From positions 1-64,000 of the forward strand of contig JAFLBG010000012.1 in NCBI GenBank assembly GCA_017303975.1: a stretch of 64,000 nucleotides of DNA. The letters are read 5' to 3'. Under the pieces are notes generated by a model. It worked only from the letters and a program-made list of their open reading frames with translations, made no database searches and was not told the origin of the DNA. Origin of the DNA: Bacteroidota bacterium. Lineage in GTDB: Bacteria; Bacteroidota; Bacteroidia; JAFLBG01. The translations under genes and the position numbers were made by a program. Shown here one piece after another: positions 1 to 64,000 of the stretch (position 1 is its first letter; each line of letters begins with the position of its first letter).

Positions 1-1392
1 GTAACAATAGGTGGTTCCGCAGCATCCGATAGAAATGTAATTTCCGGAAATATTACAGCAGGGATAGATATTGAAAACTCGAGTGGAGAGATTAAGGTAC
101 AAGGCAATTACATTGGTCCCCAAGCCAATGGTACTTCTTTTGTAGCATCTAGTGCTCAAGAGTCGGGTGTTGTGCTTATAAAGTGTTTCCCTTCAACAGC
201 AATATATATAGGAGGTTCTGCTGCTGGAGAAGGCAATGTAATATCTGGAAATGATTTGTATGGTATTTATGGCAGTAGGTTAGAAGGAGCTCAAGTTAAA
301 GGAAACTATATTGGTGGTGGGGCTAGTACGGGCAGTTTGCTGACAGGTGGGGCTCAAGGAGACCAACGCTTTGGCATTTATTGGGATGCAGATTGTACCA
401 ATAATACTATAGGAGGATCTTCTGCTTCCGGAGATAGGAATATAATTACTCAGAATGCCAACGGAATAGTAGTGATTCAAGACCCTAACAATTTAATATC
501 TCGAAATTTAATTTATTCCAATACCAGCGCAGGTATTGATTTGCAAGGTGCCGGAAATACTAATTTTGCATCTCCGGTTGTGTCTGCATTTTCTGGTACT
601 TCTGCTTCCGGTACAGCCCCTGCAAATGCTTTGGTAGAAGTGTTTAAAAACACAACAGGCAATTGCGAGGATGCCATGACCTATTTAGGAACAGCTACTG
701 CTAACGGAAGTGGCGCTTGGAGCTTAGGTAGTTTAACCATAAATAATGGAGAAAGTGTTACTGCCACTGCGACCGATAATGGCACTTGGAATACCTCACA
801 GTTAGCCGGTTCTTGTATGGTTGGTTTGCCAATAGAATTGCTAACCTTTACAGTTGAGAATATAAACAACGAATATGCTAAATTGAAGTGGACTACCGCC
901 ACCGAAACCAACAACGATTATTTTACGATTGAAAAAACACAAGATGGAATTAATTATGAATTTGTCGCCAAAGTAGATGGTGCGGGCAATAGCACACAGG
1001 TATTAAAGTACGATACTAATGACTTTAAGCCATACAAAGGAGTTTCCTATTATCGCCTTAAGCAAACCGATTTTAATGGTGCGTATGATTATTCTGAATT
1101 AGTGGCGGTGGAATTTGGAAGTTTAACATCAGAAAGCGGAAAGTTTGCTGTTTATCCTAATCCTGCTAGTAGTTCTAATCTAAATGTATTGTTTGATGGA
1201 GCCGTTGGAGAGGAAGTGCTAATTGTGGTGCACGATGTGTTAGGTAAAGAATATTACTCCAATGTGTTTGTATTAGATAGCGAAACATTAATGATTCAAT
1301 TGGCTAGTGGTTCTGATTTGTCTCCGGGCTTGTATACCATTAGCGCCTCAAGCAATGATAAATTGTACAATAAGAAAATTATTATTCAGTAA
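1..1392 (+). CDS. Secreted beta-helix protein with T9SS sorting domain, 3' part
   Basis: The reading frame is open from base 1, so the 5' end lies outside the window. The visible 463 residues start with repeats of the form IGGSAA...NVISGN...GI...V.GNYIGG, the signature of a right-handed parallel beta-helix. A short Ig-like segment follows (SGTSASGTAPANALVEVFKN). The last ~80 residues are a T9SS type A sorting domain, with YPNPAS, a GLYTI motif and a KKIIIQ end. The protein is therefore inferred to be exported through the outer membrane and attached to or released from the cell surface. Its ligand or substrate cannot be told; such repeats occur in adhesins and in polysaccharide-active enzymes. 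An internal ATG at 172 is not the real start because the beta-helix repeats continue upstream of it. Confidence 0.85.
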   Translation, partial: VTIGGSAASDRNVISGNITAGIDIENSSGEIKVQGNYIGPQANGTSFVASSAQESGVVLIKCFPSTAIYIGGSAAGEGNVISGNDLYGIYGSRLEGAQVKGNYIGGGASTGSLLTGGAQGDQRFGIYWDADCTNNTIGGSSASGDRNIITQNANGIVVIQDPNNLISRNLIYSNTSAGIDLQGAGNTNFASPVVSAFSGTSASGTAPANALVEVFKNTTGNCEDAMTYLGTATANGSGAWSLGSLTINNGESVTATATDNGTWNTSQLAGSCMVGLPIELLTFTVENINNEYAKLKWTTATETNNDYFTIEKTQDGINYEFVAKVDGAGNSTQVLKYDTNDFKPYKGVSYYRLKQTDFNGAYDYSELVAVEFGSLTSESGKFAVYPNPASSSNLNVLFDGAVGEEVLIVVHDVLGKEYYSNVFVLDSETLMIQLASGSDLSPGLYTISASSNDKLYNKKIIIQ

Positions 1393-1477
1393 GAGTCTGA
1401 GAGTTTCGTTCAATTTCACATTTTAAAAATTCAGACAAATACTTTTTTCAAAATTCGAATTTTTTTTTAACCCTAAA

Positions 1478-1504
1478 TAGGCAGTTGAAAAATACAACTG
1501 CCTA
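1478..1504. repeat. Perfect 10-bp hairpin
   Basis: TAGGCAGTTG and CAACTGCCTA form a perfect 10-bp stem around a 7-nt loop, 86 bp after the stop codon of the beta-helix gene. It may act as a terminator or mRNA 3'-end stabiliser, but there is no T-run after it. Confidence 0.6.
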
Positions 1505-1513
1505 CAACTAAGC

Positions 1514-1562
1514 ATTAGTAAGGCTTTTAGTGTTTTTGAATAAGTAAGAAAGCCTTACTAAT
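1514..1562. repeat. Perfect 14-bp inverted repeat
   Basis: ATTAGTAAGGCTTT (1514-1527) and AAAGCCTTACTAAT (1549-1562) are perfect inverse complements separated by 21 nt. No gene overlaps it. It may be a transcription-end structure or a remnant of a small mobile element. Confidence 0.6.
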
Positions 1563-1649
1563 ACTAAATTGGGGTTACCCGTACTAAGACAGATAGTGCG
1601 CTTTTTTCAAAAGCTTCTACTGTCTAATTACGGTTAAATATTTTGTTGG

Positions 1650-1725
1650 TCGGTCACCTTGAGCCTAGTCGAAGGGTACGCGTTAGCCCATTCAAAATCC
1701 TTCGACTCTGCTCAGGATGACTGGG
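1650..1725. repeat. REP/MITE-like imperfect inverted repeat
   Basis: The left arm (about 1650-1676, containing CACCTTGAGCCTAGTCGAAG) pairs imperfectly with the right arm (about 1698-1725, containing CCTTCGACTCTGCTCAGGAT). From memory, sequences of the type CCTTCGACT...GCTCAGG are frequent dispersed intergenic repeats in Bacteroidota, so I call this a REP-like element. A genome-wide copy count would settle it. Confidence 0.6.
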
Positions 1726-1786
1726 CTAGAACTAACTAATTGCAATACCTTTAGAGCTCTACTAGTAATTAAGAAGGAGGTGTAAT

Positions 1787-3787
1787 TTAGTAGTTATACA
1801 ATTTCAGTAATTGTTCCTCTAACCTAGATTTCGCTAAAAAATTATTTTCTAATTCAATAGACATTGGCACTGGAGTTTCTAAGCTACCACAGCGCAGTAT
1901 AGGCGCATCTAAATTGTCAAAACAATTTTCTGAAATAAATGCAGAAAGTTCGCCACCAATACCACCTACGAGTGTGTCTTCGTGCAATATTAAAACTTTA
2001 CCTGTTTTTTTTACTGTTTTACTAATGGCTTCTTTATCGAAAGGTAGTAGGGTACGTAAGTCCAATAAGTCGGCATTTATATTGGAGTGTTTTTGTAAGA
2101 TCTCTAGAGCCCAGTGTACTCCTAGTCCGTATGTTATGATAGATAAATCGTTTCCTTCTTTGCGCAATTTAGCCTTGCCAATTTCTACTGTATAATAGTC
2201 TTCAAAAATTTCTTCATTAATGCTTCTGTACAATGCTTTGTGCTCAAAAAACATAACAGGATTAGGGTCTTCAAAAGCGCTAAGCAATAAACCTTTTGCA
2301 TCACTCGGAAATGCAGGATACACTACCTTTAATCCCGGAGTATGAAAAAACCAGGCTTCATTACTTTGTGAATGAAATGGACCAGCTCCTACGCCCGCGC
2401 CTGTAGGCATGCGTACTACTACATCAGCCTTTTGTCCCCAACGGTAGTGCGATTTTGCAAGGTTGTTTATAATTTGTGTCATCCCTTCTGTTACAAAATC
2501 GGCAAACTGCATTTCTACCATGGCTTTCATTCCATTTATAGATAGACCGAATCCGGAGCCTAATATTGCGGATTCGCAAAGTGGAGTGTTGCGTACTCTG
2601 CCTTTTCCAAATTCTTCAACAAAACCATCGGTAATTTTAAAGACACCTCCGTACTCTGCAATATCTTGTCCCATTAAAACTAAGTTGGAATGCTTACGCA
2701 TAGCCAATCGTAGCCCATCTGATATTGCATCTATAAATCGTTTTTCTGATTTGTGTTGATTCGCAGGTGCAGTGGAAGAGCCAATAAATGGAGCATACAC
2801 ATCGTCCAGTTCTTCTTTTGTAATGGGAATAATTTTTTCTTCCACAAAAGATTCTTTTACTGCGGTATCTATATCTGCCTTGGTTTTAGCTCTAATTTGT
2901 TCGACTTCCGTTGCTGTTAAGATAGATTGTTCAATCAAATATTTTTCATAATTAGCAACAGGATCTTTTTTGCCCCACACATCAAAAAGCTCTTTGGGTA
3001 CGTATTTGGTGCCGGATGCTTCTTCGTGTCCGCGCATGCGGAAGGTAATACATTCCAATAAAATTGGGCGTGGTTTTTCTCGGATAGATGCAGCAAGGTT
3101 TTGAACAGTGTTATAAACTTCTAGAATATTGTTTCCATCCACCTGAATTGCTTCTATACCGTAGCCAATTCCTTTATCAATAAATTGTTTGCACTTGAAT
3201 TGTTCGTTAGATGGGGTTGATAGACCATATCCATTATTTTCAACTACAAATATTACAGGTAAATTCCAAACAGCAGCAACATTCAATGATTCGTGAAAAT
3301 CACCCTCACTAGCACCGCCATCTCCTGTAAATACAAGAGTAGCTTTTTTTTCTTTTTTTAAGATGTTGGCAAGTGCTATTCCATCTGCTACTCCAAGCTG
3401 CGGGCCGAGATGAGATATCATTCCAACAATTTTATACTCTTGTGTGCCAAAATGAAATGATCTATCTCTCCCTTTGGTAAAGCCGTCTTTTTTGCCTTGC
3501 AATTGGTTAAATAATTTAACTAAAGGAATATTGCGTGAAGTAAACAAACCTAAATTTCGGTGCATGGGCAGTAAATACTCTTCTTTATTCATTGCCATGG
3601 AAGTGCCTACCGATATGGCTTCTTGGCCAATTCCGGAGAACCATTTGGATAGTTTTCCTTGTCGGAGTAGTAACAACATTTTTTCTTCTATTAATCTTGG
3701 TAGTAAAATGTTGTTGTAAAGAGAAATAAGAGTTTCGTTAGAATACTTTTTTTTATCGAACGTTATATGAGTTTCAGCAGTAATCAT
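1787..3787 (-). CDS. 2-oxoacid dehydrogenase E1 component, fused alpha and beta subunits
   Basis: This 666-residue thiamine diphosphate enzyme catalyses the decarboxylating first step of a 2-oxoacid dehydrogenase complex. Residues ~1-330 are the alpha part, with the TPP motif FTGDGGASEGDFHESLN...FVVENNGYG near residues 150-185. Residues ~345-666 are the beta part (MGQDIAEYGGVFKIT, RVRNTPLCE, transketolase C-like end). Separate alpha and beta genes are the usual arrangement; a single-chain fusion is known in Bacteroidota. The alpha-part motifs fit the branched-chain 2-oxoacid (BCKDH) or pyruvate type, and substrate cannot be decided from sequence alone. No E2 or E3 gene is nearby. A TTTAGGCTAGTCTAAA palindrome lies about 70 bp upstream of the ATG and may be regulatory. 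Confidence 0.88.
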   Translation of the reverse strand: MITAETHITFDKKKYSNETLISLYNNILLPRLIEEKMLLLLRQGKLSKWFSGIGQEAISVGTSMAMNKEEYLLPMHRNLGLFTSRNIPLVKLFNQLQGKKDGFTKGRDRSFHFGTQEYKIVGMISHLGPQLGVADGIALANILKKEKKATLVFTGDGGASEGDFHESLNVAAVWNLPVIFVVENNGYGLSTPSNEQFKCKQFIDKGIGYGIEAIQVDGNNILEVYNTVQNLAASIREKPRPILLECITFRMRGHEEASGTKYVPKELFDVWGKKDPVANYEKYLIEQSILTATEVEQIRAKTKADIDTAVKESFVEEKIIPITKEELDDVYAPFIGSSTAPANQHKSEKRFIDAISDGLRLAMRKHSNLVLMGQDIAEYGGVFKITDGFVEEFGKGRVRNTPLCESAILGSGFGLSINGMKAMVEMQFADFVTEGMTQIINNLAKSHYRWGQKADVVVRMPTGAGVGAGPFHSQSNEAWFFHTPGLKVVYPAFPSDAKGLLLSAFEDPNPVMFFEHKALYRSINEEIFEDYYTVEIGKAKLRKEGNDLSIITYGLGVHWALEILQKHSNINADLLDLRTLLPFDKEAISKTVKKTGKVLILHEDTLVGGIGGELSAFISENCFDNLDAPILRCGSLETPVPMSIELENNFLAKSRLEEQLLKLYNY

Positions 3788-3857
3788 AAGTGAATATTGT
3801 GAATGCTTAAATTAAGAAAAAAAAGTAGATTTTCTGAGAATAATAATTTACAGTTAT

Positions 3858-3873
3858 TTTAGGCTAGTCTAAA
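3858..3873. promoter_or_regulatory. DtxR-like palindrome upstream of the E1 gene
   Basis: TTTAGGCTAGTCTAAA differs by one base from a perfect TTTAGAC/GTCTAAA palindrome. It overlaps the stop codon of the upstream phosphatase gene and lies 71 bp before the E1 ATG. It resembles the operators proposed at 7534 and 9073 and the general form of DtxR/IdeR boxes. Unlike those two it is not adjacent to a good -7 element. Confidence 0.45.
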
Positions 3874-6800
3874 TTCTAATTCCCATTAGGCACACATCAT
3901 CTACTTGGTCGTATCCTTTTTTCCAATCTTCAAATGCTTTGTCTAAAATATTTTGTTGTTCTAGTAATGGAAGTGGAGATATTTTCACTAATAACTCTTT
4001 TAGGGCTTTAGATTTGAATTTTTTTCCTTTCTCACCTCCAAATTGATCCGGGTATCCATCGGTGGTAAGGTAGATTGTATCTCCATCTTGCAACTGCAGT
4101 GTGTGTACCATAAATGGAGCGTCAACATAATATTTACCAACAGGCATGTTGTCGGAATCGTATTCGATTAACTCATTATTTCTGACTAACCATAGTGTAT
4201 TATTGGCACATGAAAATTGTAATGTTTTTTTAGACTTGTCTAAAACACATAAAACGGCATCCATTCCATCTTTGTTTTGTTGACGTTCACTAAATATGTT
4301 TAGTATTTTTCGCACAAATCCAAATATTTCGGAAGGAGAGGTGTAGCCTTTGCTTAATACCGCTTCATTCATTAAGGATATGTTTAGCAAACTCATAAAA
4401 GCACCCGGTATGCCATGTCCGGTGCAATCAGCTACCGAAAAGAAAAAATTATTATCTGTAATTTCGGCCCAATAAAAATCGCCACTTACAATATCTCTTG
4501 GTTTGTAAACAATAAAATATTCGGAAAAAATTTGTTTTAATCTATCTTCCGGAGGCAATATGGAGTGCTGTATGCGAAGTGCATAATTAATGGAGCTCGT
4601 TATTTCTTTGTTTTTTTCTTCGATTAATTCATGCTGTGCTTCAACTTCTTCTTTTTGTTTTTCAATTAATTCTTTTTGTTCTTCAACCATTTCCATTTGC
4701 TTAACAACCTGTATCGTGCGTTCTTTTACAATTTTTTCTAATTCTTTTTTCTCTTCCAACAGGGCTCTTGTTCGCCATCTATAAATTAAGATGAAAGAAC
4801 TGCCTGCTAGCGCAGAATAAAACAAGTAAGCCCACCACGTTCTGTAAAAAGGTGGCTGTACTTTGAAACGGTAGGAAATAGGCTCACTCCAAATACCATC
4901 AGGGCTTTGACACTTGAGTTTAAACGTATAAGCACCTTCTCTTAAATTTCCGTAATGTACTTTGGTTTCTTTTGAAACAGGTTGCCAATTATCGTCTTGC
5001 CCATCTAGCATCCATTGGTAATTTACGGCAAACGGTTTTGCAGGTTCTATTGCAGTGAATTCGATGGTTATATCGTTGTAATGATAAGGTAGTATTAGAT
5101 TTTGAGGTTGGTAATAAAAGTTGCTTAGGCTATCAAATTTAATTGATTGGTACAATTGTTTCATAGAATCAACTTCTACTTCTTTTAGAAAAGTACCGAA
5201 TAGCATTCCTTCTTGAATAGTATTTTCAGTAATTATAGAGCTGTCGCTATTTGAAATGCTTGTAGATAAAGTGCTCCACGGTAACGATCTGTTATTTATT
5301 TTAATGCTATGTATAACGGTTTGCAACGCATTTTTGTTTCTATTTAGTTCGTTTAAATTAAATTGTATCAAGCCTGTTTTAGAAGAACCACTTGCTATCA
5401 AGGTTGTATTTTTATTTACGTTTTTTACTGTTCGTTGGCTCATCATTATATCTCTAAAAGGAAAGCCTGTAGATGAATTGAACGATTCTAATTGAAAATC
5501 GAGGTTTTTTAGTTTGTCATTTTTGTAATTATTCTCAATAGGAATTGTATTGTGATTAGGAGTTTTAAAGCCACTAATAATATCAATACCTTCATTCCCG
5601 GCAACAATAAGCAGGCCTGATGAATCTATTTCAAGTTGAAAAACTGAATTACTAGATAAATTATTTTTTGTGGTTAAATTTAAAAAGCTGGTTCCGTCAA
5701 ATCGATTAATCCCACCACCATATGTTGATATCCATACATTGCCAAATTTATCTTCTACAATATCTCTACATTTGTTGTTAGATAAGCCTTGCTTAGATGT
5801 ATAGTTTATAAATTTATTTTTATCAAAACAACTCAGATTCTCACTATAACTTATCCATATTCTGTTTTTAGTATCTACGTATAGGTTTTTAATTTTATTA
5901 CTTAACAGTCCTTCTTTTGTGCTGTAATTTTCGAATTTTGAATGGTCAAAATAACTTAACCCTCCTTCTTGAAATCCCAACCATAAGTTTCCAAATTTAT
6001 CTTCTTCAATAGAAGTGATTATTTTATAAGGCAGTCCTTGGGTTGTAGTGTAATTAGTAAATTTATTATTGTAAAAGCAACTTAATCCATTTTCTGTACC
6101 TATCCATATTTTATGATCTTTGGTTCGTTTTACAGCATGAACAACACTGTGCGGTACACCTTGGTTTTTCCCATATACAATGAATGCTGTATCTGTTGAT
6201 TGTATCAAACCACCACCGTAGGTTCCAAGCCAAATATGTTTATTAGAGTCAGATTCTATAGCGGTTATAATACTCTCTGATAGTCCATGAGCTTGATTAA
6301 AATTAGTAAATGAGGTTCCATAAAAGCAAGCCACTCCCGTTCCAATTGTTGATAGCCAGACATTACCAGATAGATCGGAACAAATGCTTCTTATTTCATT
6401 CTCTGGAAGTCCCTCGTTTGTTGTATAGTTTGTGAATTTATTATCTTTTAAAAAGCTAGCTCCTAAGGGTGTTCCAAGCCATAACCCGGAATTTTTATCT
6501 TTAGAAATAGTAAATATGATATTGCTAGGTATTCCATCGTTTACAGAGTATGTTTTTGTAGAATCTCCCTTGCATGCAATTAACCCTGCTCCTGAGGTGC
6601 CAATCCACATGGTGTTTTCATTGTCTTGGTAGAGACATCTTATTTTACTAGTTGATAAGAATTTTAATTTGCTATTTATGTTAATCTTTTCGTTACTAAA
6701 GGTCGCAATACCTTTTTCTGTGCCTATCCATATTTTTTTGGTATAGTCTTCAGTAATAGATAAAATAAAGTTACTGGGAAGACCTTCTTTAATTGTATAA

Positions 6801-7495
6801 TTTTTAAATGTTTTTCCATCATAAAAAATCACTCCTTTCTCAATTGTCCCCAACCATAAATTTCCATTACTATCTTCGCATATAGCTGTAATGTAATTAT
6901 TGGGTAAGCCATTATTTTCATTGAAGCACATGAATGTTTTTCCGTTGTACTTATATAGCCCGCTTCCGTATGTTCCCGCCCAAATATTTTTTTTACTATC
7001 CTCTAAAATGGAAATAATTTGATTTCCCGCTAATCCGTTACTGGCATTGAAATTTGTAAACTGTTTTCCGTTGTAGCAACTTAATCCACCGCCAGATGTA
7101 CCGAACCAGATGTTTCCTTTACTATCTGCATACGAAGTGAATATCATATCAACAGGAAGTCCATCTTCTATCGTGAAGGATTTAAATAAACCATTAAAAC
7201 CTTTATTGTTTGTTTTTGGAGGAGATATAAATACGGTCTCTTCAAATCTTCCGTTTAAAGCTGTATAATATTCTTGCGCGGAATTCGTTAAATCTATTTC
7301 TGAAGGTAACGGAACATCTTTTAAATAAATGGTTGTAGGGGATTCAGCTAAAACTGTATCCGGTGCAATTAAATCAACCTTTTGGTGCTGCTTTTTTGTG
7401 TTGTTTGTACAGGATGAAATTGCAATTATAAGAACCAGCAAACAGTTAAGCTGATAGTTTTTGTATTTAGTCCCAAAGAAATGAGTGTGCAACAA
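3869..7495 (-). CDS. Two-component-propeller sensor with SpoIIE-type PP2C phosphatase output
   Basis: This 1208-residue signalling protein begins with a lipobox-like signal (IIAISSC, Cys29). About 12 propeller repeats follow at residues ~100-645, each with a WIGT/WLGT-like core and a GLSCYNGK-like turn. Then come a Y_Y_Y domain (~802-875), one membrane segment (~880-905), a Glu/Lys-rich coiled coil (~910-965) and a SpoIIE/PP2C domain (~978-1208, with SGDFYWAEI, ADCTGHGIPGAFMS, DGMDAVL, LTTDGYPDQFGG). The inferred topology is an extracytoplasmic sensor driving a cytoplasmic Ser/Thr phosphatase. The start is TTG, the only in-frame start before the signal segment. The upstream gap carries a -7 element and a palindrome. 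An intragenic palindrome lies at 4228. The ligand is unknown. Confidence 0.85.
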   Translation of the reverse strand: MLHTHFFGTKYKNYQLNCLLVLIIAISSCTNNTKKQHQKVDLIAPDTVLAESPTTIYLKDVPLPSEIDLTNSAQEYYTALNGRFEETVFISPPKTNNKGFNGLFKSFTIEDGLPVDMIFTSYADSKGNIWFGTSGGGLSCYNGKQFTNFNASNGLAGNQIISILEDSKKNIWAGTYGSGLYKYNGKTFMCFNENNGLPNNYITAICEDSNGNLWLGTIEKGVIFYDGKTFKNYTIKEGLPSNFILSITEDYTKKIWIGTEKGIATFSNEKININSKLKFLSTSKIRCLYQDNENTMWIGTSGAGLIACKGDSTKTYSVNDGIPSNIIFTISKDKNSGLWLGTPLGASFLKDNKFTNYTTNEGLPENEIRSICSDLSGNVWLSTIGTGVACFYGTSFTNFNQAHGLSESIITAIESDSNKHIWLGTYGGGLIQSTDTAFIVYGKNQGVPHSVVHAVKRTKDHKIWIGTENGLSCFYNNKFTNYTTTQGLPYKIITSIEEDKFGNLWLGFQEGGLSYFDHSKFENYSTKEGLLSNKIKNLYVDTKNRIWISYSENLSCFDKNKFINYTSKQGLSNNKCRDIVEDKFGNVWISTYGGGINRFDGTSFLNLTTKNNLSSNSVFQLEIDSSGLLIVAGNEGIDIISGFKTPNHNTIPIENNYKNDKLKNLDFQLESFNSSTGFPFRDIMMSQRTVKNVNKNTTLIASGSSKTGLIQFNLNELNRNKNALQTVIHSIKINNRSLPWSTLSTSISNSDSSIITENTIQEGMLFGTFLKEVEVDSMKQLYQSIKFDSLSNFYYQPQNLILPYHYNDITIEFTAIEPAKPFAVNYQWMLDGQDDNWQPVSKETKVHYGNLREGAYTFKLKCQSPDGIWSEPISYRFKVQPPFYRTWWAYLFYSALAGSSFILIYRWRTRALLEEKKELEKIVKERTIQVVKQMEMVEEQKELIEKQKEEVEAQHELIEEKNKEITSSINYALRIQHSILPPEDRLKQIFSEYFIVYKPRDIVSGDFYWAEITDNNFFFSVADCTGHGIPGAFMSLLNISLMNEAVLSKGYTSPSEIFGFVRKILNIFSERQQNKDGMDAVLCVLDKSKKTLQFSCANNTLWLVRNNELIEYDSDNMPVGKYYVDAPFMVHTLQLQDGDTIYLTTDGYPDQFGGEKGKKFKSKALKELLVKISPLPLLEQQNILDKAFEDWKKGYDQVDDVCLMGIRI
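4228..4243. repeat. Intragenic copy of the TTTAGACNNGTCTAAA palindrome
   Basis: TTTAGACTTGTCTAAA is a perfect copy inside the SpoIIE domain coding region. On the coding strand it gives L-D-K-S-K. It is one of six intragenic copies. Confidence 0.75.
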
Positions 7496-7519
7496 CGTCT
7501 CTAAATTTTATTGTACGAA

Positions 7520-7549
7520 CAAAATTAGTAAAATTTAGACTAATCTAAA
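7520..7549 (-). promoter_or_regulatory. Promoter -7 element with adjoining DtxR-like operator
   Basis: On the minus strand, TAATTTTG (7527-7520) matches the Bacteroidota -7 consensus TAnnTTTG, 25 bp before the TTG start of the phosphatase gene. Six bases upstream lies TTTAGACTAATCTAAA (7534-7549), one mismatch from a perfect palindrome. It covers the place where the -33 element is expected, a geometry typical of repression by a bound dimer. The likely binder is the DtxR-type regulator encoded at 8378-9040. Confidence 0.55.
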
Positions 7550-7551
7550 CC

Positions 7552-8373
7552 TTAGCCTAATCCAACATCTAAAGCCATCATAATAATGAATCCAATAATT
7601 AAGCCTAGGGTAGATCGATCTGTATATTTATCTCGTTGAGTTTCGGGTATTACTTCTTCCACTACTACGTATATCATAGCGCCTGCTGCAAATGAAAGCG
7701 CATAGGGCAATATTGGTTGTGCGTATAAAACAGCAATGGCACCAATTACTCCAGCTACTGGCTCAACAATGGCAGACAATTGTCCCCACCAAAAGCTTTT
7801 TGCACGACTCACCCCTTGTCTTCTAAGAGGCATAGCTACAGCAATACCTTCCGGGAAATTTTGCAAACCAATACCGATTGCTAGTGCAATTGCAGCTCCA
7901 ATATCGGCATGTGGCAAGTTATGTGCTACTGCTCCAAAAGCAACGCCTACTGCCAATCCTTCGGGAATGTTGTGTAAAGTTATTGCCAAAACAAGCAAAA
8001 TGGTATGATGCCAATCTGTTTTAACTCCTTCTTTTTCCGATTCTTTAAAGTTAATATGTAAATGAGGTAGTACTTTATCTAATCCATACAAAAAAAGTGC
8101 TCCAGCCAAAAAGCCTACCGCAGGTGGAAACCAGGCCGGCAATGATTTGCCTTCTGACATTTCGATTGCAGGCGCTAACAATGACCAAAAGCTGGCTGCA
8201 ATCATTACTCCTCCCGTAAATCCTAAAAGAGGATCGAGTATTTTTCTGTCCATTGTTTTAAAGAAAAACACAAGAGAGGCTCCGAGTGCCGTTAAAAACC
8301 AAGTAAATGTGGTTGCAAGCAAAGCTGCCCAAATAGGATTAATGCTTGTAAGAAAATCTATGATAGGTTGCAT
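7552..8373 (-). CDS. ZIP-family divalent metal transporter
   Basis: This 273-residue polytopic inner-membrane protein of the ZIP family imports divalent metals such as Zn2+, Mn2+ or Fe2+. The two diagnostic metal-site motifs are HNIPEG near residue 133 (membrane segment 4) and QNFPEG near residue 168 (segment 5), with a histidine-containing loop (HLHINF) between segments 3 and 4. About eight hydrophobic segments are visible. It begins 4 bp after the stop of the DtxR-type regulator gene and is very probably cotranscribed with it. Import of the metal sensed by that regulator is a natural inference. Substrate specificity is not readable from the sequence. Confidence 0.88.
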   Translation of the reverse strand: MQPIIDFLTSINPIWAALLATTFTWFLTALGASLVFFFKTMDRKILDPLLGFTGGVMIAASFWSLLAPAIEMSEGKSLPAWFPPAVGFLAGALFLYGLDKVLPHLHINFKESEKEGVKTDWHHTILLVLAITLHNIPEGLAVGVAFGAVAHNLPHADIGAAIALAIGIGLQNFPEGIAVAMPLRRQGVSRAKSFWWGQLSAIVEPVAGVIGAIAVLYAQPILPYALSFAAGAMIYVVVEEVIPETQRDKYTDRSTLGLIIGFIIMMALDVGLG

Positions 8374-8377
8374 ATGG

Positions 8378-9040
8378 TTATTCTAACTCTACAATAATGT
8401 TTTTAGCAATAGTATTACTTATGTAAAGCGAGTTTTGCTTTTTTAGTATAATGTGTAATGAGTTGTCGTACTCGTTTATTTCTGTAACTTTTATTTCGTC
8501 ACCAATTTTGATTTTAATTTTATCGAGATACTTTAAGAAAGTAGAGGTGTGGTCAATTACCCCTGTAACAACGCATTTGATGTTTGTTTTAATCTCTGAT
8601 AACAATTTTGTTTTTCGGGTGTGCATTATGCCGTTTTTGTCTGGAATAGGATCTCCATGAGGGTCAAATTTAGGGTACCCTAAAAATTTATCTAGCTTAT
8701 CTACTAATTCGTCTGAGTGTATATGCTCTAATTGCTCAGCTACTTCATGAACTTCATCCCATGCAAAGGAAAGTTTTTCTACTAAGAATAGTTCCCACAA
8801 ACGGTGTTTGCGAATAATATGAAGAGCCTCTTTTTTCCCTTTTGCAGATAGTGTTACACCTTTGTATTTTTCGTAATTGATAAGCTTTTTGTTGTGTAGT
8901 CGTTTAAGCATATCACTCACTGACGCAGCCTTTGTTTTAACTTGATTGGCAATAGAGTTGGTGCTTACTGCTAAATGGTCATTTAGTTCGGCTAGTTTGT
9001 AAATAGCCTTTAAATAGTTTTCTTCGGTATTGGAATGCAT
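8378..9040 (-). CDS. DtxR/MntR-family metal-dependent transcriptional regulator
   Basis: This 220-residue regulator has an N-terminal winged helix (residues ~1-65, EENYLKAIYKL... ASVSDMLKRLHNKKLI). A dimerisation and metal-binding domain follows (~66-140, HRLWELFLVEKL, HEVAEQLEHIHSDELVDKLD, with the usual Glu, His and Cys-free ligand set). A FeoA/SH3-like C-terminal domain covers ~145-220. It is inferred to bind DNA when loaded with Mn2+ or Fe2+ and to repress uptake genes. It is transcribed away from the TonB receptor gene, with a perfect palindrome (9073-9088) in between, and is followed by the ZIP gene. Autoregulation and control of both neighbours are inferred. MntR and IdeR functions cannot be separated by sequence here. 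Confidence 0.88.
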   Translation of the reverse strand: MHSNTEENYLKAIYKLAELNDHLAVSTNSIANQVKTKAASVSDMLKRLHNKKLINYEKYKGVTLSAKGKKEALHIIRKHRLWELFLVEKLSFAWDEVHEVAEQLEHIHSDELVDKLDKFLGYPKFDPHGDPIPDKNGIMHTRKTKLLSEIKTNIKCVVTGVIDHTSTFLKYLDKIKIKIGDEIKVTEINEYDNSLHIILKKQNSLYISNTIAKNIIVELE

Positions 9041-9056
9041 GAATAAATTATTTATG

Positions 9057-9064
9057 TAAATATA
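9057..9064 (-). promoter_or_regulatory. Probable -7 element of the DtxR-type regulator gene
   Basis: Read on the minus strand, TATATTTA matches TAnnTTTG at 7 of the 8 positions, and lies 16 bp before the ATG at 9040. The palindrome at 9073-9088 begins 8 bp upstream, the same arrangement as at 7520-7549. Confidence 0.4.
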
Positions 9065-9072
9065 AATAAAAA

Positions 9073-9088
9073 TTTAGACTGGTCTAAA
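9073..9088. promoter_or_regulatory. Candidate DtxR-family operator, divergent promoter region
   Basis: TTTAGACTGGTCTAAA is a perfect 7+2+7 palindrome in the 71-bp gap between the divergent regulator and TonB receptor genes. Its size, symmetry and A/T-rich flanks fit a DtxR/MntR-type box. One bound dimer could control both directions. Confidence 0.65.
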
Positions 9089-9111
9089 TTTATTTTGTAT
9101 AATTGCTTAAA

Positions 9112-11370
9112 ATGAAAACGGTATTCTTTTTAGTATTTGTGTTGATTTATCTTCCTAGTAATGTGTTGGGCCAAGTTGTGTCAGGTGTAGTTCGTTCCAG
9201 TAGTGGCACAGTTCCATTTGTCACTGTAGGAATAAAAGGTGCGCAGTTGGGGACTGTAAGTGATGAAAATGGTAAGTTTTCATTAAAAACGCCTCGTTAT
9301 GGTAGATATACTATTTTGGCAAAATGCGTTGGTTTTGAGGATAACGAAGTGAAAGTTACTATTGATTCTATTAAGCAGAATTCCGTTGTAATAGTTTTGA
9401 AGGAATTTACAAATGCCTTGAATGAGGTAGTTGTGTCCGGTACGCTGCAAGAAATATCAAAAAATGAATCACCTATTTCAGTTGATGTAATTACTCCTAA
9501 ATTATTTCAAAAAAATCCTACCTCTAGTTTATTTGATGCTATGCAAATGGTAAATGGAGTAATACCTCAAATAAACTGCAATGTGTGCAGTACAGGAGAT
9601 ATTCATATAAATGGTATGGAAGGTCCTTATACGATGGTTACAATTGATGGAATGCCAATTGTTAGCGGATTGGCTACAGTATATGGATTAAGCGGTATTC
9701 CTAATAGTTTGGTTAATAGAGTAGAGGTGGTTAAAGGTCCGGCTTCTACCTTGTATGGATCGGAAGCTGTTGCAGGTGTAATTAATGTTATTACCAAAAG
9801 TCCTAACACTGCTCCAAACGTAAGTGTTGAGTCATGGATGTCTTCTCAGCTTGAAAGTAATACAGATGTAGGGGTTAAGTACAAGTACAAAAACATAGAA
9901 GGTTTACTGGGTGTGAATTATTTTAATCTATCGAATAGGGTAGATGTAAATAAGGATGGATTTACAGATATAACACTACAAAATAGAATTTCTGTTTTTA
10001 ATAAATTGTCGTTTGTAAGAAAGAATAACTATGCTGCAACTGTTGCTATTAGATATATTTACGAAGATAGGTTTGGTGGAGAGTTAAACTGGAACAAATC
10101 TTTTAGGGGCACGGATAGTATTTATGGAGAGTCTATTTATACCAATAGGATAGAGGTATTGGGAAATTATCAGTTGCCAATTACTAAGTGGAATAGTTTT
10201 CTTCAATATTCGTTTACGGCTCACAAACAAAATTCTTTTTATGGTTTTGTGCCCTATATGGCAAATCAAAACATAGCTTTTTTGCAGTCGTTGAACGATA
10301 GAAAAGTTGGTAGCAATGGAAAGATATTGCTTGGTTTTCCTATGCGTTTTACTTTTTATGATGATAATACTGTTGCAACACAACGTAATTTAGACTCGTC
10401 TAAATTTTCAAATAATCCGCAACGAATTTTTATGCCTGGTGTATTTATACAGTATGAGCATAAAGTAAAATCAACTACTATACTTGTTGGTAGCAGAATT
10501 GATTATAATTCAGTACATGGGCTAATTGTTTCACCTCGATTGGCCCTCAAGCAAAAGTTGAATGATGTAAATACGTTAAGAGTTTCTGTTGGAAATGGAT
10601 TTAGAGTAGTAAACGTATTTACCGAAGATCATGCAGCCCTTACAGGTTCTAGGCAAGTGGTGATAAAGGAAAATTTGAGTCCTGAGAAATCATGGAATGC
10701 AAATTTAAATTACACATCCACTTTTGTCTTGAAGTCTGGTTATTTGAATTTAGATGCAGGTTTGTTTTATACCTATTTTGCTAATAAGATAGTTCCCGAT
10801 TATTTTACAGATGCCAATAAAATTATTTATGCTAACCTAGACGGGTATGGTATTTCTAATGGAGCTAATTTTTCTATTGATTGGAGTATGACCAATGGAT
10901 TTAAGTGTTTGTTGGGCGCCACTATTATGAAATCTTACTTGATGCAAGCAGATTCTACCAATTCTTTAGTGCGTTTTAATCAATTATTTACTCCTCTTGT
11001 TTCCGGAAATTTTACAATTAGTTATACTTTTAAATCACTTGGCGTTACTGTTGATTATACAGGTATTGTAAAAAGTCCAATGCGCTTACCTTTATTGCCA
11101 AATGATTTCAGACCGGAAGAGTCTCCTTGGCACACTATTCAAAACATTCAGTTTACAAAGAAACTAACTAGTAAATTTGAAATTTTTGCTGGGCTTAAAA
11201 ATATTTTCAATTTTATTCCAAAACATCCTATCATTCGACCATTCGATCCATTTGATAAATATGTTAGTATAGATAATCCTAATAATTACACTTTTGACCC
11301 AACCTACAATTATGCTCCAATTCAAGGAATTAGAGGCTTTGGAGGGTTTAGGTATAATTTATATAAGTAG
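9112..11370 (+). CDS. TonB-dependent receptor with Cys/Met-containing plug
   Basis: This 752-residue outer-membrane receptor has a signal peptide (~1-20, ending NVLGQ), a CarboxypepD_reg-like domain (~22-105, VSDENGKFSLKTPRYGRYTI), a plug (~115-225, with MVTIDGMP and VEVVKGPASTLYGSEAVAG) and a beta-barrel to the C-terminus. The plug contains CNVC (Cys156, Cys159) just before DIHINGMEGPYTM, a Cys/His/Met concentration that hints at a thiophilic metal ligand such as copper. ATG 9112 is preferred over an in-frame TTG at 9103 because it gives a normal MKT signal peptide. It is divergent from the regulator gene and convergent with the Czc operon, so a metal or metallophore substrate is inferred. 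A palindrome copy lies inside at 10389. Confidence 0.87.
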   Translation: MKTVFFLVFVLIYLPSNVLGQVVSGVVRSSSGTVPFVTVGIKGAQLGTVSDENGKFSLKTPRYGRYTILAKCVGFEDNEVKVTIDSIKQNSVVIVLKEFTNALNEVVVSGTLQEISKNESPISVDVITPKLFQKNPTSSLFDAMQMVNGVIPQINCNVCSTGDIHINGMEGPYTMVTIDGMPIVSGLATVYGLSGIPNSLVNRVEVVKGPASTLYGSEAVAGVINVITKSPNTAPNVSVESWMSSQLESNTDVGVKYKYKNIEGLLGVNYFNLSNRVDVNKDGFTDITLQNRISVFNKLSFVRKNNYAATVAIRYIYEDRFGGELNWNKSFRGTDSIYGESIYTNRIEVLGNYQLPITKWNSFLQYSFTAHKQNSFYGFVPYMANQNIAFLQSLNDRKVGSNGKILLGFPMRFTFYDDNTVATQRNLDSSKFSNNPQRIFMPGVFIQYEHKVKSTTILVGSRIDYNSVHGLIVSPRLALKQKLNDVNTLRVSVGNGFRVVNVFTEDHAALTGSRQVVIKENLSPEKSWNANLNYTSTFVLKSGYLNLDAGLFYTYFANKIVPDYFTDANKIIYANLDGYGISNGANFSIDWSMTNGFKCLLGATIMKSYLMQADSTNSLVRFNQLFTPLVSGNFTISYTFKSLGVTVDYTGIVKSPMRLPLLPNDFRPEESPWHTIQNIQFTKKLTSKFEIFAGLKNIFNFIPKHPIIRPFDPFDKYVSIDNPNNYTFDPTYNYAPIQGIRGFGGFRYNLYK
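10389..10404. repeat. Intragenic copy of the TTTAGACNNGTCTAAA palindrome
   Basis: TTTAGACTCGTCTAAA is a perfect copy in the barrel region of the TonB receptor gene, encoding L-D-S-S-K. It is far from any start codon, so an ordinary promoter operator role is unlikely. Confidence 0.75.
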
Positions 11371-11386
11371 CTTTATTAATTACAAT

Positions 11387-12553
11387 TTATTCTGCTTCAC
11401 TATTTTTGATTTTTGAGAGCAGATGATACGCTCCATTTGTTGCTATTTTGCTGTCTTTATTTAATGTTTGAGGAAGAATTACTTCTGTGTATCCTGATTC
11501 AGTTATACCAGTAGAAATTGTAGTCATTTTAAAACGATACATATTTTTATTTTCCTTTGGTTGGCATACAAAAATGTAATTTTTGTCTTCAAAATTTATA
11601 ATAGCTCTTTCTGGTAAAGCAGTTACATTTTGCTGGTTGGTTTCGATATACGCTTTTAAATACATACCTGGTAATAGTTCCTTGTCTTCTTTATCTAAGT
11701 GACAATGAACACGAACAGTTCTATCTTCTCCAATTTCCCTTCCAATTAGATAAACAGTTGCAAGGCGTTCTTTCGTTTCGTTGGCCAAGGTAAAGCGTAC
11801 TTTTTGTCCAATTTTTAACTTCATAACATCTTTTTCAAATACTGTTATTTCTGCATGTAGGTGTTCTGTATCTACAATTTTAAACATAATATCTGCTGGC
11901 GTAACATACATTCCAATATTTACATTTACTTGTGTAACATATCCGTTTATTGGAGCTGTAAGGGTTATCGTACTTTGAAATTCTCCTGTTTTGATTTGTT
12001 CGGGATTTATATTTAGTAATGAAAGCTTTGATTTTAATCCACTCCATTTTGCAAGCATGCTTTGGTATTGTGTTTTTGCTTGTAGCGCTATTTTTTTTGA
12101 GTTGATGTTTTCTTTTCCTAATTCTTCTTGTCTTTTGTATTCTGATTCTAAAAATTCCAATTGACTTTGTGCATCTTTATAATCCTGCTGTAGCTGAATG
12201 TATTCCATGTTTTGAAGTACGGCAATTACTTGCCCTTTTGTTACTTTCATTCCTTGCAACAGTTCGGTGGTTTTTAAGAAGCCTTCTATTGGAGCGGAAA
12301 TACTAACTAAATTTTGTGGTGGTACATCCAGTATTCCATTTGCTTTAATGGTTCCGCTAATTGATTTCATTTCAAAAGTATCGATTTTTATGTCTGCATT
12401 TTTGTATTGTTCTTCTGTCAATTCCACTATGTCACTTTCTTGTTGGGTGGGAGTTGTTTCTTCTGTAGGAATCGCTTTTTTTTCACATGCTATAAATAGT
12501 GCGCTTATAACAACTATTACTGTGTATTTATATTTGCTAATTATTGTTTTCAT
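11387..12553 (-). CDS. CzcB/CusB-like periplasmic adaptor lipoprotein
   Basis: This 388-residue membrane-fusion protein bridges an RND pump and its outer-membrane channel. It has a lipobox (SALFIAC, Cys23), a barrel-sandwich half-motif around residues 65-115 (VSISAPIEGFLKTTELLQGMKVTKGQVIAVL), a coiled-coil hairpin (~115-175), the second half-motif (ITLTAPINGYVTQVNVNIGMYV) and a C-terminal beta-barrel. Its ATG is 13 bp after the stop of the CzcA-OMF gene, so the two form an operon with the pump first. The family is clear. The metal is inferred from the pump, which is of the divalent-cation type. Confidence 0.88.
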   Translation of the reverse strand: MKTIISKYKYTVIVVISALFIACEKKAIPTEETTPTQQESDIVELTEEQYKNADIKIDTFEMKSISGTIKANGILDVPPQNLVSISAPIEGFLKTTELLQGMKVTKGQVIAVLQNMEYIQLQQDYKDAQSQLEFLESEYKRQEELGKENINSKKIALQAKTQYQSMLAKWSGLKSKLSLLNINPEQIKTGEFQSTITLTAPINGYVTQVNVNIGMYVTPADIMFKIVDTEHLHAEITVFEKDVMKLKIGQKVRFTLANETKERLATVYLIGREIGEDRTVRVHCHLDKEDKELLPGMYLKAYIETNQQNVTALPERAIINFEDKNYIFVCQPKENKNMYRFKMTTISTGITESGYTEVILPQTLNKDSKIATNGAYHLLSKIKNSEAE

Positions 12554-12566
12554 AATGTATCTTTTT

Positions 12567-15500
12567 TTAATTTTTTCCTAATAAATATTCTATGGTTATG
12601 ATGCTTTGATTGTATTGATTTAAACATTGCAGGTAATTCCCTTTTATAAGTAATGCATTTTTTAAGGCTTGCAAATACTCTATATAGCCGATATCTCCAT
12701 TTGCAAAACCTATGCCTGCTTGGCTTATAATTAGGTTTGCATTTGAAAGTGCGCTGGTTTCGTAATAATAGAGGGTGTTTTTATTTTTTAAGAAGTCTTC
12801 TATTGCTTGATTGTATTCCGATTTTACAGTTGATTGGTACTGCTCATAATTATTTTCTGTAACAGACTTATTTATTTTGGCGGCTTTTGCTTTTGCTAAT
12901 GGTGGGACAATCCATATTGGAATTGAAACACCTAATTGTACTCCAATAAAACGTTTAGATGCATTGAAATATTGATCAGTTCCGGTAGTATTTTGATAGC
13001 CAATTAATGATTGATTAAAATACCCAATATTAAAATCGGGCAGTGTGGCGGCCATTTCTAGCTTTGCTTGCCTGTTGCATACTTCAATTTGCTGTTTTAC
13101 GTATTTAAGTGAAGGGTTTTGTATGTAGTTACTGCTGTCGGATGGTATATTTAACTCAAGTTTCTTAATTTCCGAATTGATTGGTTTTACAGCATTTGGA
13201 GTGTTTATTAATGATTGAAGCCTGTGTAAATATATTTTGATGTTGGATTGATTCTGGAGCAACAAATTTTTAACCTCCAACAATTGTGTTTCTGCAGTTG
13301 TCTTTTCTAATAAATTGCTTTCTCCTATTCTAAATCGAGCTTCGCATGCTTTGTAAAAAGATTGAAATATGCTATCCTGACTTTGTAGTAGAGATTGTTC
13401 CGAGTTTAGAAATTGTAAATGATAATACGTTGATTTTAGTTGGTGTATTATTTCGTTTTGAGTGACTTGTAATTTCAGTTCACTACTTTTTGTCATTTCC
13501 TTGTATAGCTTGGCTTCATGTATAAATAATGAAGGGAATGGAATAGTTTGATTGATCGAAATGTTGTTATCTATGTTTATGGAATTGTATTGACCGTGCA
13601 TTAGATTAAAATTTGTTTTACCTATTTCAGTAGCTGTTTGCTTAAGCTTTTTATTATATTCTACTTCGTAGCTTGCTGCTTTTAAGTTGCCATTGTTTTT
13701 TAGTGCTTCTGCAATTGCTTGCTCAATTGTAATTGCAGAGGTGTTACTTTGCGCTCTGCTAAATATTGGTACACCCACCAGTAGAATACATAAGAGTGTA
13801 ACGGATGGAATTCTTTTTTTGTCTTTTTTTACACTTTCCATAAGAAAGTATAAAACAGGAAGTACCAATAATGTTAATAGAGTTGCAGAAATTAAACCTC
13901 CAATGACTACTGTGGCGAGCGGTTTTTGAACTTCAGCTCCTGATCCATGGGAAAGTGCCATAGGTAGAAAGCCTAATGATGCCACCATGGCTGTCATAAT
14001 TACGGGACGCAATCTTGTTGCAGTTCCTTTTAAAATAATCTCTTGTATATTTGTCATACCTCTTGTTTTTAAATTGTTAAACTCTGCAATGAGCACAATA
14101 CCATTTAATACCGCTACTCCGAATAGTGCAATGAATCCTACACCTGCCGAGATGCTGAACGGCATGCCTCGTATCCAAAGTGCCACTATGCCTCCTATTG
14201 CTGACAAGGGTATGGCTGTATAAATGAGTAAACTTTGTTTAATAGAATTGAATGTGAAATACAATAGTATAAATATGAGAAGCAGTGCTACTGGAAATGC
14301 TATTGATAGTCGTTTTCGTGCCTCTAGTAAATTTTTGAATGCTCCACCATAGGTTGGATAGTATCCTGGACTAAAATTAATTTTTGAATCAATTTTTTCT
14401 TTTACCTGATTTACTACGCTTTCCACATCTCTACCTCGAACATTAAAACCAACTGTGATTCTTCGTTTTGCATCATCACGTTGTATTTGGTTTGGACTAA
14501 TTTTAAATTCCACCGATGCCAATTGTGATAAGGGTATTTGATTCCCGCTAGGCGCGCTCACAAATAGATTTCGTATATCGTCTATACTTTGTCGATTTTC
14601 TTTTTCTAACCGAACAATAGCCTCGAATCTTTTTTCACCTTCATATACAAGTCCTGCGCTTTCTCCGGCAAATGCCGTCTTTATTACTTGATTCACGTCT
14701 TCAATGTTTAAGCCAAACTGAGCAATTCTATCTCTGTCAAATTTTATTACAATTTGTTGCTGACCAGTTACTTGTTCTATGTAAATGTCCTGAGCTCCTT
14801 CTATCGTGGAACATAGCTTGCCAATTTTAGTGGCATAATTAGAAAGAGTATTTAAATCTTCACCGTAAATTTTTATTAGAACATCTTGTTTAGCTCCTGT
14901 CATTAGTTCATTGAATCGCATTTGAATAGGTTGTTGAAAGCTGAATGTTACGCCTGCTAAACTGTTCAGAGCTTTCGACATTTTTTCTGCCAACTCTTCT
15001 CGATTGTCTGCTGATATCCATTCCTCTTTATCTTTAAGCACAATAATTAAATCGCAGGCTTCTACAGGCATTGGATCAGTTGGTATTTCGCTTGTGCCTA
15101 TTTTTCCAATTACCTCCTTTACTTCCGGAAATTGATCTTTCAATATTTTTGCAGCTTTTAAGGAGGTTTCAATTGTTTGAGAAATCGAGCTTCCGGTTAA
15201 TATTCTAGTTTCTACTGCAAAATCACCTTCATCTAATGTGGGGATAAATTCACCTCCCAATCCTATAAATACAAAAAAACTCCCAATAAGCAGAATACCT
15301 GCCGTTGTCACAACGAGTATTTTTCTTTTTAAGGCTAGATTAATTATTGGCAAGTAAATACGCTGAATAAATATCATTATGCGATCGGATATTGTAGCTG
15401 CATTTGTTTGATTTTTACTTAAGAATAAAGTCGATATCATTGGGACATAAGTAAGCGATAGTATAAATGCTCCGGTAATTGCAAACGAAACTGTTTGCGC

Positions 15501-16931
15501 CATTGGTTTAAACATCTTTCCTTCTATGCCAACCAACGCTAGTATAGGGAGATATACGATAAGTATAATGATCTCTCCAAATACGGCCGATTTACTCATT
15601 TTAGAAGCCGACTCGTACACTTCTGTATCTAGTTCTGTTTGCGTAAGCCGTTTGTTTAATTTTTTTGACGTAATTGTATGTAGCGTTGCTTCAACTATGA
15701 TTACTGCGCCATCAATTATTAAACCAAAGTCAATTGCGCCTAAGCTCATCAGGTTTCCCGATACACCAAATAAATTCATCATGGCAATTGCAAATAGCAT
15801 AGCTAACGGAATAACAGAAGCAACAACTAATCCTGCTCTAAAATTTCCAAGTAATAAGACCAGCACGAAAATTACAATGAGAGCGCCTTCTGCTAAATTT
15901 TTTGATACAGTATGAATTGCATTGTTTACTAGTTTGGTTCGGTCTAAGAATGGCTCTATTACAACTCCTTCTGGCAATGTTTTTTCAATTTGCTTGATTC
16001 GCTCTTTTACATTGCTAATTACTTTCGAAGAGTTAGCTCCTTTGAGCATCATTACAATTGCTCCAACTACCTCGCCTTCATTATTGCGAGTCATTGCACC
16101 GTAACGTGTAGCGTGGCCGTAGTTAATTGACGCAATATTACTAATGAGGATAGGAGTACCATTATTATTGTTTTTTACCACTATTTTTTCAATGTCTTCT
16201 ATGCTGCCTATTAAACCTTCGCTTCTTATAAAATAGGCGTTTGGCTTTTTGTCGATATATGCACCGCCAATGTTTTGATTGTTTTTTTGAAGTGCTTTAA
16301 ATACCTCTCCAATGCTAATGTTCATGCTTCTTAGCTTGTCTGGGTTTAGAGCAATTTCGTATTGTTTTACATACCCTCCAAAACTACTTACATCTGCAAC
16401 TCCTTCTGTTCCTAGTAGTTGTCTGCGAACAATCCAGTCTTGAATAGTTCTTAAATCCATCGCACTGTATTTTTTTTCAAAGCCTGGTTGTGTGTGCAAT
16501 ACGTATTGATATATCTCTCCCAACCCCGATGTGAGTGGCGCTAGCTCAGGACTACCGGTGCCATTTGGAATGAGTGATTTGGCTTGGTTTAGCCGCTCGT
16601 TTACTTGTTGTCTTGACCAATAAATATCAATGTCGTCTTTAAATACGATGGTTACGACCGATAAGCCAAATCTGGAAAAGGAACGTATCTCTTCAATTCC
16701 AGGAATGGTAGCCATTGTTTGTTCTACAGGAAATGTTACAAGACGTTCTATTTCCTCTGCTGCCAAAGATGGAGATGTTGTGATTACTTGAACTTGGTTA
16801 TTGGTAATATCTGGTACAGCATCAATAGGTAGTTGAGTAACAGAGTAGCTTCCCCAAATAATGAGTGCAATAGTAAAAAGCCCAACTATTATTTTGTTTT
16901 TAATAGAAAACAATATGATTTTGTTTAACAT
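12567..16931 (-). CDS. CzcA-type heavy-metal RND pump fused to a TolC-like outer-membrane factor
   Basis: This 1454-residue protein joins a complete HME-RND pump (residues ~1-1035) to an outer-membrane-factor domain (~1060-1454). The proton-relay motif in membrane segment 4, DFGLIIDGAVIIVEA near residue 402, has both Asp and the Glu typical of Zn/Co/Cd pumps rather than Cu/Ag pumps. At the junction, residues ~1040-1060 form a hydrophobic segment ending FSRAQ, which looks like a retained signal peptide with a signal peptidase I site. The OMF part has the two repeated alpha-hairpin regions (AIAEALKNNGNLKAA; NPSLKYVKQQIEVC). Such fusions are known in Bacteroidota. Downstream is the adaptor gene, and upstream a His-rich small protein. 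Efflux of divalent metal is inferred. Confidence 0.9.
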   Translation of the reverse strand: MLNKIILFSIKNKIIVGLFTIALIIWGSYSVTQLPIDAVPDITNNQVQVITTSPSLAAEEIERLVTFPVEQTMATIPGIEEIRSFSRFGLSVVTIVFKDDIDIYWSRQQVNERLNQAKSLIPNGTGSPELAPLTSGLGEIYQYVLHTQPGFEKKYSAMDLRTIQDWIVRRQLLGTEGVADVSSFGGYVKQYEIALNPDKLRSMNISIGEVFKALQKNNQNIGGAYIDKKPNAYFIRSEGLIGSIEDIEKIVVKNNNNGTPILISNIASINYGHATRYGAMTRNNEGEVVGAIVMMLKGANSSKVISNVKERIKQIEKTLPEGVVIEPFLDRTKLVNNAIHTVSKNLAEGALIVIFVLVLLLGNFRAGLVVASVIPLAMLFAIAMMNLFGVSGNLMSLGAIDFGLIIDGAVIIVEATLHTITSKKLNKRLTQTELDTEVYESASKMSKSAVFGEIIILIVYLPILALVGIEGKMFKPMAQTVSFAITGAFILSLTYVPMISTLFLSKNQTNAATISDRIMIFIQRIYLPIINLALKRKILVVTTAGILLIGSFFVFIGLGGEFIPTLDEGDFAVETRILTGSSISQTIETSLKAAKILKDQFPEVKEVIGKIGTSEIPTDPMPVEACDLIIVLKDKEEWISADNREELAEKMSKALNSLAGVTFSFQQPIQMRFNELMTGAKQDVLIKIYGEDLNTLSNYATKIGKLCSTIEGAQDIYIEQVTGQQQIVIKFDRDRIAQFGLNIEDVNQVIKTAFAGESAGLVYEGEKRFEAIVRLEKENRQSIDDIRNLFVSAPSGNQIPLSQLASVEFKISPNQIQRDDAKRRITVGFNVRGRDVESVVNQVKEKIDSKINFSPGYYPTYGGAFKNLLEARKRLSIAFPVALLLIFILLYFTFNSIKQSLLIYTAIPLSAIGGIVALWIRGMPFSISAGVGFIALFGVAVLNGIVLIAEFNNLKTRGMTNIQEIILKGTATRLRPVIMTAMVASLGFLPMALSHGSGAEVQKPLATVVIGGLISATLLTLLVLPVLYFLMESVKKDKKRIPSVTLLCILLVGVPIFSRAQSNTSAITIEQAIAEALKNNGNLKAASYEVEYNKKLKQTATEIGKTNFNLMHGQYNSINIDNNISINQTIPFPSLFIHEAKLYKEMTKSSELKLQVTQNEIIHQLKSTYYHLQFLNSEQSLLQSQDSIFQSFYKACEARFRIGESNLLEKTTAETQLLEVKNLLLQNQSNIKIYLHRLQSLINTPNAVKPINSEIKKLELNIPSDSSNYIQNPSLKYVKQQIEVCNRQAKLEMAATLPDFNIGYFNQSLIGYQNTTGTDQYFNASKRFIGVQLGVSIPIWIVPPLAKAKAAKINKSVTENNYEQYQSTVKSEYNQAIEDFLKNKNTLYYYETSALSNANLIISQAGIGFANGDIGYIEYLQALKNALLIKGNYLQCLNQYNQSIITIEYLLGKN

Positions 16932-17034
16932 ATACTTGTAATTAATATTTATGGCAAAATGCCACTATTAGCATTACTAATTGTGTGAGGTAAATTAGAT
17001 AGGTATTATCTAATTGGTTTATTAGAAAAGAGGA

Positions 17035-17433
17035 CTAGCCAAGTTTTGGCGGTTGCCAAATAGAATAAAAGCAAGAATCTTTTATCTGATCGTCTGTTAA
17101 ATAATATTTTTGATCGACAACAATGTTGTTTAAGAAGGACGTACTTAAGGTAATTGGTAAATAAGCACTAATTGGGCTATGCGAGCTTATGCAGGAGTTT
17201 GAATCATGATTAAACGGCATATTACCATGCTCATTCTTATCATGTTGTTCATGTTCTTGGTCTTTTTGAGAATAATGTTTTTTTAAGAAGTCGTAAAAAC
17301 CTGTTACATCTTTATGTTCTTGAGCGTGATGGTTAAAATGAATAAATAAAGTAGGCAGCTTAACCAATTCTTCTGCAAATGTTTGATTTGTTAAGAATTG
17401 AAGTAAGAGAAATATGGAAATTATTTTTTTCAA
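17035..17433 (-). CDS. Small His-rich periplasmic protein
   Basis: This 132-residue protein of unknown function has a signal peptide (residues ~1-20, ending QTFAEE) and a His/Asp/Glu-rich centre (HFNHHAQEHK, QEHEQHDKNEHGN, FNHDSN). It lies 103 bp upstream of the CzcA-OMF gene on the same strand. A histidine-rich exported protein leading a metal-efflux operon suggests metal binding or sensing in the periplasm, but this is inference from composition and position. The C-terminal half (YLPITLSTSFLNN) is uncharged and has no recognised domain. Confidence 0.7.
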   Translation of the reverse strand: MKKIISIFLLLQFLTNQTFAEELVKLPTLFIHFNHHAQEHKDVTGFYDFLKKHYSQKDQEHEQHDKNEHGNMPFNHDSNSCISSHSPISAYLPITLSTSFLNNIVVDQKYYLTDDQIKDSCFYSIWQPPKLG

Positions 17434-17526
17434 TTATATAAATGTACAATTTTTTTTGTTTCGAGAAAAGGTTTGGTGTAAGAGTGGGATATTGCTATAA
17501 ATGTTAGTTTGTTCTATCTTAATGTT

Positions 17527-18495
17527 GTGAAAAAAACAGTTGTACTTTCTTTTCTATTCATATTATTCACAATTTTAGACTCGCCTAAAATTAGTTCGTG
17601 GGGATTTTATGGACACAAAAAAATTAACAACATGGCTGTGTTTACACTTCCTCCGGCTATGATTGGGTTCTACAAAAAACATATTGATTTTATTACGGAG
17701 CATGCTGTAGATGCTGATAGTCGAAGAAGTATTGACGAACAAGAAGCTCCACGTCATTTTATTGATATAGATAGATATGGAGATCATCCTTTTGACAGTA
17801 TTCCAATGTTGTGGGAGAAAGCTGTTGTTAAATATTCAGAAGACTCCCTGAAGGCTCATGGTATTGTGCCATGGCATATTCAGGTAATGTTAGGAAGGTT
17901 AACGTTTGCCTTTAAAGAAAATAATATCAATAAAATTCTTCGTTATTCTGCTGATATTGGTCACTATGTTGCAGATGCGCATGTTCCATTACATACTACC
18001 AAAAATTACAATGGACAATTAACTAACCAAAAGGGCATACATGGCTTTTGGGAGTCGCGTATTCCTGAGCTGAAAGGTAATGAATACGACTACTTTGTAG
18101 GTAGGGCTAAATACATAGATAAATCGCAATATACAGCATGGCAAATTGTAAGGGCTAGTTTTGCTGCAAAAGACTCGGTATTGAATTTTGAGGCGAGTCT
18201 AAATTCTAGGTTTGATTCAGATAAAAAATATTCTTACGAAACACGCGGAGCAAAAAATGTAAAAGTGTACTCAATTGAGTATGCGAATGAATACGACAGA
18301 ATGTTGAACGGTATGGTAGAACGAAGAATGCGCGAGGCTATTTTAATGGTAGGTAGCTATTGGTACACCGCATGGGTAAATGCGGGGCAACCAGATTTAG
18401 ATAAATTGGTAGAGATTGATACTTTTGATACAACTCCTTTGGATACTATCTATCCTCCTAAACAAGCGTTGCAGGGCAAAGGGCACGAAGAATAG
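17527..18495 (+). CDS. S1/P1 nuclease - zinc-dependent phospholipase C superfamily protein
   Basis: This exported zinc enzyme has about 322 residues. After a signal peptide the mature protein is expected to start at Trp (SS|WGFYGHK), which in this superfamily binds zinc through its N-terminal amine. Further ligands are visible: the GHK histidine, PRHFIDIDRYG, and GHYVADAHVPLH, the HxxxDxHxPLH zinc motif. The function is phosphodiester hydrolysis, of nucleic acid or phospholipid; the substrate is unclear. GTG 17527 is preferred to an in-frame TTG at 17509 because it yields a MKK-type signal peptide. The palindrome copy at 17574 falls in the signal-peptide region. It is convergent with the SemiSWEET gene 6 bp away. 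Confidence 0.82.
   Translation: MKKTVVLSFLFILFTILDSPKISSWGFYGHKKINNMAVFTLPPAMIGFYKKHIDFITEHAVDADSRRSIDEQEAPRHFIDIDRYGDHPFDSIPMLWEKAVVKYSEDSLKAHGIVPWHIQVMLGRLTFAFKENNINKILRYSADIGHYVADAHVPLHTTKNYNGQLTNQKGIHGFWESRIPELKGNEYDYFVGRAKYIDKSQYTAWQIVRASFAAKDSVLNFEASLNSRFDSDKKYSYETRGAKNVKVYSIEYANEYDRMLNGMVERRMREAILMVGSYWYTAWVNAGQPDLDKLVEIDTFDTTPLDTIYPPKQALQGKGHEE
17574..17589. repeat. Intragenic copy of the palindrome, one mismatch
   Basis: TTTAGACTCGCCTAAA lies about 48 bp into the zinc-enzyme gene and encodes L-D-S-P-K. Being near the start codon, it could bind a regulator as a roadblock. It is also in the same phase as all the other intragenic copies. Confidence 0.65.
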
Positions 18496-18501
18496 AGAAG
18501 G

Positions 18502-18774
18502 TTATTTTTTTTTCTCCACACTCCATTTTATATATAGAATAGCACCAACTAAAACAATAGTAATAGTGTTGGCAAAAATAATTGGCCAGGCTTGTATAAG
18601 TAAACCATAGGTAAGCCAAAGACCAACACCGGTAAGCATTATAAAATACATTCCCCACGATACATCTTTTGTTGAACGTGTTTTTATGATGCGTACGAGT
18701 TGGGGTAGGAATGCAATGGTAGTTAATGTTGCCGCTGTATAGCCAATAATTTCGAAAAGAATAGATGCTAGCAT
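18502..18774 (-). CDS. SemiSWEET-type sugar transporter (PQ-loop)
   Basis: This 90-residue membrane protein has three hydrophobic helices and a PQ motif in the first (TIAFLPQLVRIIKTRSTKDVSWGMY). This is the triple-helix bundle of bacterial SemiSWEET proteins, which dimerise to make a sugar uniporter. Its length is typical of the family. It is the last gene on this strand after the heptose operon, separated by 19 bp from the gmhB gene, so it may be cotranscribed. A link to heptose metabolism is only positional. A reading frame on the same strand at 18458-18658 is a shadow of this gene. Confidence 0.82.
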   Translation of the reverse strand: MLASILFEIIGYTAATLTTIAFLPQLVRIIKTRSTKDVSWGMYFIMLTGVGLWLTYGLLIQAWPIIFANTITIVLVGAILYIKWSVEKKK

Positions 18775-18793
18775 TTGAGATAGGAGTGAGTAG

Positions 18794-19276
18794 TTAGTGA
18801 ATGTTAATTTTATTTAATGAATCATTGATTGGAACCAAAATGCCTTTTATTCCCGCCTTTTGAGCTGCTTGCATGTCAGTATCTTTATCTCCAATAAAAT
18901 AGGATTGTTTAGGGTCAATAGAAAATCGAGCAATTGCTTTCTCTAACATAACCGAATCTGGTTTTCTACAAATACATTTACCCGAGTTGGATTGCGGATG
19001 ATGCATACAATAATAAATTTCAGAAATTGATACTCCTGCTTTTTTAGACTCGTCTAAAAAAAATGTATGCATCTTTTCTAATTCCTGTTGTGTGAACAAC
19101 CCTTTACTTATTCCTCCTTGATTAGAAATGATAAAAAGTAAATAGCCTAATTCTTGCCATTTTTTTAAATTCAATAGCACGTCCGGCAAAATTTTAAATT
19201 CAGATAAACTAGTTGTGTATCCGTTTTCGTGGTTTATTACACCATCTCTATCCAGAAAAATAGCCTTGTTTAGCAT
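18794..19276 (-). CDS. gmhB: D-glycero-D-manno-heptose 1,7-bisphosphate 7-phosphatase
   Basis: This 160-residue HAD-family phosphatase removes the C7 phosphate from heptose 1,7-bisphosphate. The catalytic DRDGVINHE (DxD nucleophile and acid) is at residues 9-17. SNQGGISKG is motif II, and a zinc-binding cluster follows, CMHHPQSNSGKCICRKP (two CxH/CxC groups). Motif IV is FIGDKDTDMQAA. The zinc loop is a hallmark of GmhB. It is the last heptose gene, 14 bp after the hddA stop. In this context it would act on the alpha anomer made by HddA. The palindrome copy at 19043 is inside it. Confidence 0.88.
   Translation of the reverse strand: MLNKAIFLDRDGVINHENGYTTSLSEFKILPDVLLNLKKWQELGYLLFIISNQGGISKGLFTQQELEKMHTFFLDESKKAGVSISEIYYCMHHPQSNSGKCICRKPDSVMLEKAIARFSIDPKQSYFIGDKDTDMQAAQKAGIKGILVPINDSLNKINIH
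19043..19058. repeat. Intragenic copy of the TTTAGACNNGTCTAAA palindrome
   Basis: TTTAGACTCGTCTAAA is identical to the copy at 10389 and encodes L-D-E-S-K in gmhB. Confidence 0.75.
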
Positions 19277-19290
19277 AATGACTTTTTTTC

Positions 19291-20271
19291 TTATTGATAG
19301 ATAATTTGTGAGCCATGCGTGTCAAATCTAAAAGGTATTTCTTGATACTCTTTAAGTGCTGTTCTTACTTGTGCATGATTTTTAGGTTCTACATAAAAAA
19401 CAAAAAAACCTCCACCTCCTGCACCAAGCAGTTTTCCTCCTAAAGCACCTGCTTGCATTGCTAAATCATACATGTTGTCTAGTGCATTGCTCGAAATAGC
19501 AGAAGATAGTTTCTTTTTTGAAATCCATGCTTCGTGCAACAGTTTTCCAAAATTGGCATGTTGGTTTTGGGTAAGCAATTGATGTCCTTTGTCCACCATA
19601 TGCTTTATAGCAGAAAGGTCCGTGTTGATAGATCCTTCTTTTGTTTTACTTATTTGCTCGTTTAAAATGTCCTCTGCAAAGCGCTGCACTCCTGTGTAAA
19701 ATAATAATAAGTTGTTTTGTAGCTCGTTAGATTTAGACTGGTCTAAATTTAATGGGGTGGATTTAATATCTCCATTTTGTTCAAAGGTGATTTTGTTAAA
19801 GCCCCCAATTGCAGCAGCAGCTTGATCTTGCAGGCCTACTTTTTCGCCAATAAGTTTTTGCTCTACATAAATGGCGTCTTTGGCTAACTGCTCTTTGCTT
19901 ACTTTTTTGTTGGTGTAGGTATATAATGCATTCAGCAAGCCAACAGTAAATGTTGAAGATGCTCCTAATCCTGTTTTTGCAGGAAGGTCGTTCATGATGT
20001 GAATTTCAATTCCTTCTGTTATGCCAACAAATCTAAGGCATTCACGTACGGAAGGGTGTTGGATTTCATCCAGTGTATTGCAAGACTCTAATTTGGAATA
20101 AGCAATCTTATACTTTACTTCGCTTAATGGATTTATTTTGTCTAATGTGATATAAATATATTTATCAATGGTGGTAGATAGCACCATACCTCCATGTTTA
20201 AAAACATAATCCGGGTAATCTGTACCACCTCCAAAGAAGCTTATACGTAAAGGAGTTTTAGATATAATCAT
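19291..20271 (-). CDS. hddA: D-glycero-alpha-D-manno-heptose 7-phosphate kinase
   Basis: This 326-residue GHMP kinase phosphorylates the anomeric C1 of heptose 7-phosphate. The N-terminal SKTPLRISFFGGGTDYPDY is typical of the HddA branch. The ATP loop is LPAKTGLGASSTFTVGLLNAL (residues ~95-115), and the C-terminal GHMP motif is GALGGKLLGAGGGGFFVF. Its place between hddC and gmhB, with gmhA heading the operon, supports the alpha-anomer GDP-heptose pathway. Fucose and other sugar kinases share the fold, but the gene neighbourhood makes HddA the best call. The palindrome copy at 19732 is inside it. Confidence 0.87.
   Translation of the reverse strand: MIISKTPLRISFFGGGTDYPDYVFKHGGMVLSTTIDKYIYITLDKINPLSEVKYKIAYSKLESCNTLDEIQHPSVRECLRFVGITEGIEIHIMNDLPAKTGLGASSTFTVGLLNALYTYTNKKVSKEQLAKDAIYVEQKLIGEKVGLQDQAAAAIGGFNKITFEQNGDIKSTPLNLDQSKSNELQNNLLLFYTGVQRFAEDILNEQISKTKEGSINTDLSAIKHMVDKGHQLLTQNQHANFGKLLHEAWISKKKLSSAISSNALDNMYDLAMQAGALGGKLLGAGGGGFFVFYVEPKNHAQVRTALKEYQEIPFRFDTHGSQIIYQ
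19732..19747. repeat. Intragenic copy of the TTTAGACNNGTCTAAA palindrome
   Basis: TTTAGACTGGTCTAAA is identical, including the central TG, to the putative operator at 9073. It encodes L-D-Q-S-K in hddA, on the opposite strand. Confidence 0.75.
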
Positions 20272-20308
20272 TTTTAATTTGTGTTATTTAAAAATACACA
20301 AATTAAAC

Positions 20309-21040
20309 TTAATTTATTTGTAGTTTATGTTTTGAGATAAACTCCTCTACCTGGTAAAGGGTTTCAGGTGTTCCTATATCGATAAATTCAGCATTAAAAT
20401 CTTGTGAATAGCCCATTAGAGTTCTTTTTGAAACTAATTGAGGAAACACATCTACTTCGAGACTGTTAATTTTAGGCAAGTCTAAATTTTCAATTTCTTT
20501 TTTATTTAAAAAGTAGATGCCTCCGTTTATCAATTTTAGTTCCTCTACATTACTTGTGTTTTTTTCGCTAAACGAAATAATCGTACTCTCTGTGTTTAGC
20601 GCAATGCTTCCATATCTTGCAGTGTCTTGATTTTTTTTTAATGCAATACACGTGCGCATTGAAATAAGCGAGAAGTTTAAAAATTTGCTAAAGTCAATTA
20701 GAAACAAGGTGTCACCATTTAATGCTAAATAGTTTTCAGAAGAATTATCCTTTTGCATGCAATGCATGATAGCTCCACCTGTGCCCAAGGCTTCTTCTTC
20801 TTTAATTACAAGTATATTAGGTTTGTTTTTGTAGTGTTGTTCTATTATTTCCGATTGGTACCCTGAGGAAATAATAAATTTAGACAAGCCAAATTTTTTT
20901 AAATATGATATTACATAATCTAAAAAAGGAATCTCAAAAACGGGGTACATTGGTTTAGGCAAATCGCCCAATAGATGCTTTATACGCGTACCTTTTCCTC
21001 CGGCAAGTATAATTACAGGAATATCTGAACTAGCATTCAT
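20309..21040 (-). CDS. hddC: D-glycero-alpha-D-manno-heptose 1-phosphate guanylyltransferase
   Basis: This 243-residue sugar-1-phosphate nucleotidyltransferase has the signature AGGKGTRIKHLLGDLPKPM at residues 13-31, the nucleotide-binding LGTGGAIM, the metal-binding NGDTLFLID, and a C-terminal FIDIGTPETLYQ. In the alpha-heptose pathway this enzyme makes GDP-D-glycero-alpha-D-manno-heptose. The ATG overlaps the gmhA stop by one base (TAATG), which indicates translational coupling. Nucleotide preference is inferred from context, not from a specificity motif. A palindrome copy with one mismatch lies at 20471. Confidence 0.85.
   Translation of the reverse strand: MNASSDIPVIILAGGKGTRIKHLLGDLPKPMYPVFEIPFLDYVISYLKKFGLSKFIISSGYQSEIIEQHYKNKPNILVIKEEEALGTGGAIMHCMQKDNSSENYLALNGDTLFLIDFSKFLNFSLISMRTCIALKKNQDTARYGSIALNTESTIISFSEKNTSNVEELKLINGGIYFLNKKEIENLDLPKINSLEVDVFPQLVSKRTLMGYSQDFNAEFIDIGTPETLYQVEEFISKHKLQIN
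20471..20486. repeat. Intragenic copy of the palindrome, one mismatch
   Basis: TTTAGGCAAGTCTAAA lies in hddC and encodes L-D-L-P-K on the coding strand. A more degenerate relative in the same gene begins at 20879 (TTTAGACAAGCCAAA). Confidence 0.65.
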
Positions 21041-21618
21041 TATTTACACAATTCAGGATAGATAGCTTGTTCCACCAACTGAATAAGATTGTGAATTATT
21101 TTAATATGTATTTCCTGAATTCTATCAGCAAATCCTGCATAAGGAACTCTAATTTCAAGATCTACTAATGAAGCAATCTTTCCCCCATCTTTTCCCGTTA
21201 GGGCAATGGTTTTAATGTTTTTTGCTTTTGCGCTTTCTATTGCTTTAATAACATTTTCACTATTACCACTTGTGCTTATGGCTAACAATAAATCGCCTGT
21301 TCTGCCAACAGAATCGACATATCTAGAGAAAATAAATTCATAGCCGTAATCATTGGCAACGCAAGTTATATGTGAGGGATCAGATATAGAAACTGCCGCT
21401 AATGCAGGTCTGTTTTTTTGATATCTTCCTGTCATTTCTTCTGCAAAGTGCATAGCATCGCACATAGATCCACCATTACCACAACTAATAACTTTTCCAT
21501 CTTTTTTTAAAGTTTCAATAATCCAAGAGGCAGCTAGTTCAATTTTTTTGAAATTTTCAGGAGTAGAAAAATCCTTCAAAACATCCTGTGCTATTTTAAA
21601 ATTAGTTGTCAAAGACAT
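21040..21618 (-). CDS. gmhA: Sedoheptulose 7-phosphate isomerase
   Basis: This SIS-domain isomerase of about 192 residues converts sedoheptulose 7-phosphate to D-glycero-D-manno-heptose 7-phosphate. The phosphosugar-binding motif [19 protein letters not shown] and the second SIS motif [16 protein letters not shown] are both intact, as is the C-terminal [13 protein letters not shown] helix with its catalytic His. The ATG at 21618 (MSLTTNF) is preferred to an upstream in-frame TTG at 21648. It heads the heptose operon and is divergent from a transketolase subunit gene 205 bp away. Transketolase produces its substrate. Confidence 0.9.
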
Positions 21619-21762
21619 GGTATAGAATTTAGTGTCGTAATGATACAAATTTTATAGGTTATTTGGATAAGAATATATGTATTGAATATTCGATAATCAA
21701 CTCATTCAACAGTTTAGAATTCCTTCAACCGTTTTTGTGGAAGTCCTTAAGTTGTCAAAATA

Positions 21763-21794
21763 TTGTATATTATATCGATAAATTTATAGTTTTG
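21763..21794 (+). promoter_or_regulatory. Promoter of the transketolase/epimerase operon
   Basis: TTG (21763-21765), a 21-bp spacer and TAGTTTTG (21787-21794) match the Bacteroidota housekeeping consensus TTG-N17-23-TAnnTTTG. The start codon follows 29 bp after the -7 element. No equally good promoter was found for gmhA in the opposite direction. Confidence 0.6.
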
Positions 21795-21823
21795 CTTGCA
21801 GTAATAATCAAAAAGTGTAGTTC

Positions 21824-22633
21824 TTGGGAACGTTAAATTATAAATCATTACAAGGCAATTTGCGCTTAAAAATATTAGAAATGTATTTTCTGGCAAAAGC
21901 TGGTCATATTGGCTGTTCATTGAGTTGTATTGATTTGTTGATTGCGTGTATGATTCACCATAAGAAAGAAAAGGATGATTTTATTCTTTCAAAAGGACAT
22001 GCTGCCGCTGCTTTGTATACTTCATTAAATCACATAGGAGAGATATCAGACGAATTATTAAAAACATTTTATAAAAATGGCACGTTGTTGCCAGCTCATC
22101 CTGCTCCAAATGCTTTTAAATCAATTCCATTTGCAACAGGTTCATTAGGCCATGGTTTCCCAATTGCTTGTGGAATAGCTAAATCGAATGTGCTTTTAAA
22201 TAATAAGGCGTGGGTGTATGTTTTAATGTCAGATGGAGAAACCAATGAGGGCACAACATGGGAAGCAGCGCATTTTGCAGTACAACATAAACTTAATAAT
22301 TTAATTGTGTTAATAGACAAAAACAAAATACAAGGATTTGGAAATACTATAGATATACTTGGAGATTCGGCATCAAAGGAAAAGTGGGAAGCACTCGGTT
22401 TCGAATGCGCTGAAATTGATGGACACGATATTGATGTCATTGTTGACACTATCGAAATTCTAAAAAAATCAACCAATGATACCCCAAAAGTGATCATTGC
22501 AAATACAACAAAAGGTAAAGGGGTAAGCTATATGGAAAATAAAATGGAATGGCACTATTTACCAATGAATGAGCTGCAATACAAACAAGCACAAAGCGAA
22601 ATTAACAATAGTTACCTAAAAAATGAGCGTTGA
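21824..22633 (+). CDS. Transketolase, N-terminal (TPP-binding) subunit
   Basis: This 269-residue subunit carries the TPP/Mg half of a split transketolase. Motifs in order are AGHIGCSLSCIDLL (catalytic His), SKGHAAAALYTSL, TGSLGHGFPIACGIAKS, and the TPP motif MSDGETNEGTTWEAAHFA...LIDKNKIQ. The start is TTG at 21824; the previous in-frame codon but one is a stop, and the next ATG would remove conserved sequence. The following gene overlaps its end by 11 bp. Its partner subunit is three genes downstream at 25357. Split transketolases are common in surface-polysaccharide loci. Making sedoheptulose 7-phosphate for the divergent heptose operon is an inference. Confidence 0.86.
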   Translation: MGTLNYKSLQGNLRLKILEMYFLAKAGHIGCSLSCIDLLIACMIHHKKEKDDFILSKGHAAAALYTSLNHIGEISDELLKTFYKNGTLLPAHPAPNAFKSIPFATGSLGHGFPIACGIAKSNVLLNNKAWVYVLMSDGETNEGTTWEAAHFAVQHKLNNLIVLIDKNKIQGFGNTIDILGDSASKEKWEALGFECAEIDGHDIDVIVDTIEILKKSTNDTPKVIIANTTKGKGVSYMENKMEWHYLPMNELQYKQAQSEINNSYLKNER

Positions 22634-24605
22634 AGAAAAAATAAAGCAATTAAATGGTCCTATTTTTGTTTTTGGCGCCAGTGGTTTTATAGGAGCTAAT
22701 CTTTTCGACACTATTTTTAAAGTCAGAAAAGATTGCTTTGCAATTACTCACGACTCAACGAAAGCATGGAGGTTGAAATTGCTTAATGTTCCATTTGGCA
22801 ATATTATACATTGTGATATATTATCCTCTTTATCTGTAACTAAAGCATTTAATGAATATCAACCCAAAACTATATTCAATCTAGCCGCATACGGTGCATA
22901 CTCAAAGCAGTCGAATGTTGGTTTGATTTATGACACAAATGTGATTGGCACAGTTAATGTATTAGAAAATTGTACTTCTGAAATTACCTATGTGCATGCC
23001 GGGAGTAGTTCGGAATATGGATATAATAGCGCAGCACCAACCGAAAAGGATGAGGTTATGCCCAATAGCCATTATGCGGTTTCAAAGGTCTCTGCAAGTT
23101 ATCTAGTTCAATTTTATTCAAAAGTCCATCATATACCTACTGTCAATCTTCGTTTATATTCTATTTATGGAGATTGGGAAGAACCAGACAGGTTAATACC
23201 TAGGCTTATTGAAAATGTTCGTCAGAAAAAACTCCCTCCTTTTGTATCGCCTGATATAAGCAGGGATTTTGTTTATATCTCCGATGCCGTTGAAGCATTT
23301 ATCTGTGCTGCAAACAATATAAATCGAGAAACCTCTGGTAAGTCTTTTAATATTGCGAGTGGAGAAAAAATAACGATGCGTGATCTTGTAGATACAGCAA
23401 TAAAGACATTTGCTGTTAATACTGTTCCTGTTTGGGGAAGTATGGAAAACAGGAAATGGGATCTGGCAGAATGGTATGGTAATCCTTCTCAAGCCAACTT
23501 ACTTTTACACTGGAAAGCAAAAGTGTCATTGGTAGATGGTTTAAGAAAAACATACGAATGGCAGGAGAAAATCAATTATGAAAATGAAATTATTCCCGCA
23601 TTTGAAAAACCGCAACTCAACCCCGTAATTAGTGCAATTATTGCATGTTATAAAGATGCACAAGCAATCCCTTTTATGTATGAGCGTTTAGTGAAGACGT
23701 TTAATGATGTAAAAGTTCGTTATGAAATTATTTTTGTGAATGATTGTTCTCCGGATAATACATTGGAAGTGTTGGAAGAAATTTGCAATAAAGATTCTAA
23801 TGTTGTTGCAATAACTCATTCGCGAAATTTCGGTTCCCAGTCGGCATTTTTAAGTGGAATGGAGATTGCCACAGGAGACGCTGTAGTGCTTATGGATGGT
23901 GACTTGCAAGATCCTCCTGAAGTTATACCTGCATTTATTAAAAAATGGCAAGAGGGGTATGATATTGTTTATGGAAGAAGGGTTAAGAGGGAAACATCAT
24001 TGTTACTTAACTTTTTTTATAAACTTTTCTATCGTCTTTTCAGTAAATTATCCTACGTAAAAATACCTTTGGATGCTGGGGATTTTTCTTTGATAAATAG
24101 AAAGGCTGTTAAGCAATTAGTGGCTTTGCCTGAAACAGATCAATTTTTGAGAGGGTTGCGAGCCTGGGTAGGGTTTAAGCAAACTGGGGTTGATTATGTT
24201 AGACCTGAAAGGATGTTTGGAGTATCGACTAACAATTGGAGGAAAAATTTCTGGTGGGCAAAAAAGGCCATATTCTCTTTTAGCTTTGCACCTCTTGAGT
24301 TTATGAGCTATTTGGGATTTATTTGCACTGCCGTAGCTTTTGTAGCAGCTATATTTCAAATTATAGCAAGGTTGTTGTATCCTAATATACCACATGGTAT
24401 AACAACAATAATTGTATTAGTGCTTTTTTTTGGAGGTGTTCAATTACTTGCAATGTCATTCATAGGAGAGTACATCAGCAAAATATTTGAAGAGACAAAA
24501 AAACGACCCAAATTTATTCGTACAACTATTCGTAAAGGAGATAAACGTTATAATACCAATGAGGAAATAAATACATTTATTTCTCAGCAGTTAAAAAATG
24601 ATTAA
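22623..24605 (+). CDS. NAD-dependent epimerase/dehydratase fused to a membrane GT2 glycosyltransferase
   Basis: This 660-residue fusion has two domains. Residues ~10-315 are an extended SDR domain, with the NAD loop FGASGFIGANLF, an AGSSSEYG catalytic Ser region and a YAVSK catalytic pair near residue 155. Residues ~335-640 are a DPM1/GtrB-like GT2 domain (SAIIACYKDA, FVNDCSPDNT, MDGDLQDPPEV, RETSLLLNFFYKL) ending in two membrane helices (MSYLGFICTAVAFVAA; IIVLVLFFGGVQLLA). The likely role is to make or modify a nucleotide sugar and load the sugar on a polyprenyl phosphate at the inner membrane. It overlaps the transketolase gene and sits between the two transketolase halves. The two functions are normally separate proteins. 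Confidence 0.85.
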   Translation: MSVEEKIKQLNGPIFVFGASGFIGANLFDTIFKVRKDCFAITHDSTKAWRLKLLNVPFGNIIHCDILSSLSVTKAFNEYQPKTIFNLAAYGAYSKQSNVGLIYDTNVIGTVNVLENCTSEITYVHAGSSSEYGYNSAAPTEKDEVMPNSHYAVSKVSASYLVQFYSKVHHIPTVNLRLYSIYGDWEEPDRLIPRLIENVRQKKLPPFVSPDISRDFVYISDAVEAFICAANNINRETSGKSFNIASGEKITMRDLVDTAIKTFAVNTVPVWGSMENRKWDLAEWYGNPSQANLLLHWKAKVSLVDGLRKTYEWQEKINYENEIIPAFEKPQLNPVISAIIACYKDAQAIPFMYERLVKTFNDVKVRYEIIFVNDCSPDNTLEVLEEICNKDSNVVAITHSRNFGSQSAFLSGMEIATGDAVVLMDGDLQDPPEVIPAFIKKWQEGYDIVYGRRVKRETSLLLNFFYKLFYRLFSKLSYVKIPLDAGDFSLINRKAVKQLVALPETDQFLRGLRAWVGFKQTGVDYVRPERMFGVSTNNWRKNFWWAKKAIFSFSFAPLEFMSYLGFICTAVAFVAAIFQIIARLLYPNIPHGITTIIVLVLFFGGVQLLAMSFIGEYISKIFEETKKRPKFIRTTIRKGDKRYNTNEEINTFISQQLKND

Positions 24606-24639
24606 TTATCGTATTTAAAAAGCTAAAAAATAACGTTGT

Positions 24640-25347
24640 ATGTTTTCAATAAAAGATGATAGAGGCTATAATCAAGGTTTTGCTCCATCAAAAACATTGG
24701 TGATCAGAACTAAAAGAAGATGCCAGATTATGATGGATGAAATGGAATTAACAAAGAATGTAGATGTTCTTGAAATTGGTTGCGGTACTGGAGAAATTTC
24801 AAATTTAATAGCGTCAACTTCCAGTGCAAAAGTTTTAGGTACAGATTTGTGTATACCTTTTATAGAAGAAGCAAAAGAAAAATACATTTTGCCTAATTTA
24901 TCTTTTGAAGTGTTGAATTTTAATAAACCTGAAACACTACAAGGAAAACAATTTGATTACATAATAGGCAATGGTATTTTACACCACTTATATTATAATC
25001 TTGATGAAGCTTTGAAGAACATTCGTTTTTTGCTAAAACCAAATGGCAAAATGATTTTTCTTGAACCCAATTTAAAAAACCCATACTGTTATGTAATTTT
25101 TTCGTTCCCATATTTTAGAAAACTTGCTCATCTTGAGCCTGATGAAATGGCATTTACACGCAAATTTATTCAGAACAAACTTAAAACAGCTGGGTTCCAA
25201 AATATTAAAGTAAGTTACAAGGATTTCTTGCTTCCAATTATTCCAGTTTTCTTGATTAAGTCTGTAATTTTTATTGGTAATATAGCTGAAAAGATATTTG
25301 GTATAAACCGTATGTCTCAATCTATATTCATTGTTGCAAATAAATAA
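24640..25347 (+). CDS. Class I SAM-dependent methyltransferase
   Basis: This 235-residue methyltransferase has motif I VLEIGCGTGEISNLI (~45-58), an acidic GTDLCIPF motif II, and a post-core YIIGNGILHHLYYNLDEAL. Two hydrophobic stretches near the C-terminus (YVIFSFPYF; FLIKSVIFIGNI) suggest membrane association. It lies between the epimerase-GT2 gene and the C-terminal transketolase subunit in one operon, so the substrate may be a sugar or lipid-linked sugar. The acceptor is not identifiable. Confidence 0.75.
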   Translation: MFSIKDDRGYNQGFAPSKTLVIRTKRRCQIMMDEMELTKNVDVLEIGCGTGEISNLIASTSSAKVLGTDLCIPFIEEAKEKYILPNLSFEVLNFNKPETLQGKQFDYIIGNGILHHLYYNLDEALKNIRFLLKPNGKMIFLEPNLKNPYCYVIFSFPYFRKLAHLEPDEMAFTRKFIQNKLKTAGFQNIKVSYKDFLLPIIPVFLIKSVIFIGNIAEKIFGINRMSQSIFIVANK

Positions 25348-25356
25348 TTAAAAGTT

Positions 25357-26271
25357 GTGAGAAAAACATTTTCTATTCATATTGAAAAGATATTATCGGA
25401 AGATGAAAAAGTCGTTTTTATAACAGGAGACCTTGGGTTCAATGCGCTAGAAAATTTACAAAATAAATTTCCTAAACAATTTATAAATGCAGGTGTTGCC
25501 GAACAAAACATGATAAGTATGGCGGCTGGCATGGCTTATAAAGGCTATAAGGTATTCTGTTATAGCATTGCTCCATTTATTGTTTATCGTTGTTTAGAGC
25601 AGTTTCGTAACGATGTTTGTTTTCATAACCTACCTGTATTTATAGTTGGTAATGGAGGAGGTTATGGTTATGGTATTATGGGATCCTCGCATCACGCTAT
25701 TGAGGACATTGCCTGTTTAAGTGGACTTCCTAATAATACTTGTTGGGTTCCTGCATTTACTGGAGATGTGCGGTCTATTTTAAATGCAATTATAAAAAAT
25801 TCAAGACCGGCCTACCTAAGACTCGGGTTAGGGAATGAAAACCCTTTTGATAACAAGTACTATGGAAGTTTTAATGTTTTACTTTTTAATCAGAAAGCGG
25901 AAGTTACGATTGTTGCCATGGGACCTGTTGTGGATAATGCTATTAAGGCCATTCAGCAGAATAATATTCAAAATCGTGTAAATCTTTTAACATGTAATTC
26001 TCTTCCTCTCGAATTTACTACAGAAGTAGAGAGTTTATTTTCATCCACAGGCAAACTTGTAGTAGTGGAAGAGCATGTAAGTGTTGGTGGTTTAGCTCAA
26101 CAACTTTCCGTTGAAATTTTAAAAAAAGGCATACAGTTAAAAGTTTTTAAGTCTCTTTGTGCAAAAGGTTATCTAAGTAAAAGGTATGGAGATCAAGGGT
26201 TTCATCAAAAAGAATCGGGCCTTGATATAGAAAACATTTCTACTGTATTGAAAGAAATAATCAACGATTAA
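25357..26271 (+). CDS. Transketolase, C-terminal (pyrimidine-binding) subunit
   Basis: This 304-residue subunit completes the split transketolase. It contains the pyrimidine-binding domain, with the catalytic Glu in NAGVAEQNMISMAAGMA, a glycine- and His-rich loop (GNGGGYGYGIMGSSHHAIEDIA) and a transketolase C-terminal domain (LVVVEEHVSVGGLAQ). All the expected motifs are present, so the pair should be active. The start is GTG, 9 bp after the methyltransferase stop. It ends 12 bp from a convergent gene. 1-Deoxyxylulose-5-phosphate synthase-like chemistry is an alternative because the two families share these domains. Confidence 0.85.
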   Translation: MRKTFSIHIEKILSEDEKVVFITGDLGFNALENLQNKFPKQFINAGVAEQNMISMAAGMAYKGYKVFCYSIAPFIVYRCLEQFRNDVCFHNLPVFIVGNGGGYGYGIMGSSHHAIEDIACLSGLPNNTCWVPAFTGDVRSILNAIIKNSRPAYLRLGLGNENPFDNKYYGSFNVLLFNQKAEVTIVAMGPVVDNAIKAIQQNNIQNRVNLLTCNSLPLEFTTEVESLFSSTGKLVVVEEHVSVGGLAQQLSVEILKKGIQLKVFKSLCAKGYLSKRYGDQGFHQKESGLDIENISTVLKEIIND

Positions 26272-26283
26272 ATCACATCAGTT

Positions 26284-27975
26284 TTAATTATTCCTTTCAT
26301 ATATAAAAATATTAGTTCCTGGTGATGGCTGATAATTTCCAATTTCATTTCCAAATAAATACTTACTTCTCTGACCATCTGTCATATCTATCAAACCAAC
26401 CAATTTGTAGTTTTTTGTTACATATTCATTAGCCCATTCAAAAACATAATGATCTACATTTGGTTGAACCATTAATGAGATTTGATGGTCGAAATAAACC
26501 AAATATTTGGGATTTGCTTTTTCTGTATCTTTTACAAATTGCCTTTGCCATTCTTTATGTTCCGGCACATTTGTTACAAGTGCCGTAAAATAAAAGTGAC
26601 GAGATGGACATCTTTTTTTTGTGTAAAAATAAATTTCTGGTTCAGATCCAAGAAGCACTATGTTATCCTCAGGTTTGGTATTGGCGTTTATGAAATCACC
26701 AATCTTCATTGCCTCTGGAAATGGATTATTTCCATAGGTTTGCCTTAGAATTAATTCGTAATTGGGATGAAAATAATATGATTTTTGTGCTTTGGTATGA
26801 TTAAAAACTAGAATTCCGAAAACTGTCAAGTAAATATATTTTATACTGAACTTGCCAAGTTTTAATTTTTCAAAAGCAGTTTTTATACAATGATATGTTA
26901 GTCCCGCAACAACAGCTAATCCAGGCACAACCTGTATCCAATAATGTCCGTAAAAGAAATAACCAGGAACTATTGTTAAAAATGAACAAGCCAATAATGT
27001 AATTCCAAAAGCTTTTAATTGGTAAGGTATAAAGCGAAATAAACAAACTGCCAAAGCTAATATCGAATGATACCAAAAAAACTTATGATTCTGTAATATA
27101 GCATCTCGAGTGTATTTAAAGTATTTAACTCCTTCTTCAAAAGGCATTAGTTGGGTGTATTTTTTTGAGTATTCGAAAGTCCAATACAGCATTTCGTTTA
27201 AGCCTCCTTTTACTATTATAATTAAAAAGAAAATTCCAACTATTAAAAAGCCTCCAACTGAATATGCTGCAATATTTTTAAAAAAATATTTGTACTTCTT
27301 TTCCTTTTCAAACAGAAACTCTGTAACTATTATTATTCCACCCCAAACTGCCATAAAAATGCTTGTAGTTTTAATCATTACAGCCATTGCCATACATGCA
27401 CCTGCAAATAAATAGAATAAAAAATGATTTTTGCTTCGAGCATAAGCGTATAGTAACAAACCTAAGCTTATAAATAATGCAACACCATGTTCTGATTGAG
27501 TTGTAAAACCGCTTAAACTAGGCGTTAATGAGACGAATGCCATTGTTGTAGCAGAAATAATTCCTGCAATAGGACTAAACATTTTTCTAGACGCCAAGTA
27601 CACAAACACTATCGATAAAATGTTAATCCACATAAAACCGGTATGAACTCCTTGAACTGTTTCGCCAAAAAATTTAATCACAAAAGCGTATAAATAAAAA
27701 ATACCAGGAAATTTCATCTCGTAGAAATCTTTATATGGAATTTTACCATCAATTAGCTGTAAGCCATTATAGCAATAACTGCCTTCATCCCGCTCAAATG
27801 GGATGTTAATGAATTTGGAACGAATGATGTAAATAAGAATAATTAGACAAACCAGCAGTCCTAAACATACTTTCTCTTCTATCGTTGAATTGTTTTTTTT
27901 AATATTTGACGAAGCTCCTGTATTGGTTGTAGCTGATTGTTTAGCAGGTTGATTATTTTTCGTTTTTTTTGCCAT
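26284..27975 (-). CDS. GT39/GT83-like polytopic membrane glycosyltransferase
   Basis: This inner-membrane protein of about 563 residues has ten or more hydrophobic helices. After a Lys/Asn/Gln-rich N-terminal tail (MAKKTKNNQPAKQ) comes the first helix and then FERDEGSYCYNG, the acidic DE motif of GT-C enzymes that use polyprenyl-phosphate sugars (PMT/ArnT type). A periplasmic C-terminal domain follows (PEDNIVLLGSEPEIYFYTKKRCPSRHFYF). The start at ATG 27975 is preferred to an upstream in-frame start at 28044, which would overlap the preceding gene. It probably transfers a sugar from a lipid carrier to a glycan, protein or lipid in the periplasm. It lies 25 bp after the GT8 gene in an operon. 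Confidence 0.78.
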   Translation of the reverse strand: MAKKTKNNQPAKQSATTNTGASSNIKKNNSTIEEKVCLGLLVCLIILIYIIRSKFINIPFERDEGSYCYNGLQLIDGKIPYKDFYEMKFPGIFYLYAFVIKFFGETVQGVHTGFMWINILSIVFVYLASRKMFSPIAGIISATTMAFVSLTPSLSGFTTQSEHGVALFISLGLLLYAYARSKNHFLFYLFAGACMAMAVMIKTTSIFMAVWGGIIIVTEFLFEKEKKYKYFFKNIAAYSVGGFLIVGIFFLIIIVKGGLNEMLYWTFEYSKKYTQLMPFEEGVKYFKYTRDAILQNHKFFWYHSILALAVCLFRFIPYQLKAFGITLLACSFLTIVPGYFFYGHYWIQVVPGLAVVAGLTYHCIKTAFEKLKLGKFSIKYIYLTVFGILVFNHTKAQKSYYFHPNYELILRQTYGNNPFPEAMKIGDFINANTKPEDNIVLLGSEPEIYFYTKKRCPSRHFYFTALVTNVPEHKEWQRQFVKDTEKANPKYLVYFDHQISLMVQPNVDHYVFEWANEYVTKNYKLVGLIDMTDGQRSKYLFGNEIGNYQPSPGTNIFIYERNN

Positions 27976-28000
27976 ATTGCATAGGTTAACTAAAATTTTA

Positions 28001-28918
28001 CTATTTAAAATTCCTGAAAAAGTATTTAAGTGTAAAGGATACATAAAAACTCAATCTACTTATTATTCCCAAAGCAGAATTGCCAAATTGAGGCACTGAT
28101 GACCATGGTGATAGATTTTTATAATGTAAATAGTTTTTTTTGTATGGTGTTGGATCTAAATAATTCCAAGGTTTAAATAATCTATTTGCATAATGAATAA
28201 TTTGTGGGTTATTGAAAATTTCAATTATCTCTTTTTTTGAAGCGTATTTACAGTTTAGATTTCCTAGTCCATATTTTACTAACCCTACTTTTGCTAGAAC
28301 ATTCCACTTAAAGGACAACATTTGCCAATTATTTTTCAAAACTATATTTAGAGAATCTTGATCAGGAAACTCTAACATTTTTTCATTTTCTAGTTGAAAT
28401 TGATATGCTCTTTGTGATATTTTTTCCTTTTGCCATCTTTTACAATCAACTAAAAACAAACCCGCATTAAAATAGCTTTCTAGTTTTAATTTTTCTAAAT
28501 GTTTTTTAGGCACTAAGGGATCAAAAACAGCTGACAAGATATTCCCATTTAGGGTTGTTTCGTAAAGCTCACTTACATCTCCTTCCACAATCATATCGCA
28601 ATCCAAAAAAAGCATTTTTTCTACAGCAGTAGTATCCATCAAGAAATATCTGTAGTACGTAGCCTCGCTATATATTTCATAAACCTTTAATTTTTCAAAA
28701 TATTTTCTATCTGGTTTCAAGAAGTACATTTTGCAATTAAACTGCTTCTGAATTTCTTCAAAGCGTTTAATGTCCTCATTAGAAATACCTCCATCAACTA
28801 TATAAAAATCGAAATTGGTTGGAGTTTTTGTATTTACTAACAAACTATAAATCATTATACCTAGATGTTGGGCATAATTTTTATCAGTTGCACAGCCTAT
28901 ATTACATCTAGTCCCCAT
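28001..28918 (-). CDS. GT8-family glycosyltransferase
   Basis: This 305-residue retaining glycosyltransferase is similar in layout to LgtC/RfaJ. It starts NIGCATDKNYAQHLGIMIYSLL, has the metal-binding DxD in MLFLDCDMIVEGDVSELY (~105), then SYFNAGLFLVDCKRW and FPDQDSLNIVL, and ends in a basic segment (RLSFYVSFTLKYFFRN) likely to touch the membrane. A galactosyl- or glucosyltransferase is usual for this family; the donor here is unknown. It lies between a methyltransferase gene and the GT-C gene on the same strand. Confidence 0.87.
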   Translation of the reverse strand: MGTRCNIGCATDKNYAQHLGIMIYSLLVNTKTPTNFDFYIVDGGISNEDIKRFEEIQKQFNCKMYFLKPDRKYFEKLKVYEIYSEATYYRYFLMDTTAVEKMLFLDCDMIVEGDVSELYETTLNGNILSAVFDPLVPKKHLEKLKLESYFNAGLFLVDCKRWQKEKISQRAYQFQLENEKMLEFPDQDSLNIVLKNNWQMLSFKWNVLAKVGLVKYGLGNLNCKYASKKEIIEIFNNPQIIHYANRLFKPWNYLDPTPYKKNYLHYKNLSPWSSVPQFGNSALGIISRLSFYVSFTLKYFFRNFK

Positions 28919-28925
28919 TTTTAAA

Positions 28926-29801
28926 TTAATTTTTGGTATAAATGGCTAACACGGTACGCTTCCCCAATGTGTTCGTGAAAAAAAGAGATAATAAACTTTT
29001 CAGTAGTCCTCTAATTACAGTATTATTTATGCCCGTTTTGCGACTAAAGAAATCTAAGGCATAATCAAAACCTTCAAATTTTATAGTCTTACATGTTAGC
29101 CCAAAGTATGGGGCCATTTTGGTTAAGCTCTCTTCATTCCAAAGCCCCATATGGTGGGGTGGTAAGTTTAAGGTATGGTATTTGTCGTATTTCAAAAAAT
29201 AGGGCTCATTGTTTGGAACTGCAATAAAAAGAGTTCCTCCCTTTTTAAGCATTTTGCATAAACACGTTAAAAAAGTACCGGGATTCTTTACATGCTCTAA
29301 AATTTGAAATCCTGTGATGTAATCAAATTTTTCTTTATTTTTTTCTGAAAAATCTTCGATAGACTCTTTACTGAATTTAATGCCTTTAGATAGTAACAGT
29401 TCAGCTGCAAAATCACTTTTATCTAATCCAAAACATTCACAATTTTTACCGTCCAAAAATTTAAAAAATTCACCCCCACCACAACCAATATCTAAAACAG
29501 TAGAATTAGCAGAAATCATTTTCGCAACTTCAAGAAATTCCCATTTTTCAGTTTTATATAAATTAGATGTGTGGTTAGAATATAAATTTTTATAAAACTC
29601 ATTATCACCTTCAACTTCTATGGGATAATAAAAACGAAACCCTGTTTTGCTGCATTTTAAAATTTTCACGTTAGGTGTATCTTTAAATAAATAGGATACA
29701 TCCAGGTTGTATTTTTTTTTGTAATTAGAGATTAACTTATTTGCATTTATTTCATCAACAATAGTTGCGTCTTCATTTGCAATAAGTGTATTAATTGGCA
29801 T
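28926..29801 (-). CDS. Class I SAM-dependent methyltransferase
   Basis: This 291-residue methyltransferase has an N-terminal extension (~1-85) that includes a possible small treble-clef-like module (VKILKCSKTGFRFYYPIE, with only one visible Cys). The SAM domain has motif I TVLDIGCGGGEFFKFL and post-core FDYITGFQILEHVKNPGTFL. This layout is common among methyltransferases acting in polysaccharide loci. It heads a three-gene operon with the GT8 and GT-C genes. Its acceptor is unknown. Confidence 0.78.
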   Translation of the reverse strand: MPINTLIANEDATIVDEINANKLISNYKKKYNLDVSYLFKDTPNVKILKCSKTGFRFYYPIEVEGDNEFYKNLYSNHTSNLYKTEKWEFLEVAKMISANSTVLDIGCGGGEFFKFLDGKNCECFGLDKSDFAAELLLSKGIKFSKESIEDFSEKNKEKFDYITGFQILEHVKNPGTFLTCLCKMLKKGGTLFIAVPNNEPYFLKYDKYHTLNLPPHHMGLWNEESLTKMAPYFGLTCKTIKFEGFDYALDFFSRKTGINNTVIRGLLKSLLSLFFTNTLGKRTVLAIYTKN

Positions 29802-29861
29802 TTGATTAAGGGTGTTTTTATAAATATACCATAAATATAAATTTTAAAGACCATTATTTAT

Positions 29862-29869
29862 TACATTTG
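29862..29869 (+). promoter_or_regulatory. Candidate -7 element for the methyltransferase-GT2 operon
   Basis: TACATTTG matches TAnnTTTG exactly, 24 bp before the ATG at 29894. No TTG is seen at the usual -33 distance, so this is a partial match. Confidence 0.4.
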
Positions 29870-29893
29870 GCTATATAATTATTTCTTGATAGA

Positions 29894-30601
29894 ATGTCAG
29901 AGTTTATAGATCCCAAATTAACATCACCTTTTTATTTTGCTAGAAAAGGGTTGTATCAAGCAGCTCTAGATTTTTCTAAATATGTGAAAGGGGGGCGGCT
30001 GTTAGATTTTGGTTGCGGAGGTAAGCCATATAAAAGCTTGATGAATGTGTCTGAGTATATTGGGCTTGATTATGAAAATGAGGGACATCCCCATCAAAAT
30101 GAACAAATTGATGTGCTATATGATGGAGGAAAACTTCCCTTTAAGAATGAACAATTCGACTACATACTTTGTACTGAAGTTTTTGAGCATTTATTTGATT
30201 TGGATGAAAAGCTAATTGAGTTTAATAGAGTGCTCAAATCAAATGGATTAATATTTGTCACTTGTCCATTCATTTGGAACGAACATGAGGTTCCATTTGA
30301 CTATGCCCGCTATACAATGTTTGCATTGAATCATAAATTTGAAAAAAATAATTTCGAAGTTGTTTCTTGCTATAAATCTGGAACTTTTATAGAAACGTAT
30401 ACTCAATTATTCTTCACTTATTTCTCGAAAAAAGAGGTGAGGTATAAGAGTAATGAAATTGGCTTATTTAAAAAATGTGTAATATTCTTAATTAATTTGT
30501 TTGGAAAAGGATTAAGTAAGCTATTGCCTAATAATGAGTCCATATATCTGACAAATGTATTTATTGCAAAAAAAATTGAGCCAAAAATAACGGGTAAATA
30601 A
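29894..30601 (+). CDS. Class I SAM-dependent methyltransferase
   Basis: This 235-residue protein has motif I GGRLLDFGCGGKPYKSL (~35-50), EYIGLDYENEG, and FDYILCTEVFEHLFDLDEKL, all typical of Methyltransf_11-like enzymes. A late hydrophobic segment (KKCVIFLINLFGKGL) suggests peripheral membrane contact. It is divergent from the GT operon at 29801, with 92 bp between the starts. It begins a rightward group with a GT2 enzyme and a large membrane protein. The substrate cannot be determined. Confidence 0.77.
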   Translation: MSEFIDPKLTSPFYFARKGLYQAALDFSKYVKGGRLLDFGCGGKPYKSLMNVSEYIGLDYENEGHPHQNEQIDVLYDGGKLPFKNEQFDYILCTEVFEHLFDLDEKLIEFNRVLKSNGLIFVTCPFIWNEHEVPFDYARYTMFALNHKFEKNNFEVVSCYKSGTFIETYTQLFFTYFSKKEVRYKSNEIGLFKKCVIFLINLFGKGLSKLLPNNESIYLTNVFIAKKIEPKITGK

Positions 30602-30701
30602 TTTAATTTTTATACTTTGAAATTATAGATACTTAATGGTTCATTTTTTTTAGACGTAAATTGGTTTCATATACACTTAATAATAACTAGAAAGACTTTT
30701 C

Positions 30702-31442
30702 ATGCAAAAAATAGCGATAGTGGTTCCTTGTTTTAATGAAGCCAAACGGATAAATAGATTGGCTTTTCAACGTTTCTTAGAGGAACATGAAAATTCTTTT
30801 TTTTTTCTATTTGTAAACGATGGTAGTGTTGACTCTACAGAGTCAGTTTTGCAGGAAATATGCAAAACACGACCTCAAAACTCGCAATTTTTGAGTTTAG
30901 AAAAAAACAAAGGCAAAGGCGAAGCAGTAAGGTTGGGGATGGTTAAGTGTTATGAAATGAATCAATTTATATATATTGGTTATTTTGATGCAGACTTGGC
31001 AACTCCTTTATCAGAGTTGAGTCGGTTAAAAGAAATTGCCTTTCGGAACCCCAATTTATTACTCATATTTTGTTCACGTATAAAAAGATTAGGAGCAAAA
31101 ATTAATAGAAAACCGCACCGACTTTTATTAGGTAGAATTTTTGCTTCATTGGCCAGTTTAATTTTAAAATTTCCAATACATGATACACAATGTGGGGCTA
31201 AAATTATGAAAAGTGATATTGTGCCTTTTGTATGTGGAGATGGTTTTTTAACAAGTTGGTTATTTGATACCGAAATATTATTGAGGCTACGGAATCAACA
31301 AAAAGAGCAAACTACTAGTGTGTTATATGAGCATTCGGTTTCTCAATGGGAAGAAATACAAGGTTCAAACTTAAAACTGATACATCTTTTGCAAATTCCT
31401 TTACAATTATTGAAAATCCATTTTAAGTATAATTTTAATTAA
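30702..31442 (+). CDS. GT2 glycosyltransferase, ALG5/dolichyl-phosphate glucosyltransferase type
   Basis: This 246-residue GT2 enzyme has AIVVPCFNEAKRI at its start, FLFVNDGSVDST, LEKNKGKGEAVRLGM, a DADLATP metal motif and HDTQCGAKIMKSD, which together match the ALG5-like group of polyprenyl-phosphate glucosyltransferases. There is no C-terminal membrane helix pair. It probably makes a lipid-linked sugar donor at the cytoplasmic face. The next gene encodes a large polytopic membrane protein 16 bp downstream, which could use the donor. Confidence 0.83.
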   Translation: MQKIAIVVPCFNEAKRINRLAFQRFLEEHENSFFFLFVNDGSVDSTESVLQEICKTRPQNSQFLSLEKNKGKGEAVRLGMVKCYEMNQFIYIGYFDADLATPLSELSRLKEIAFRNPNLLLIFCSRIKRLGAKINRKPHRLLLGRIFASLASLILKFPIHDTQCGAKIMKSDIVPFVCGDGFLTSWLFDTEILLRLRNQQKEQTTSVLYEHSVSQWEEIQGSNLKLIHLLQIPLQLLKIHFKYNFN

Positions 31443-31458
31443 ATTTTTTCATAGGAAA

Positions 31459-34071
31459 ATGGCAAAATCAACAAATACAAATTTAAGGCAAGAGTACTTT
31501 AAATATTCAATAATGATATGGATAGGTGTTCTAGCATCCATGGTCGCAATAAAAGTCTTATCGAAGTTTGCTCCGGACAATTCCAATGAAGCAATTAAAA
31601 AGGCAAAAGAAATATTAATAAGTCCAATGGTAGTTCAGGCTATACCAGAGCCTAAGGAAAAAATTGTTTTTTTGGGAACAATCATCTTAACCATACTAAC
31701 TTTATTTGTTACGTATTTTGCTTTTGATTATTTTTTTAAAACCACCACTAAATTAAAAGATAATATTATTCATATAATCTCTGCAATTAACATTGGTGCT
31801 TCATGTTATTTTTTATATTATTGTTTTACCAATGACAATCCTTGGCACGCCTCGCCTTTAAACTCTCACGATTATATTTCTAAAACCAATTTTGATTTCT
31901 TTTTCATTGATACTTTTTTATATAAGAACTTACTGTTTTATTCCCTTATTTTATTTCCCCTTATTGCTTATTTAACGATAAAAAAATTAACAAGAAAAAT
32001 TGATTCTGTTTTACATAAACTAATAATTGTTTTTTGTGTTTCATTAGCATTGATAACATTTTTCATTTCTTCTTTTAAGTTTCCATACACATATGAGAAT
32101 AAATATAATTTTTGCGCTAACTTTTATTCAACGGTACAGGTTTATAATGGTTCGCCATTGTTGGTGGATGGCTTTGTAAACACCTACGGCTTATACCCTC
32201 ATTTTATAATGCCAATTTTAAAATTAGCCGGGTTAAGTATATTGAGTTATACTATGACAATGGGGGTTATTTTGTTTTCCTGTCTATGTTTTTTGATATA
32301 CTTCATGAACAAAGTTATAGAGAATAAATTGATTCTATTATTGGGTTTTTGCTTGTTTTTTTCGATGACTTATATGTTTCAAGCCATTGCGTTAAGTTAT
32401 TATTCTGGTTTTTCTTGTGCACCAATCAGGTGGCTTATGCCATTAACATTATTTATGTATGTAGTTATATATAACGCAAAAAAAGTAAATCAGGGGAAAC
32501 TGTTTAAAAACTTGTTTAATAATAATGCATTGAACATTACCCCAATAAAAATTCTTTCGTTTTATTTATTTGCTTTTGGTGTGTTATGGAATCCCGATTT
32601 TGGTTTGTTTTCTTTTATAGTTTTAATTGCCTATTATGTTTATTATGAGTTTAATATTAGTGATTTCAAAACTTCCTTAATTAAAACAGGGTTAATTTTT
32701 ATACAAGCAGTTGTGTTATTAGTAGCTGCATTTTTAACTTATTCTTGTTTTATTAGATTTTTTTATGGCGCTAGTCCTGATTTTTCAATGCTATTTAAAA
32801 CCATATCTACTTTTTCTTTTATTGGTTTTGGAATGCTTCCAATGCCAACTGGTATGCAACCATGGATTTTAGTGGCTATTGTTTATGGTATAGGTTGGGT
32901 AATAACTGTAAATAGTTTCTTGCAAAATAATAAATCGAAATTTTCTAGTGCTGTATTTGTTGTTACCTTTTTAGGTACACTAGGTTTGATTTACTACCAA
33001 GGCAGAAGTCATAACTGGCAGTTGTATAGCTGCTACTTTCCTGCTTTTATTTTATTGCCAATTTATACTGACAAATTATTTTCAATAATAAAGGATCAAA
33101 AAATATATATACCGGTATTTCTGCTTTCGTTTTATTTTATTGCTTTTGCCCCATTTCAATTGTTGAAAAGTATGCCCAAGCTATGGGATTTGGTTTATGA
33201 TAAAAAAAGTAAGGTGATTCAGCAATCGGAAGAAAATCAAATTAAAAACACCGCCTTTGCAATTGATAAATTATGCGATGATGGAGAGAAAATTTATATT
33301 CTATCGGCCGATCATTATCAGGGTATTCATCATGGTTTGTCAAAGACCGCTTCTATTGCAAGTCCCGGTAGAGTTGAACTATTTTTTAAAAAAGATTACG
33401 AAAAAATTATTGAAAAAATAAAAAATGAAAATAAAAAACTTTTTGTTGAACCGCAGTTTTACCGGCCGTTCGATACGAAATTTTTAAATGTCATTGCAGC
33501 ATATTACGAACTTAATCCGATAGAAGGGTTACCATCACTATATTATTATAAAAGAAGAGAGTTTGGTAAATATCAATCTAAGTTAATTAAAGATGATAGC
33601 ACCGTTTTTTATATTAATGCCAATACAGATGGCGAAGAGAATTTGAAATTATGTGAGGCCAAGGTAACCCCATTACAATTAGGTAATGCATTTACTATTG
33701 ATATTTTATTCACACCACCTTCAAACAGTATTACTGGCATTAATACAGGAGGAGCTGTATTGTCTAATCTTGATGGCAATAAGGGTTTTGTAATTCAGCA
33801 ACAAAAAGATAATCCGAATCAGTACATATTTGGATTCAAAGGCAAAGGAGTTTTATGCAATGTTGAATTGAACAAGCAAACAAAAATGACTTTTAAGGTG
33901 GATGGAGTAACTATTTCTAGTTATATAGATAATCGCCTACAATCTAACATATTGGTAACAGAGGCTTTTGAAAATAGTCAATTACCACTATGCATGGGTA
34001 GTATGCAAAATACATCAAATTTTTATTTAGGGAATATTGCTGAAATAAAAATATCAAAAGGAGTTAAGTAA
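31459..34071 (+). CDS. Large polytopic membrane protein with C-terminal LamG-like domain
   Basis: This 870-residue protein has about 12-14 hydrophobic segments (residues ~15-580), then a soluble region and a C-terminal jelly-roll (~715-870; NAFTIDILFTPP, GFVIQQQKDNPNQYIFGFKG, LYLGNIAEIKIS-like end). The layout resembles a GT-C glycosyltransferase followed by a concanavalin/LamG fold that would sit in the periplasm. No catalytic motif is firmly recognised, so glycosyltransferase function is an inference from topology and from the adjoining ALG5-like gene. It starts 16 bp after that gene. Confidence 0.72.
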   Translation: MAKSTNTNLRQEYFKYSIMIWIGVLASMVAIKVLSKFAPDNSNEAIKKAKEILISPMVVQAIPEPKEKIVFLGTIILTILTLFVTYFAFDYFFKTTTKLKDNIIHIISAINIGASCYFLYYCFTNDNPWHASPLNSHDYISKTNFDFFFIDTFLYKNLLFYSLILFPLIAYLTIKKLTRKIDSVLHKLIIVFCVSLALITFFISSFKFPYTYENKYNFCANFYSTVQVYNGSPLLVDGFVNTYGLYPHFIMPILKLAGLSILSYTMTMGVILFSCLCFLIYFMNKVIENKLILLLGFCLFFSMTYMFQAIALSYYSGFSCAPIRWLMPLTLFMYVVIYNAKKVNQGKLFKNLFNNNALNITPIKILSFYLFAFGVLWNPDFGLFSFIVLIAYYVYYEFNISDFKTSLIKTGLIFIQAVVLLVAAFLTYSCFIRFFYGASPDFSMLFKTISTFSFIGFGMLPMPTGMQPWILVAIVYGIGWVITVNSFLQNNKSKFSSAVFVVTFLGTLGLIYYQGRSHNWQLYSCYFPAFILLPIYTDKLFSIIKDQKIYIPVFLLSFYFIAFAPFQLLKSMPKLWDLVYDKKSKVIQQSEENQIKNTAFAIDKLCDDGEKIYILSADHYQGIHHGLSKTASIASPGRVELFFKKDYEKIIEKIKNENKKLFVEPQFYRPFDTKFLNVIAAYYELNPIEGLPSLYYYKRREFGKYQSKLIKDDSTVFYINANTDGEENLKLCEAKVTPLQLGNAFTIDILFTPPSNSITGINTGGAVLSNLDGNKGFVIQQQKDNPNQYIFGFKGKGVLCNVELNKQTKMTFKVDGVTISSYIDNRLQSNILVTEAFENSQLPLCMGSMQNTSNFYLGNIAEIKISKGVK

Positions 34072-34224
34072 CTTTGCGAACTTAGGAATGTATTGGATAT
34101 TCTTCATAATACTTTTTGGATAGGTGTTACACCAATGATTGATGAGATAATGGTAAAGTATGTTATCTCTGTTTTTGATAGTGTTTTACAGGTTAGATTT
34201 GGTTTTTATACGCTTAAGTACTTA

Positions 34225-34253
34225 TTGATTGTCCCTAATTTATTTTAACTTTA
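34225..34253 (+). promoter_or_regulatory. Possible promoter of the LamG/T9SS protein gene
   Basis: TTG (34225-34227), an 18-bp spacer and TAACTTTA (34246-34253, 7 of 8 to TAnnTTTG) lie just before the ATG at 34260. The short distance would give a nearly leaderless mRNA, or would favour the second ATG at 34269. Confidence 0.35.
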
Positions 34254-34259
34254 CACAAA

Positions 34260-35543
34260 ATGTTTTCAATGAAAAAAGTAATAAGTTTTGTTTGTATTGT
34301 ATTATTCTGTAATTCCAACTTTTTTGCTCAAATTCCATCTTGGCTTCCAACAGATAGTTTGAAAGCTTGGTATCCATTTAATGGTAATGCCAACGATGAA
34401 AGTGGGAAAGGTAATCATGGAACTGTAAATGGTGCAACGCTTACGACCGATAGATTTAATAGTTTGAATTCTGCTTATTCTTTCGATGGAATTAATGATA
34501 ATATTTTTATTAACCACAGTTTTTGGAATAACGGCTGGAGCAATTTTACAATAGCATTTTGGTTACTTCAAAATAATCAACAGAATCCTAATAATGTTGG
34601 ATCAACCTATTCTGTTTTAAATTCTACCCCTCACAATGGAATAAGCTTTTCTTCAAATTGGTGGAATTCCAATAAATATGCAATGTGGATAGGTAACGGA
34701 GCTCCTGCTTCTTCCTGGAATGTATTGTTAAACGCTACATCTAATACTAATGTATTTATTGGCACTTGGAATCATATCGTTTATCAAAAAGCTGGATCGA
34801 CATATAAGTTATATATAAATGGTGTACTTGATAAGTCGGTTACAAATGCAACTTCCATTCAGAGCTACTTCTATAAATTATATTTGGGTTGTGCAGATCC
34901 AATAGCTGCTAATAATGAGGTGTTGGATGGTAAGTTAGATGATTTTGGTTTTTGGGATAAAGAACTTACTCAACAAGAAATATTAAAAATTTATAATAGT
35001 TGTAATTCTCATGATTTAACTCATCCAATCTCTCAAACAGTTACTGTTGGAAATAGTGCTTTTTATGCCACATCTTTTTCTGCAACTACTTCTTATCAAT
35101 GGCAAGCTGATATTGGTTTTGGCTATCAAAATTTGAGTAATGCTGGTCCGTATAGTGGTGTTTCTACCCCTACTTTAACTGTCTCAAATACGGTTCTTTC
35201 GATGAACAATTATTTATTCCGTTGTATTTTGTCAAATGGAGGATGTGTTGATACTACAAATGCAGCTAATCTTACAGTTTTAAATAATTTGGGGCTTGTT
35301 GAGTCATCTTCGAATAGTTTCCTTGTTTTCCCTAATCCGTCAATTCATCAACTAACAATTAAATTGCGAGATAATACTATGTTAGAAGAATCTTATTCGA
35401 TACTAGATTTTAAAGGAGCAATTGTAGTTGAAGGTAACGTTGTAAATGAAAACACTGTTATTGATATAAGTCAATTGGCATCGGGTTTTTATATTGTAAA
35501 ACTTGGCGCCTTAAGCCAAAAAATCCAAGTACTGAAGGATTAA
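34260..35543 (+). CDS. Secreted LamG-domain protein with T9SS sorting domain
   Basis: This 427-residue exported protein has a signal peptide ending NSNFFAQ and a LamG/concanavalin domain (~30-240; LKAWYPFNGNANDESGKGNHG, YKLYINGVLDKS, LDGKLDDFGFWDKELTQQEI). An Ig-like stretch follows (~255-345), then a T9SS type A sorting domain (~352-427; FLVFPNPS, DISQLASGFYIVKL). It is expected on the cell surface, possibly binding carbohydrate. ATG 34269 (MKKVIS) is an equally good start. It ends just before a strong bidirectional terminator. Confidence 0.85.
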   Translation: MFSMKKVISFVCIVLFCNSNFFAQIPSWLPTDSLKAWYPFNGNANDESGKGNHGTVNGATLTTDRFNSLNSAYSFDGINDNIFINHSFWNNGWSNFTIAFWLLQNNQQNPNNVGSTYSVLNSTPHNGISFSSNWWNSNKYAMWIGNGAPASSWNVLLNATSNTNVFIGTWNHIVYQKAGSTYKLYINGVLDKSVTNATSIQSYFYKLYLGCADPIAANNEVLDGKLDDFGFWDKELTQQEILKIYNSCNSHDLTHPISQTVTVGNSAFYATSFSATTSYQWQADIGFGYQNLSNAGPYSGVSTPTLTVSNTVLSMNNYLFRCILSNGGCVDTTNAANLTVLNNLGLVESSSNSFLVFPNPSIHQLTIKLRDNTMLEESYSILDFKGAIVVEGNVVNENTVIDISQLASGFYIVKLGALSQKIQVLKD

Positions 35544-35578
35544 ATTTCTTTACTACCAATCGGTTATTCCAAACCACA

Positions 35579-35621
35579 ATCAAAAAGCCCAAACTGTCAA
35601 GTACAGTTTGGGCTTTTTGAT
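35579..35621. terminator. Bidirectional intrinsic terminator
   Basis: Two 19-nt arms (35579-35597 and 35603-35621) are perfect inverse complements around the loop CAAGT. The stem core is AGCCCAAACTG/CAGTTTGGGCT and is flanked by AAAAA on the left and TTTTT on the right. The structure therefore ends transcripts from both convergent genes (34260 rightward, 36583 leftward). Confidence 0.92.
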
Positions 35622-35638
35622 TGTACTAAAAATTAGTA

Positions 35639-36583
35639 TTAGGCTTTTAATCCAATTTCTCTTAGGCGCTCATCTAAGTATTCGCCTGCTGTTACATCAT
35701 CATAATCCTTTGGATTTGTTTTAGTAATACAGCTATCTAAACATGCTAACGACATGTTAGCAATTGGATGTAAGAAAAATGGAATTGAGAAACGTGAAGT
35801 CCCCCATAATTCTCTTGGAGGATTAACTACACGATGTGTAGTTGAGCGTAATTTGTTATTGGTTAATCTTTGTAACATATCTCCAACGTTTACCACAATT
35901 TGGTCAGGTAATGATGTAACAGAAACCCAGCGCTCTTGTTTGTCTAATACTTGCAAACCATCTGCAGATGCGCCTACCAATAGGGTAATAAGGTTTATAT
36001 CTTCATGCTGTTCAGCTCTAATTGCAGATTTTGGTTCTTCCTTAATTGGAGGGTAGTGTATGGCTCTTAAAATAGAGTTTCCGTTGTTTACAAACTTGTC
36101 AAAATAGAATTCATCTAACCCCAAATACAATGCTATGGCTTGTAATAGAGCTTTTCCCGATTTTTCAAACGAGCGGTAAGCATTAAAAAAAGTATCATTC
36201 AAAGCTGGTATTTCTTTTACCGCAACATTATCAGGATATTCATTTTTTAAAGGGTGGTTTTTTTCTACAATTTGCCCATATTGAAAAAATTCTTTTAAAT
36301 CCGGAGCGTCAGAGCCTTTTGCATGCTCTCGCCCAAAAGATGTATAGCCTCTTTGTCCAGCAAGTTCAGGTATTTCGTATTTGGTTTTTACATTTACCGG
36401 CAGTGCAAAAAAACTTTCTACGTACTTGTATAAATCATCTATTGTACTCATTGGAATTCCATGGTTTTTTACAGCCACAAATCCTACATCTTCGTATGCT
36501 TTTCCTAATTTGTTTACAAAATCTAATTTTTTTGCCGGGTCGCCAGATAAAAAATCTGCTAAATCTACTGAAGGTATTGCCAT
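35639..36583 (-). CDS. Isopenicillin N synthase-like 2-oxoglutarate/Fe(II) oxygenase
   Basis: This soluble non-haem iron oxygenase of about 314 residues has the N-terminal DIOX_N region (PSVDLADFLSG, GKAYEDVGFVAVKNHG). The iron facial triad is visible as QHEDIN (HxD) and STTHRV (His), with the 2-oxoglutarate-binding RFSIPFF (RxS). The start at ATG 36583 (MAIPSVDL) is preferred to an upstream in-frame one at 36616, because the family starts near this sequence. The substrate is unknown. It is a lone gene with its own predicted promoter and terminator. Confidence 0.85.
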   Translation of the reverse strand: MAIPSVDLADFLSGDPAKKLDFVNKLGKAYEDVGFVAVKNHGIPMSTIDDLYKYVESFFALPVNVKTKYEIPELAGQRGYTSFGREHAKGSDAPDLKEFFQYGQIVEKNHPLKNEYPDNVAVKEIPALNDTFFNAYRSFEKSGKALLQAIALYLGLDEFYFDKFVNNGNSILRAIHYPPIKEEPKSAIRAEQHEDINLITLLVGASADGLQVLDKQERWVSVTSLPDQIVVNVGDMLQRLTNNKLRSTTHRVVNPPRELWGTSRFSIPFFLHPIANMSLACLDSCITKTNPKDYDDVTAGEYLDERLREIGLKA

Positions 36584-36613
36584 TTGGTTAAGTTTTAAGT
36601 TAATAATTGGCTG

Positions 36614-36644
36614 CAAATATCCTAATTATTGACATACAAGTCAA
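36614..36644 (-). promoter_or_regulatory. Candidate promoter of the Fe(II) oxygenase gene
   Basis: On the minus strand, TTG (36644-36642), a 20-bp spacer and GATATTTG (36621-36614, 7 of 8 to TAnnTTTG) lie 31 bp before the ATG at 36583. Confidence 0.4.
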
Positions 36645-36763
36645 ATTTTTAAAAATGACAGTTGTCAACTCTTTTAGTTTGGTATCTAGGCAATTATGTA
36701 TTGTCTGGCATATAATACTGTATTCTTTGATTATTTTAGTATCTGAATAATACAATTCATCGC

Positions 36764-37345
36764 ATGACTAAAATTGTTCTTGCTACGCACAATAAGGGTA
36801 AGTTAACCGAATTATCAGGCTTGCTAGACCTTCCGCAAATAGAGCTATGCCTGCTAGGTGATATTAATTGCCATGAAGATATTCCGGAAACTGGCAATAC
36901 AATGGAACAAAATGCAATACAAAAAGCAACATTTGTACATCAAAACTATGGTTGTAATTGTATTTCGGATGATAGCGGATTAGAGGTAAATGCATTGAAT
37001 GGTGCCCCGGGTGTGTACTCTGCTCGTTATGCCGGAAATCATAAAAACTCAGAAGATAATATAACCAAGCTTCTGAATGAGTTAGGTGGTAAATCAGACA
37101 GAACAGCACAATTTAGAACGGTTTTGTGTTTGCTCCTTGATGGAAGAATAGAACTGTTTGAAGGCGTTATCAAGGGAAGTATAACCACCGAAAGAAAAGG
37201 TAGTTCGGGCTTTGGCTATGATTCAGTATTTATGCCTAATGGATATACTAAAACATTTGCAGAAATGGATTTGGTTAAAAAAAATAAAATTAGCCACCGA
37301 GCCTTAGCTGTTAAAAAGTTAGTTAATTACTTAACCAACATATAG
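36764..37345 (+). CDS. rdgB: Non-canonical purine NTP pyrophosphatase (XTP/dITP)
   Basis: This 193-residue Ham1/RdgB enzyme cleans the nucleotide pool by hydrolysing dITP and XTP to monophosphates. The family signatures are ATHNKGKLTEL at the N-terminus, SDDSGLEVNALNGAPGVYSARYAG (~65-88, with the catalytic Asp), and GSSGFGYDSVFMP followed by FAEM and KISHRALA near the end. It is full length compared with the usual ~195 residues. Confidence 0.94.
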   Translation: MTKIVLATHNKGKLTELSGLLDLPQIELCLLGDINCHEDIPETGNTMEQNAIQKATFVHQNYGCNCISDDSGLEVNALNGAPGVYSARYAGNHKNSEDNITKLLNELGGKSDRTAQFRTVLCLLLDGRIELFEGVIKGSITTERKGSSGFGYDSVFMPNGYTKTFAEMDLVKKNKISHRALAVKKLVNYLTNI

Positions 37346-37447
37346 TTTTTTAAGTTACTCTTTTACCTATTTTTAGTTGAAGCAGATTTTCTTAAATAAG
37401 GGAATTGGCTATAAAAATTTACAAACCAACGATGCAATATAGTTGCT

Positions 37448-40165
37448 ATGGGAAAAATTAGAATTGGAATTTTATTTGGGGGAAGTTCTCGCGAACGCGA
37501 AATATCTTTTGCCGGAGGGAGAACGGTTTACGATAATTTGAATAAATCGCTTTTTGATGCAGTGCCTATCTTTGTGGATAGTTTTGGCAATTTTGTGGAG
37601 TTGAGGTGGGAGTATATTTATAAAGGTAGTGTGCGTGATTTTTATCCACCGGTAGATAGTTTGCCGACTTCGGAGAATGGATATCAGATTTATGCGGAAA
37701 ACATTGGTAAGTTAACGAAGTCGCAACAAAAGAAATTAGTAAGTACACTGGGCAAAGTATTGTCTGCCGAAGATTTGAAAAAGAAAATAGATTTTGCCTT
37801 TTTGTGTCTTCATGGTCCTAATGGTGAAGATGGTCGTATTCAAGGATTGTTGGAGTATTTGTCAATTCCTTATTCTGGAGCAGGAATTTTATCGTCAGCA
37901 ATTGGGATAGACAAAACGATTCAAAAAGAGTTGATGATAAATGCGGGGTTTAAAAGCCCTTCGTATTTTACAATCAAAAGAAACGAATGGGTTTACCAAA
38001 AAGACCATAATACAGTTGCTATAATTGCTGCTAAAATTAAAAGTACCCTTGGTTTTCCTTGTGTTGTTAAATCGGCTACACAAGGCTCTTCTATTGGGAT
38101 AAGTATTGTGTCGGAAGAATCTCATCAAGCAATTGCAGATGCCATTGATAAAAGTTTTTTTTGCAGAGAAATAAAAAAAGAATTTTGGGAAACCCTACAA
38201 ACTGAGCAGCGAGTTGAATATATTCGCGTGTTAACAGATATTCGAGAGGGCATTGGAATGCCTGTAGATTGTGCAGTTGGACGATCTGTAGAAACTATTT
38301 ACCATCCGGAAAAATTATTGAGTTTTGTAAACGAAAAACTAGAAGGTTTTGATTCTATTTATTTAGAAGGACATGATGCCGAAGCAATTGTATTGATTGA
38401 GCAGTTTATCGAGGGAAAAGAATTCTCGTGCATTGTTGTTCAAAACGAACATGGAAATGGTTTGGCTTTGCCGCCAACGGAGATAAGAAAGGGAAAAGAA
38501 TTGTTTGATTATCGATCTAAGTATTTACCCGGGTTGTCTCGAAAAATTACTCCAATCGAATTGCCCGATGAACAAATAAATAAAATAAGAACAGAGTGCG
38601 AGCGATTATTTAGAAGCTTAAATTTTGGTGTATATGCCCGCATTGATGGATTTATAAATGGTGTAGGCGAAGTGTTTTTAAACGACCCCAATACCACATC
38701 GGGAATGATGCCATCTTCATTCTTTTTTCATCAGGCTGCCGAAATTGGATTGAATCCATCACAGTTTTTAACTTATATAATTCGAACCTCAATAGCACAG
38801 CGTGTCAACGACTCTAAGAACTTAGAATTTGCAAAGCTTGTAACGTCCTTAGATAAAGCGATTGATAAAGATAGAAAAGCAGTTTCTTCAAAAATAAGAA
38901 TTGGTGTATTGCTAGGAGGTTATTCTTCCGAGCGACATATATCGGTTGAAAGTGGTAGAAATATTTACGAGAAATTGTCATCTTCTACTAAGTACGAACC
39001 TATTCCAATTTTCTTAACTGGAAGTAACGAAGAACATGAATTGTTCCAAATTCCTATAAATATTCTTTTGAAAGACAATGCAGATGATATAAAGGAGAAA
39101 ATAAATAATTTTAAAACACATCCCGTTGTAAGAGATATTATAACACAATGTTCTTCTATCACATCTAAATATGCGGCAAAGAATCAGCTGGGTGCTCCCC
39201 AAAAAATTTCGTATTCAGATTTAACCAATTTAGTTGATGGTGTATTCATTGCTTTGCATGGCCGACCTGGAGAAGATGGCGCAGTGCAAGAGAAATTAGA
39301 TAAATTGAATATTCCATATAATGGTTCGGGGGTAGAGAGTTCGCGCATTACTATAGATAAGTATAGAACAAATGAAATTTTGAAACAAAACGGGTTGCTG
39401 ATTGCCAATCATTTGTTGGTAAGCGATTTGGAGTGGCACACTGCAAAAAATAGTTTGTTGGAAAAAATTGTAAATGAAATTAAGTTCCCGCTTATAGCCA
39501 AGCCTGTGGATGACGGATGTAGTTCTGCAGTTAAAAAGATTAAAAGCATTGAGGAGCTAGAAGCATTTGCAGAGCTTATATTTAGAACTTCTAATGAGTT
39601 GAATACAAAAGCTGCGGAGATGCTTCATATTAAACCAAAAGAAGAGTTCCCGTCAAAAAAAGTAATGTTGATAGAAGAGTTAATTTCTAAGCGCGATGCC
39701 ATACATTTTTTAGAAATTACCGGAGGTATGCTTACTAAGTTTGATGAATTTGGACGTGTTTCGTATGAAGTTTTTGAAGCATCGGAAGCATTAAGCGAAG
39801 GAGATGTATTGTCGTTAGAAGAAAAATTTTTAGCAGGACAAGGACAAAATATTACTCCTGCGCGCTATTCGGCTAATAAAGAAGAAAGGCAATTGATTTC
39901 GAATAAGGTAAAAGAAGAATTAGGTAAGGCTGCGAAAATATTGAACATAAACGGATATACGCGTATTGATGCTTTTGTTCGGGTTTATGATGTGAATAGA
40001 GTAGAGGTTATTTTTATAGAGGTAAACTCTTTACCTGGGATGACCCCTGCAACATGTATTTTCCATCAGTCGGCAATTAATGGATACAAACCATTTGATT
40101 TTATTGATAAAATTTTAGATTTTGGATTTCAACGAAAACGCAAATCAGCACAACAACTAGCCTAA
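37448..40165 (+). CDS. Tandem double-module D-alanine--D-alanine ligase
   Basis: This 905-residue protein holds two consecutive Ddl-like ATP-grasp modules, where the family usually has one of ~310-370 residues. Module 1 (~1-470) has GGSSREREIS, HGPNGEDG, an intact ATP loop KSATQGSSIGIS (~207) and NDPNTTSGM (~411) in place of the usual E-x-N-x-x-P-G-M. Module 2 (~480-905) has GGYSSERHIS, HGRPGEDG, an altered ATP loop KPVDDGCSSAVKK (~683) and a canonical EVNSLPGMT (~856). The expected reaction is ATP-dependent ligation of two D-alanines for peptidoglycan. The next gene encodes a PASTA protein and overlaps by one base, a cell-wall context. Whether both modules are active is unknown. Confidence 0.85.
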   Translation: MGKIRIGILFGGSSREREISFAGGRTVYDNLNKSLFDAVPIFVDSFGNFVELRWEYIYKGSVRDFYPPVDSLPTSENGYQIYAENIGKLTKSQQKKLVSTLGKVLSAEDLKKKIDFAFLCLHGPNGEDGRIQGLLEYLSIPYSGAGILSSAIGIDKTIQKELMINAGFKSPSYFTIKRNEWVYQKDHNTVAIIAAKIKSTLGFPCVVKSATQGSSIGISIVSEESHQAIADAIDKSFFCREIKKEFWETLQTEQRVEYIRVLTDIREGIGMPVDCAVGRSVETIYHPEKLLSFVNEKLEGFDSIYLEGHDAEAIVLIEQFIEGKEFSCIVVQNEHGNGLALPPTEIRKGKELFDYRSKYLPGLSRKITPIELPDEQINKIRTECERLFRSLNFGVYARIDGFINGVGEVFLNDPNTTSGMMPSSFFFHQAAEIGLNPSQFLTYIIRTSIAQRVNDSKNLEFAKLVTSLDKAIDKDRKAVSSKIRIGVLLGGYSSERHISVESGRNIYEKLSSSTKYEPIPIFLTGSNEEHELFQIPINILLKDNADDIKEKINNFKTHPVVRDIITQCSSITSKYAAKNQLGAPQKISYSDLTNLVDGVFIALHGRPGEDGAVQEKLDKLNIPYNGSGVESSRITIDKYRTNEILKQNGLLIANHLLVSDLEWHTAKNSLLEKIVNEIKFPLIAKPVDDGCSSAVKKIKSIEELEAFAELIFRTSNELNTKAAEMLHIKPKEEFPSKKVMLIEELISKRDAIHFLEITGGMLTKFDEFGRVSYEVFEASEALSEGDVLSLEEKFLAGQGQNITPARYSANKEERQLISNKVKEELGKAAKILNINGYTRIDAFVRVYDVNRVEVIFIEVNSLPGMTPATCIFHQSAINGYKPFDFIDKILDFGFQRKRKSAQQLA

Positions 40166-40974
40166 TGGGAGTAATAAATTTTTTTAAGAAACATCCATTT
40201 GTAAGAAATATACTTTTCTCTATACTGGGAGCGGTGTTTTTTTTATGGCTTGTTTTTTTTATGATGAACTATTATACGTTGCACGGAAAAACGGTTGAAG
40301 TTCCTGATTTTAAAGGTGTTTCCGTAGCCCGTTTGGAAGATTTTGTAAAAGGAAAAGAGGTAACCTATTTAGTGATAGATTCTATTTTTGATGCCAAGGC
40401 AGAGAAAGGTGTTGTATTAAAGCAAGACCCGGAGCCTCAAACAATGGTAAAAAAAGATAGAACAATTTATTTGTATGTAACTGCTGTTATGCCTCCTCAA
40501 GTAGCAATGCCAAAGTTGCAAGATAAATCATTAAGACAGGCCGTTTCATTGATAGAAACATACGGTTTGCGTTTGGGCAGAATAAAATACAAGGCAGATC
40601 AGTGTAGTAATTGCGTTTTGGAGCAACAAGTAAAAGGTGTAAAAGTTGAAATAGGTAAGATGGTTCCAAAAGGAACTATTGTTGATTTGCTAGTTGGGAA
40701 AGGATTGGGAGATGAGCAAATTACAATCCCTTATCTAATTGGTTACACAAGACAAGAGGCTTTTGAGCGGTTGGGCGAACTATCTTTATTACTAGGCTCT
40801 GTTAGTTACGATGTGCCTTCAGATTCTTTAAAATCAAAAGTGTACAAGCAATTTCCGGTATCGGGGAATGAAAGGTATATTAACTCCGGAGCATCAATCG
40901 ATATATTTTTAACAACTGATAACTCTAAATTCCCTAGCTTATTAGAAGATACGCTAAGCTTGGAGGCAGAATAA
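40165..40974 (+). CDS. Membrane-anchored PASTA-domain protein
   Basis: This 269-residue protein has a short cytoplasmic start, one membrane helix (~13-38, ILFSILGAVFFLWLVFFMM) and three periplasmic PASTA repeats (~42-110, 112-182, 184-252; VEVPDFKGVS, VAMPKLQDKSLRQA, ITIPYLIGYTRQEA). PASTA domains recognise peptidoglycan or its precursors. There is no kinase or penicillin-binding domain, so this is a stand-alone PASTA protein, as is common in Bacteroidota near ddl. The ATG overlaps the ligase stop codon (TAATG), showing translational coupling. Confidence 0.87.
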   Translation: MGVINFFKKHPFVRNILFSILGAVFFLWLVFFMMNYYTLHGKTVEVPDFKGVSVARLEDFVKGKEVTYLVIDSIFDAKAEKGVVLKQDPEPQTMVKKDRTIYLYVTAVMPPQVAMPKLQDKSLRQAVSLIETYGLRLGRIKYKADQCSNCVLEQQVKGVKVEIGKMVPKGTIVDLLVGKGLGDEQITIPYLIGYTRQEAFERLGELSLLLGSVSYDVPSDSLKSKVYKQFPVSGNERYINSGASIDIFLTTDNSKFPSLLEDTLSLEAE

Positions 40975-41002
40975 TTTTTTTGTGGGTACTAATTAATTTA
41001 TA

Positions 41003-42220
41003 ATGCGTTTTTTTTTAGTTTGTGTTTTACTGCTTTTTTTTCAAATTAATTTACAGTGCCAAGTTTCGGATTCATTGCTTGTTGGGGTTGATATTGTTTT
41101 TCCAATTATAAAACCGAATACACTGTCAGTACATCCATTAGGAATGTATATTGCTAGAATAAATCACAATTTTAAAACATATGCACAGCAAAAAAAATCT
41201 TTTTCATTTGAAATATCAAATGGAAATGTATGGCTACCATATGTAAAATCATATGAATTGCAAGATGTTGTTGATCAAAAAATAGCCGAGGGTATTCCTT
41301 GGCACGAGCGAGAAGGAAAGTTTGATGTGAATACTGTCCTTTCAAAAACGAAAGAGTTTTTGGCAGATGGAGTGTTGCGTTCATACAGAATGTCTTTTTG
41401 CTTGCCAATAAATACAACCCAGGAGATAACTATTGGAATTCGTTCGTATTCGCTCGATAAAGGGAAAGGTCCTTTTTCGTTAGTAACATCGGATAATTCG
41501 ATTGAGTGGTTTCATAGTAATATTGCGGGTGGCGAGGATCCTTTTTCTAGAAAATTTTATGGTTTAAATAATGCGCAAATTGTGTATAAAGATGCAAACG
41601 ATAATTATGTAAGAATGAACTCTGGCGATTTTGTAATACCGGGAATTGAATTGGATTATCTGTATTATCCTAAACTAACAATAAACGATAAACGAAAAAT
41701 ATATCTGAATTTTGGGGCTCACATAGGTGTAAACACCTCGCAGTATAATCCTGTTGCAGATATAGGTTTTTCGACATCTGGTGTAAAGAAAATTAATTTT
41801 GCAAAAAATAAATCGTTAGAATTGGGAATAAGTGCTGGTGCATTGCGCCAAGCTACTATTGTGTATGGAAATAGGGTTGCTATTAGTGGTAGAAAATTTA
41901 TTTCAAGTTTTGAAAGTAATGTTACCTATCAAAAGCAACTAAAAAAGAAACGTGCAATTTCTTTAGCTCTTAACTATAATTTGCAATCAGCTTATTTTAA
42001 TCCTTCCGATTTCGAACATGTGGTTTTAACCGGTAATAGACACACTTCTCATTGGCATTACGCTATTTCAGAATTGTATAGTGGCTTACAAGCTTGGAGT
42101 TTTATTTTTACTTTTGCCCACAGACGAATTGCTTACTGTGTCTATGTAAGAGAGGATTTGTTAGTTGATAATGCTCCCGATTTACAAACAGGATTTGGAA
42201 TAAATGTATTTCTCAAATAG
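41003..42220 (+). CDS. Uncharacterised exported protein, probable outer-membrane beta-barrel
   Basis: I do not recognise this 405-residue protein. It has a signal peptide (~1-19, LFFQINLQCQ). The C-terminal ~200 residues alternate in a pattern suggesting beta-barrel strands and end in aromatic/hydrophobic residues (FGINVFLK). Segments such as FGAHIGVNTSQYNP, ISLALNYNLQSAYF and HTSHWHYAISELYSG are reminiscent of outer-membrane lipid-modifying enzymes, including acyloxyacyl hydrolase-like proteins, but I see no firm catalytic motif. It follows the PASTA gene by 28 bp and may be cotranscribed with it. Confidence 0.6.
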   Translation: MRFFLVCVLLLFFQINLQCQVSDSLLVGVDIVFPIIKPNTLSVHPLGMYIARINHNFKTYAQQKKSFSFEISNGNVWLPYVKSYELQDVVDQKIAEGIPWHEREGKFDVNTVLSKTKEFLADGVLRSYRMSFCLPINTTQEITIGIRSYSLDKGKGPFSLVTSDNSIEWFHSNIAGGEDPFSRKFYGLNNAQIVYKDANDNYVRMNSGDFVIPGIELDYLYYPKLTINDKRKIYLNFGAHIGVNTSQYNPVADIGFSTSGVKKINFAKNKSLELGISAGALRQATIVYGNRVAISGRKFISSFESNVTYQKQLKKKRAISLALNYNLQSAYFNPSDFEHVVLTGNRHTSHWHYAISELYSGLQAWSFIFTFAHRRIAYCVYVREDLLVDNAPDLQTGFGINVFLK

Positions 42221-42238
42221 AGATTTTAAGAGCCACAC

Positions 42239-43507
42239 TTATTTTTCTGATTCATTTAGAATAAATTTTCGCAACATATTTAATGCAGTAGTGGCAGATT
42301 TTTGAATGTTGCGCTCCCTGTCATCGCCAAATAAATATTTTTCGGCAATTATTTTTTCTTTGTTGCCTACGGCAATCCAAACAGTACCTACAGGCTTTTC
42401 GGCCGTAGCTCCTCCCGGACCGGCAATTCCAGATACAGATATTGCGTAATCTGTATTAAATAATTCAATAGAGCCAATAACGAGTTGTTTCACAACTTCT
42501 TCGCTTACAGCTCCAACTGTATCAAGCATTTGTTGCGGCACGCCAAATAATTGTTTTTTTATGTTGTTGTTATAAGGCGATACTCCGCTGGTAAAATATT
42601 CCGAGGAACCCGCTACACTTGTTATTAAGTGAGAAATATAGCCACCTGTGCAGCTTTCTGCCACCGAAAGTGTTTTTTTGTTTTTCTTTAGTAGAGTCCC
42701 TATTATTTTTTGGATTGTTTCCGGTTCTTCGCCATACGTTTCAAATCCATATATATATTGGGAAATGATAGCTTCAAGTTCTTTTGTTTTATTTTCAATA
42801 GTATTTTTAAGCTCATATTCATTAGCACTTTTTCCTGAAATGCGCAACCTTACCATTCCGGGAGATGGTAAATAGGCAAGCTTTAAATTCAATGCAATCA
42901 AGCTATCCTCCCAATCGCTTATTATTTCAGATAAGTAGGATTCGCCTACACCTTGCGTTAAAATTGTTTTGTGATAAATAAATGGAAGTTTATATCTTTT
43001 TTTTAGCTCGGGTAAAATAGACTGTTGCATTATTCCCTTCATTTCATAGGGAACTCCCGGCATCGAAACAATTATATTTTCATTGTAGTTGAACCACATG
43101 CCCGGAGCGGTGCCGGAGTTATTAGGTATTACAATACAATTGGCAGGCACTTCTGCTTGTCTTTTGTTTATTTCCGAAACAGAAAAACCTCTTAATGCAA
43201 AAAGGCGTTCCACATTTTTATAAGCATCCTCATTAAAAACTAAGTGGGTGTTAAAATATTCGCACAGGGTGTGTTTCGTAATGTCGTCTTTTGTAGGACC
43301 TAAGCCGCCTGTAATCAAAATGATTTGAGCTCGTTTTTGAGCTTCATTTAAGGTTTTAATTATATCTTCTTTACTATCGGAGATGCATGTAATTTGTTTT
43401 ACAGAAATTCCAATTTGATTCAATTGTTGTGCCATCCAAACGGCATTGGTATTGGTTACTTGGCCAATTAAAAGTTCGTCTCCTATAGTAATTAACTCTG
43501 CTATCAT
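42239..43507 (-). CDS. cinA: CinA-family protein (nicotinamide-nucleotide amidohydrolase type)
   Basis: This 422-residue protein has the two usual CinA parts. An N-terminal MoCF-like domain (~1-170; ITIGDELLIGQVTNTNA, LITGGLGPTKDDITK, SMPGVPYEMKGIM) is linked to ADP-ribose pyrophosphatase activity in family members. A C-terminal domain (~255-420; SVAESCTGGYISHLITSVAGSSEYF, ISVSGIAGPGGATAEKPVGTVWIAV) deamidates nicotinamide mononucleotide. The length is standard. It is a stand-alone gene convergent with the barrel-protein gene. Confidence 0.93.
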   Translation of the reverse strand: MIAELITIGDELLIGQVTNTNAVWMAQQLNQIGISVKQITCISDSKEDIIKTLNEAQKRAQIILITGGLGPTKDDITKHTLCEYFNTHLVFNEDAYKNVERLFALRGFSVSEINKRQAEVPANCIVIPNNSGTAPGMWFNYNENIIVSMPGVPYEMKGIMQQSILPELKKRYKLPFIYHKTILTQGVGESYLSEIISDWEDSLIALNLKLAYLPSPGMVRLRISGKSANEYELKNTIENKTKELEAIISQYIYGFETYGEEPETIQKIIGTLLKKNKKTLSVAESCTGGYISHLITSVAGSSEYFTSGVSPYNNNIKKQLFGVPQQMLDTVGAVSEEVVKQLVIGSIELFNTDYAISVSGIAGPGGATAEKPVGTVWIAVGNKEKIIAEKYLFGDDRERNIQKSATTALNMLRKFILNESEK

Positions 43508-43631
43508 AGTTTTATTTCTAAAGTTTAAAGTTAAAAAGTTTGTGCCCTTTTTTGCTTTTTATAGTAAATAAAATGAAAGCACTTTTTTACTACGTATAGT
43601 TTGGCAGAATATTTGTAAGTTAGATGTGTAA

Positions 43632-44354
43632 ATGTATAATATGAGAAATCTAGTTTTAGTTGTAGTCCTTTTTTCAACAATAGTTGTGAATGGGCAAATT
43701 AACGTTAATTCTGTAATTAATACCATCACAGGTTCAAATGGCGCTTCGCTTACCAATGATGAAGTTGTAAAAGGCTTAAAAGAAGCTTTAACTGTTGGCA
43801 CAAACAATTCTACGGCAAAGGCTTCTAAGTTGGATGGTTTCTATAAAAATACGGCTATAAAAATACCTTTTCCTCCGGAAGTAAAGCAAGTAGATCAAAC
43901 ATTGCGAAACCTTGGAATGAACAAACAGGTAGATCAATTTGTAATGACCTTAAACAGGGCAGCTGAAGAAGCTGCTAAAGATGCGGCTCCTATTTTTATT
44001 GCTGCTGTTACGCAAATGTCAATAATGGATGGAATATCTATTTTAAAAGGCGGTGATAATGCAGCAACTCAGTATTTGCAACAAGCAACTATGGCGCAAC
44101 TTAAGGCACAGTTTAAACCTAAGGTTGCTGCAGCATTAAAGAAAGTTCATGTTACGAAATATTGGAATCCGTTGGCAAAAAAGTATAATAAGTTACCCAT
44201 GGTTCAAAAAATTAATCCCGATTTAGAAAGTTATGTAACCGATAGGGCTATTCAAGGGTTGTTTAAACTTGTAGCAGAAGAAGAACTTAAAATTCGTAAA
44301 GATCCCGCTGCACGTGTTACCGATATTCTAAAAAAAGTTTTTGGCTTTAAATAG
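43632..44354 (+). CDS. DUF4197-like exported protein
   Basis: This 240-residue protein has a signal peptide (~1-20, STIVVNGQ) and a mostly alpha-helical body (VVKGLKEALTVGTNNSTAKAS, FPPEVKQVDQTLRNLGM, DAAPIFIAAVTQMSIMDG, YVTDRAIQGLFKLVAEEE) that fits the DUF4197 family. Function is unknown. A second ATG at 43641 gives an equally good signal peptide. It is an isolated gene with no clear partners. Confidence 0.78.
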   Translation: MYNMRNLVLVVVLFSTIVVNGQINVNSVINTITGSNGASLTNDEVVKGLKEALTVGTNNSTAKASKLDGFYKNTAIKIPFPPEVKQVDQTLRNLGMNKQVDQFVMTLNRAAEEAAKDAAPIFIAAVTQMSIMDGISILKGGDNAATQYLQQATMAQLKAQFKPKVAAALKKVHVTKYWNPLAKKYNKLPMVQKINPDLESYVTDRAIQGLFKLVAEEELKIRKDPAARVTDILKKVFGFK

Positions 44355-44472
44355 GGAATAGGGTCTAATTCAAAAGCACTTTTATTATTCCGTAATTAGC
44401 TGAAAAATACTACATTTATGTACTATATAATTCACTAATAATCTTACCAACCTAGTTTGGTTAAGCAATTTT

Positions 44473-45663
44473 ATGAAGCTTACAGACCGTATAAAAAGGC
44501 TATCTGAATCACAAACAATAGCCATGGCTCGTAAAAGCCGAGAATTAGCAGCACAGGGGATTAATGTTATAAGTTTAAGTCTGGGGGAGCCCGATTTTAC
44601 TACACCTGATGTTATAAAACAAGCTGCTAAAAAAGCAATTGACGATAATTTTAGCTACTACACTCATGTGTCTGGCTATTTAGAATTAAGACAAGCTATT
44701 GCAAGAAAATTTAAACGTGATAATAATTTAGACTATACAGCAGAAGAGATTGTGGTTTCTACCGGAGCTAAACAATCAATTATAAATGTGGTGTTAAGTT
44801 TGGTTAATCCTGGAGATGAAGTGTTGGTACCTGCGCCATATTGGGTAAGTTATTTAGAAATGATAAAGCTTGCCGATGGAGTTGCTGTAATTGTACCATC
44901 AACTATTGAAACCGATTTTAAAGTTACTTCGGCTCAGTTGGAAAAACACATTACCTCAAAAACTCGATTGCTAATGATAAGTACTCCTTGTAATCCTACA
45001 GGGAGCGTTTATTCTAAACAAGAACTAAAAGCTATAGCCGAAGTAATTGTAAAGTATCCTGAGTTATATATTATTTCTGATGAGATATATGAACATATCA
45101 ACTTTGTTGGCAAGCACGAGTCTATGGCTCAGTTTGATTTTATAAAGGATAGAGTTATTACTGTAAATGGTGTTTCCAAAGGATTTGCGATGACAGGTTG
45201 GAGAGGAGGCTTTATTGCCGCTCCACTTTGGATTGCAAAAGCGTGCGATAAAATGCAAGGTCAGTTTACTTCAGCAACTAGCTCCATAACACAAAAAGCA
45301 ATGTATGCAGCTATGGAAATGGATCCTGCAGAAATTATACCTATGCGAGATGCGTTTAAGCGAAGACGAGATTTGGTGCTTGGATTATTAAAAGATATAA
45401 ATGGGTTAAAAGTAAATATTCCGGAGGGGGCATTTTATGTTTATCCGGATGTTACAGCTTATTTTGGTAAGTCGTTTGGTAGCTATAAAATTAAAAATGC
45501 TACCGATTTGTGTAATTATTTGTTAGACGATGCGCATGTTGCACTTGTGCCGGGAGAGGCTTTTGGGGAAGATACGAATATTAGAATCTCCTACGCTACT
45601 TCAGAAGAAAGGTTGCAAGACGCAATGGAAAGAATAAAAAAATCGTTGGATAAGTTAGATTAA
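44473..45663 (+). CDS. PLP-dependent class I aminotransferase, aspartate type
   Basis: This 396-residue fold-type I aminotransferase has SLSLGEPDFTTPDVIKQAA, the substrate-binding YTHVSGYLELR, PCNPTGSVYS, ISDEIYEHI, the PLP lysine in VNGVSKGFAMTGWRGG (~235), and NIRISYATSEE with its carboxylate-binding Arg. It is the AspC/AAT Ib-gamma type and probably exchanges aspartate and glutamate amino groups, perhaps with wider specificity. It is followed at 12 bp by the heptose kinase-like gene, forming the start of a four-gene group. Confidence 0.9.
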   Translation: MKLTDRIKRLSESQTIAMARKSRELAAQGINVISLSLGEPDFTTPDVIKQAAKKAIDDNFSYYTHVSGYLELRQAIARKFKRDNNLDYTAEEIVVSTGAKQSIINVVLSLVNPGDEVLVPAPYWVSYLEMIKLADGVAVIVPSTIETDFKVTSAQLEKHITSKTRLLMISTPCNPTGSVYSKQELKAIAEVIVKYPELYIISDEIYEHINFVGKHESMAQFDFIKDRVITVNGVSKGFAMTGWRGGFIAAPLWIAKACDKMQGQFTSATSSITQKAMYAAMEMDPAEIIPMRDAFKRRRDLVLGLLKDINGLKVNIPEGAFYVYPDVTAYFGKSFGSYKIKNATDLCNYLLDDAHVALVPGEAFGEDTNIRISYATSEERLQDAMERIKKSLDKLD

Positions 45664-45675
45664 AGAAATATTAAT

Positions 45676-46683
45676 TTGGATAGGCATCAACTAAATAAAC
45701 TTTTTCAATCTTTTAATCGCTTAAACATATTAATTGTTGGCGATGGCATGATAGACTCTTATGTTTGGGGAAAAGTAAATCGCTTGTCTCCTGAGGCTCC
45801 TGTGCCTATTGTAGCGGTTGAAAAAAAAGAAAACAGATTGGGTGGTGCGGCAAATGTTGCACTAAATATTCAAGCTTTAGGCGCAAACCCAATACTGTGT
45901 TGTGTTACAGGCAATGATTATTATGGTAAAGTGTTTACCGACCTGTTGAAAAAACAAAAGTTAGTACATAAAGGCGTTGTTGTAAGTAATGCCCGTATAA
46001 CAACTGTTAAAACAAGAATTATTGGCAATAATCATCAATTAGTGCGTGTAGATGAAGAGTTGAATGACAGACTTAGTAAAGCTGATGCGAAAAAGGTTGT
46101 TGATAAAGTGACTTCTTTATTTTCCGAGGCTAAAATTGATGCTGTAGTATTTGAAGATTATAATAAAGGATTGTTATTCCCAGAATTGATAAGCGACATT
46201 ACTAAACTCGCGAATAAAAAAAACATCCCAATAATTGTCGATCCTAAAAGGGCTAATTTTAACGACTATGCAAAAAGCACCTTGTTTAAACCAAATTTAA
46301 AGGAGTTGTGCGAGGGAGCAAAAATTGAAATTGAAATAATTAACGAAAAGGAACTGAATGTAATAACAGACGCATTCCGAAAAAAACATTCAATAGATAG
46401 CATCATGGTTACCTTATCTGAACATGGAGTATATGTAAATGATGGTACCTATAAAAAAATAATCCCGGCTCATAAACGTTCTATTGCTGATGTGTCCGGA
46501 GCAGGGGACACCGTAGTTAGTGTGGCGGCACTTTGTACTGCCTTGAAACTTCCAATTGAATTTACAGCTTCATTAGCCAATTTAGCCGGAGGTTTGGTTT
46601 GCGAACATGTTGGTGTTATTCCTGTTAATAAGAAACAATTGTTGTTAGAGGCAGAAGCTATATTAACTAAATCCATCAAGTAG
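45676..46683 (+). CDS. D-glycero-beta-D-manno-heptose 7-phosphate kinase-like PfkB kinase
   Basis: This 335-residue PfkB-family kinase resembles the kinase half of HldE (RfaE domain I). Evidence is LIVGDGMIDSYVWGKVNRLSPEAPVPIV, LGGAANVALNIQALGA, DEELNDRL, VFEDYNKGLL, DPKRANFNDY, and the catalytic SGAGDT near residue 275. No cytidylyltransferase domain is present, so any ADP-heptose synthase activity would need a separate HldC-like protein. The start is TTG, 10 bp after the aminotransferase stop; no closer ATG keeps the conserved N-terminus. It would serve the beta-anomer ADP-heptose route, parallel to the alpha-route operon at 18.8-21.6 kb. Confidence 0.83.
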   Translation: MDRHQLNKLFQSFNRLNILIVGDGMIDSYVWGKVNRLSPEAPVPIVAVEKKENRLGGAANVALNIQALGANPILCCVTGNDYYGKVFTDLLKKQKLVHKGVVVSNARITTVKTRIIGNNHQLVRVDEELNDRLSKADAKKVVDKVTSLFSEAKIDAVVFEDYNKGLLFPELISDITKLANKKNIPIIVDPKRANFNDYAKSTLFKPNLKELCEGAKIEIEIINEKELNVITDAFRKKHSIDSIMVTLSEHGVYVNDGTYKKIIPAHKRSIADVSGAGDTVVSVAALCTALKLPIEFTASLANLAGGLVCEHVGVIPVNKKQLLLEAEAILTKSIK

Positions 46684-46684
46684 T

Positions 46685-47410
46685 TTGAATCCTGTTGTGC
46701 CTTATAAAGAATCGTCTTCCGCCAAAAAAGAGCAGGTAGCGCAAATGTTTAACAACATTGCACACAGCTACGATTTTTTGAATCATTTTTTTTCTATGGG
46801 TATAGATAAAAAATGGCGAAAGAAATTGGTGGCAAAAGTAGAAGAACGCAACCCTGTTTCTATTTTAGATGTAGCTACAGGCACCGCAGATTTGGCAATT
46901 TCATTAGCAACTATAAATTCTGTAAAAATTCATGGAATAGACATTTCTGCTAATATGTTGGAGGTAGGCAAGAAAAAAATTTTAAAGCATAAATTGTCGG
47001 ATAAAGTTGTATTGTCTTTGGGAGATTCTGAAAATATTCAATTCCCCGAAGCTTCTTTTGATGCCGTAACTGTTTCGTTTGGAGTACGAAATTTCGAAAA
47101 TTTAAATTCCGGACTTAAAGAAATGCGAAGAGTATTAACGGTAAATGGGAGAGCTTATATTTTGGAATTTTCGCAACCATCTAATCTTCTTTTTAAAAAA
47201 CTATACTGGTTTTATTTTAAAAACTTAATGCCATTCATCGGTAAATTAATTTCTAAAGATTATTCTGCCTACAGCTATTTGCCGGAATCTGTAAAATCCT
47301 TCCCTTACGGAGTTGCATTTTTAGATAAATTGAAAGAAGCCGGTTTTTCGAATTGTAAACAAATTCCTTTAACTTTCGGTATAGCAACATTGTATATTGC
47401 TGAAAAATAA
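46685..47410 (+). CDS. menG: Demethylmenaquinone methyltransferase
   Basis: This 241-residue UbiE/MenG methyltransferase has the family N-terminus VAQMFNNIAHSYDFLNHFFSMGIDKKWRKKLV, motif I ILDVATGTADLAISLA, and FDAVTVSFGVRNFENLNSGLKEMRRVL. In Bacteroidota the respiratory quinone is usually menaquinone, so the last methylation of menaquinone synthesis is the expected role. The start is TTG directly after the preceding gene stop. It is followed by porT, an arrangement I associate with Bacteroidota. Confidence 0.92.
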   Translation: MNPVVPYKESSSAKKEQVAQMFNNIAHSYDFLNHFFSMGIDKKWRKKLVAKVEERNPVSILDVATGTADLAISLATINSVKIHGIDISANMLEVGKKKILKHKLSDKVVLSLGDSENIQFPEASFDAVTVSFGVRNFENLNSGLKEMRRVLTVNGRAYILEFSQPSNLLFKKLYWFYFKNLMPFIGKLISKDYSAYSYLPESVKSFPYGVAFLDKLKEAGFSNCKQIPLTFGIATLYIAEK

Positions 47411-47449
47411 AAAGTTAATTATTGCGTTACATAGTTTGAATAACCCATT

Positions 47450-48166
47450 TTGAGTATCATAAAAAGAAATATCCTATTGTTTTTTGCACTTCAGCTATTG
47501 CTAGCAAACTACTTGTATTCTCAAGATGCCAAGGTGCCTAACTTACCCAAATACTACAGGTCGGTTCTTAATTTCGGGTTTTATTTAGGAGTAAATCGTG
47601 CCGATTTTTCGGTTATTTCGAGTCTTGATAAGCCTGATAGTATTTTAGTGATAGAATCGGCTCCTAAAACCGGATTTAATTTGGGAATAATGGCCGAAGT
47701 TAGATTGCATGAATATGTAACTCTTCGTTTTTTGCCCGATTTGGCTTTTAGCGAACGCAATATTCAGTTTCAAATGAAGGATAGCAAAGGAGAGTATTTA
47801 TTGAGCAAGCAAGTAGAATCTACTTTTTTGGATTTTCCATTAAATATAAAATATCGATCTAAACGCCTTAATAATTTTGGTGCATACGTTGTGGGAGGCG
47901 GTAGATATACAATTGACTTAGCTTCGCAAAAAGATGTAAAAACAACTAACCCCAATGAGGCAATAATTAAACTAAACAACAAAGATTTTGCATACGAATT
48001 AGGCACCGGACTTGATTTTTATTTAACCTACTTTAAATTTGGAATTGAGTTTAAATGGGTATTTGGCTTAAGTAATATTTTGGTTCGTGATAATTTTATT
48101 TATTCTAAAAGCCTTGATAAACTAAATTCAAGAATGTTCTTGCTTTCATTTACTTTTGAGGGATAA
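47450..48166 (+). CDS. porT: PorT-family outer-membrane protein of the type IX secretion system
   Basis: This 238-residue protein has a signal peptide (~1-24, LLLANYLYSQ) and an eight-strand-like beta-barrel pattern (YYRSVLNFGFYLGVNRADFSV, TGFNLGIMAEVRLHEYVTLRFLPDLAF, FLDFPLNIKYRSKR, AYELGTGLDFYLTYFKFGIEFKWVFGLSN). This matches PorT, a component needed for T9SS-dependent secretion. Three T9SS cargo proteins in the window agree with a working system. The start is TTG at 47450. A MITE-like element follows it. Confidence 0.84.
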   Translation: MSIIKRNILLFFALQLLLANYLYSQDAKVPNLPKYYRSVLNFGFYLGVNRADFSVISSLDKPDSILVIESAPKTGFNLGIMAEVRLHEYVTLRFLPDLAFSERNIQFQMKDSKGEYLLSKQVESTFLDFPLNIKYRSKRLNNFGAYVVGGGRYTIDLASQKDVKTTNPNEAIIKLNNKDFAYELGTGLDFYLTYFKFGIEFKWVFGLSNILVRDNFIYSKSLDKLNSRMFLLSFTFEG

Positions 48167-48177
48167 TGCCAATTCTA

Positions 48178-48280
48178 ATACCATTTGTAATTATAAAATA
48201 GGCTACAAATGTATATCCCTCTCATTGAGAGGGCAGGGAGAGGAAAGGAAAATAGGCTATTTTATAATTGCAAATAGTAT
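48178..48280. mobile_element. MITE-like element with 28-bp terminal inverted repeats
   Basis: Arms 48178-48205 and 48253-48280 are inverse complements with three mismatches over 28 bp; both contain ATTATAAAATAG in inverse orientation. Between them is a purine/pyrimidine-biased core with a perfect hairpin, CCCTCTC-ATT-GAGAGGG (48217-48233). The element has no coding capacity and fills almost the whole gap between porT and the next gene, ending 3 bp before its ATG. This fits a miniature inverted-repeat transposable element or a REP-like repeat. Confidence 0.72.
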
Positions 48281-48283
48281 AAA

Positions 48284-49867
48284 ATGATAAAAGAAATTTC
48301 TTTAGTTGTTTCTCCTGCTGTTGCCGCAGATAAAAATCAAATAAAAGCTAGTGTTTGTAGCAATTTTGGGATTTTAGAAAACGAAGTAACAGAAGTAGAA
48401 ATTTTAAAACGGTCGGTTGATGCTCGAAGTAGGAATATTAAAATTAATTTAAAAGTTAGAGTCTTTGTAAATGAAATTCCAACAAAAGACCACGATTTTA
48501 AATTTAAACAATATAAAAAAGTAAGTTCCAACAAAACGGTAATTATTGTAGGAGCTGGCCCAGCCGGACTTTTCGCTGCTTTAAAGTTAATTGAATTAGG
48601 TGTAAAACCAATTGTCATAGAACGAGGCAAAGATGTAAGAGAGCGCAGAAGAGATTTGGCTGCAATAAACAAAGAGCAGGTAGTTAATCCAAATTCTAAT
48701 TATTGTTTTGGTGAGGGTGGTGCAGGAACGTATTCCGATGGTAAATTGTATACGCGTTCTACCAAGCGTGGCGATGTGTTTGAGGTGTTAAAAACATTTG
48801 TTCAGTTTGGTGCTAGTCGCGAAATATTAGTTGAGGCACATCCACATATTGGTACCAATAAACTTCCTAAGATTATTACTGCTATGCGAGAGCAAATTCA
48901 AGAAGCAGGAGGAGAAGTGCTATTTAACTTAAAAGTAATTGACTTGCTGGCTTCTGATAAAAAGCTAAGTGGTGTTGTGGTTGAGGATTTAATATCATCG
49001 AATATTTACGAGCTGGCAGCTAATTCTGTAATTCTTGCAACGGGTCATTCTGCAAGGGATATATTTACTTTATTGCACAAAAAAAGTATTTTGCTTGAGT
49101 TCAAACCCTTTGCATTGGGTGTACGTGTAGAACATCCTCAAAGCTTGATAGATTCTATACAATACCATTGTGCTATAAAAGAAGTAGAGGAGCAACGTAA
49201 GTACTTACCGGCAGCTTCATATAGCTTGGTTGAACAAGTTGATGGAAAAGGGGTTTACTCTTTTTGTATGTGTCCGGGAGGGATTATCGCACCATGCGCT
49301 ACAAGCCCCGGAGAGGTTGTTACCAATGGTTGGTCACCATCAAAAAGGAACAACCCATTTGCAAACTCCGGTTTGGTGGTAAGTGTGGAGGAGAAGGATA
49401 TTCCAGCCTTTAAGAATTATGGCCCATTAATGGGAATGTATTTTCAACAAAGTGTGGAGCAACAAATGTGCAAAGCAGGTGGAAATACACAAGTGGCGCC
49501 TGCCCAAAGATTAGTAGATTTTGTAAATAATAAATTATCTGCCGATATACCTCAAACATCTTATCAGCCTGGAGTAGTATCAGCTGAACTTCATCAGTTG
49601 CTTCCTAAATTTGTAAGTACTCGTTTACAAAAAGCATTGAAAGAGTTTGGCAAGAAAATGAGAGGATATTATAGTAATGAAGCTGTTCTAGTTGCTACAG
49701 AATCAAGAACATCATCACCGGTGCGCATTCCAAGAGATAAAGAAACGTTTCAACATCCACAATTAAAAGGACTTTTCCCTTGCGGAGAAGGAGCCGGTTA
49801 TGCCGGAGGTATTATTTCTGCAGCTATTGATGGAGAGCGGGTGGCGGAAGCTGCTGCTAATATTTAA
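48284..49867 (+). CDS. FAD-dependent oxidoreductase of uncharacterised YtfP/COG2509-like type
   Basis: This 527-residue flavoprotein has an N-terminal domain (~1-80, including SVDARSRNIKINLKVRVFV) and the dinucleotide-binding motif TVIIVGAGPAGLFAALKLIELG (~83-104). Then come IERGKDVRERRRD, CFGEGGAGTYSDGKLYTR, and a second FAD-contact region at the end (GLFPCGEGAGYAGGIISAAIDG). It belongs to the large group of annotated NAD(P)/FAD-dependent dehydrogenases whose substrate is unknown. Its start codon is only 3 bp from the MITE-like element, which may provide or block its leader. Confidence 0.85.
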   Translation: MIKEISLVVSPAVAADKNQIKASVCSNFGILENEVTEVEILKRSVDARSRNIKINLKVRVFVNEIPTKDHDFKFKQYKKVSSNKTVIIVGAGPAGLFAALKLIELGVKPIVIERGKDVRERRRDLAAINKEQVVNPNSNYCFGEGGAGTYSDGKLYTRSTKRGDVFEVLKTFVQFGASREILVEAHPHIGTNKLPKIITAMREQIQEAGGEVLFNLKVIDLLASDKKLSGVVVEDLISSNIYELAANSVILATGHSARDIFTLLHKKSILLEFKPFALGVRVEHPQSLIDSIQYHCAIKEVEEQRKYLPAASYSLVEQVDGKGVYSFCMCPGGIIAPCATSPGEVVTNGWSPSKRNNPFANSGLVVSVEEKDIPAFKNYGPLMGMYFQQSVEQQMCKAGGNTQVAPAQRLVDFVNNKLSADIPQTSYQPGVVSAELHQLLPKFVSTRLQKALKEFGKKMRGYYSNEAVLVATESRTSSPVRIPRDKETFQHPQLKGLFPCGEGAGYAGGIISAAIDGERVAEAAANI

Positions 49868-49918
49868 GTAATTGTTTGATTTTTTGTATTTTTTATTCAA
49901 AATTCATTATTTATAACT

Positions 49919-50407
49919 ATGCCATCATTCGATATTGCCAACGAAATAGACCTACAGTTACTAGATAACTCTATAAATGTAGCACGTAAAGAAATTGCAA
50001 CACGGTTTGATTTTAGAGATTCTAAAACACTTATTGAACTAGATAAAAAAGCCAAGGCAATAACCATTACCACAGAAGATGCTATGCGCGTAGATTCAAT
50101 TATTGATGTAATTCGGGCAAGAATGATAAAGCAAAAGTTAAATCCTGCTTGTTTAGATTACGGAAAAGATGAATACGCATCGGGCAATATGGTACGCAAA
50201 GAGCTGAAGATAAAGGAGGGGATAGACAAAGATGCAGCACGCAAAATAATAAAAGATATAAAAGACTCAAAGCTAAAGGTGCAAGCTCAGGTTATGGATG
50301 ATAAAATACGGGTTTCTGCCAAAAAAATTGACGATTTGCAGCAAGTAATTAGTTTGGTGCGGTCTAACGATTACGAGATCCCTGTGCAGTTCATAAATAT
50401 GAAATAA
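49919..50407 (+). CDS. YajQ-family nucleotide-binding protein
   Basis: This 162-residue protein of standard length begins PSFDIANEIDLQLLDNSINVARKEIATRFDF, the clear YajQ signature, and continues with the two ferredoxin-like repeats (ITTEDAMRVDSIIDVIRARM, KEGIDKDAARKIIKDIKDSKLKVQAQ). Family members bind cyclic di-GMP or nucleic acid in some bacteria. Its role here is not shown by the neighbours. Confidence 0.92.
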   Translation: MPSFDIANEIDLQLLDNSINVARKEIATRFDFRDSKTLIELDKKAKAITITTEDAMRVDSIIDVIRARMIKQKLNPACLDYGKDEYASGNMVRKELKIKEGIDKDAARKIIKDIKDSKLKVQAQVMDDKIRVSAKKIDDLQQVISLVRSNDYEIPVQFINMK

Positions 50408-50465
50408 AATTATTGGATTGAGGACTCTGATTTCTTAAATTGCAGTAATCTTAACCAATTACTGT

Positions 50466-53400
50466 ATGAAAAGATTACCACTATTTTTATACCTACTATT
50501 TTTTTCGTGTATTTTAAAGGCGGACGAGCAAGTTGTAAATCCATATCAGTTATACTTTAACGAGGCTTATCAAACTAATCCTTCTATTCCCAAGGGAATG
50601 TTGGAGGCTGTATCTTTTAATCAAACTCGATTTTATAATTTAACAGATAGTGAGGAGGGAAGTTGCATTGATATTCCTAAAATGTACACCGTAATGGGTT
50701 TGACTTTGGATGGAAAAAAATATTTTAGAAACAATCTTACGAAAGTAGCTCTGTTATCGGGTTATTCGGAGCAACAGATATTGACAGATGTTCGTACCTC
50801 TATTCTTGCGTATGCAAAAGCGTATACCGTATTACAGCAAAAACTAGCTTTAAATACAGACCCGGAAAATCATGTACCAATTCTTATTGAGTTAAGTGAG
50901 CTTCCGATTGATGCAGACATTACAAATAATTTTGCGTTAAACTCGCAGTTGTATGTAATCTATAAATTTTTAACGAATGGAATTTACCAATCTATTTATG
51001 GCTTTCCAGATCACCACATCGATTTGCAAAAAATATTCGGTGCAAATCTATCTGTGTTAAGTGCTAAGAGTGTTACAATAGATGGTTATGAAATAATGGA
51101 CGAAACTAATGGTGCGTCTTATAAGTATTCGAATACCCCAACTCTTCAATCTACAGATTATGCTCCTGCATTGTGGGATCCGGCAGCAAGCTGCAACTAC
51201 GGTTCTAGAAGCGGTGCTGCAATTACTGATGTTACAATACATTTTATGCAGGGTACCTATGCAGGTTCCATTTCTTGGTTTAAAAACTGTGCCTCCAATG
51301 TATCTGCTCACTACAATATTCGCGCTTCAGATGGCCAAATAACACAAATGGTTAGAGAAAGTGATAAAGGCTTTCACTTAAAGAGTAATAATAGTTATAC
51401 AATTGGTATTGAGCACGAAGGTTGGATATCTCAAACTAGTTGGTTTACTTCCGCCATGTATAGCGCATCATCTGCTTTGGTTAGGGATATTTGTAATAGT
51501 GGTTATGGGATTAATCCTTTGCGCACGTATCATGGTCCGGCATGTAGTGGAAGTACTAGTCAGTGTTTAATTAGTACAACTTGTTATCGAATAAAAGGAC
51601 ACCAACATTTTCCTGGACAAACACATAATGATCCGGGTCCAAACTGGAATTGGTATAAATTTTATACCATGATAAATAATAATCCAACAATTACCACAGT
51701 AACTGCAACTACCGGAACATTGTATGATAATGGCGGTGCTAGTGGTAATTATACGAACGATTTAAGACAAGTTATTCTTATTCAACCATCCGGTGCACAA
51801 ACGGTTTCTATTAATTTTACTCAGTTTAGCACCGAAACTAATTTCGATTGGTTGTATATTTATGATGGAAGCACAACCAGTGCACCTTTAATTGGTAGGT
51901 ATTCAGGTACAACAAATCCTGGTGCAATTACATCCTCCGGAGGGAGTTTGTTGCTTGATTTTAGAACAGATTGCGCTACTATTTCTAGTGGATGGGCTCT
52001 CACCTATAATGGTTCCGGCTCATCATCATCTACTACAGATATAGTTGCGCCTACCACGCAAATACAAGCAAATTTAAATTGGCAAACACAAGATTTTGTT
52101 GCAACAGTTACTGATTCTGATAATGTTGGAGGTAGTGGAGTAGATAGGGGATACTATCAAGTTATTGATTTTGATGGAACAGAGTGGAGAGCCAATAATA
52201 CACGAGGTTATTTTTCTGATAATTTTGATCAGGCTATTCATGCTGATTGGACTGCAAAAACAGGTACTTGGAACATTACTTCTCAGGCACTTTATCAATC
52301 GGACGATACGCAAAACAATACAAATATTTATGCGCCACTTACTCAAACATTATCTAACAGGTACTTGTATCACTTTGTAGGTAAAATAACGGGAGCCGGA
52401 AATAATAGAAGAGCCGGTTTTCACTTTATGTGCGATAATCCGGATTCCTTGCAGCGCGGTAATTCTTATTTTGTATGGTTTAGATTGGACGACCAAAAAT
52501 TGCAAATCTATAAGACCATTAATAATAGCTTTGCGTCTCCTATGTTAGATGTGCCGCTTACCTTTTCTGTGAATGTGTACTACGATTACAAAGTATTGTA
52601 TGATAGAATTACCGGACTAATTCGTGTATATCAAAATAACATTTTAGTTGGTACAGTTACTGATTCTTCTCCAATTGCAAGTGGTACACATATTTCATTT
52701 AGGTCGGGCAATTCTCAGTTTTATGTAAACGAATTGAAAATTTATCGCTCCAGGGGAGCATCTGTAAATATTACAGTAGGTACTTCTTCTAGCGATATTC
52801 GTTATCAAAATATAGATCCGTTTACCGAGGCCGCACGATTAAAAACTATCTGCACCGATTCGGCCGGAAATCTTTCTGCGGTAGATTATTATTACATAAA
52901 TGCCGATTGGACAGCTCCCGGAGCAATTAAGAATATGTACGATGGAAGCATGTTGTTGGTTGATTCGGCAATCAATTTTTCTGCTACCAGCATTTCCGCT
53001 AATTGGACTTCCAGTTCCGACCCACATTCCGGGATTGAAGAATATTATTTTGCAATTGGAAGTTCCGCAGGCGATTCTGATTTAGTTGGTTGGACAAACA
53101 ATTTCGATAGTACAACCATTACTATTAATCCTATTGCGTTGCAAAATGGTACAACTTATTACATTAGTGCAAAAGCTAAGAATGGAGCGGGATTGTGGTC
53201 GCCAGTAATTACATCTAATGGACAAGTTGTAGATACTAATTTTCATAAAATTATTGCGTTGCCTAATGATGAAGATTATATTCTTTACGCTAATCCAATT
53301 TCAAGAAATACGTTGGTGTATTTATCGTTAAGTCAAGAGGCAAAATTAGATGTTAAGCTAGTAGATGTATTAGGTCGCGAAACACTTATTCTTGGAGGAA

Positions 53401-53537
53401 CGTATGGAACAGGAAAGCATCGCATTCCTCTTAGCTTGGAAAAAGAAGCCATTTTAGAAGGTGTATATTTTGTACATATTTATAAAAATGGAGCGTCTAA
53501 GCCCGAGATTAGAAAAGTGGTGTATATAAATAAATAG
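50466..53537 (+). CDS. Secreted multidomain N-acetylmuramoyl-L-alanine amidase with CUB, LamG-like, FN3 and T9SS domains
   Basis: This 1023-residue exported protein has a signal peptide (~1-19) and a zinc amidase_2 domain (~250-395; DVTIHFMQG, SAHYNIRASDGQITQMVRE, TIGIEHEGW, THNDPGPNWNW), expected to cut the amide between MurNAc and L-Ala in peptidoglycan. A CUB-like domain (~405-515; YIYDGSTTSAPLIGRYSG) and a jelly-roll, LamG-like region (~570-760; SNRYLYHFVGKITGAGNNRR) follow. An FN3-like segment (~815-905; GTTYYISAKAKNGAGLW) and a variant T9SS sorting domain (~935-1023; LYANPIS, EGVYFVHIYKNG) complete it. Being routed to the cell surface, it probably attacks other cells' walls or wall fragments rather than its own. 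Confidence 0.86.
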   Translation: MKRLPLFLYLLFFSCILKADEQVVNPYQLYFNEAYQTNPSIPKGMLEAVSFNQTRFYNLTDSEEGSCIDIPKMYTVMGLTLDGKKYFRNNLTKVALLSGYSEQQILTDVRTSILAYAKAYTVLQQKLALNTDPENHVPILIELSELPIDADITNNFALNSQLYVIYKFLTNGIYQSIYGFPDHHIDLQKIFGANLSVLSAKSVTIDGYEIMDETNGASYKYSNTPTLQSTDYAPALWDPAASCNYGSRSGAAITDVTIHFMQGTYAGSISWFKNCASNVSAHYNIRASDGQITQMVRESDKGFHLKSNNSYTIGIEHEGWISQTSWFTSAMYSASSALVRDICNSGYGINPLRTYHGPACSGSTSQCLISTTCYRIKGHQHFPGQTHNDPGPNWNWYKFYTMINNNPTITTVTATTGTLYDNGGASGNYTNDLRQVILIQPSGAQTVSINFTQFSTETNFDWLYIYDGSTTSAPLIGRYSGTTNPGAITSSGGSLLLDFRTDCATISSGWALTYNGSGSSSSTTDIVAPTTQIQANLNWQTQDFVATVTDSDNVGGSGVDRGYYQVIDFDGTEWRANNTRGYFSDNFDQAIHADWTAKTGTWNITSQALYQSDDTQNNTNIYAPLTQTLSNRYLYHFVGKITGAGNNRRAGFHFMCDNPDSLQRGNSYFVWFRLDDQKLQIYKTINNSFASPMLDVPLTFSVNVYYDYKVLYDRITGLIRVYQNNILVGTVTDSSPIASGTHISFRSGNSQFYVNELKIYRSRGASVNITVGTSSSDIRYQNIDPFTEAARLKTICTDSAGNLSAVDYYYINADWTAPGAIKNMYDGSMLLVDSAINFSATSISANWTSSSDPHSGIEEYYFAIGSSAGDSDLVGWTNNFDSTTITINPIALQNGTTYYISAKAKNGAGLWSPVITSNGQVVDTNFHKIIALPNDEDYILYANPISRNTLVYLSLSQEAKLDVKLVDVLGRETLILGGTYGTGKHRIPLSLEKEAILEGVYFVHIYKNGASKPEIRKVVYINK

Positions 53538-53542
53538 CTATT

Positions 53543-54217
53543 CTACTTTTTTGTGGGCGTGTAAAAATCCTTTACATAATTAGGCTCGAAGTAGGCAGCA
53601 TCTACAAATTTTTTTTGTAAGAACATTTGGTCTGCTATGCTTGCCATTTCCTTGGCAGATGGGTAAATAGTATCTATAAAAAATGCATTCGTGTTGTTGG
53701 CGAATATGGGTTTGCATTTTTCGGCACCATTCCCAATAAAATATATTTTTTGGGTTTTTAGTTCTTCGGCAAAAGAACTGTGGTCAATAATCATCGCACA
53801 AGTTTCTAATAATTGTTTTTTTTCTGCCGAGAACAATGCGGTGTAAACCTCCATTCTTCTAGCATCAATCATTGGACATATAAGCGCATCAGATTCTATT
53901 GACGAAACTGCGTTTGCCATTATAAGTAGGGAGTCAATAGCAATCAAAGGTTTTTTTAAGGAATAACATAATCCTTTTGCAGTTGATGCGCCAATTCGTA
54001 GTCCTGTATAAGAGCCTGGTCCTTTACCTACCGCAATAGCATCAACATTGTTTAGTGTTTTGTTAGCTATAGTAAGAACATCTTGTATAAAGAGGGTACT
54101 ATTTTCGGCATGAGTATAGCCATCATTTAATTCCTTACACGCAATAGTTTTTCCATCTAGACTCAATGCAACCGAACAAAGTGTGGTAGATGTTTCTAGT
54201 GATAAAATAAGAGCCAT
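53543..54217 (-). CDS. tsaB: tRNA threonylcarbamoyladenosine biosynthesis protein TsaB
   Basis: This 224-residue ASKHA-fold protein has LILSLETSTTLCSVAL at its start, IAVGKGPGSYTGLRIGASTAKGLCY (~60-85) and a central PMIDARRMEVYTALF, all TsaB hallmarks. It partners TsaD and TsaE in making t6A37 on tRNAs that read ANN codons. The C-terminal part is that of the usual ~225-residue form. It lies 18 bp from the DUF3127 gene upstream on the same strand. Confidence 0.92.
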   Translation of the reverse strand: MALILSLETSTTLCSVALSLDGKTIACKELNDGYTHAENSTLFIQDVLTIANKTLNNVDAIAVGKGPGSYTGLRIGASTAKGLCYSLKKPLIAIDSLLIMANAVSSIESDALICPMIDARRMEVYTALFSAEKKQLLETCAMIIDHSSFAEELKTQKIYFIGNGAEKCKPIFANNTNAFFIDTIYPSAKEMASIADQMFLQKKFVDAAYFEPNYVKDFYTPTKK

Positions 54218-54235
54218 TAAAAGGGTTTGTGTTAA

Positions 54236-54589
54236 TTAAAATGGCAAATCGTCTTCTGTTTCAGGCAGAGGAGGTAATTCTTGCTCGAAAGAAGGTGCGT
54301 TTTTCCCTGCAGTATTATTCGATCCTCCGGCACTTTCTATTTTCCATGCTTTTACATCGGTGTACCATTTCCCATTATATTCTCTGCTTTCAACATCAAA
54401 AGAGATGTTTAATTTATTGCCAACTTGCAGTTGACTTTCATTTATTTTATCGCCCCAAATAGAAATACATACTTTTTTAGGGTATTGACCTTCCGTTTCT
54501 ACAATTATATCTTGTTTTTTCCATTGTCCGTTTTTTCCGGTTCCTGTTTGCAAAGGCAAAACTTGGCTCAATTTGGCTGTTAATTCCAT
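54236..54589 (-). CDS. DUF3127-like small OB-fold protein
   Basis: This 117-residue protein begins MELTAKLSQVLPLQTGTGKNGQWKKQDIIVET and has a five-strand OB-like pattern (VCISIWGDKI, VGNKLNISFDVESREYNGKWYTDVKAWKI), then a disordered acidic tail (PLPETEDDLPF). That acidic-hydrophobic tip recalls the C-terminal peptide of single-stranded DNA-binding proteins. The DUF3127 family is frequent in Bacteroidota. A nucleic-acid role is inference. It is probably cotranscribed with tsaB. Confidence 0.82.
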   Translation of the reverse strand: MELTAKLSQVLPLQTGTGKNGQWKKQDIIVETEGQYPKKVCISIWGDKINESQLQVGNKLNISFDVESREYNGKWYTDVKAWKIESAGGSNNTAGKNAPSFEQELPPLPETEDDLPF

Positions 54590-54894
54590 ATATACTTAAT
54601 TTTTGGTCGGCTAATATAATAGTTTATTTTAATCTTAATTATTGGGTTTGGGGTTAAATTACCTAAGATGTTCGTTTTGTTGTTTCTTTTTCAATATGTT
54701 ATTTAAATAAAAACTTCAAATTCGTTAAGGACTCAATTAGTAGAGAATTAAGTTGTGATCCCTCAACTATCTGTTATTTAATGGCTTATGCCGTGCTTGT
54801 TCGTGTTAGCATTCTTATTTTTTGCTAATTTTGGTTGGACAATGAAACTTTTATAGCGCATATTCGTATTAACATCAAGTTGTTGATAAACAAT
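54590..54894. other. Divergent intergenic region
   Basis: About 305 bp between the divergent DUF3127 and YwqK-like genes. Apart from one good -7 element (54826-54833), I see no gene, repeat or RNA in it. A coding frame continuing upstream from 54895 to 54835 is judged non-coding because it would precede a normal signal peptide. Confidence 0.5.
54826..54833 (+). promoter_or_regulatory. Candidate -7 element for the YwqK-like gene
   Basis: TAATTTTG matches TAnnTTTG exactly, 61 bp before the ATG at 54895. No well-spaced TTG is evident. Confidence 0.4.
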
Positions 54895-55866
54895 ATGCGA
54901 AAATCCAATTTTGTACTCATTTTTTGCTTCCTATTTGTTCACATGCAAGCCTGGATAAAGGATAGCACTAAGTATTCCTTTGAGCAGGTGGCTACCGAAG
55001 AGTACGGTATTAGTTTTTATGAGAAATTTAATGAGTTTACTGGGGGCGATTCTGCACGATTGGATGAAATTGATATTCCCAAACAAGGATGGGCTTTAGA
55101 TTATTACAATACCGGCAATTTACTTCACAAAGGTTATTATCAAGACGGTCATCTTAATTATTATAAAAATTACTATCCCAATGGTCAATTAGAGCGTAGT
55201 TTTGAGGCTGTGGGTTTGGGCAGTTACATCATGAAATCTTATTACAAGGACGGAACTCAAAAGGCAATAGTACATTATAGAAATGGGATTGCACAAAAGG
55301 AGACAGATTTTTACCCCAACGGACAGGTTGATTTTTTTGAAGAGTACAACAAAAATGTAGATTATTTAATAAATAGAAAATCGTACTCAGAAAATGGTGT
55401 GCTGATAAGTGAGTTTAAGCTTACCGATAAAAAAAAGAAGACCTATACATTGAGAGAGTTTTTTGATAATGGAACTATAAAGGAAGAGGGTGTTTTGGCG
55501 TATGATGAAGGTTCCTTAGATTATAAACGAGATGGGGTTTGGAAAACGTATGATGCCGATGGTAAAATAGTTTCGGAGGAATTGTTCGTTTCTGGCCAGC
55601 TTACTTACAATTCTGTAACATTAGCAGAGCAAAGAGTTAAAGAAGTTGATAGTCAGCAAAAAAATGCACAATTAGTATCTCATACCAATTCAAAAAACAT
55701 ACAGGTTAAACTCCCTAAAAAGTTTAAGTATGCTGATGTGGATAAAGACGGATTAATTTCTCAGGATGAAATATCCTTAGGTATTGACTCTTATTTTGAA
55801 GGTAATAAGCATTTCTCTCCCGAGATAATAAACGAGCTAATTGACTACTTTTTTGAGCAAGGATAA
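54895..55866 (+). CDS. YwqK-like MORN-repeat protein with C-terminal EF-hand
   Basis: This exported protein of about 323 residues has a signal peptide (MRKSNFVLIFCFLFVHMQAW) and five or six MORN/YwqK-type repeats of the form YYPNGQLERSF, YYKDGTQKAIVHY, FYPNGQVDFFEEY, FFDNGTIKEEG, and YDADGKIVSEE. Near the C-terminus is a canonical EF-hand loop DVDKDGLISQDE with Ca2+ ligands at positions 1, 3, 5 and 12. The family is often auto-annotated as a toxin-antitoxin YwqK antitoxin, but no toxin gene is present here. The start at 54895 is preferred because it begins the signal peptide. Function is unknown. Confidence 0.8.
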   Translation: MRKSNFVLIFCFLFVHMQAWIKDSTKYSFEQVATEEYGISFYEKFNEFTGGDSARLDEIDIPKQGWALDYYNTGNLLHKGYYQDGHLNYYKNYYPNGQLERSFEAVGLGSYIMKSYYKDGTQKAIVHYRNGIAQKETDFYPNGQVDFFEEYNKNVDYLINRKSYSENGVLISEFKLTDKKKKTYTLREFFDNGTIKEEGVLAYDEGSLDYKRDGVWKTYDADGKIVSEELFVSGQLTYNSVTLAEQRVKEVDSQQKNAQLVSHTNSKNIQVKLPKKFKYADVDKDGLISQDEISLGIDSYFEGNKHFSPEIINELIDYFFEQG

Positions 55867-55905
55867 TCCTTCTTTGTTTTAAAATATCTATTCCAAAACA
55901 ATTCC

Positions 55906-55913
55906 TATCTTTG
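55906..55913 (+). promoter_or_regulatory. -7 element of the yidC promoter
   Basis: TATCTTTG matches TAnnTTTG exactly, 19 bp before the yidC ATG. The closest TTG (55874-55876) is 29 bp upstream, longer than the usual 17-23 bp spacing. Confidence 0.5.
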
Positions 55914-55932
55914 CGGGCACTTTAGCTTTATT

Positions 55933-57849
55933 ATGGATAGAAATTCAATCATAGGACTTACACTCATAGGATTTATTTTATTTGGGTGGATATATATTAC
56001 GGCACCTTCAAATGAAGAAATTGCTCAAAGAAAAAAAACTGCCGATTCGTTAGCCGTAATTGAAAAGCAAAAGACAGACACACTTTTAAAGGCTAGCAAT
56101 GTTGTGTCTGATAAAATTCCGGCAAATTCTAACGTTGCTGCAATGGCTGTTGTTGGAGCTCTAGATTCTACAGGCAAAGCCATGCCTGTAAATGCCGATT
56201 CGTTACAAAACGAAGCAAGCAAAAGTATGTATGGTGTTTTTGCTTCGGCATCTAAAGGTGTAGAAAAATATTACACTTTGGAGAACGAATTTTTAAAAGC
56301 AACAATATCTTCTAAAGGCGCCCGAATAGTTTCTGTAGAACTAAAAAATTATAAAACCTATTCCGGCAAACCGCTACAGTTATTCGATAAAGACTCTTCT
56401 GCTCTTAGAACAATATTTATTGCTCAAAATAGAGCTATTGTTAGTGATTCGCTTTATTTTACTGCTAACTCAGAATCTTTTTCTGTAAATAAAACGGATT
56501 CAAATTCTATTTCCTTTAAACTATTTGCCGGCAGCTCTGATAAGTATTTAGAATATACCTACTCCCTAAAGGGCAATACGTATTTATTAGGATTCTCCAT
56601 CAACACAATAGGACTACAGGATATTATTCCTTCAAATACAAATGAGCTTACGCTTAATTGGGAGATGAAAATTCCTTCGCAAGAAAAAAGTATTGAAAAT
56701 CAACAAGCAGCATCTACAATTTATTTTAAGTACAACGAAGATGAGGTTGATTATATTTCCGAAACAAGTGATGAAACAAAATCGTTTGAGTCGAAAATTA
56801 AATGGCTTGCATTTAAGCAACAGTTTTTCACATCTGTTTTAATTGCAAAAACAGACTTCGAAAAGCCAATGGATGCTACCACAAAGAAGATTGTGGGCTC
56901 TAAAAATTATGTAAAAGAATTTACTTCTAATCTTACAATTCCGTACAAGCACTTGGCTAAGGAAGGCTTTGATATGCAGTTTTATTTTGGACCAACCCAC
57001 TACCAAACATTAAAAGAGTATGGTTTGTCGTTAGAAAAGCAGGTGCCGCTTGGTTGGGGAATTTTAGGTTGGGTAAATAGATTTTTGGTTATTCCTATTT
57101 TTAATTTTTTAGATGGATTTAATTTAAACTACGGAATTGTAATTTTAATATTAACGCTTATTATCAAAGCCTTATTATTTCCGATTGCATATAAAACTTA
57201 TTTGTCGTCTGCTAAGATGCGAATTTTGAAGCCTGAGGTAGATGAGATAAATAAAAAGTTTGGCAACGATGATCCTTTGAAAAAACAGCAGGCAATGATG
57301 TCTTTGTACAAAAAGGCGGGTGTAAATCCTATGGCAGGATGCATTCCACTTTTATTACAAATGCCAATCCTAATTGCGTTGTTCCGATTTTTTCCTGCAT
57401 CTATCGAGCTAAGGCAACAAGCCTTTTTGTGGGCGGATGATTTATCTACCTACGATTCGATATTAGATTTTTCTTTTAATGTTCCATTCTATGGCGATCA
57501 TATAAGCTTGTTTACTTTATTAATGACTGTTTCTACTATACTATACACATACAGTAACAGTCAATTAATGGCAACCAATAACGATATGCCCGGGATGAAG
57601 TTTATGATGTATTTTATGCCGATTATGTTTTTAGGAATTTTCAATAACTATTCTGCCGGATTGAGTTATTATTACTTTTTGGCAAATATGATAACGTTTA
57701 GTCAAACCTTTATCATGCGCAGATTTGTAGATGAAGATGCGTTGCATAAAAAAATACAAGAGAATAAAAAGAAGCCGGTAAAAGTATCTCGTTGGCAGCA
57801 ACGTTTGCAGGATATGCAAAAAGAACAACAAAAGAGATTGAAAAAATAA
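55933..57849 (+). CDS. yidC: Membrane protein insertase YidC
   Basis: This 638-residue Oxa1/YidC insertase has an N-terminal anchor (~4-24, IIGLTLIGFILFGWIYI), a large periplasmic beta domain (~60-370) and the conserved insertase core (~380-600). The core has the hydrophilic-groove Arg/Lys region (MRILKPEVDEINKKFG), QKQQAMMSLYKKAGVNPMAGCIPLLLQMPILIALF, and late helices. The C-terminal tail is Lys/Gln-rich, as expected for ribosome contact. The long periplasmic domain is typical of Gram-negative bacteria. It has a recognisable -7 element upstream. Confidence 0.94.
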   Translation: MDRNSIIGLTLIGFILFGWIYITAPSNEEIAQRKKTADSLAVIEKQKTDTLLKASNVVSDKIPANSNVAAMAVVGALDSTGKAMPVNADSLQNEASKSMYGVFASASKGVEKYYTLENEFLKATISSKGARIVSVELKNYKTYSGKPLQLFDKDSSALRTIFIAQNRAIVSDSLYFTANSESFSVNKTDSNSISFKLFAGSSDKYLEYTYSLKGNTYLLGFSINTIGLQDIIPSNTNELTLNWEMKIPSQEKSIENQQAASTIYFKYNEDEVDYISETSDETKSFESKIKWLAFKQQFFTSVLIAKTDFEKPMDATTKKIVGSKNYVKEFTSNLTIPYKHLAKEGFDMQFYFGPTHYQTLKEYGLSLEKQVPLGWGILGWVNRFLVIPIFNFLDGFNLNYGIVILILTLIIKALLFPIAYKTYLSSAKMRILKPEVDEINKKFGNDDPLKKQQAMMSLYKKAGVNPMAGCIPLLLQMPILIALFRFFPASIELRQQAFLWADDLSTYDSILDFSFNVPFYGDHISLFTLLMTVSTILYTYSNSQLMATNNDMPGMKFMMYFMPIMFLGIFNNYSAGLSYYYFLANMITFSQTFIMRRFVDEDALHKKIQENKKKPVKVSRWQQRLQDMQKEQQKRLKK

Positions 57850-57861
57850 GTGAAAGCTTTG

Positions 57862-58890
57862 TTAGCGTTTGTTTTTAATGCCTCTAAGAATACATTTTAA
57901 AACAAATTTCACATTTTCTAAAATTGAAATTGGGAACTGTTTTTTTAATGAAGAGCTTAAATAAATTTTTATTGCTTTAACTCCTAAGTTTGTATTGCCA
58001 CAACTATCTAACCAAAGTTTTCCTATTACTTTGTTTAGCGATTCGGTATTGAATATATTTTTTTCTTTGTTTAATGCAGAAAGCTTTATAAGCCACTCTT
58101 CAATTTTCAATAATTCATCAGTACTTTGTAGAAAAACATTATTCCCAATTTTGGAGTGTGTTTCCAACTCGACAGAGGAAAATTGTATTCCTAAATTCGA
58201 TAAAAAACATTCACGTATTTTATTTGAAATAATTTTTTGCTCCTCTGTTTTAGTGCTGGTTATTTGGGTATCATGAATTCGGTAAAGTAAAAGTTCTTCT
58301 TCCAAAAGATGAATTTCTCCTTTGTTGATTATCACATCAGTCCATAGTTTGTAATCTTCTGCGTGTTTAAAATTGGTATCGTACTGTAAGTTATTTTTTT
58401 TAATAAAATCGGTACGCATCATCACCGTAGGATGGGCTATGGTTGCAGTAAACAATAACAGTGGGGCAATTTCGTTGCTTGTGAACCAATTATTTGTAGA
58501 TATTGTTTTTTGTTTAAATAGATATTTGTTATTAGTTGCGCATACTGCGCAAGTGCTGTTCTTTTGTAAATAGCTGATTTGTTTTTTTAACCTATTGGGA
58601 AGGCTTATGTCATCCGCATCCATTCTAGCGATGTAGTTGCCTTTTGCTAAAGAAAATCCCTTGTTGAGTGTACTAATAAGACCAAGATTGGTAGTGTTTT
58701 CAATTAGTCGTATTCTTTTATCTGTAAAGCTGCGAATTATTTTATTTGAATTATCTGTAGAACCATCATCAATTACTATAAGCTCAAAATCTGTATAGGA
58801 TTGGCTAAGAATACTATCAATAGCCTCTCGCAAGTATTTTTCTGAATTAAATACCGGCATTAGTACAGTTATTTCCGGTGCTTTAGTCAT
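57862..58890 (-). CDS. GT2 glycosyltransferase
   Basis: This 342-residue inverting GT2 enzyme has ITVLMPVFNSEKYLREAIDSIL, LIVIDDGSTDNSNKII, NLGLISTLNKGF and ARMDADDISLPNRLKKQ with the metal-binding DAD. A second half continues with HPTVMMRTDFIKK and EDYKLWTDVI. It is the last gene of the leftward polysaccharide cluster and overlaps the GT14 gene by 8 bp. It probably adds one sugar to a surface repeat unit; donor and acceptor are not readable. Confidence 0.88.
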   Translation of the reverse strand: MTKAPEITVLMPVFNSEKYLREAIDSILSQSYTDFELIVIDDGSTDNSNKIIRSFTDKRIRLIENTTNLGLISTLNKGFSLAKGNYIARMDADDISLPNRLKKQISYLQKNSTCAVCATNNKYLFKQKTISTNNWFTSNEIAPLLLFTATIAHPTVMMRTDFIKKNNLQYDTNFKHAEDYKLWTDVIINKGEIHLLEEELLLYRIHDTQITSTKTEEQKIISNKIRECFLSNLGIQFSSVELETHSKIGNNVFLQSTDELLKIEEWLIKLSALNKEKNIFNTESLNKVIGKLWLDSCGNTNLGVKAIKIYLSSSLKKQFPISILENVKFVLKCILRGIKNKR

Positions 58891-59761
58891 TTATTTTTTG
58901 TTGTAATTTTTCAATAATAGTGTTGTCTATTTGACAATCAAACTTTCGTCCGAAAAATTTAGATGGAGCGTTTGTTAAAAGAGTGTAGTCTTCGTCTCTT
59001 AGAATCTTTGGATACTCCGGCCCGGTTGCCCAATTAATGTAACGCAAATCGTCATTGGTAATTTTATCTGCAAATGCTGAATTTAAAAGAATTGTTTGAA
59101 TAAAAATTTCATCAGCAGTGCTTGTATATTTGAATCGTTGCAGGTATTTGGGATTATCTTTTACATACTCGCATACATATTGCAATGCCTCGTGCGATAA
59201 GGTAAACCAATTGGGGCCACCATAAAAATTATAGTTTAATTTTCGCTTTATTCCTGTTATATCTTGCAACTTGTGAATAAGGGCATTTAGTTTATTGTAT
59301 TTATAAGAGTGTCGTTGACTTAAAATGTCTATCCAATAGTAATACAAACGTTCTAGTCCGCCATTCTCTCCCCAATTAGCAGTATTGGGTAATTTAAAGT
59401 GAGATAAAAATTCCTGGCCTTTGTGTTGTTCCAGAAAAGATGCAAATTCTGTTATCTTTTTTATTGGAAAATCTTGCCCGCTTATAAGGCTGTAATAGCT
59501 GCATTTTGATTTAGCCACAGCAGTAGTAATAAGTTCTAAGGTGGCCTTTATTTGGTTGAAACTTCCCCAATAAACTTTGTAGCGTTTAGTAAAAATAATT
59601 TTTGAATTGGAATTGTATTTTCGGTAAAGAAAATTATATGTTTCTTCTGATTTTAAATCTACATGGATGAATAATTGTACATCGTTTTTAATCAATGTTT
59701 CAATCAACTTACTTGCTTGTTCCTGATAACGATGTATTAATACTAAAAAGCCTAATTTCAT
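58883..59761 (-). CDS. GT14 (core-2/I-branching type) glycosyltransferase
   Basis: This 292-residue protein matches the bacterial branch of GT14, the family of animal core-2/I-branching N-acetylglucosaminyltransferases and xylosyltransferases. The signals are FLVLIHRYQEQASKLIETL, VQLFIHVDLKS, RYKVYWGSFNQIKATLELI, YYSLISGQDFPIKK, GPNWFTLSHEAL and TSTADEIFIQTIL. It probably transfers GlcNAc or xylose. It sits between the GT2 and GT11 genes with overlaps or near-overlaps, in one operon. Activity cannot be told from sequence alone. Confidence 0.86.
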   Translation of the reverse strand: MKLGFLVLIHRYQEQASKLIETLIKNDVQLFIHVDLKSEETYNFLYRKYNSNSKIIFTKRYKVYWGSFNQIKATLELITTAVAKSKCSYYSLISGQDFPIKKITEFASFLEQHKGQEFLSHFKLPNTANWGENGGLERLYYYWIDILSQRHSYKYNKLNALIHKLQDITGIKRKLNYNFYGGPNWFTLSHEALQYVCEYVKDNPKYLQRFKYTSTADEIFIQTILLNSAFADKITNDDLRYINWATGPEYPKILRDEDYTLLTNAPSKFFGRKFDCQIDNTIIEKLQQKIND

Positions 59762-59763
59762 TT

Positions 59764-60648
59764 TTAAATTTTTATCCAGTCAGTTGGAATAACATCCGAT
59801 GTGTCGATAGAAGTGTCTGCAAACCATGTTTTAGGAGCAATAACAATCTTTTCTTTACTTGGGTTTAGCCAAGCGCCCCACCAACTAAAACTACTGTTAG
59901 CAATAATGTGATGCTTGCAGGCAGACATTAAACGTAAATCTTCGTAACTCTTTTCTCCGGTGTTAAAATCAATGTAAAAGGATGGGAGGTTGAATTTTAA
60001 ATTCGTTTCTACCCATTTTGGGTCGTCCGAAAAAAAGAATAGAGTAGGGGATTCTACTTTTTGTAAAATTGTATCCAATGCTTTTTGATAGTAATCAACA
60101 GTACAGATGCCATGAAAATTTAATACGTTCTCATTGGCAACATAATCGGTGCGCCTTACATGAATACTAATGGAATTAGTTTGTTTTATTCTTTGAAGGA
60201 ATGTCTGGTTTTGATCATTAATTGGTGGCTTGAAGTATAAATCATTACGAATATCTTGTGCTACATCTTTAAAATAGTTCTCGCTTTGCCAAAAGCCATC
60301 TAAATAAGTGTTTGCCGGAAAATGCTTGAATTGCTCATTAAAGCTATGCTTTGTCTCTTTTCCGTAATACGTAGAAAATAAATTTGGAAACTTATATGAT
60401 AAATTTCGTAGTAATTTACTGTCTCTAATTTTTTTTATTTTTGCGAGTTCCGATTCAGAAACAAATTTTTCATTTATGTTAAAAACAGAAAGTTCGTAGT
60501 TTCTTTTTGTGTAAGCTCCATTGGGATTTTCATTCAAAAAAGATAAATCGAATTTAAAATCGACACGATGTTTTATTGCTAAACTTTTTGCAGCAGCATA
60601 TTGAAAAAGCTGGTTGCCTAAGCCACCCATGAGTTTTACTACAATCAT
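59764..60648 (-). CDS. GT11 alpha-1,2-fucosyltransferase
   Basis: This 294-residue enzyme begins VVKLMGGLGNQLFQYAAAKSLA, a near-universal GT11 start, and has the GDP-fucose-binding motif SIHVRRTDYV (~160), then FFSDDPKWV and ANSSFSWWGAWLNP near the end. It transfers fucose to galactose in alpha-1,2 linkage, as in bacterial O-antigens that mimic host H antigen. Its ATG overlaps the GT4 stop by one base. No GDP-fucose synthesis gene is in the window, so the donor is made elsewhere. Confidence 0.93.
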   Translation of the reverse strand: MIVVKLMGGLGNQLFQYAAAKSLAIKHRVDFKFDLSFLNENPNGAYTKRNYELSVFNINEKFVSESELAKIKKIRDSKLLRNLSYKFPNLFSTYYGKETKHSFNEQFKHFPANTYLDGFWQSENYFKDVAQDIRNDLYFKPPINDQNQTFLQRIKQTNSISIHVRRTDYVANENVLNFHGICTVDYYQKALDTILQKVESPTLFFFSDDPKWVETNLKFNLPSFYIDFNTGEKSYEDLRLMSACKHHIIANSSFSWWGAWLNPSKEKIVIAPKTWFADTSIDTSDVIPTDWIKI

Positions 60649-61826
60649 TAAACTTTCGTTTCTGAAATTAAACTTAAATATAACTTTTCATATTGTTGTG
60701 TTATAATTTCCCAACTGAATTTTTCTTTCCAAGCCTTGTATCCGTTTTCTGCCAATTGATTTCTAGTTGTGTGGTCGTTATACATCTCTTCCAACATCTT
60801 TGTCGATTCATTACAAGTTGCATGGCTGTATCCCTCGCTATCAAATGTAGTTGGGAGTAGTTTGCCCGCATTACTCCATTCAATAATTTCTTTGGAGTTG
60901 CCCACATTTGTTGTTAGGAAAGGTGTTTTCGCTGCCATACATTCAAATAATACAATTGGGGAACACTCTATATTGGATGGAAATAGAAATAAGTCAGCTT
61001 CTTTGTAGGCTGCTACGGTGTCTTTTCTAGAAATATGGTTTATTATAACTTGCTTTGAACCTAGCTTAGATAGTAAGAAACGCAAGCCTAGCGGGAAGTT
61101 TTTAATTAAATGCCTATAAAAGTATTGGTACTTATTACCAATAAAAAGCAGCGTTGCATTTTTTATGTTTGATTTTAAGAATATTTTTAATGCTTCTTTG
61201 TGCCCTTTTATTCCTGTGTAGCTGCCTACGTGAAGAATTAAGAAATTGTCTTGTGGGATGTTGTACTTTTTTCTTAGATATTTGCTATCGCAATTTTCAA
61301 ACTCATCTGCTGCTGCACCATTGGGAATTATGATTGTTTTGGTAACATTATTTTTTTTAGCAAAATTGATATCTCTGTAATCGTTGGATAAATACACATT
61401 CATGTCGTATTGATGTATCCACGTTTTCATTTTTTCGAAATATTCTTTGTATTCTGGCCAATAAAACCCAGAATAGCCTGTAGGTACAGACACTTTCTTT
61501 GCTTTTATTTTAGTTAGGATTGGCAATGCTATATCGGTAGCCCATTGCTGTGCTGCGAAAAATGTTATAACATCGAAATCATTATCAAGTAGGAAAGATT
61601 CATATGCGTCTTTCTCTCCTTCTATTCCTCTAACCCAGCTTCCTGAAACAGCAAATTCTTTTATCGTTACTCCATTTAGTTCGGTAAAATTTCTGTCTTC
61701 ATGTTTAGATGTGGCAACGGTAACACCGTGCCCAAGCTTTACAAGCCTTTCCGACAGCTGTTTTACAACTTCCTGCATACCTCCAACTGATGGAGCATAG
61801 GATTCAACGCAATGGAGAATTTTCAT
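60648..61826 (-). CDS. GT4 glycosyltransferase
   Basis: This 392-residue retaining GT-B enzyme begins KILHCVESYAPSVGGMQEVVKQLSERL. It has VSVPTGYSGFYWPEY, an NLDVL-like linker IIPNGAAADEF, LHVGSYTGIKGHKEAL, and the C-terminal nucleotide-sugar site FPSNIECSPIVLFECMAAKTPFL (E-x7-E). It belongs to the operon with GT11, GT14 and two GT2 genes. Transfer of a hexose to a growing repeat unit is the expected role; specificity is unknown. Confidence 0.88.
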   Translation of the reverse strand: MKILHCVESYAPSVGGMQEVVKQLSERLVKLGHGVTVATSKHEDRNFTELNGVTIKEFAVSGSWVRGIEGEKDAYESFLLDNDFDVITFFAAQQWATDIALPILTKIKAKKVSVPTGYSGFYWPEYKEYFEKMKTWIHQYDMNVYLSNDYRDINFAKKNNVTKTIIIPNGAAADEFENCDSKYLRKKYNIPQDNFLILHVGSYTGIKGHKEALKIFLKSNIKNATLLFIGNKYQYFYRHLIKNFPLGLRFLLSKLGSKQVIINHISRKDTVAAYKEADLFLFPSNIECSPIVLFECMAAKTPFLTTNVGNSKEIIEWSNAGKLLPTTFDSEGYSHATCNESTKMLEEMYNDHTTRNQLAENGYKAWKEKFSWEIITQQYEKLYLSLISETKV

Positions 61827-61839
61827 GTGGTAGTTGATT

Positions 61840-62850
61840 TTAAAACGAACTTGTGGTTATTAATACCCTTCTTTTAATTTTAAAAAATAGTTTTGTAGGC
61901 AAAGAAGTTTTTGTGGAGTATATAAAACTGTTGTAGTGTTTATATTTCACAAGATATTTATGTCTTTTCAAGTTGAAAAGTGCCGGATTGCATTTGTTGT
62001 TTACATTAAGATAGTTGTCTATTGAATCAAGACATTCTAGCAGATTTAAATAAGTGGTTTTATCAATGGGTTCTGATAATGTTCCGTGGTGTAATTGAGC
62101 TAGAATTATGCCATACTTTTTATGTGACTCAGACAAGTAAAAAGAAATATGTTGAGCAGATTGTTTGGCTACAACTGCTGCAGACGATTCTTGAGCTAAT
62201 GTTGTTTTTGAAATGCCGGAGTTTACTTCTCTATAGTCGAGTAAGATTTCTGGAATGTTTGCTATTTCAAATTTTTGTGAAATTCTAAACCAATATTCAA
62301 AATCTTGTACTAAATGATGTACCGCATAATCATACACTCCAACTGTATCAATAATTTCTCTGCGCATCATAATGGAGCTATGCACAAAAGGATTGTCGAA
62401 GCACAAATCGAACTTTAGCGTACAATTTTCTTTTGGGTGATGGTGTGCTCTGCCTGTGTCGTTTCCATTCTCATCAATAATACGAGCCCAAGTGCCAACT
62501 AAATATACCGATGGATTTGAGTGGAGATAATTTACCTGTTTTAATAATCGTTCTTTGTAAGAGAGGTCATCGGCATCTTGTCGGGCAATATATTTTCCTC
62601 TCGATAATCGAATTCCGTTGTTTAAAGCTTTTGCTAAACCTTGATTCTGTTGGTCTATTAAAACAATTCGAGAATCGTTAAATGCTTTTATGACGGACAG
62701 CGTATTGTCTTTTGAACCATCATTTATAATAATTAATTCAAAGTCAGAAAAGCTTTGATTTAAGATGCTTTCTACAGATGACGCTAGGTATTTTTCGCAG
62801 TTGTAAACTGGCAGTATGATACTTACAAGAGGTATGGTAGAAGTATTCAT
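61840..62850 (-). CDS. GT2 glycosyltransferase
   Basis: This 336-residue GT2 enzyme has VSIILPVYNCEKYLASSVESIL, LIIINDGSKDNTLSVI, NQGLAKALNNGI, ARQDADDLSYKERLLKQ and HSSIMMRREIID. It is closely similar in layout to the GT2 gene at the other end of the operon (57862-58890), with the same domain order, suggesting an old duplication. It lies 13 bp upstream of the GT4 gene start and 14 bp after the methyltransferase stop. Confidence 0.87.
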   Translation of the reverse strand: MNTSTIPLVSIILPVYNCEKYLASSVESILNQSFSDFELIIINDGSKDNTLSVIKAFNDSRIVLIDQQNQGLAKALNNGIRLSRGKYIARQDADDLSYKERLLKQVNYLHSNPSVYLVGTWARIIDENGNDTGRAHHHPKENCTLKFDLCFDNPFVHSSIMMRREIIDTVGVYDYAVHHLVQDFEYWFRISQKFEIANIPEILLDYREVNSGISKTTLAQESSAAVVAKQSAQHISFYLSESHKKYGIILAQLHHGTLSEPIDKTTYLNLLECLDSIDNYLNVNNKCNPALFNLKRHKYLVKYKHYNSFIYSTKTSLPTKLFFKIKRRVLITTSSF

Positions 62851-62864
62851 CTTATTTGTAGTTT

Positions 62865-63530
62865 TTAAATTGGATGATTTAGTAGTTTTTTATATTCTGT
62901 CATCCAAACTTCGAGCATCACTTTTTCTGACTCCGCCTCATTAACCATATAATTAGAAAGCCACTCTTTTGCTTTTTGGCAGAGTTGTAGGTTTGTTAAA
63001 GAGCAGTCTTTTTTTTCAGCGATTAATTGTATGTTATGTGTGAGTTGGTAAGATGTTTTTATCACTTTCTTTATGTCATATCCAAATTGATTGAGTAGTT
63101 GAGTTAATAGTTTAACGGAATACCCTTCATAATGTATAGCCCATCCTGCTTCATGTGAGCCGAAGATATGTCTTAAAGCAACAAATTTTTCTTTTGGTTT
63201 TTTAAATCTTGAAATAGCAATTTTTGCCATTTTTTCAAAATCTGGAACTTCAATATGTAAAATGCCCTGGGGTTTAAGCCAAAAGTACCAATTGGAAAGA
63301 AGTGCGCATGCTTCAGCACGCGAAAAATGCTCAAATACATGATGCAGTCGAATTTCGTCTATAGAGCTATTTGTATATGCGAGTTCTTTTATATTGCAAT
63401 ACTTATCTGCCTTCATGGATGTCATTACAGTATGTTCTGAAGAAGGATAATCTATATTTACATAGCCATCTAAGTATACTTGCCCACAACCTAAATGTAA
63501 TTTAGTATTATGAATATTTTTTTCCGCCAT
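62865..63530 (-). CDS. Predicted SAM-dependent methyltransferase, COG4627-like
   Basis: This small methyltransferase of about 222 residues has LHLGCGQVYLDGYVNIDYPSS, IDEIRLHHVFEHFSRAEACALLSNWYFWLKPQG, and VPDFEKMAK. The glycine motif is compressed (LGCG), as in the family found in many polysaccharide loci. ATG 63530 is preferred to a TTG at 63536, which overlaps the upstream stop codon. It lies between the Wzt-like gene and a GT2 gene and might cap or decorate the glycan, as methyl caps do in some ABC-exported O-antigens. That role is inference. Confidence 0.75.
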   Translation of the reverse strand: MAEKNIHNTKLHLGCGQVYLDGYVNIDYPSSEHTVMTSMKADKYCNIKELAYTNSSIDEIRLHHVFEHFSRAEACALLSNWYFWLKPQGILHIEVPDFEKMAKIAISRFKKPKEKFVALRHIFGSHEAGWAIHYEGYSVKLLTQLLNQFGYDIKKVIKTSYQLTHNIQLIAEKKDCSLTNLQLCQKAKEWLSNYMVNEAESEKVMLEVWMTEYKKLLNHPI

Positions 63531-63532
63531 TT

Positions 63533-64000
63533 TCAACCTACTTTATGTATTTGTACTTTAGCTTGATTTATTATAATTCCACTATCCGTATTGATAATTT
63601 GTTTGTCGCTACTAAGCGTGGTTACTTCTGAAATAACAACGTTAACTATGTCTTTGGTATAGCTAAAAGTCACATGATTGCTTGATAGTCCAATGGTAAT
63701 TTTATAGTTTCCTTTTGTAAAATGAATATCCTTTATCTCAAAACTTGCTTCGTATATTCCGGGAGTTAATGTTTGTGGTTCGCTCCAAATAGTTCTTAAA
63801 TGAAAGTCAAACAAAGTTGATATTCCTATTGCGGCAACCATATTTTCTAAATTTGTATTGATTTTAAATACAACTTTAGCAATCCAATTTTGCCCCATTG
63901 ATATTTCGGGAATATTTTTATTGTTGATATCTGTTATATAAAATTTAGTTGGATATCCTTTTAGCTCAGCACTATTTAATGGTTTCTCGAAGTCGATGAA
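63533..64000 (-). CDS. Wzt-type ABC transporter C-terminal carbohydrate-binding domain, 3' part
   Basis: The frame is open from the window edge (64000) to the stop, so the gene is cut off; an internal ATG at 63898 is not the real start. The visible 155 residues form a beta-sandwich like the C-terminal domain of Wzt (ABC transporter ATP-binding subunit), with FYITDINNKNIPEIS, MVAAIGISTLFDFH, LTPGIYEASFEIKD and FTKGNYKITIGLSS. In Wzt this domain binds the finished glycan for export. The ATP-binding domain would be beyond the window. A lone domain of this fold is the alternative. Confidence 0.72.
   Translation of the reverse strand, partial: FIDFEKPLNSAELKGYPTKFYITDINNKNIPEISMGQNWIAKVVFKINTNLENMVAAIGISTLFDFHLRTIWSEPQTLTPGIYEASFEIKDIHFTKGNYKITIGLSSNHVTFSYTKDIVNVVISEVTTLSSDKQIINTDSGIIINQAKVQIHKVG

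Follow-up and report, generated by a model that had tools for sequence, protein, structure and literature searches.

The essential enzyme D-alanine-D-alanine ligase (Ddl), which D-cycloserine targets, is normally a homodimer of single-domain chains. The window analysed here, a stretch of 64,000 nucleotides from a Bacteroidota genome (3.43 Mb, 99.8% complete), contains a gene in which two Ddl modules are present in one chain. This raises the question of whether both modules are working ligases and, if so, whether they make the same product.

A tandem Ddl had been proposed at this locus by a sequence-only reading, and our analysis agrees with it: a single reading frame encodes two Ddl modules, and the motifs quoted for each of them lie in the modules to which they had been assigned (Table 1). 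Profile search of the 905-aa protein gives two matches each for Ddl_N (PF01820, 171 bits) and Ddl_C (PF07478, 187 bits), with both profiles exceeding their cut-offs in each module. The whole 905-aa protein scores 380 bits against the D-alanine-D-alanine ligase model TIGR01205, for which the curated cut-off is 245.65. Module 1 also carries an insert of ~70 residues (about 240–312), which is placed between the ATP loop and Glu180. The sequence-only reading had asked for a check of the genome for another ddl; this was run over the whole genome and reveals no second Ddl, as the only matches to the PF01820 profile are the two tandem modules. The other PF07478 matches in the genome are taken for other ATP-grasp enzymes because their frames are without a PF01820 match.

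Table 1. Positions (in the window) of the tandem Ddl gene, its parts and its two neighbours.
Feature	Position	Strand	Residues	Remarks
RdgB/Ham1-type non-canonical purine NTP pyrophosphatase	36764..37345	+		upstream neighbour; adjacency only
Tandem Ddl gene	37448..40165	+	905 aa	single ORF; sole Ddl of the genome
Module 1	37448..38815	+	1–456	complete Ddl; invariant E270D, P275S
Module 1 ATP loop QGSSIGIS	38081..38104	+	212–219	S150 equivalent kept
Module 1 omega loop	38492..38545	+	349–366	Y216 equivalent kept; pLDDT <50
Module 1 metal site NDPNTTSGM	38681..38707	+	412–420	Asp413 = Glu270 of DdlB
Inter-module helical linker	38816..38890	+	457–481	from the structure model
Module 2	38891..40162	+	482–905	complete Ddl; invariant S150C, Y216F; nearly invariant S281T
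Module 2 ATP loop DDGCSSAVKK	39509..39538	+	688–697	Cys691 = Ser150
Module 2 omega loop	39797..39847	+	784–800	has LSLEEKFLAG; Phe794 = Tyr216; pLDDT <50
Module 2 metal site EVNSLPGMT	40019..40045	+	858–866	canonical Glu, Asn
PASTA protein	40165..40974	+	269 aa	probable N-terminal membrane anchor; ATG shares one base with the Ddl stop codon (TAATG)

For comparison of the active sites, both modules were aligned with E. coli DdlB (whose residue numbering is used throughout) and 34 single Ddls, and the alignment was then widened to 120 distinct tandems. Alignment with DdlB reveals that E15, K97, K144, E180, E187, K215, R255, D257, N272 and G276 are kept in both modules. Among the active-site residues compared, module 1 departs from DdlB only at Glu270 and Pro275, which are replaced by Asp and Ser, respectively, in 120 of 120 tandems. 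E270D is its sole departure from the catalytic set that defines a Ddl; it is a conservative change and is common to sole-Ddl relatives. Module 2 departs nowhere from this set (E15, K97, K144, E180, E187, K215, R255, D257, E270 and N272), and its substitutions are S150C and Y216F, each present in 120 of 120 tandems, and Ser281 to Thr, present in all but two of them. All 16 tested positions are invariant, or nearly so, in each module across the 120 tandems; Lys144, for example, is replaced by Arg in two module-1 sequences. Active-site columns are invariant in 16 of 17 cases in module 1 and in 17 of 17 in module 2, compared to 23–26% of all columns (binomial 8e-10 and 8e-11, respectively, which ignore relatedness and serve as a guide only). 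Module 2 is slightly the more conserved of the two, with a mean pairwise identity of 64.4% versus 62.6% for module 1 and a higher identity in 1271 of 1770 sequence pairs. As the module-specific substitutions are invariant across 120 tandems, they appear to be fixed signatures under selection and not the result of decay. The earlier description of the motifs as complementary and degenerate does not hold, given that each module retains its catalytic residues.

Ser150 and Tyr216 have been reported to be conserved in Ddls that make only D-Ala-D-Ala (PMC7691350). Both residues are present in module 1 of all 120 tandems and in the single Ddls of the comparison set (34/34 at either position), and module 2 has Cys and Phe in their place. 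DdlB carrying both of the corresponding residues of LmDdl2 (Ala and Phe) gained weak D-Ala-D-Lac activity (PMC7691350), and in lactic acid bacteria the presence of Phe or Tyr at 216 tracks depsipeptide or dipeptide activity (PMC5996685). Module 2 shares Phe at 216 and a non-Ser residue at 150 with LmDdl2, the Leuconostoc D-Ala-D-Lac ligase (PDB 1EHI), and with the Phe-type Ddls (PMC7691350, PMC5996685). However, unlike LmDdl2, it has Cys instead of Ala at 150 (120/120) and a different omega-loop sequence, and it is fused to a Tyr-type module. No characterised D-Lac or D-Ser ligase was found to have the remainder of the module-2 omega loop (LSLEEKF). Phe alone is compatible with the ordinary product, because Y216F DdlB still makes D-Ala-D-Ala. 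No gene for D-lactate or D-serine supply is seen adjoining the tandem gene. A VanX-type dipeptidase was also considered as a marker of D-Ala-D-Lac and rejected, since it does not discriminate: one of the genomes that have lost module 2 has a VanX-like M15 peptidase as well.

The best reading of these sequence features is a two-site Ddl with one site of the strict type and one of the altered-specificity type. We assign a probability of roughly 0.5 to the view that module 1 is canonical and module 2 is active with an altered choice of second substrate, so that a single chain with two active sites would act as a D-alanine ligase with differentiated modules. Module 1 is very probably a D-Ala-D-Ala ligase. 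It would bind ATP, two Mg2+ and two D-alanines canonically, would tolerate the Glu-to-Asp change at one metal ligand, and would supply the essential D-Ala-D-Ala to MurF. Module 2 is likely to be catalytically active, as a working ATP-grasp ligase that keeps the residues for D-Ala1, ATP/Mg and the second carboxylate. In module 2, the Glu15-Ser150-Tyr216 triad (located at the second-substrate gate and the omega loop) is changed to Glu-Cys-Phe. Because of this change an altered second-substrate specificity is predicted, at close to even odds; the second substrate might be different or broader, with D-lactate as one candidate among other D-hydroxy or D-amino acids. To this extent the earlier proposal of differentiated modules, one with a different product, finds qualified support in the differences at S150 and Y216. 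It is rather doubtful, though conceivable, that one essential protein provides two peptidoglycan termini, D-Ala-D-Ala from module 1 and D-Ala-D-X, such as a depsipeptide, from module 2. If true, this would mean a built-in mixed cell wall in a large Bacteroidota lineage, later given up by some families, and a natural case of two differently tuned Ddl sites at a fixed 1:1 ratio. MurF is present in the source genome with two strong matches (G000:C5:64359-65609 and G000:C3:80302-81573). One of them lies within an 828-aa frame, which is probably the MurF-alanine racemase fusion common in Bacteroidota.

Search of 40 relatives reveals a full-length tandem in 16 genomes besides the source genome (51–67% identity) and one further tandem split over two contigs. 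In a wider sample, 137 of 295 relatives match at E up to 1e-60 with a tandem or tandem-derived gene; the tandems belong to about 37 families, and two of the 137 genes have the module-1-only form. The tandem Ddl is lineage-restricted, because an even draw across the phylum gives matches in only 6 of 396 genomes (E up to 1e-100); within the family of genome G421, 99 of 101 genomes match. The tandem or tandem-derived gene is the sole Ddl in all 22 other genomes examined (22/22), and the named records with the tandem are almost all uncultured Bacteroidota MAGs. No paper on a tandem Ddl turned up in a search of the open-access literature; a dedicated model for it was not found either, and none was seen among solved structures. 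The sequence-only reading had held that a widespread, characterised family of this form would count against it; the family is widespread but, as far as found, uncharacterised, with an ordinary fold and main reaction and an unusual architecture. Family models label the tandem plainly as D-alanine--D-alanine ligase, so that the second site goes unseen. A two-site sole Ddl in many Bacteroidota families alters the view of the Ddl step, and of its inhibitors, in these bacteria.

Relatives that have lost module 2 or the whole tandem provide a natural evolutionary experiment on the function of module 2. In the family of genome G224 (36 genera sampled), PF01820 matches exactly once per genome in 80 of 81 cases, in Ddl frames mostly of 553–642 aa. 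Alignment of 30 of these reveals a full set of module-1 catalytic residues, with Asp at 270 as in the tandems, and a C-terminal part that is a decayed module-2 N-lobe. Comparison of this stump with profiles (hhalign) gives by far the best match to the module-2 N-lobe (E 1.2e-18), ahead of module 1 (7.5e-6) and single Ddls (0.02). In the tree these sequences are placed beside the tandem module-1 sequences; the tree is unrooted, so the direction of change is inferred. In the simplest interpretation, module 2 became truncated in this family and module 1 suffices by itself. The stump of ~110 residues, with no active site, persists across many genera (loci L185-L214 and L222), which suggests a retained structural role. 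A second case is found in genus g208 of the tandem family, where genome G450 carries, alongside a canonical single Ddl, a tandem with wrecked active sites. In two other genomes of the genus (G445 and G465) a canonical Ddl is present and a tandem could not be detected; the tandem is retained in five congeners. In this lineage the whole tandem was apparently displaced by a canonical Ddl, and therefore Ddl activity is the only essential role that has to be assumed. The module-1-only family and the displaced tandems together indicate that the vital job is ordinary Ddl activity, and module 2 might be dispensable over evolution. The wrecked tandem of G450 (L231:1544-4087, minus strand; G450:C1:163043-165586) is an open 848-aa frame with both active sites destroyed and a PASTA gene downstream, and is possibly a pseudo-enzyme or a decaying gene. 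The tandem family may be Hymenobacteraceae, and Spirosomataceae is a tentative guess for the module-1-only family.

Both the apparent replacement of the whole tandem by a canonical Ddl in one lineage and the persistence of the module-2 N-lobe remnant, which is expected if it forms an interface, would also fit a protein in which both modules make D-Ala-D-Ala. The fusion would then be a covalent pseudo-dimer replacing the homodimer (canonical Ddls are generally known to be dimers, and both modules retain the catalytic residues), and the differences between modules would reflect early drift or the tuning of kinetics, pH or ligand response. We regard this as unlikely, as the exact invariance of S150C and Y216F over dozens of families is better explained by selection for a difference at the second-substrate gate than by drift. 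That a whole family lost module 2 and has no other Ddl in its place could also be explained if module 2 is a regulatory pseudo-subunit, a binder of ATP or D-Ala with a modulating effect on module 1 and no catalysis of its own. The change of the ATP loop from GSSIG to GCSSA, the changed omega loop and the well-known precedent of CarB, a tandem ATP-grasp protein with non-equivalent sites, are in line with such a role. However, module 2 shows no variation at any tested catalytic Lys, Glu, Arg, Asp or Asn, the metal ligands and the R255 carboxylate site among them, whereas the dead tandem of G450 illustrates relaxed catalysis. Together with the slightly higher conservation of module 2, this disfavours the earlier suggestion that one module is degenerate or purely regulatory, and we consider it quite improbable. 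An artefact of sequencing, assembly or annotation, or a recent accidental duplication, has next to no chance of being the explanation: nothing was found in its favour, the same architecture recurs in 120 distinct sequences, which come from independent genomes (the single-contig genomes G421, G480 and G512 among them), and modules 1 and 2 of the window protein are only 27% identical. Complementary half-sites forming one composite active site were rejected because each module has its own full residue set and one family has module 1 by itself as its sole Ddl.

The tree groups modules 1 and 2 together (support 94/87) on long branches, with a stem of 2.6 for module 2, and internal duplication is favoured over fusion of two different Ddls as their probable origin. 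An AlphaFold2 model built with 38 tandem sequences has a mean pLDDT of 83 and a pTM of 0.85. Its two longest low-confidence stretches are the omega loops (349–366 and 784–800), as expected if these act as mobile lids. Foldseek against the PDB returns almost exclusively Ddls, the best matches included, with LmDdl2 and the Y216F DdlB mutant among them. Each module shares with canonical Ddls (E. coli DdlB and DdlA; TIGR01205, PF01820 and PF07478) the domain order, the ATP-grasp fold and nearly all catalytic residues, whereas the tandem differs in having two modules per chain, with E270D and the ~70-residue insert in module 1 and S150C, Y216F and S281T in module 2. VanA/VanC/VanG-type ligases belong to the same superfamily, and their second-substrate specificity is altered via the omega-loop region; however, the tandem has the Phe/Cys signature and scores far below the curated NCBIfam cut-offs for VanA, VanB, VanC and VanG (257 versus 495 bits for VanG). 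In the MurC-Ddl fusion (NF011171) a Ddl is likewise joined to a cell-wall ligase, but the partner there is MurC and here a second Ddl, and the score is 186 bits against a cut-off of 1015. CarB and CPS1 also have two tandem ATP-grasp units with non-equivalent sites, and are comparable in the ATP-grasp part only; over the whole length, human CPS1 matches the structure weakly (TMq 0.42).

The gene immediately downstream of the tandem encodes a PASTA protein, an arrangement present in 64 of 114 tandem loci. The coupling to a PASTA protein noted by the sequence-only reading is thus confirmed as adjacency. As a special feature of the tandem it was rejected, since PASTA genes are also found beside canonical single Ddls in many Bacteroidota and are ordinary there. 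No PASTA gene was found near the module-1-only genes in the loci read. Beside the PASTA gene, positions 41003-42220 of the window encode a 405-aa protein with no Pfam/NCBIfam match, which is possibly an outer-membrane protein. In one genome (G212, L118:4742-8341, plus strand) the tandem Ddl and the PASTA protein are fused in one open frame of 1200 aa.
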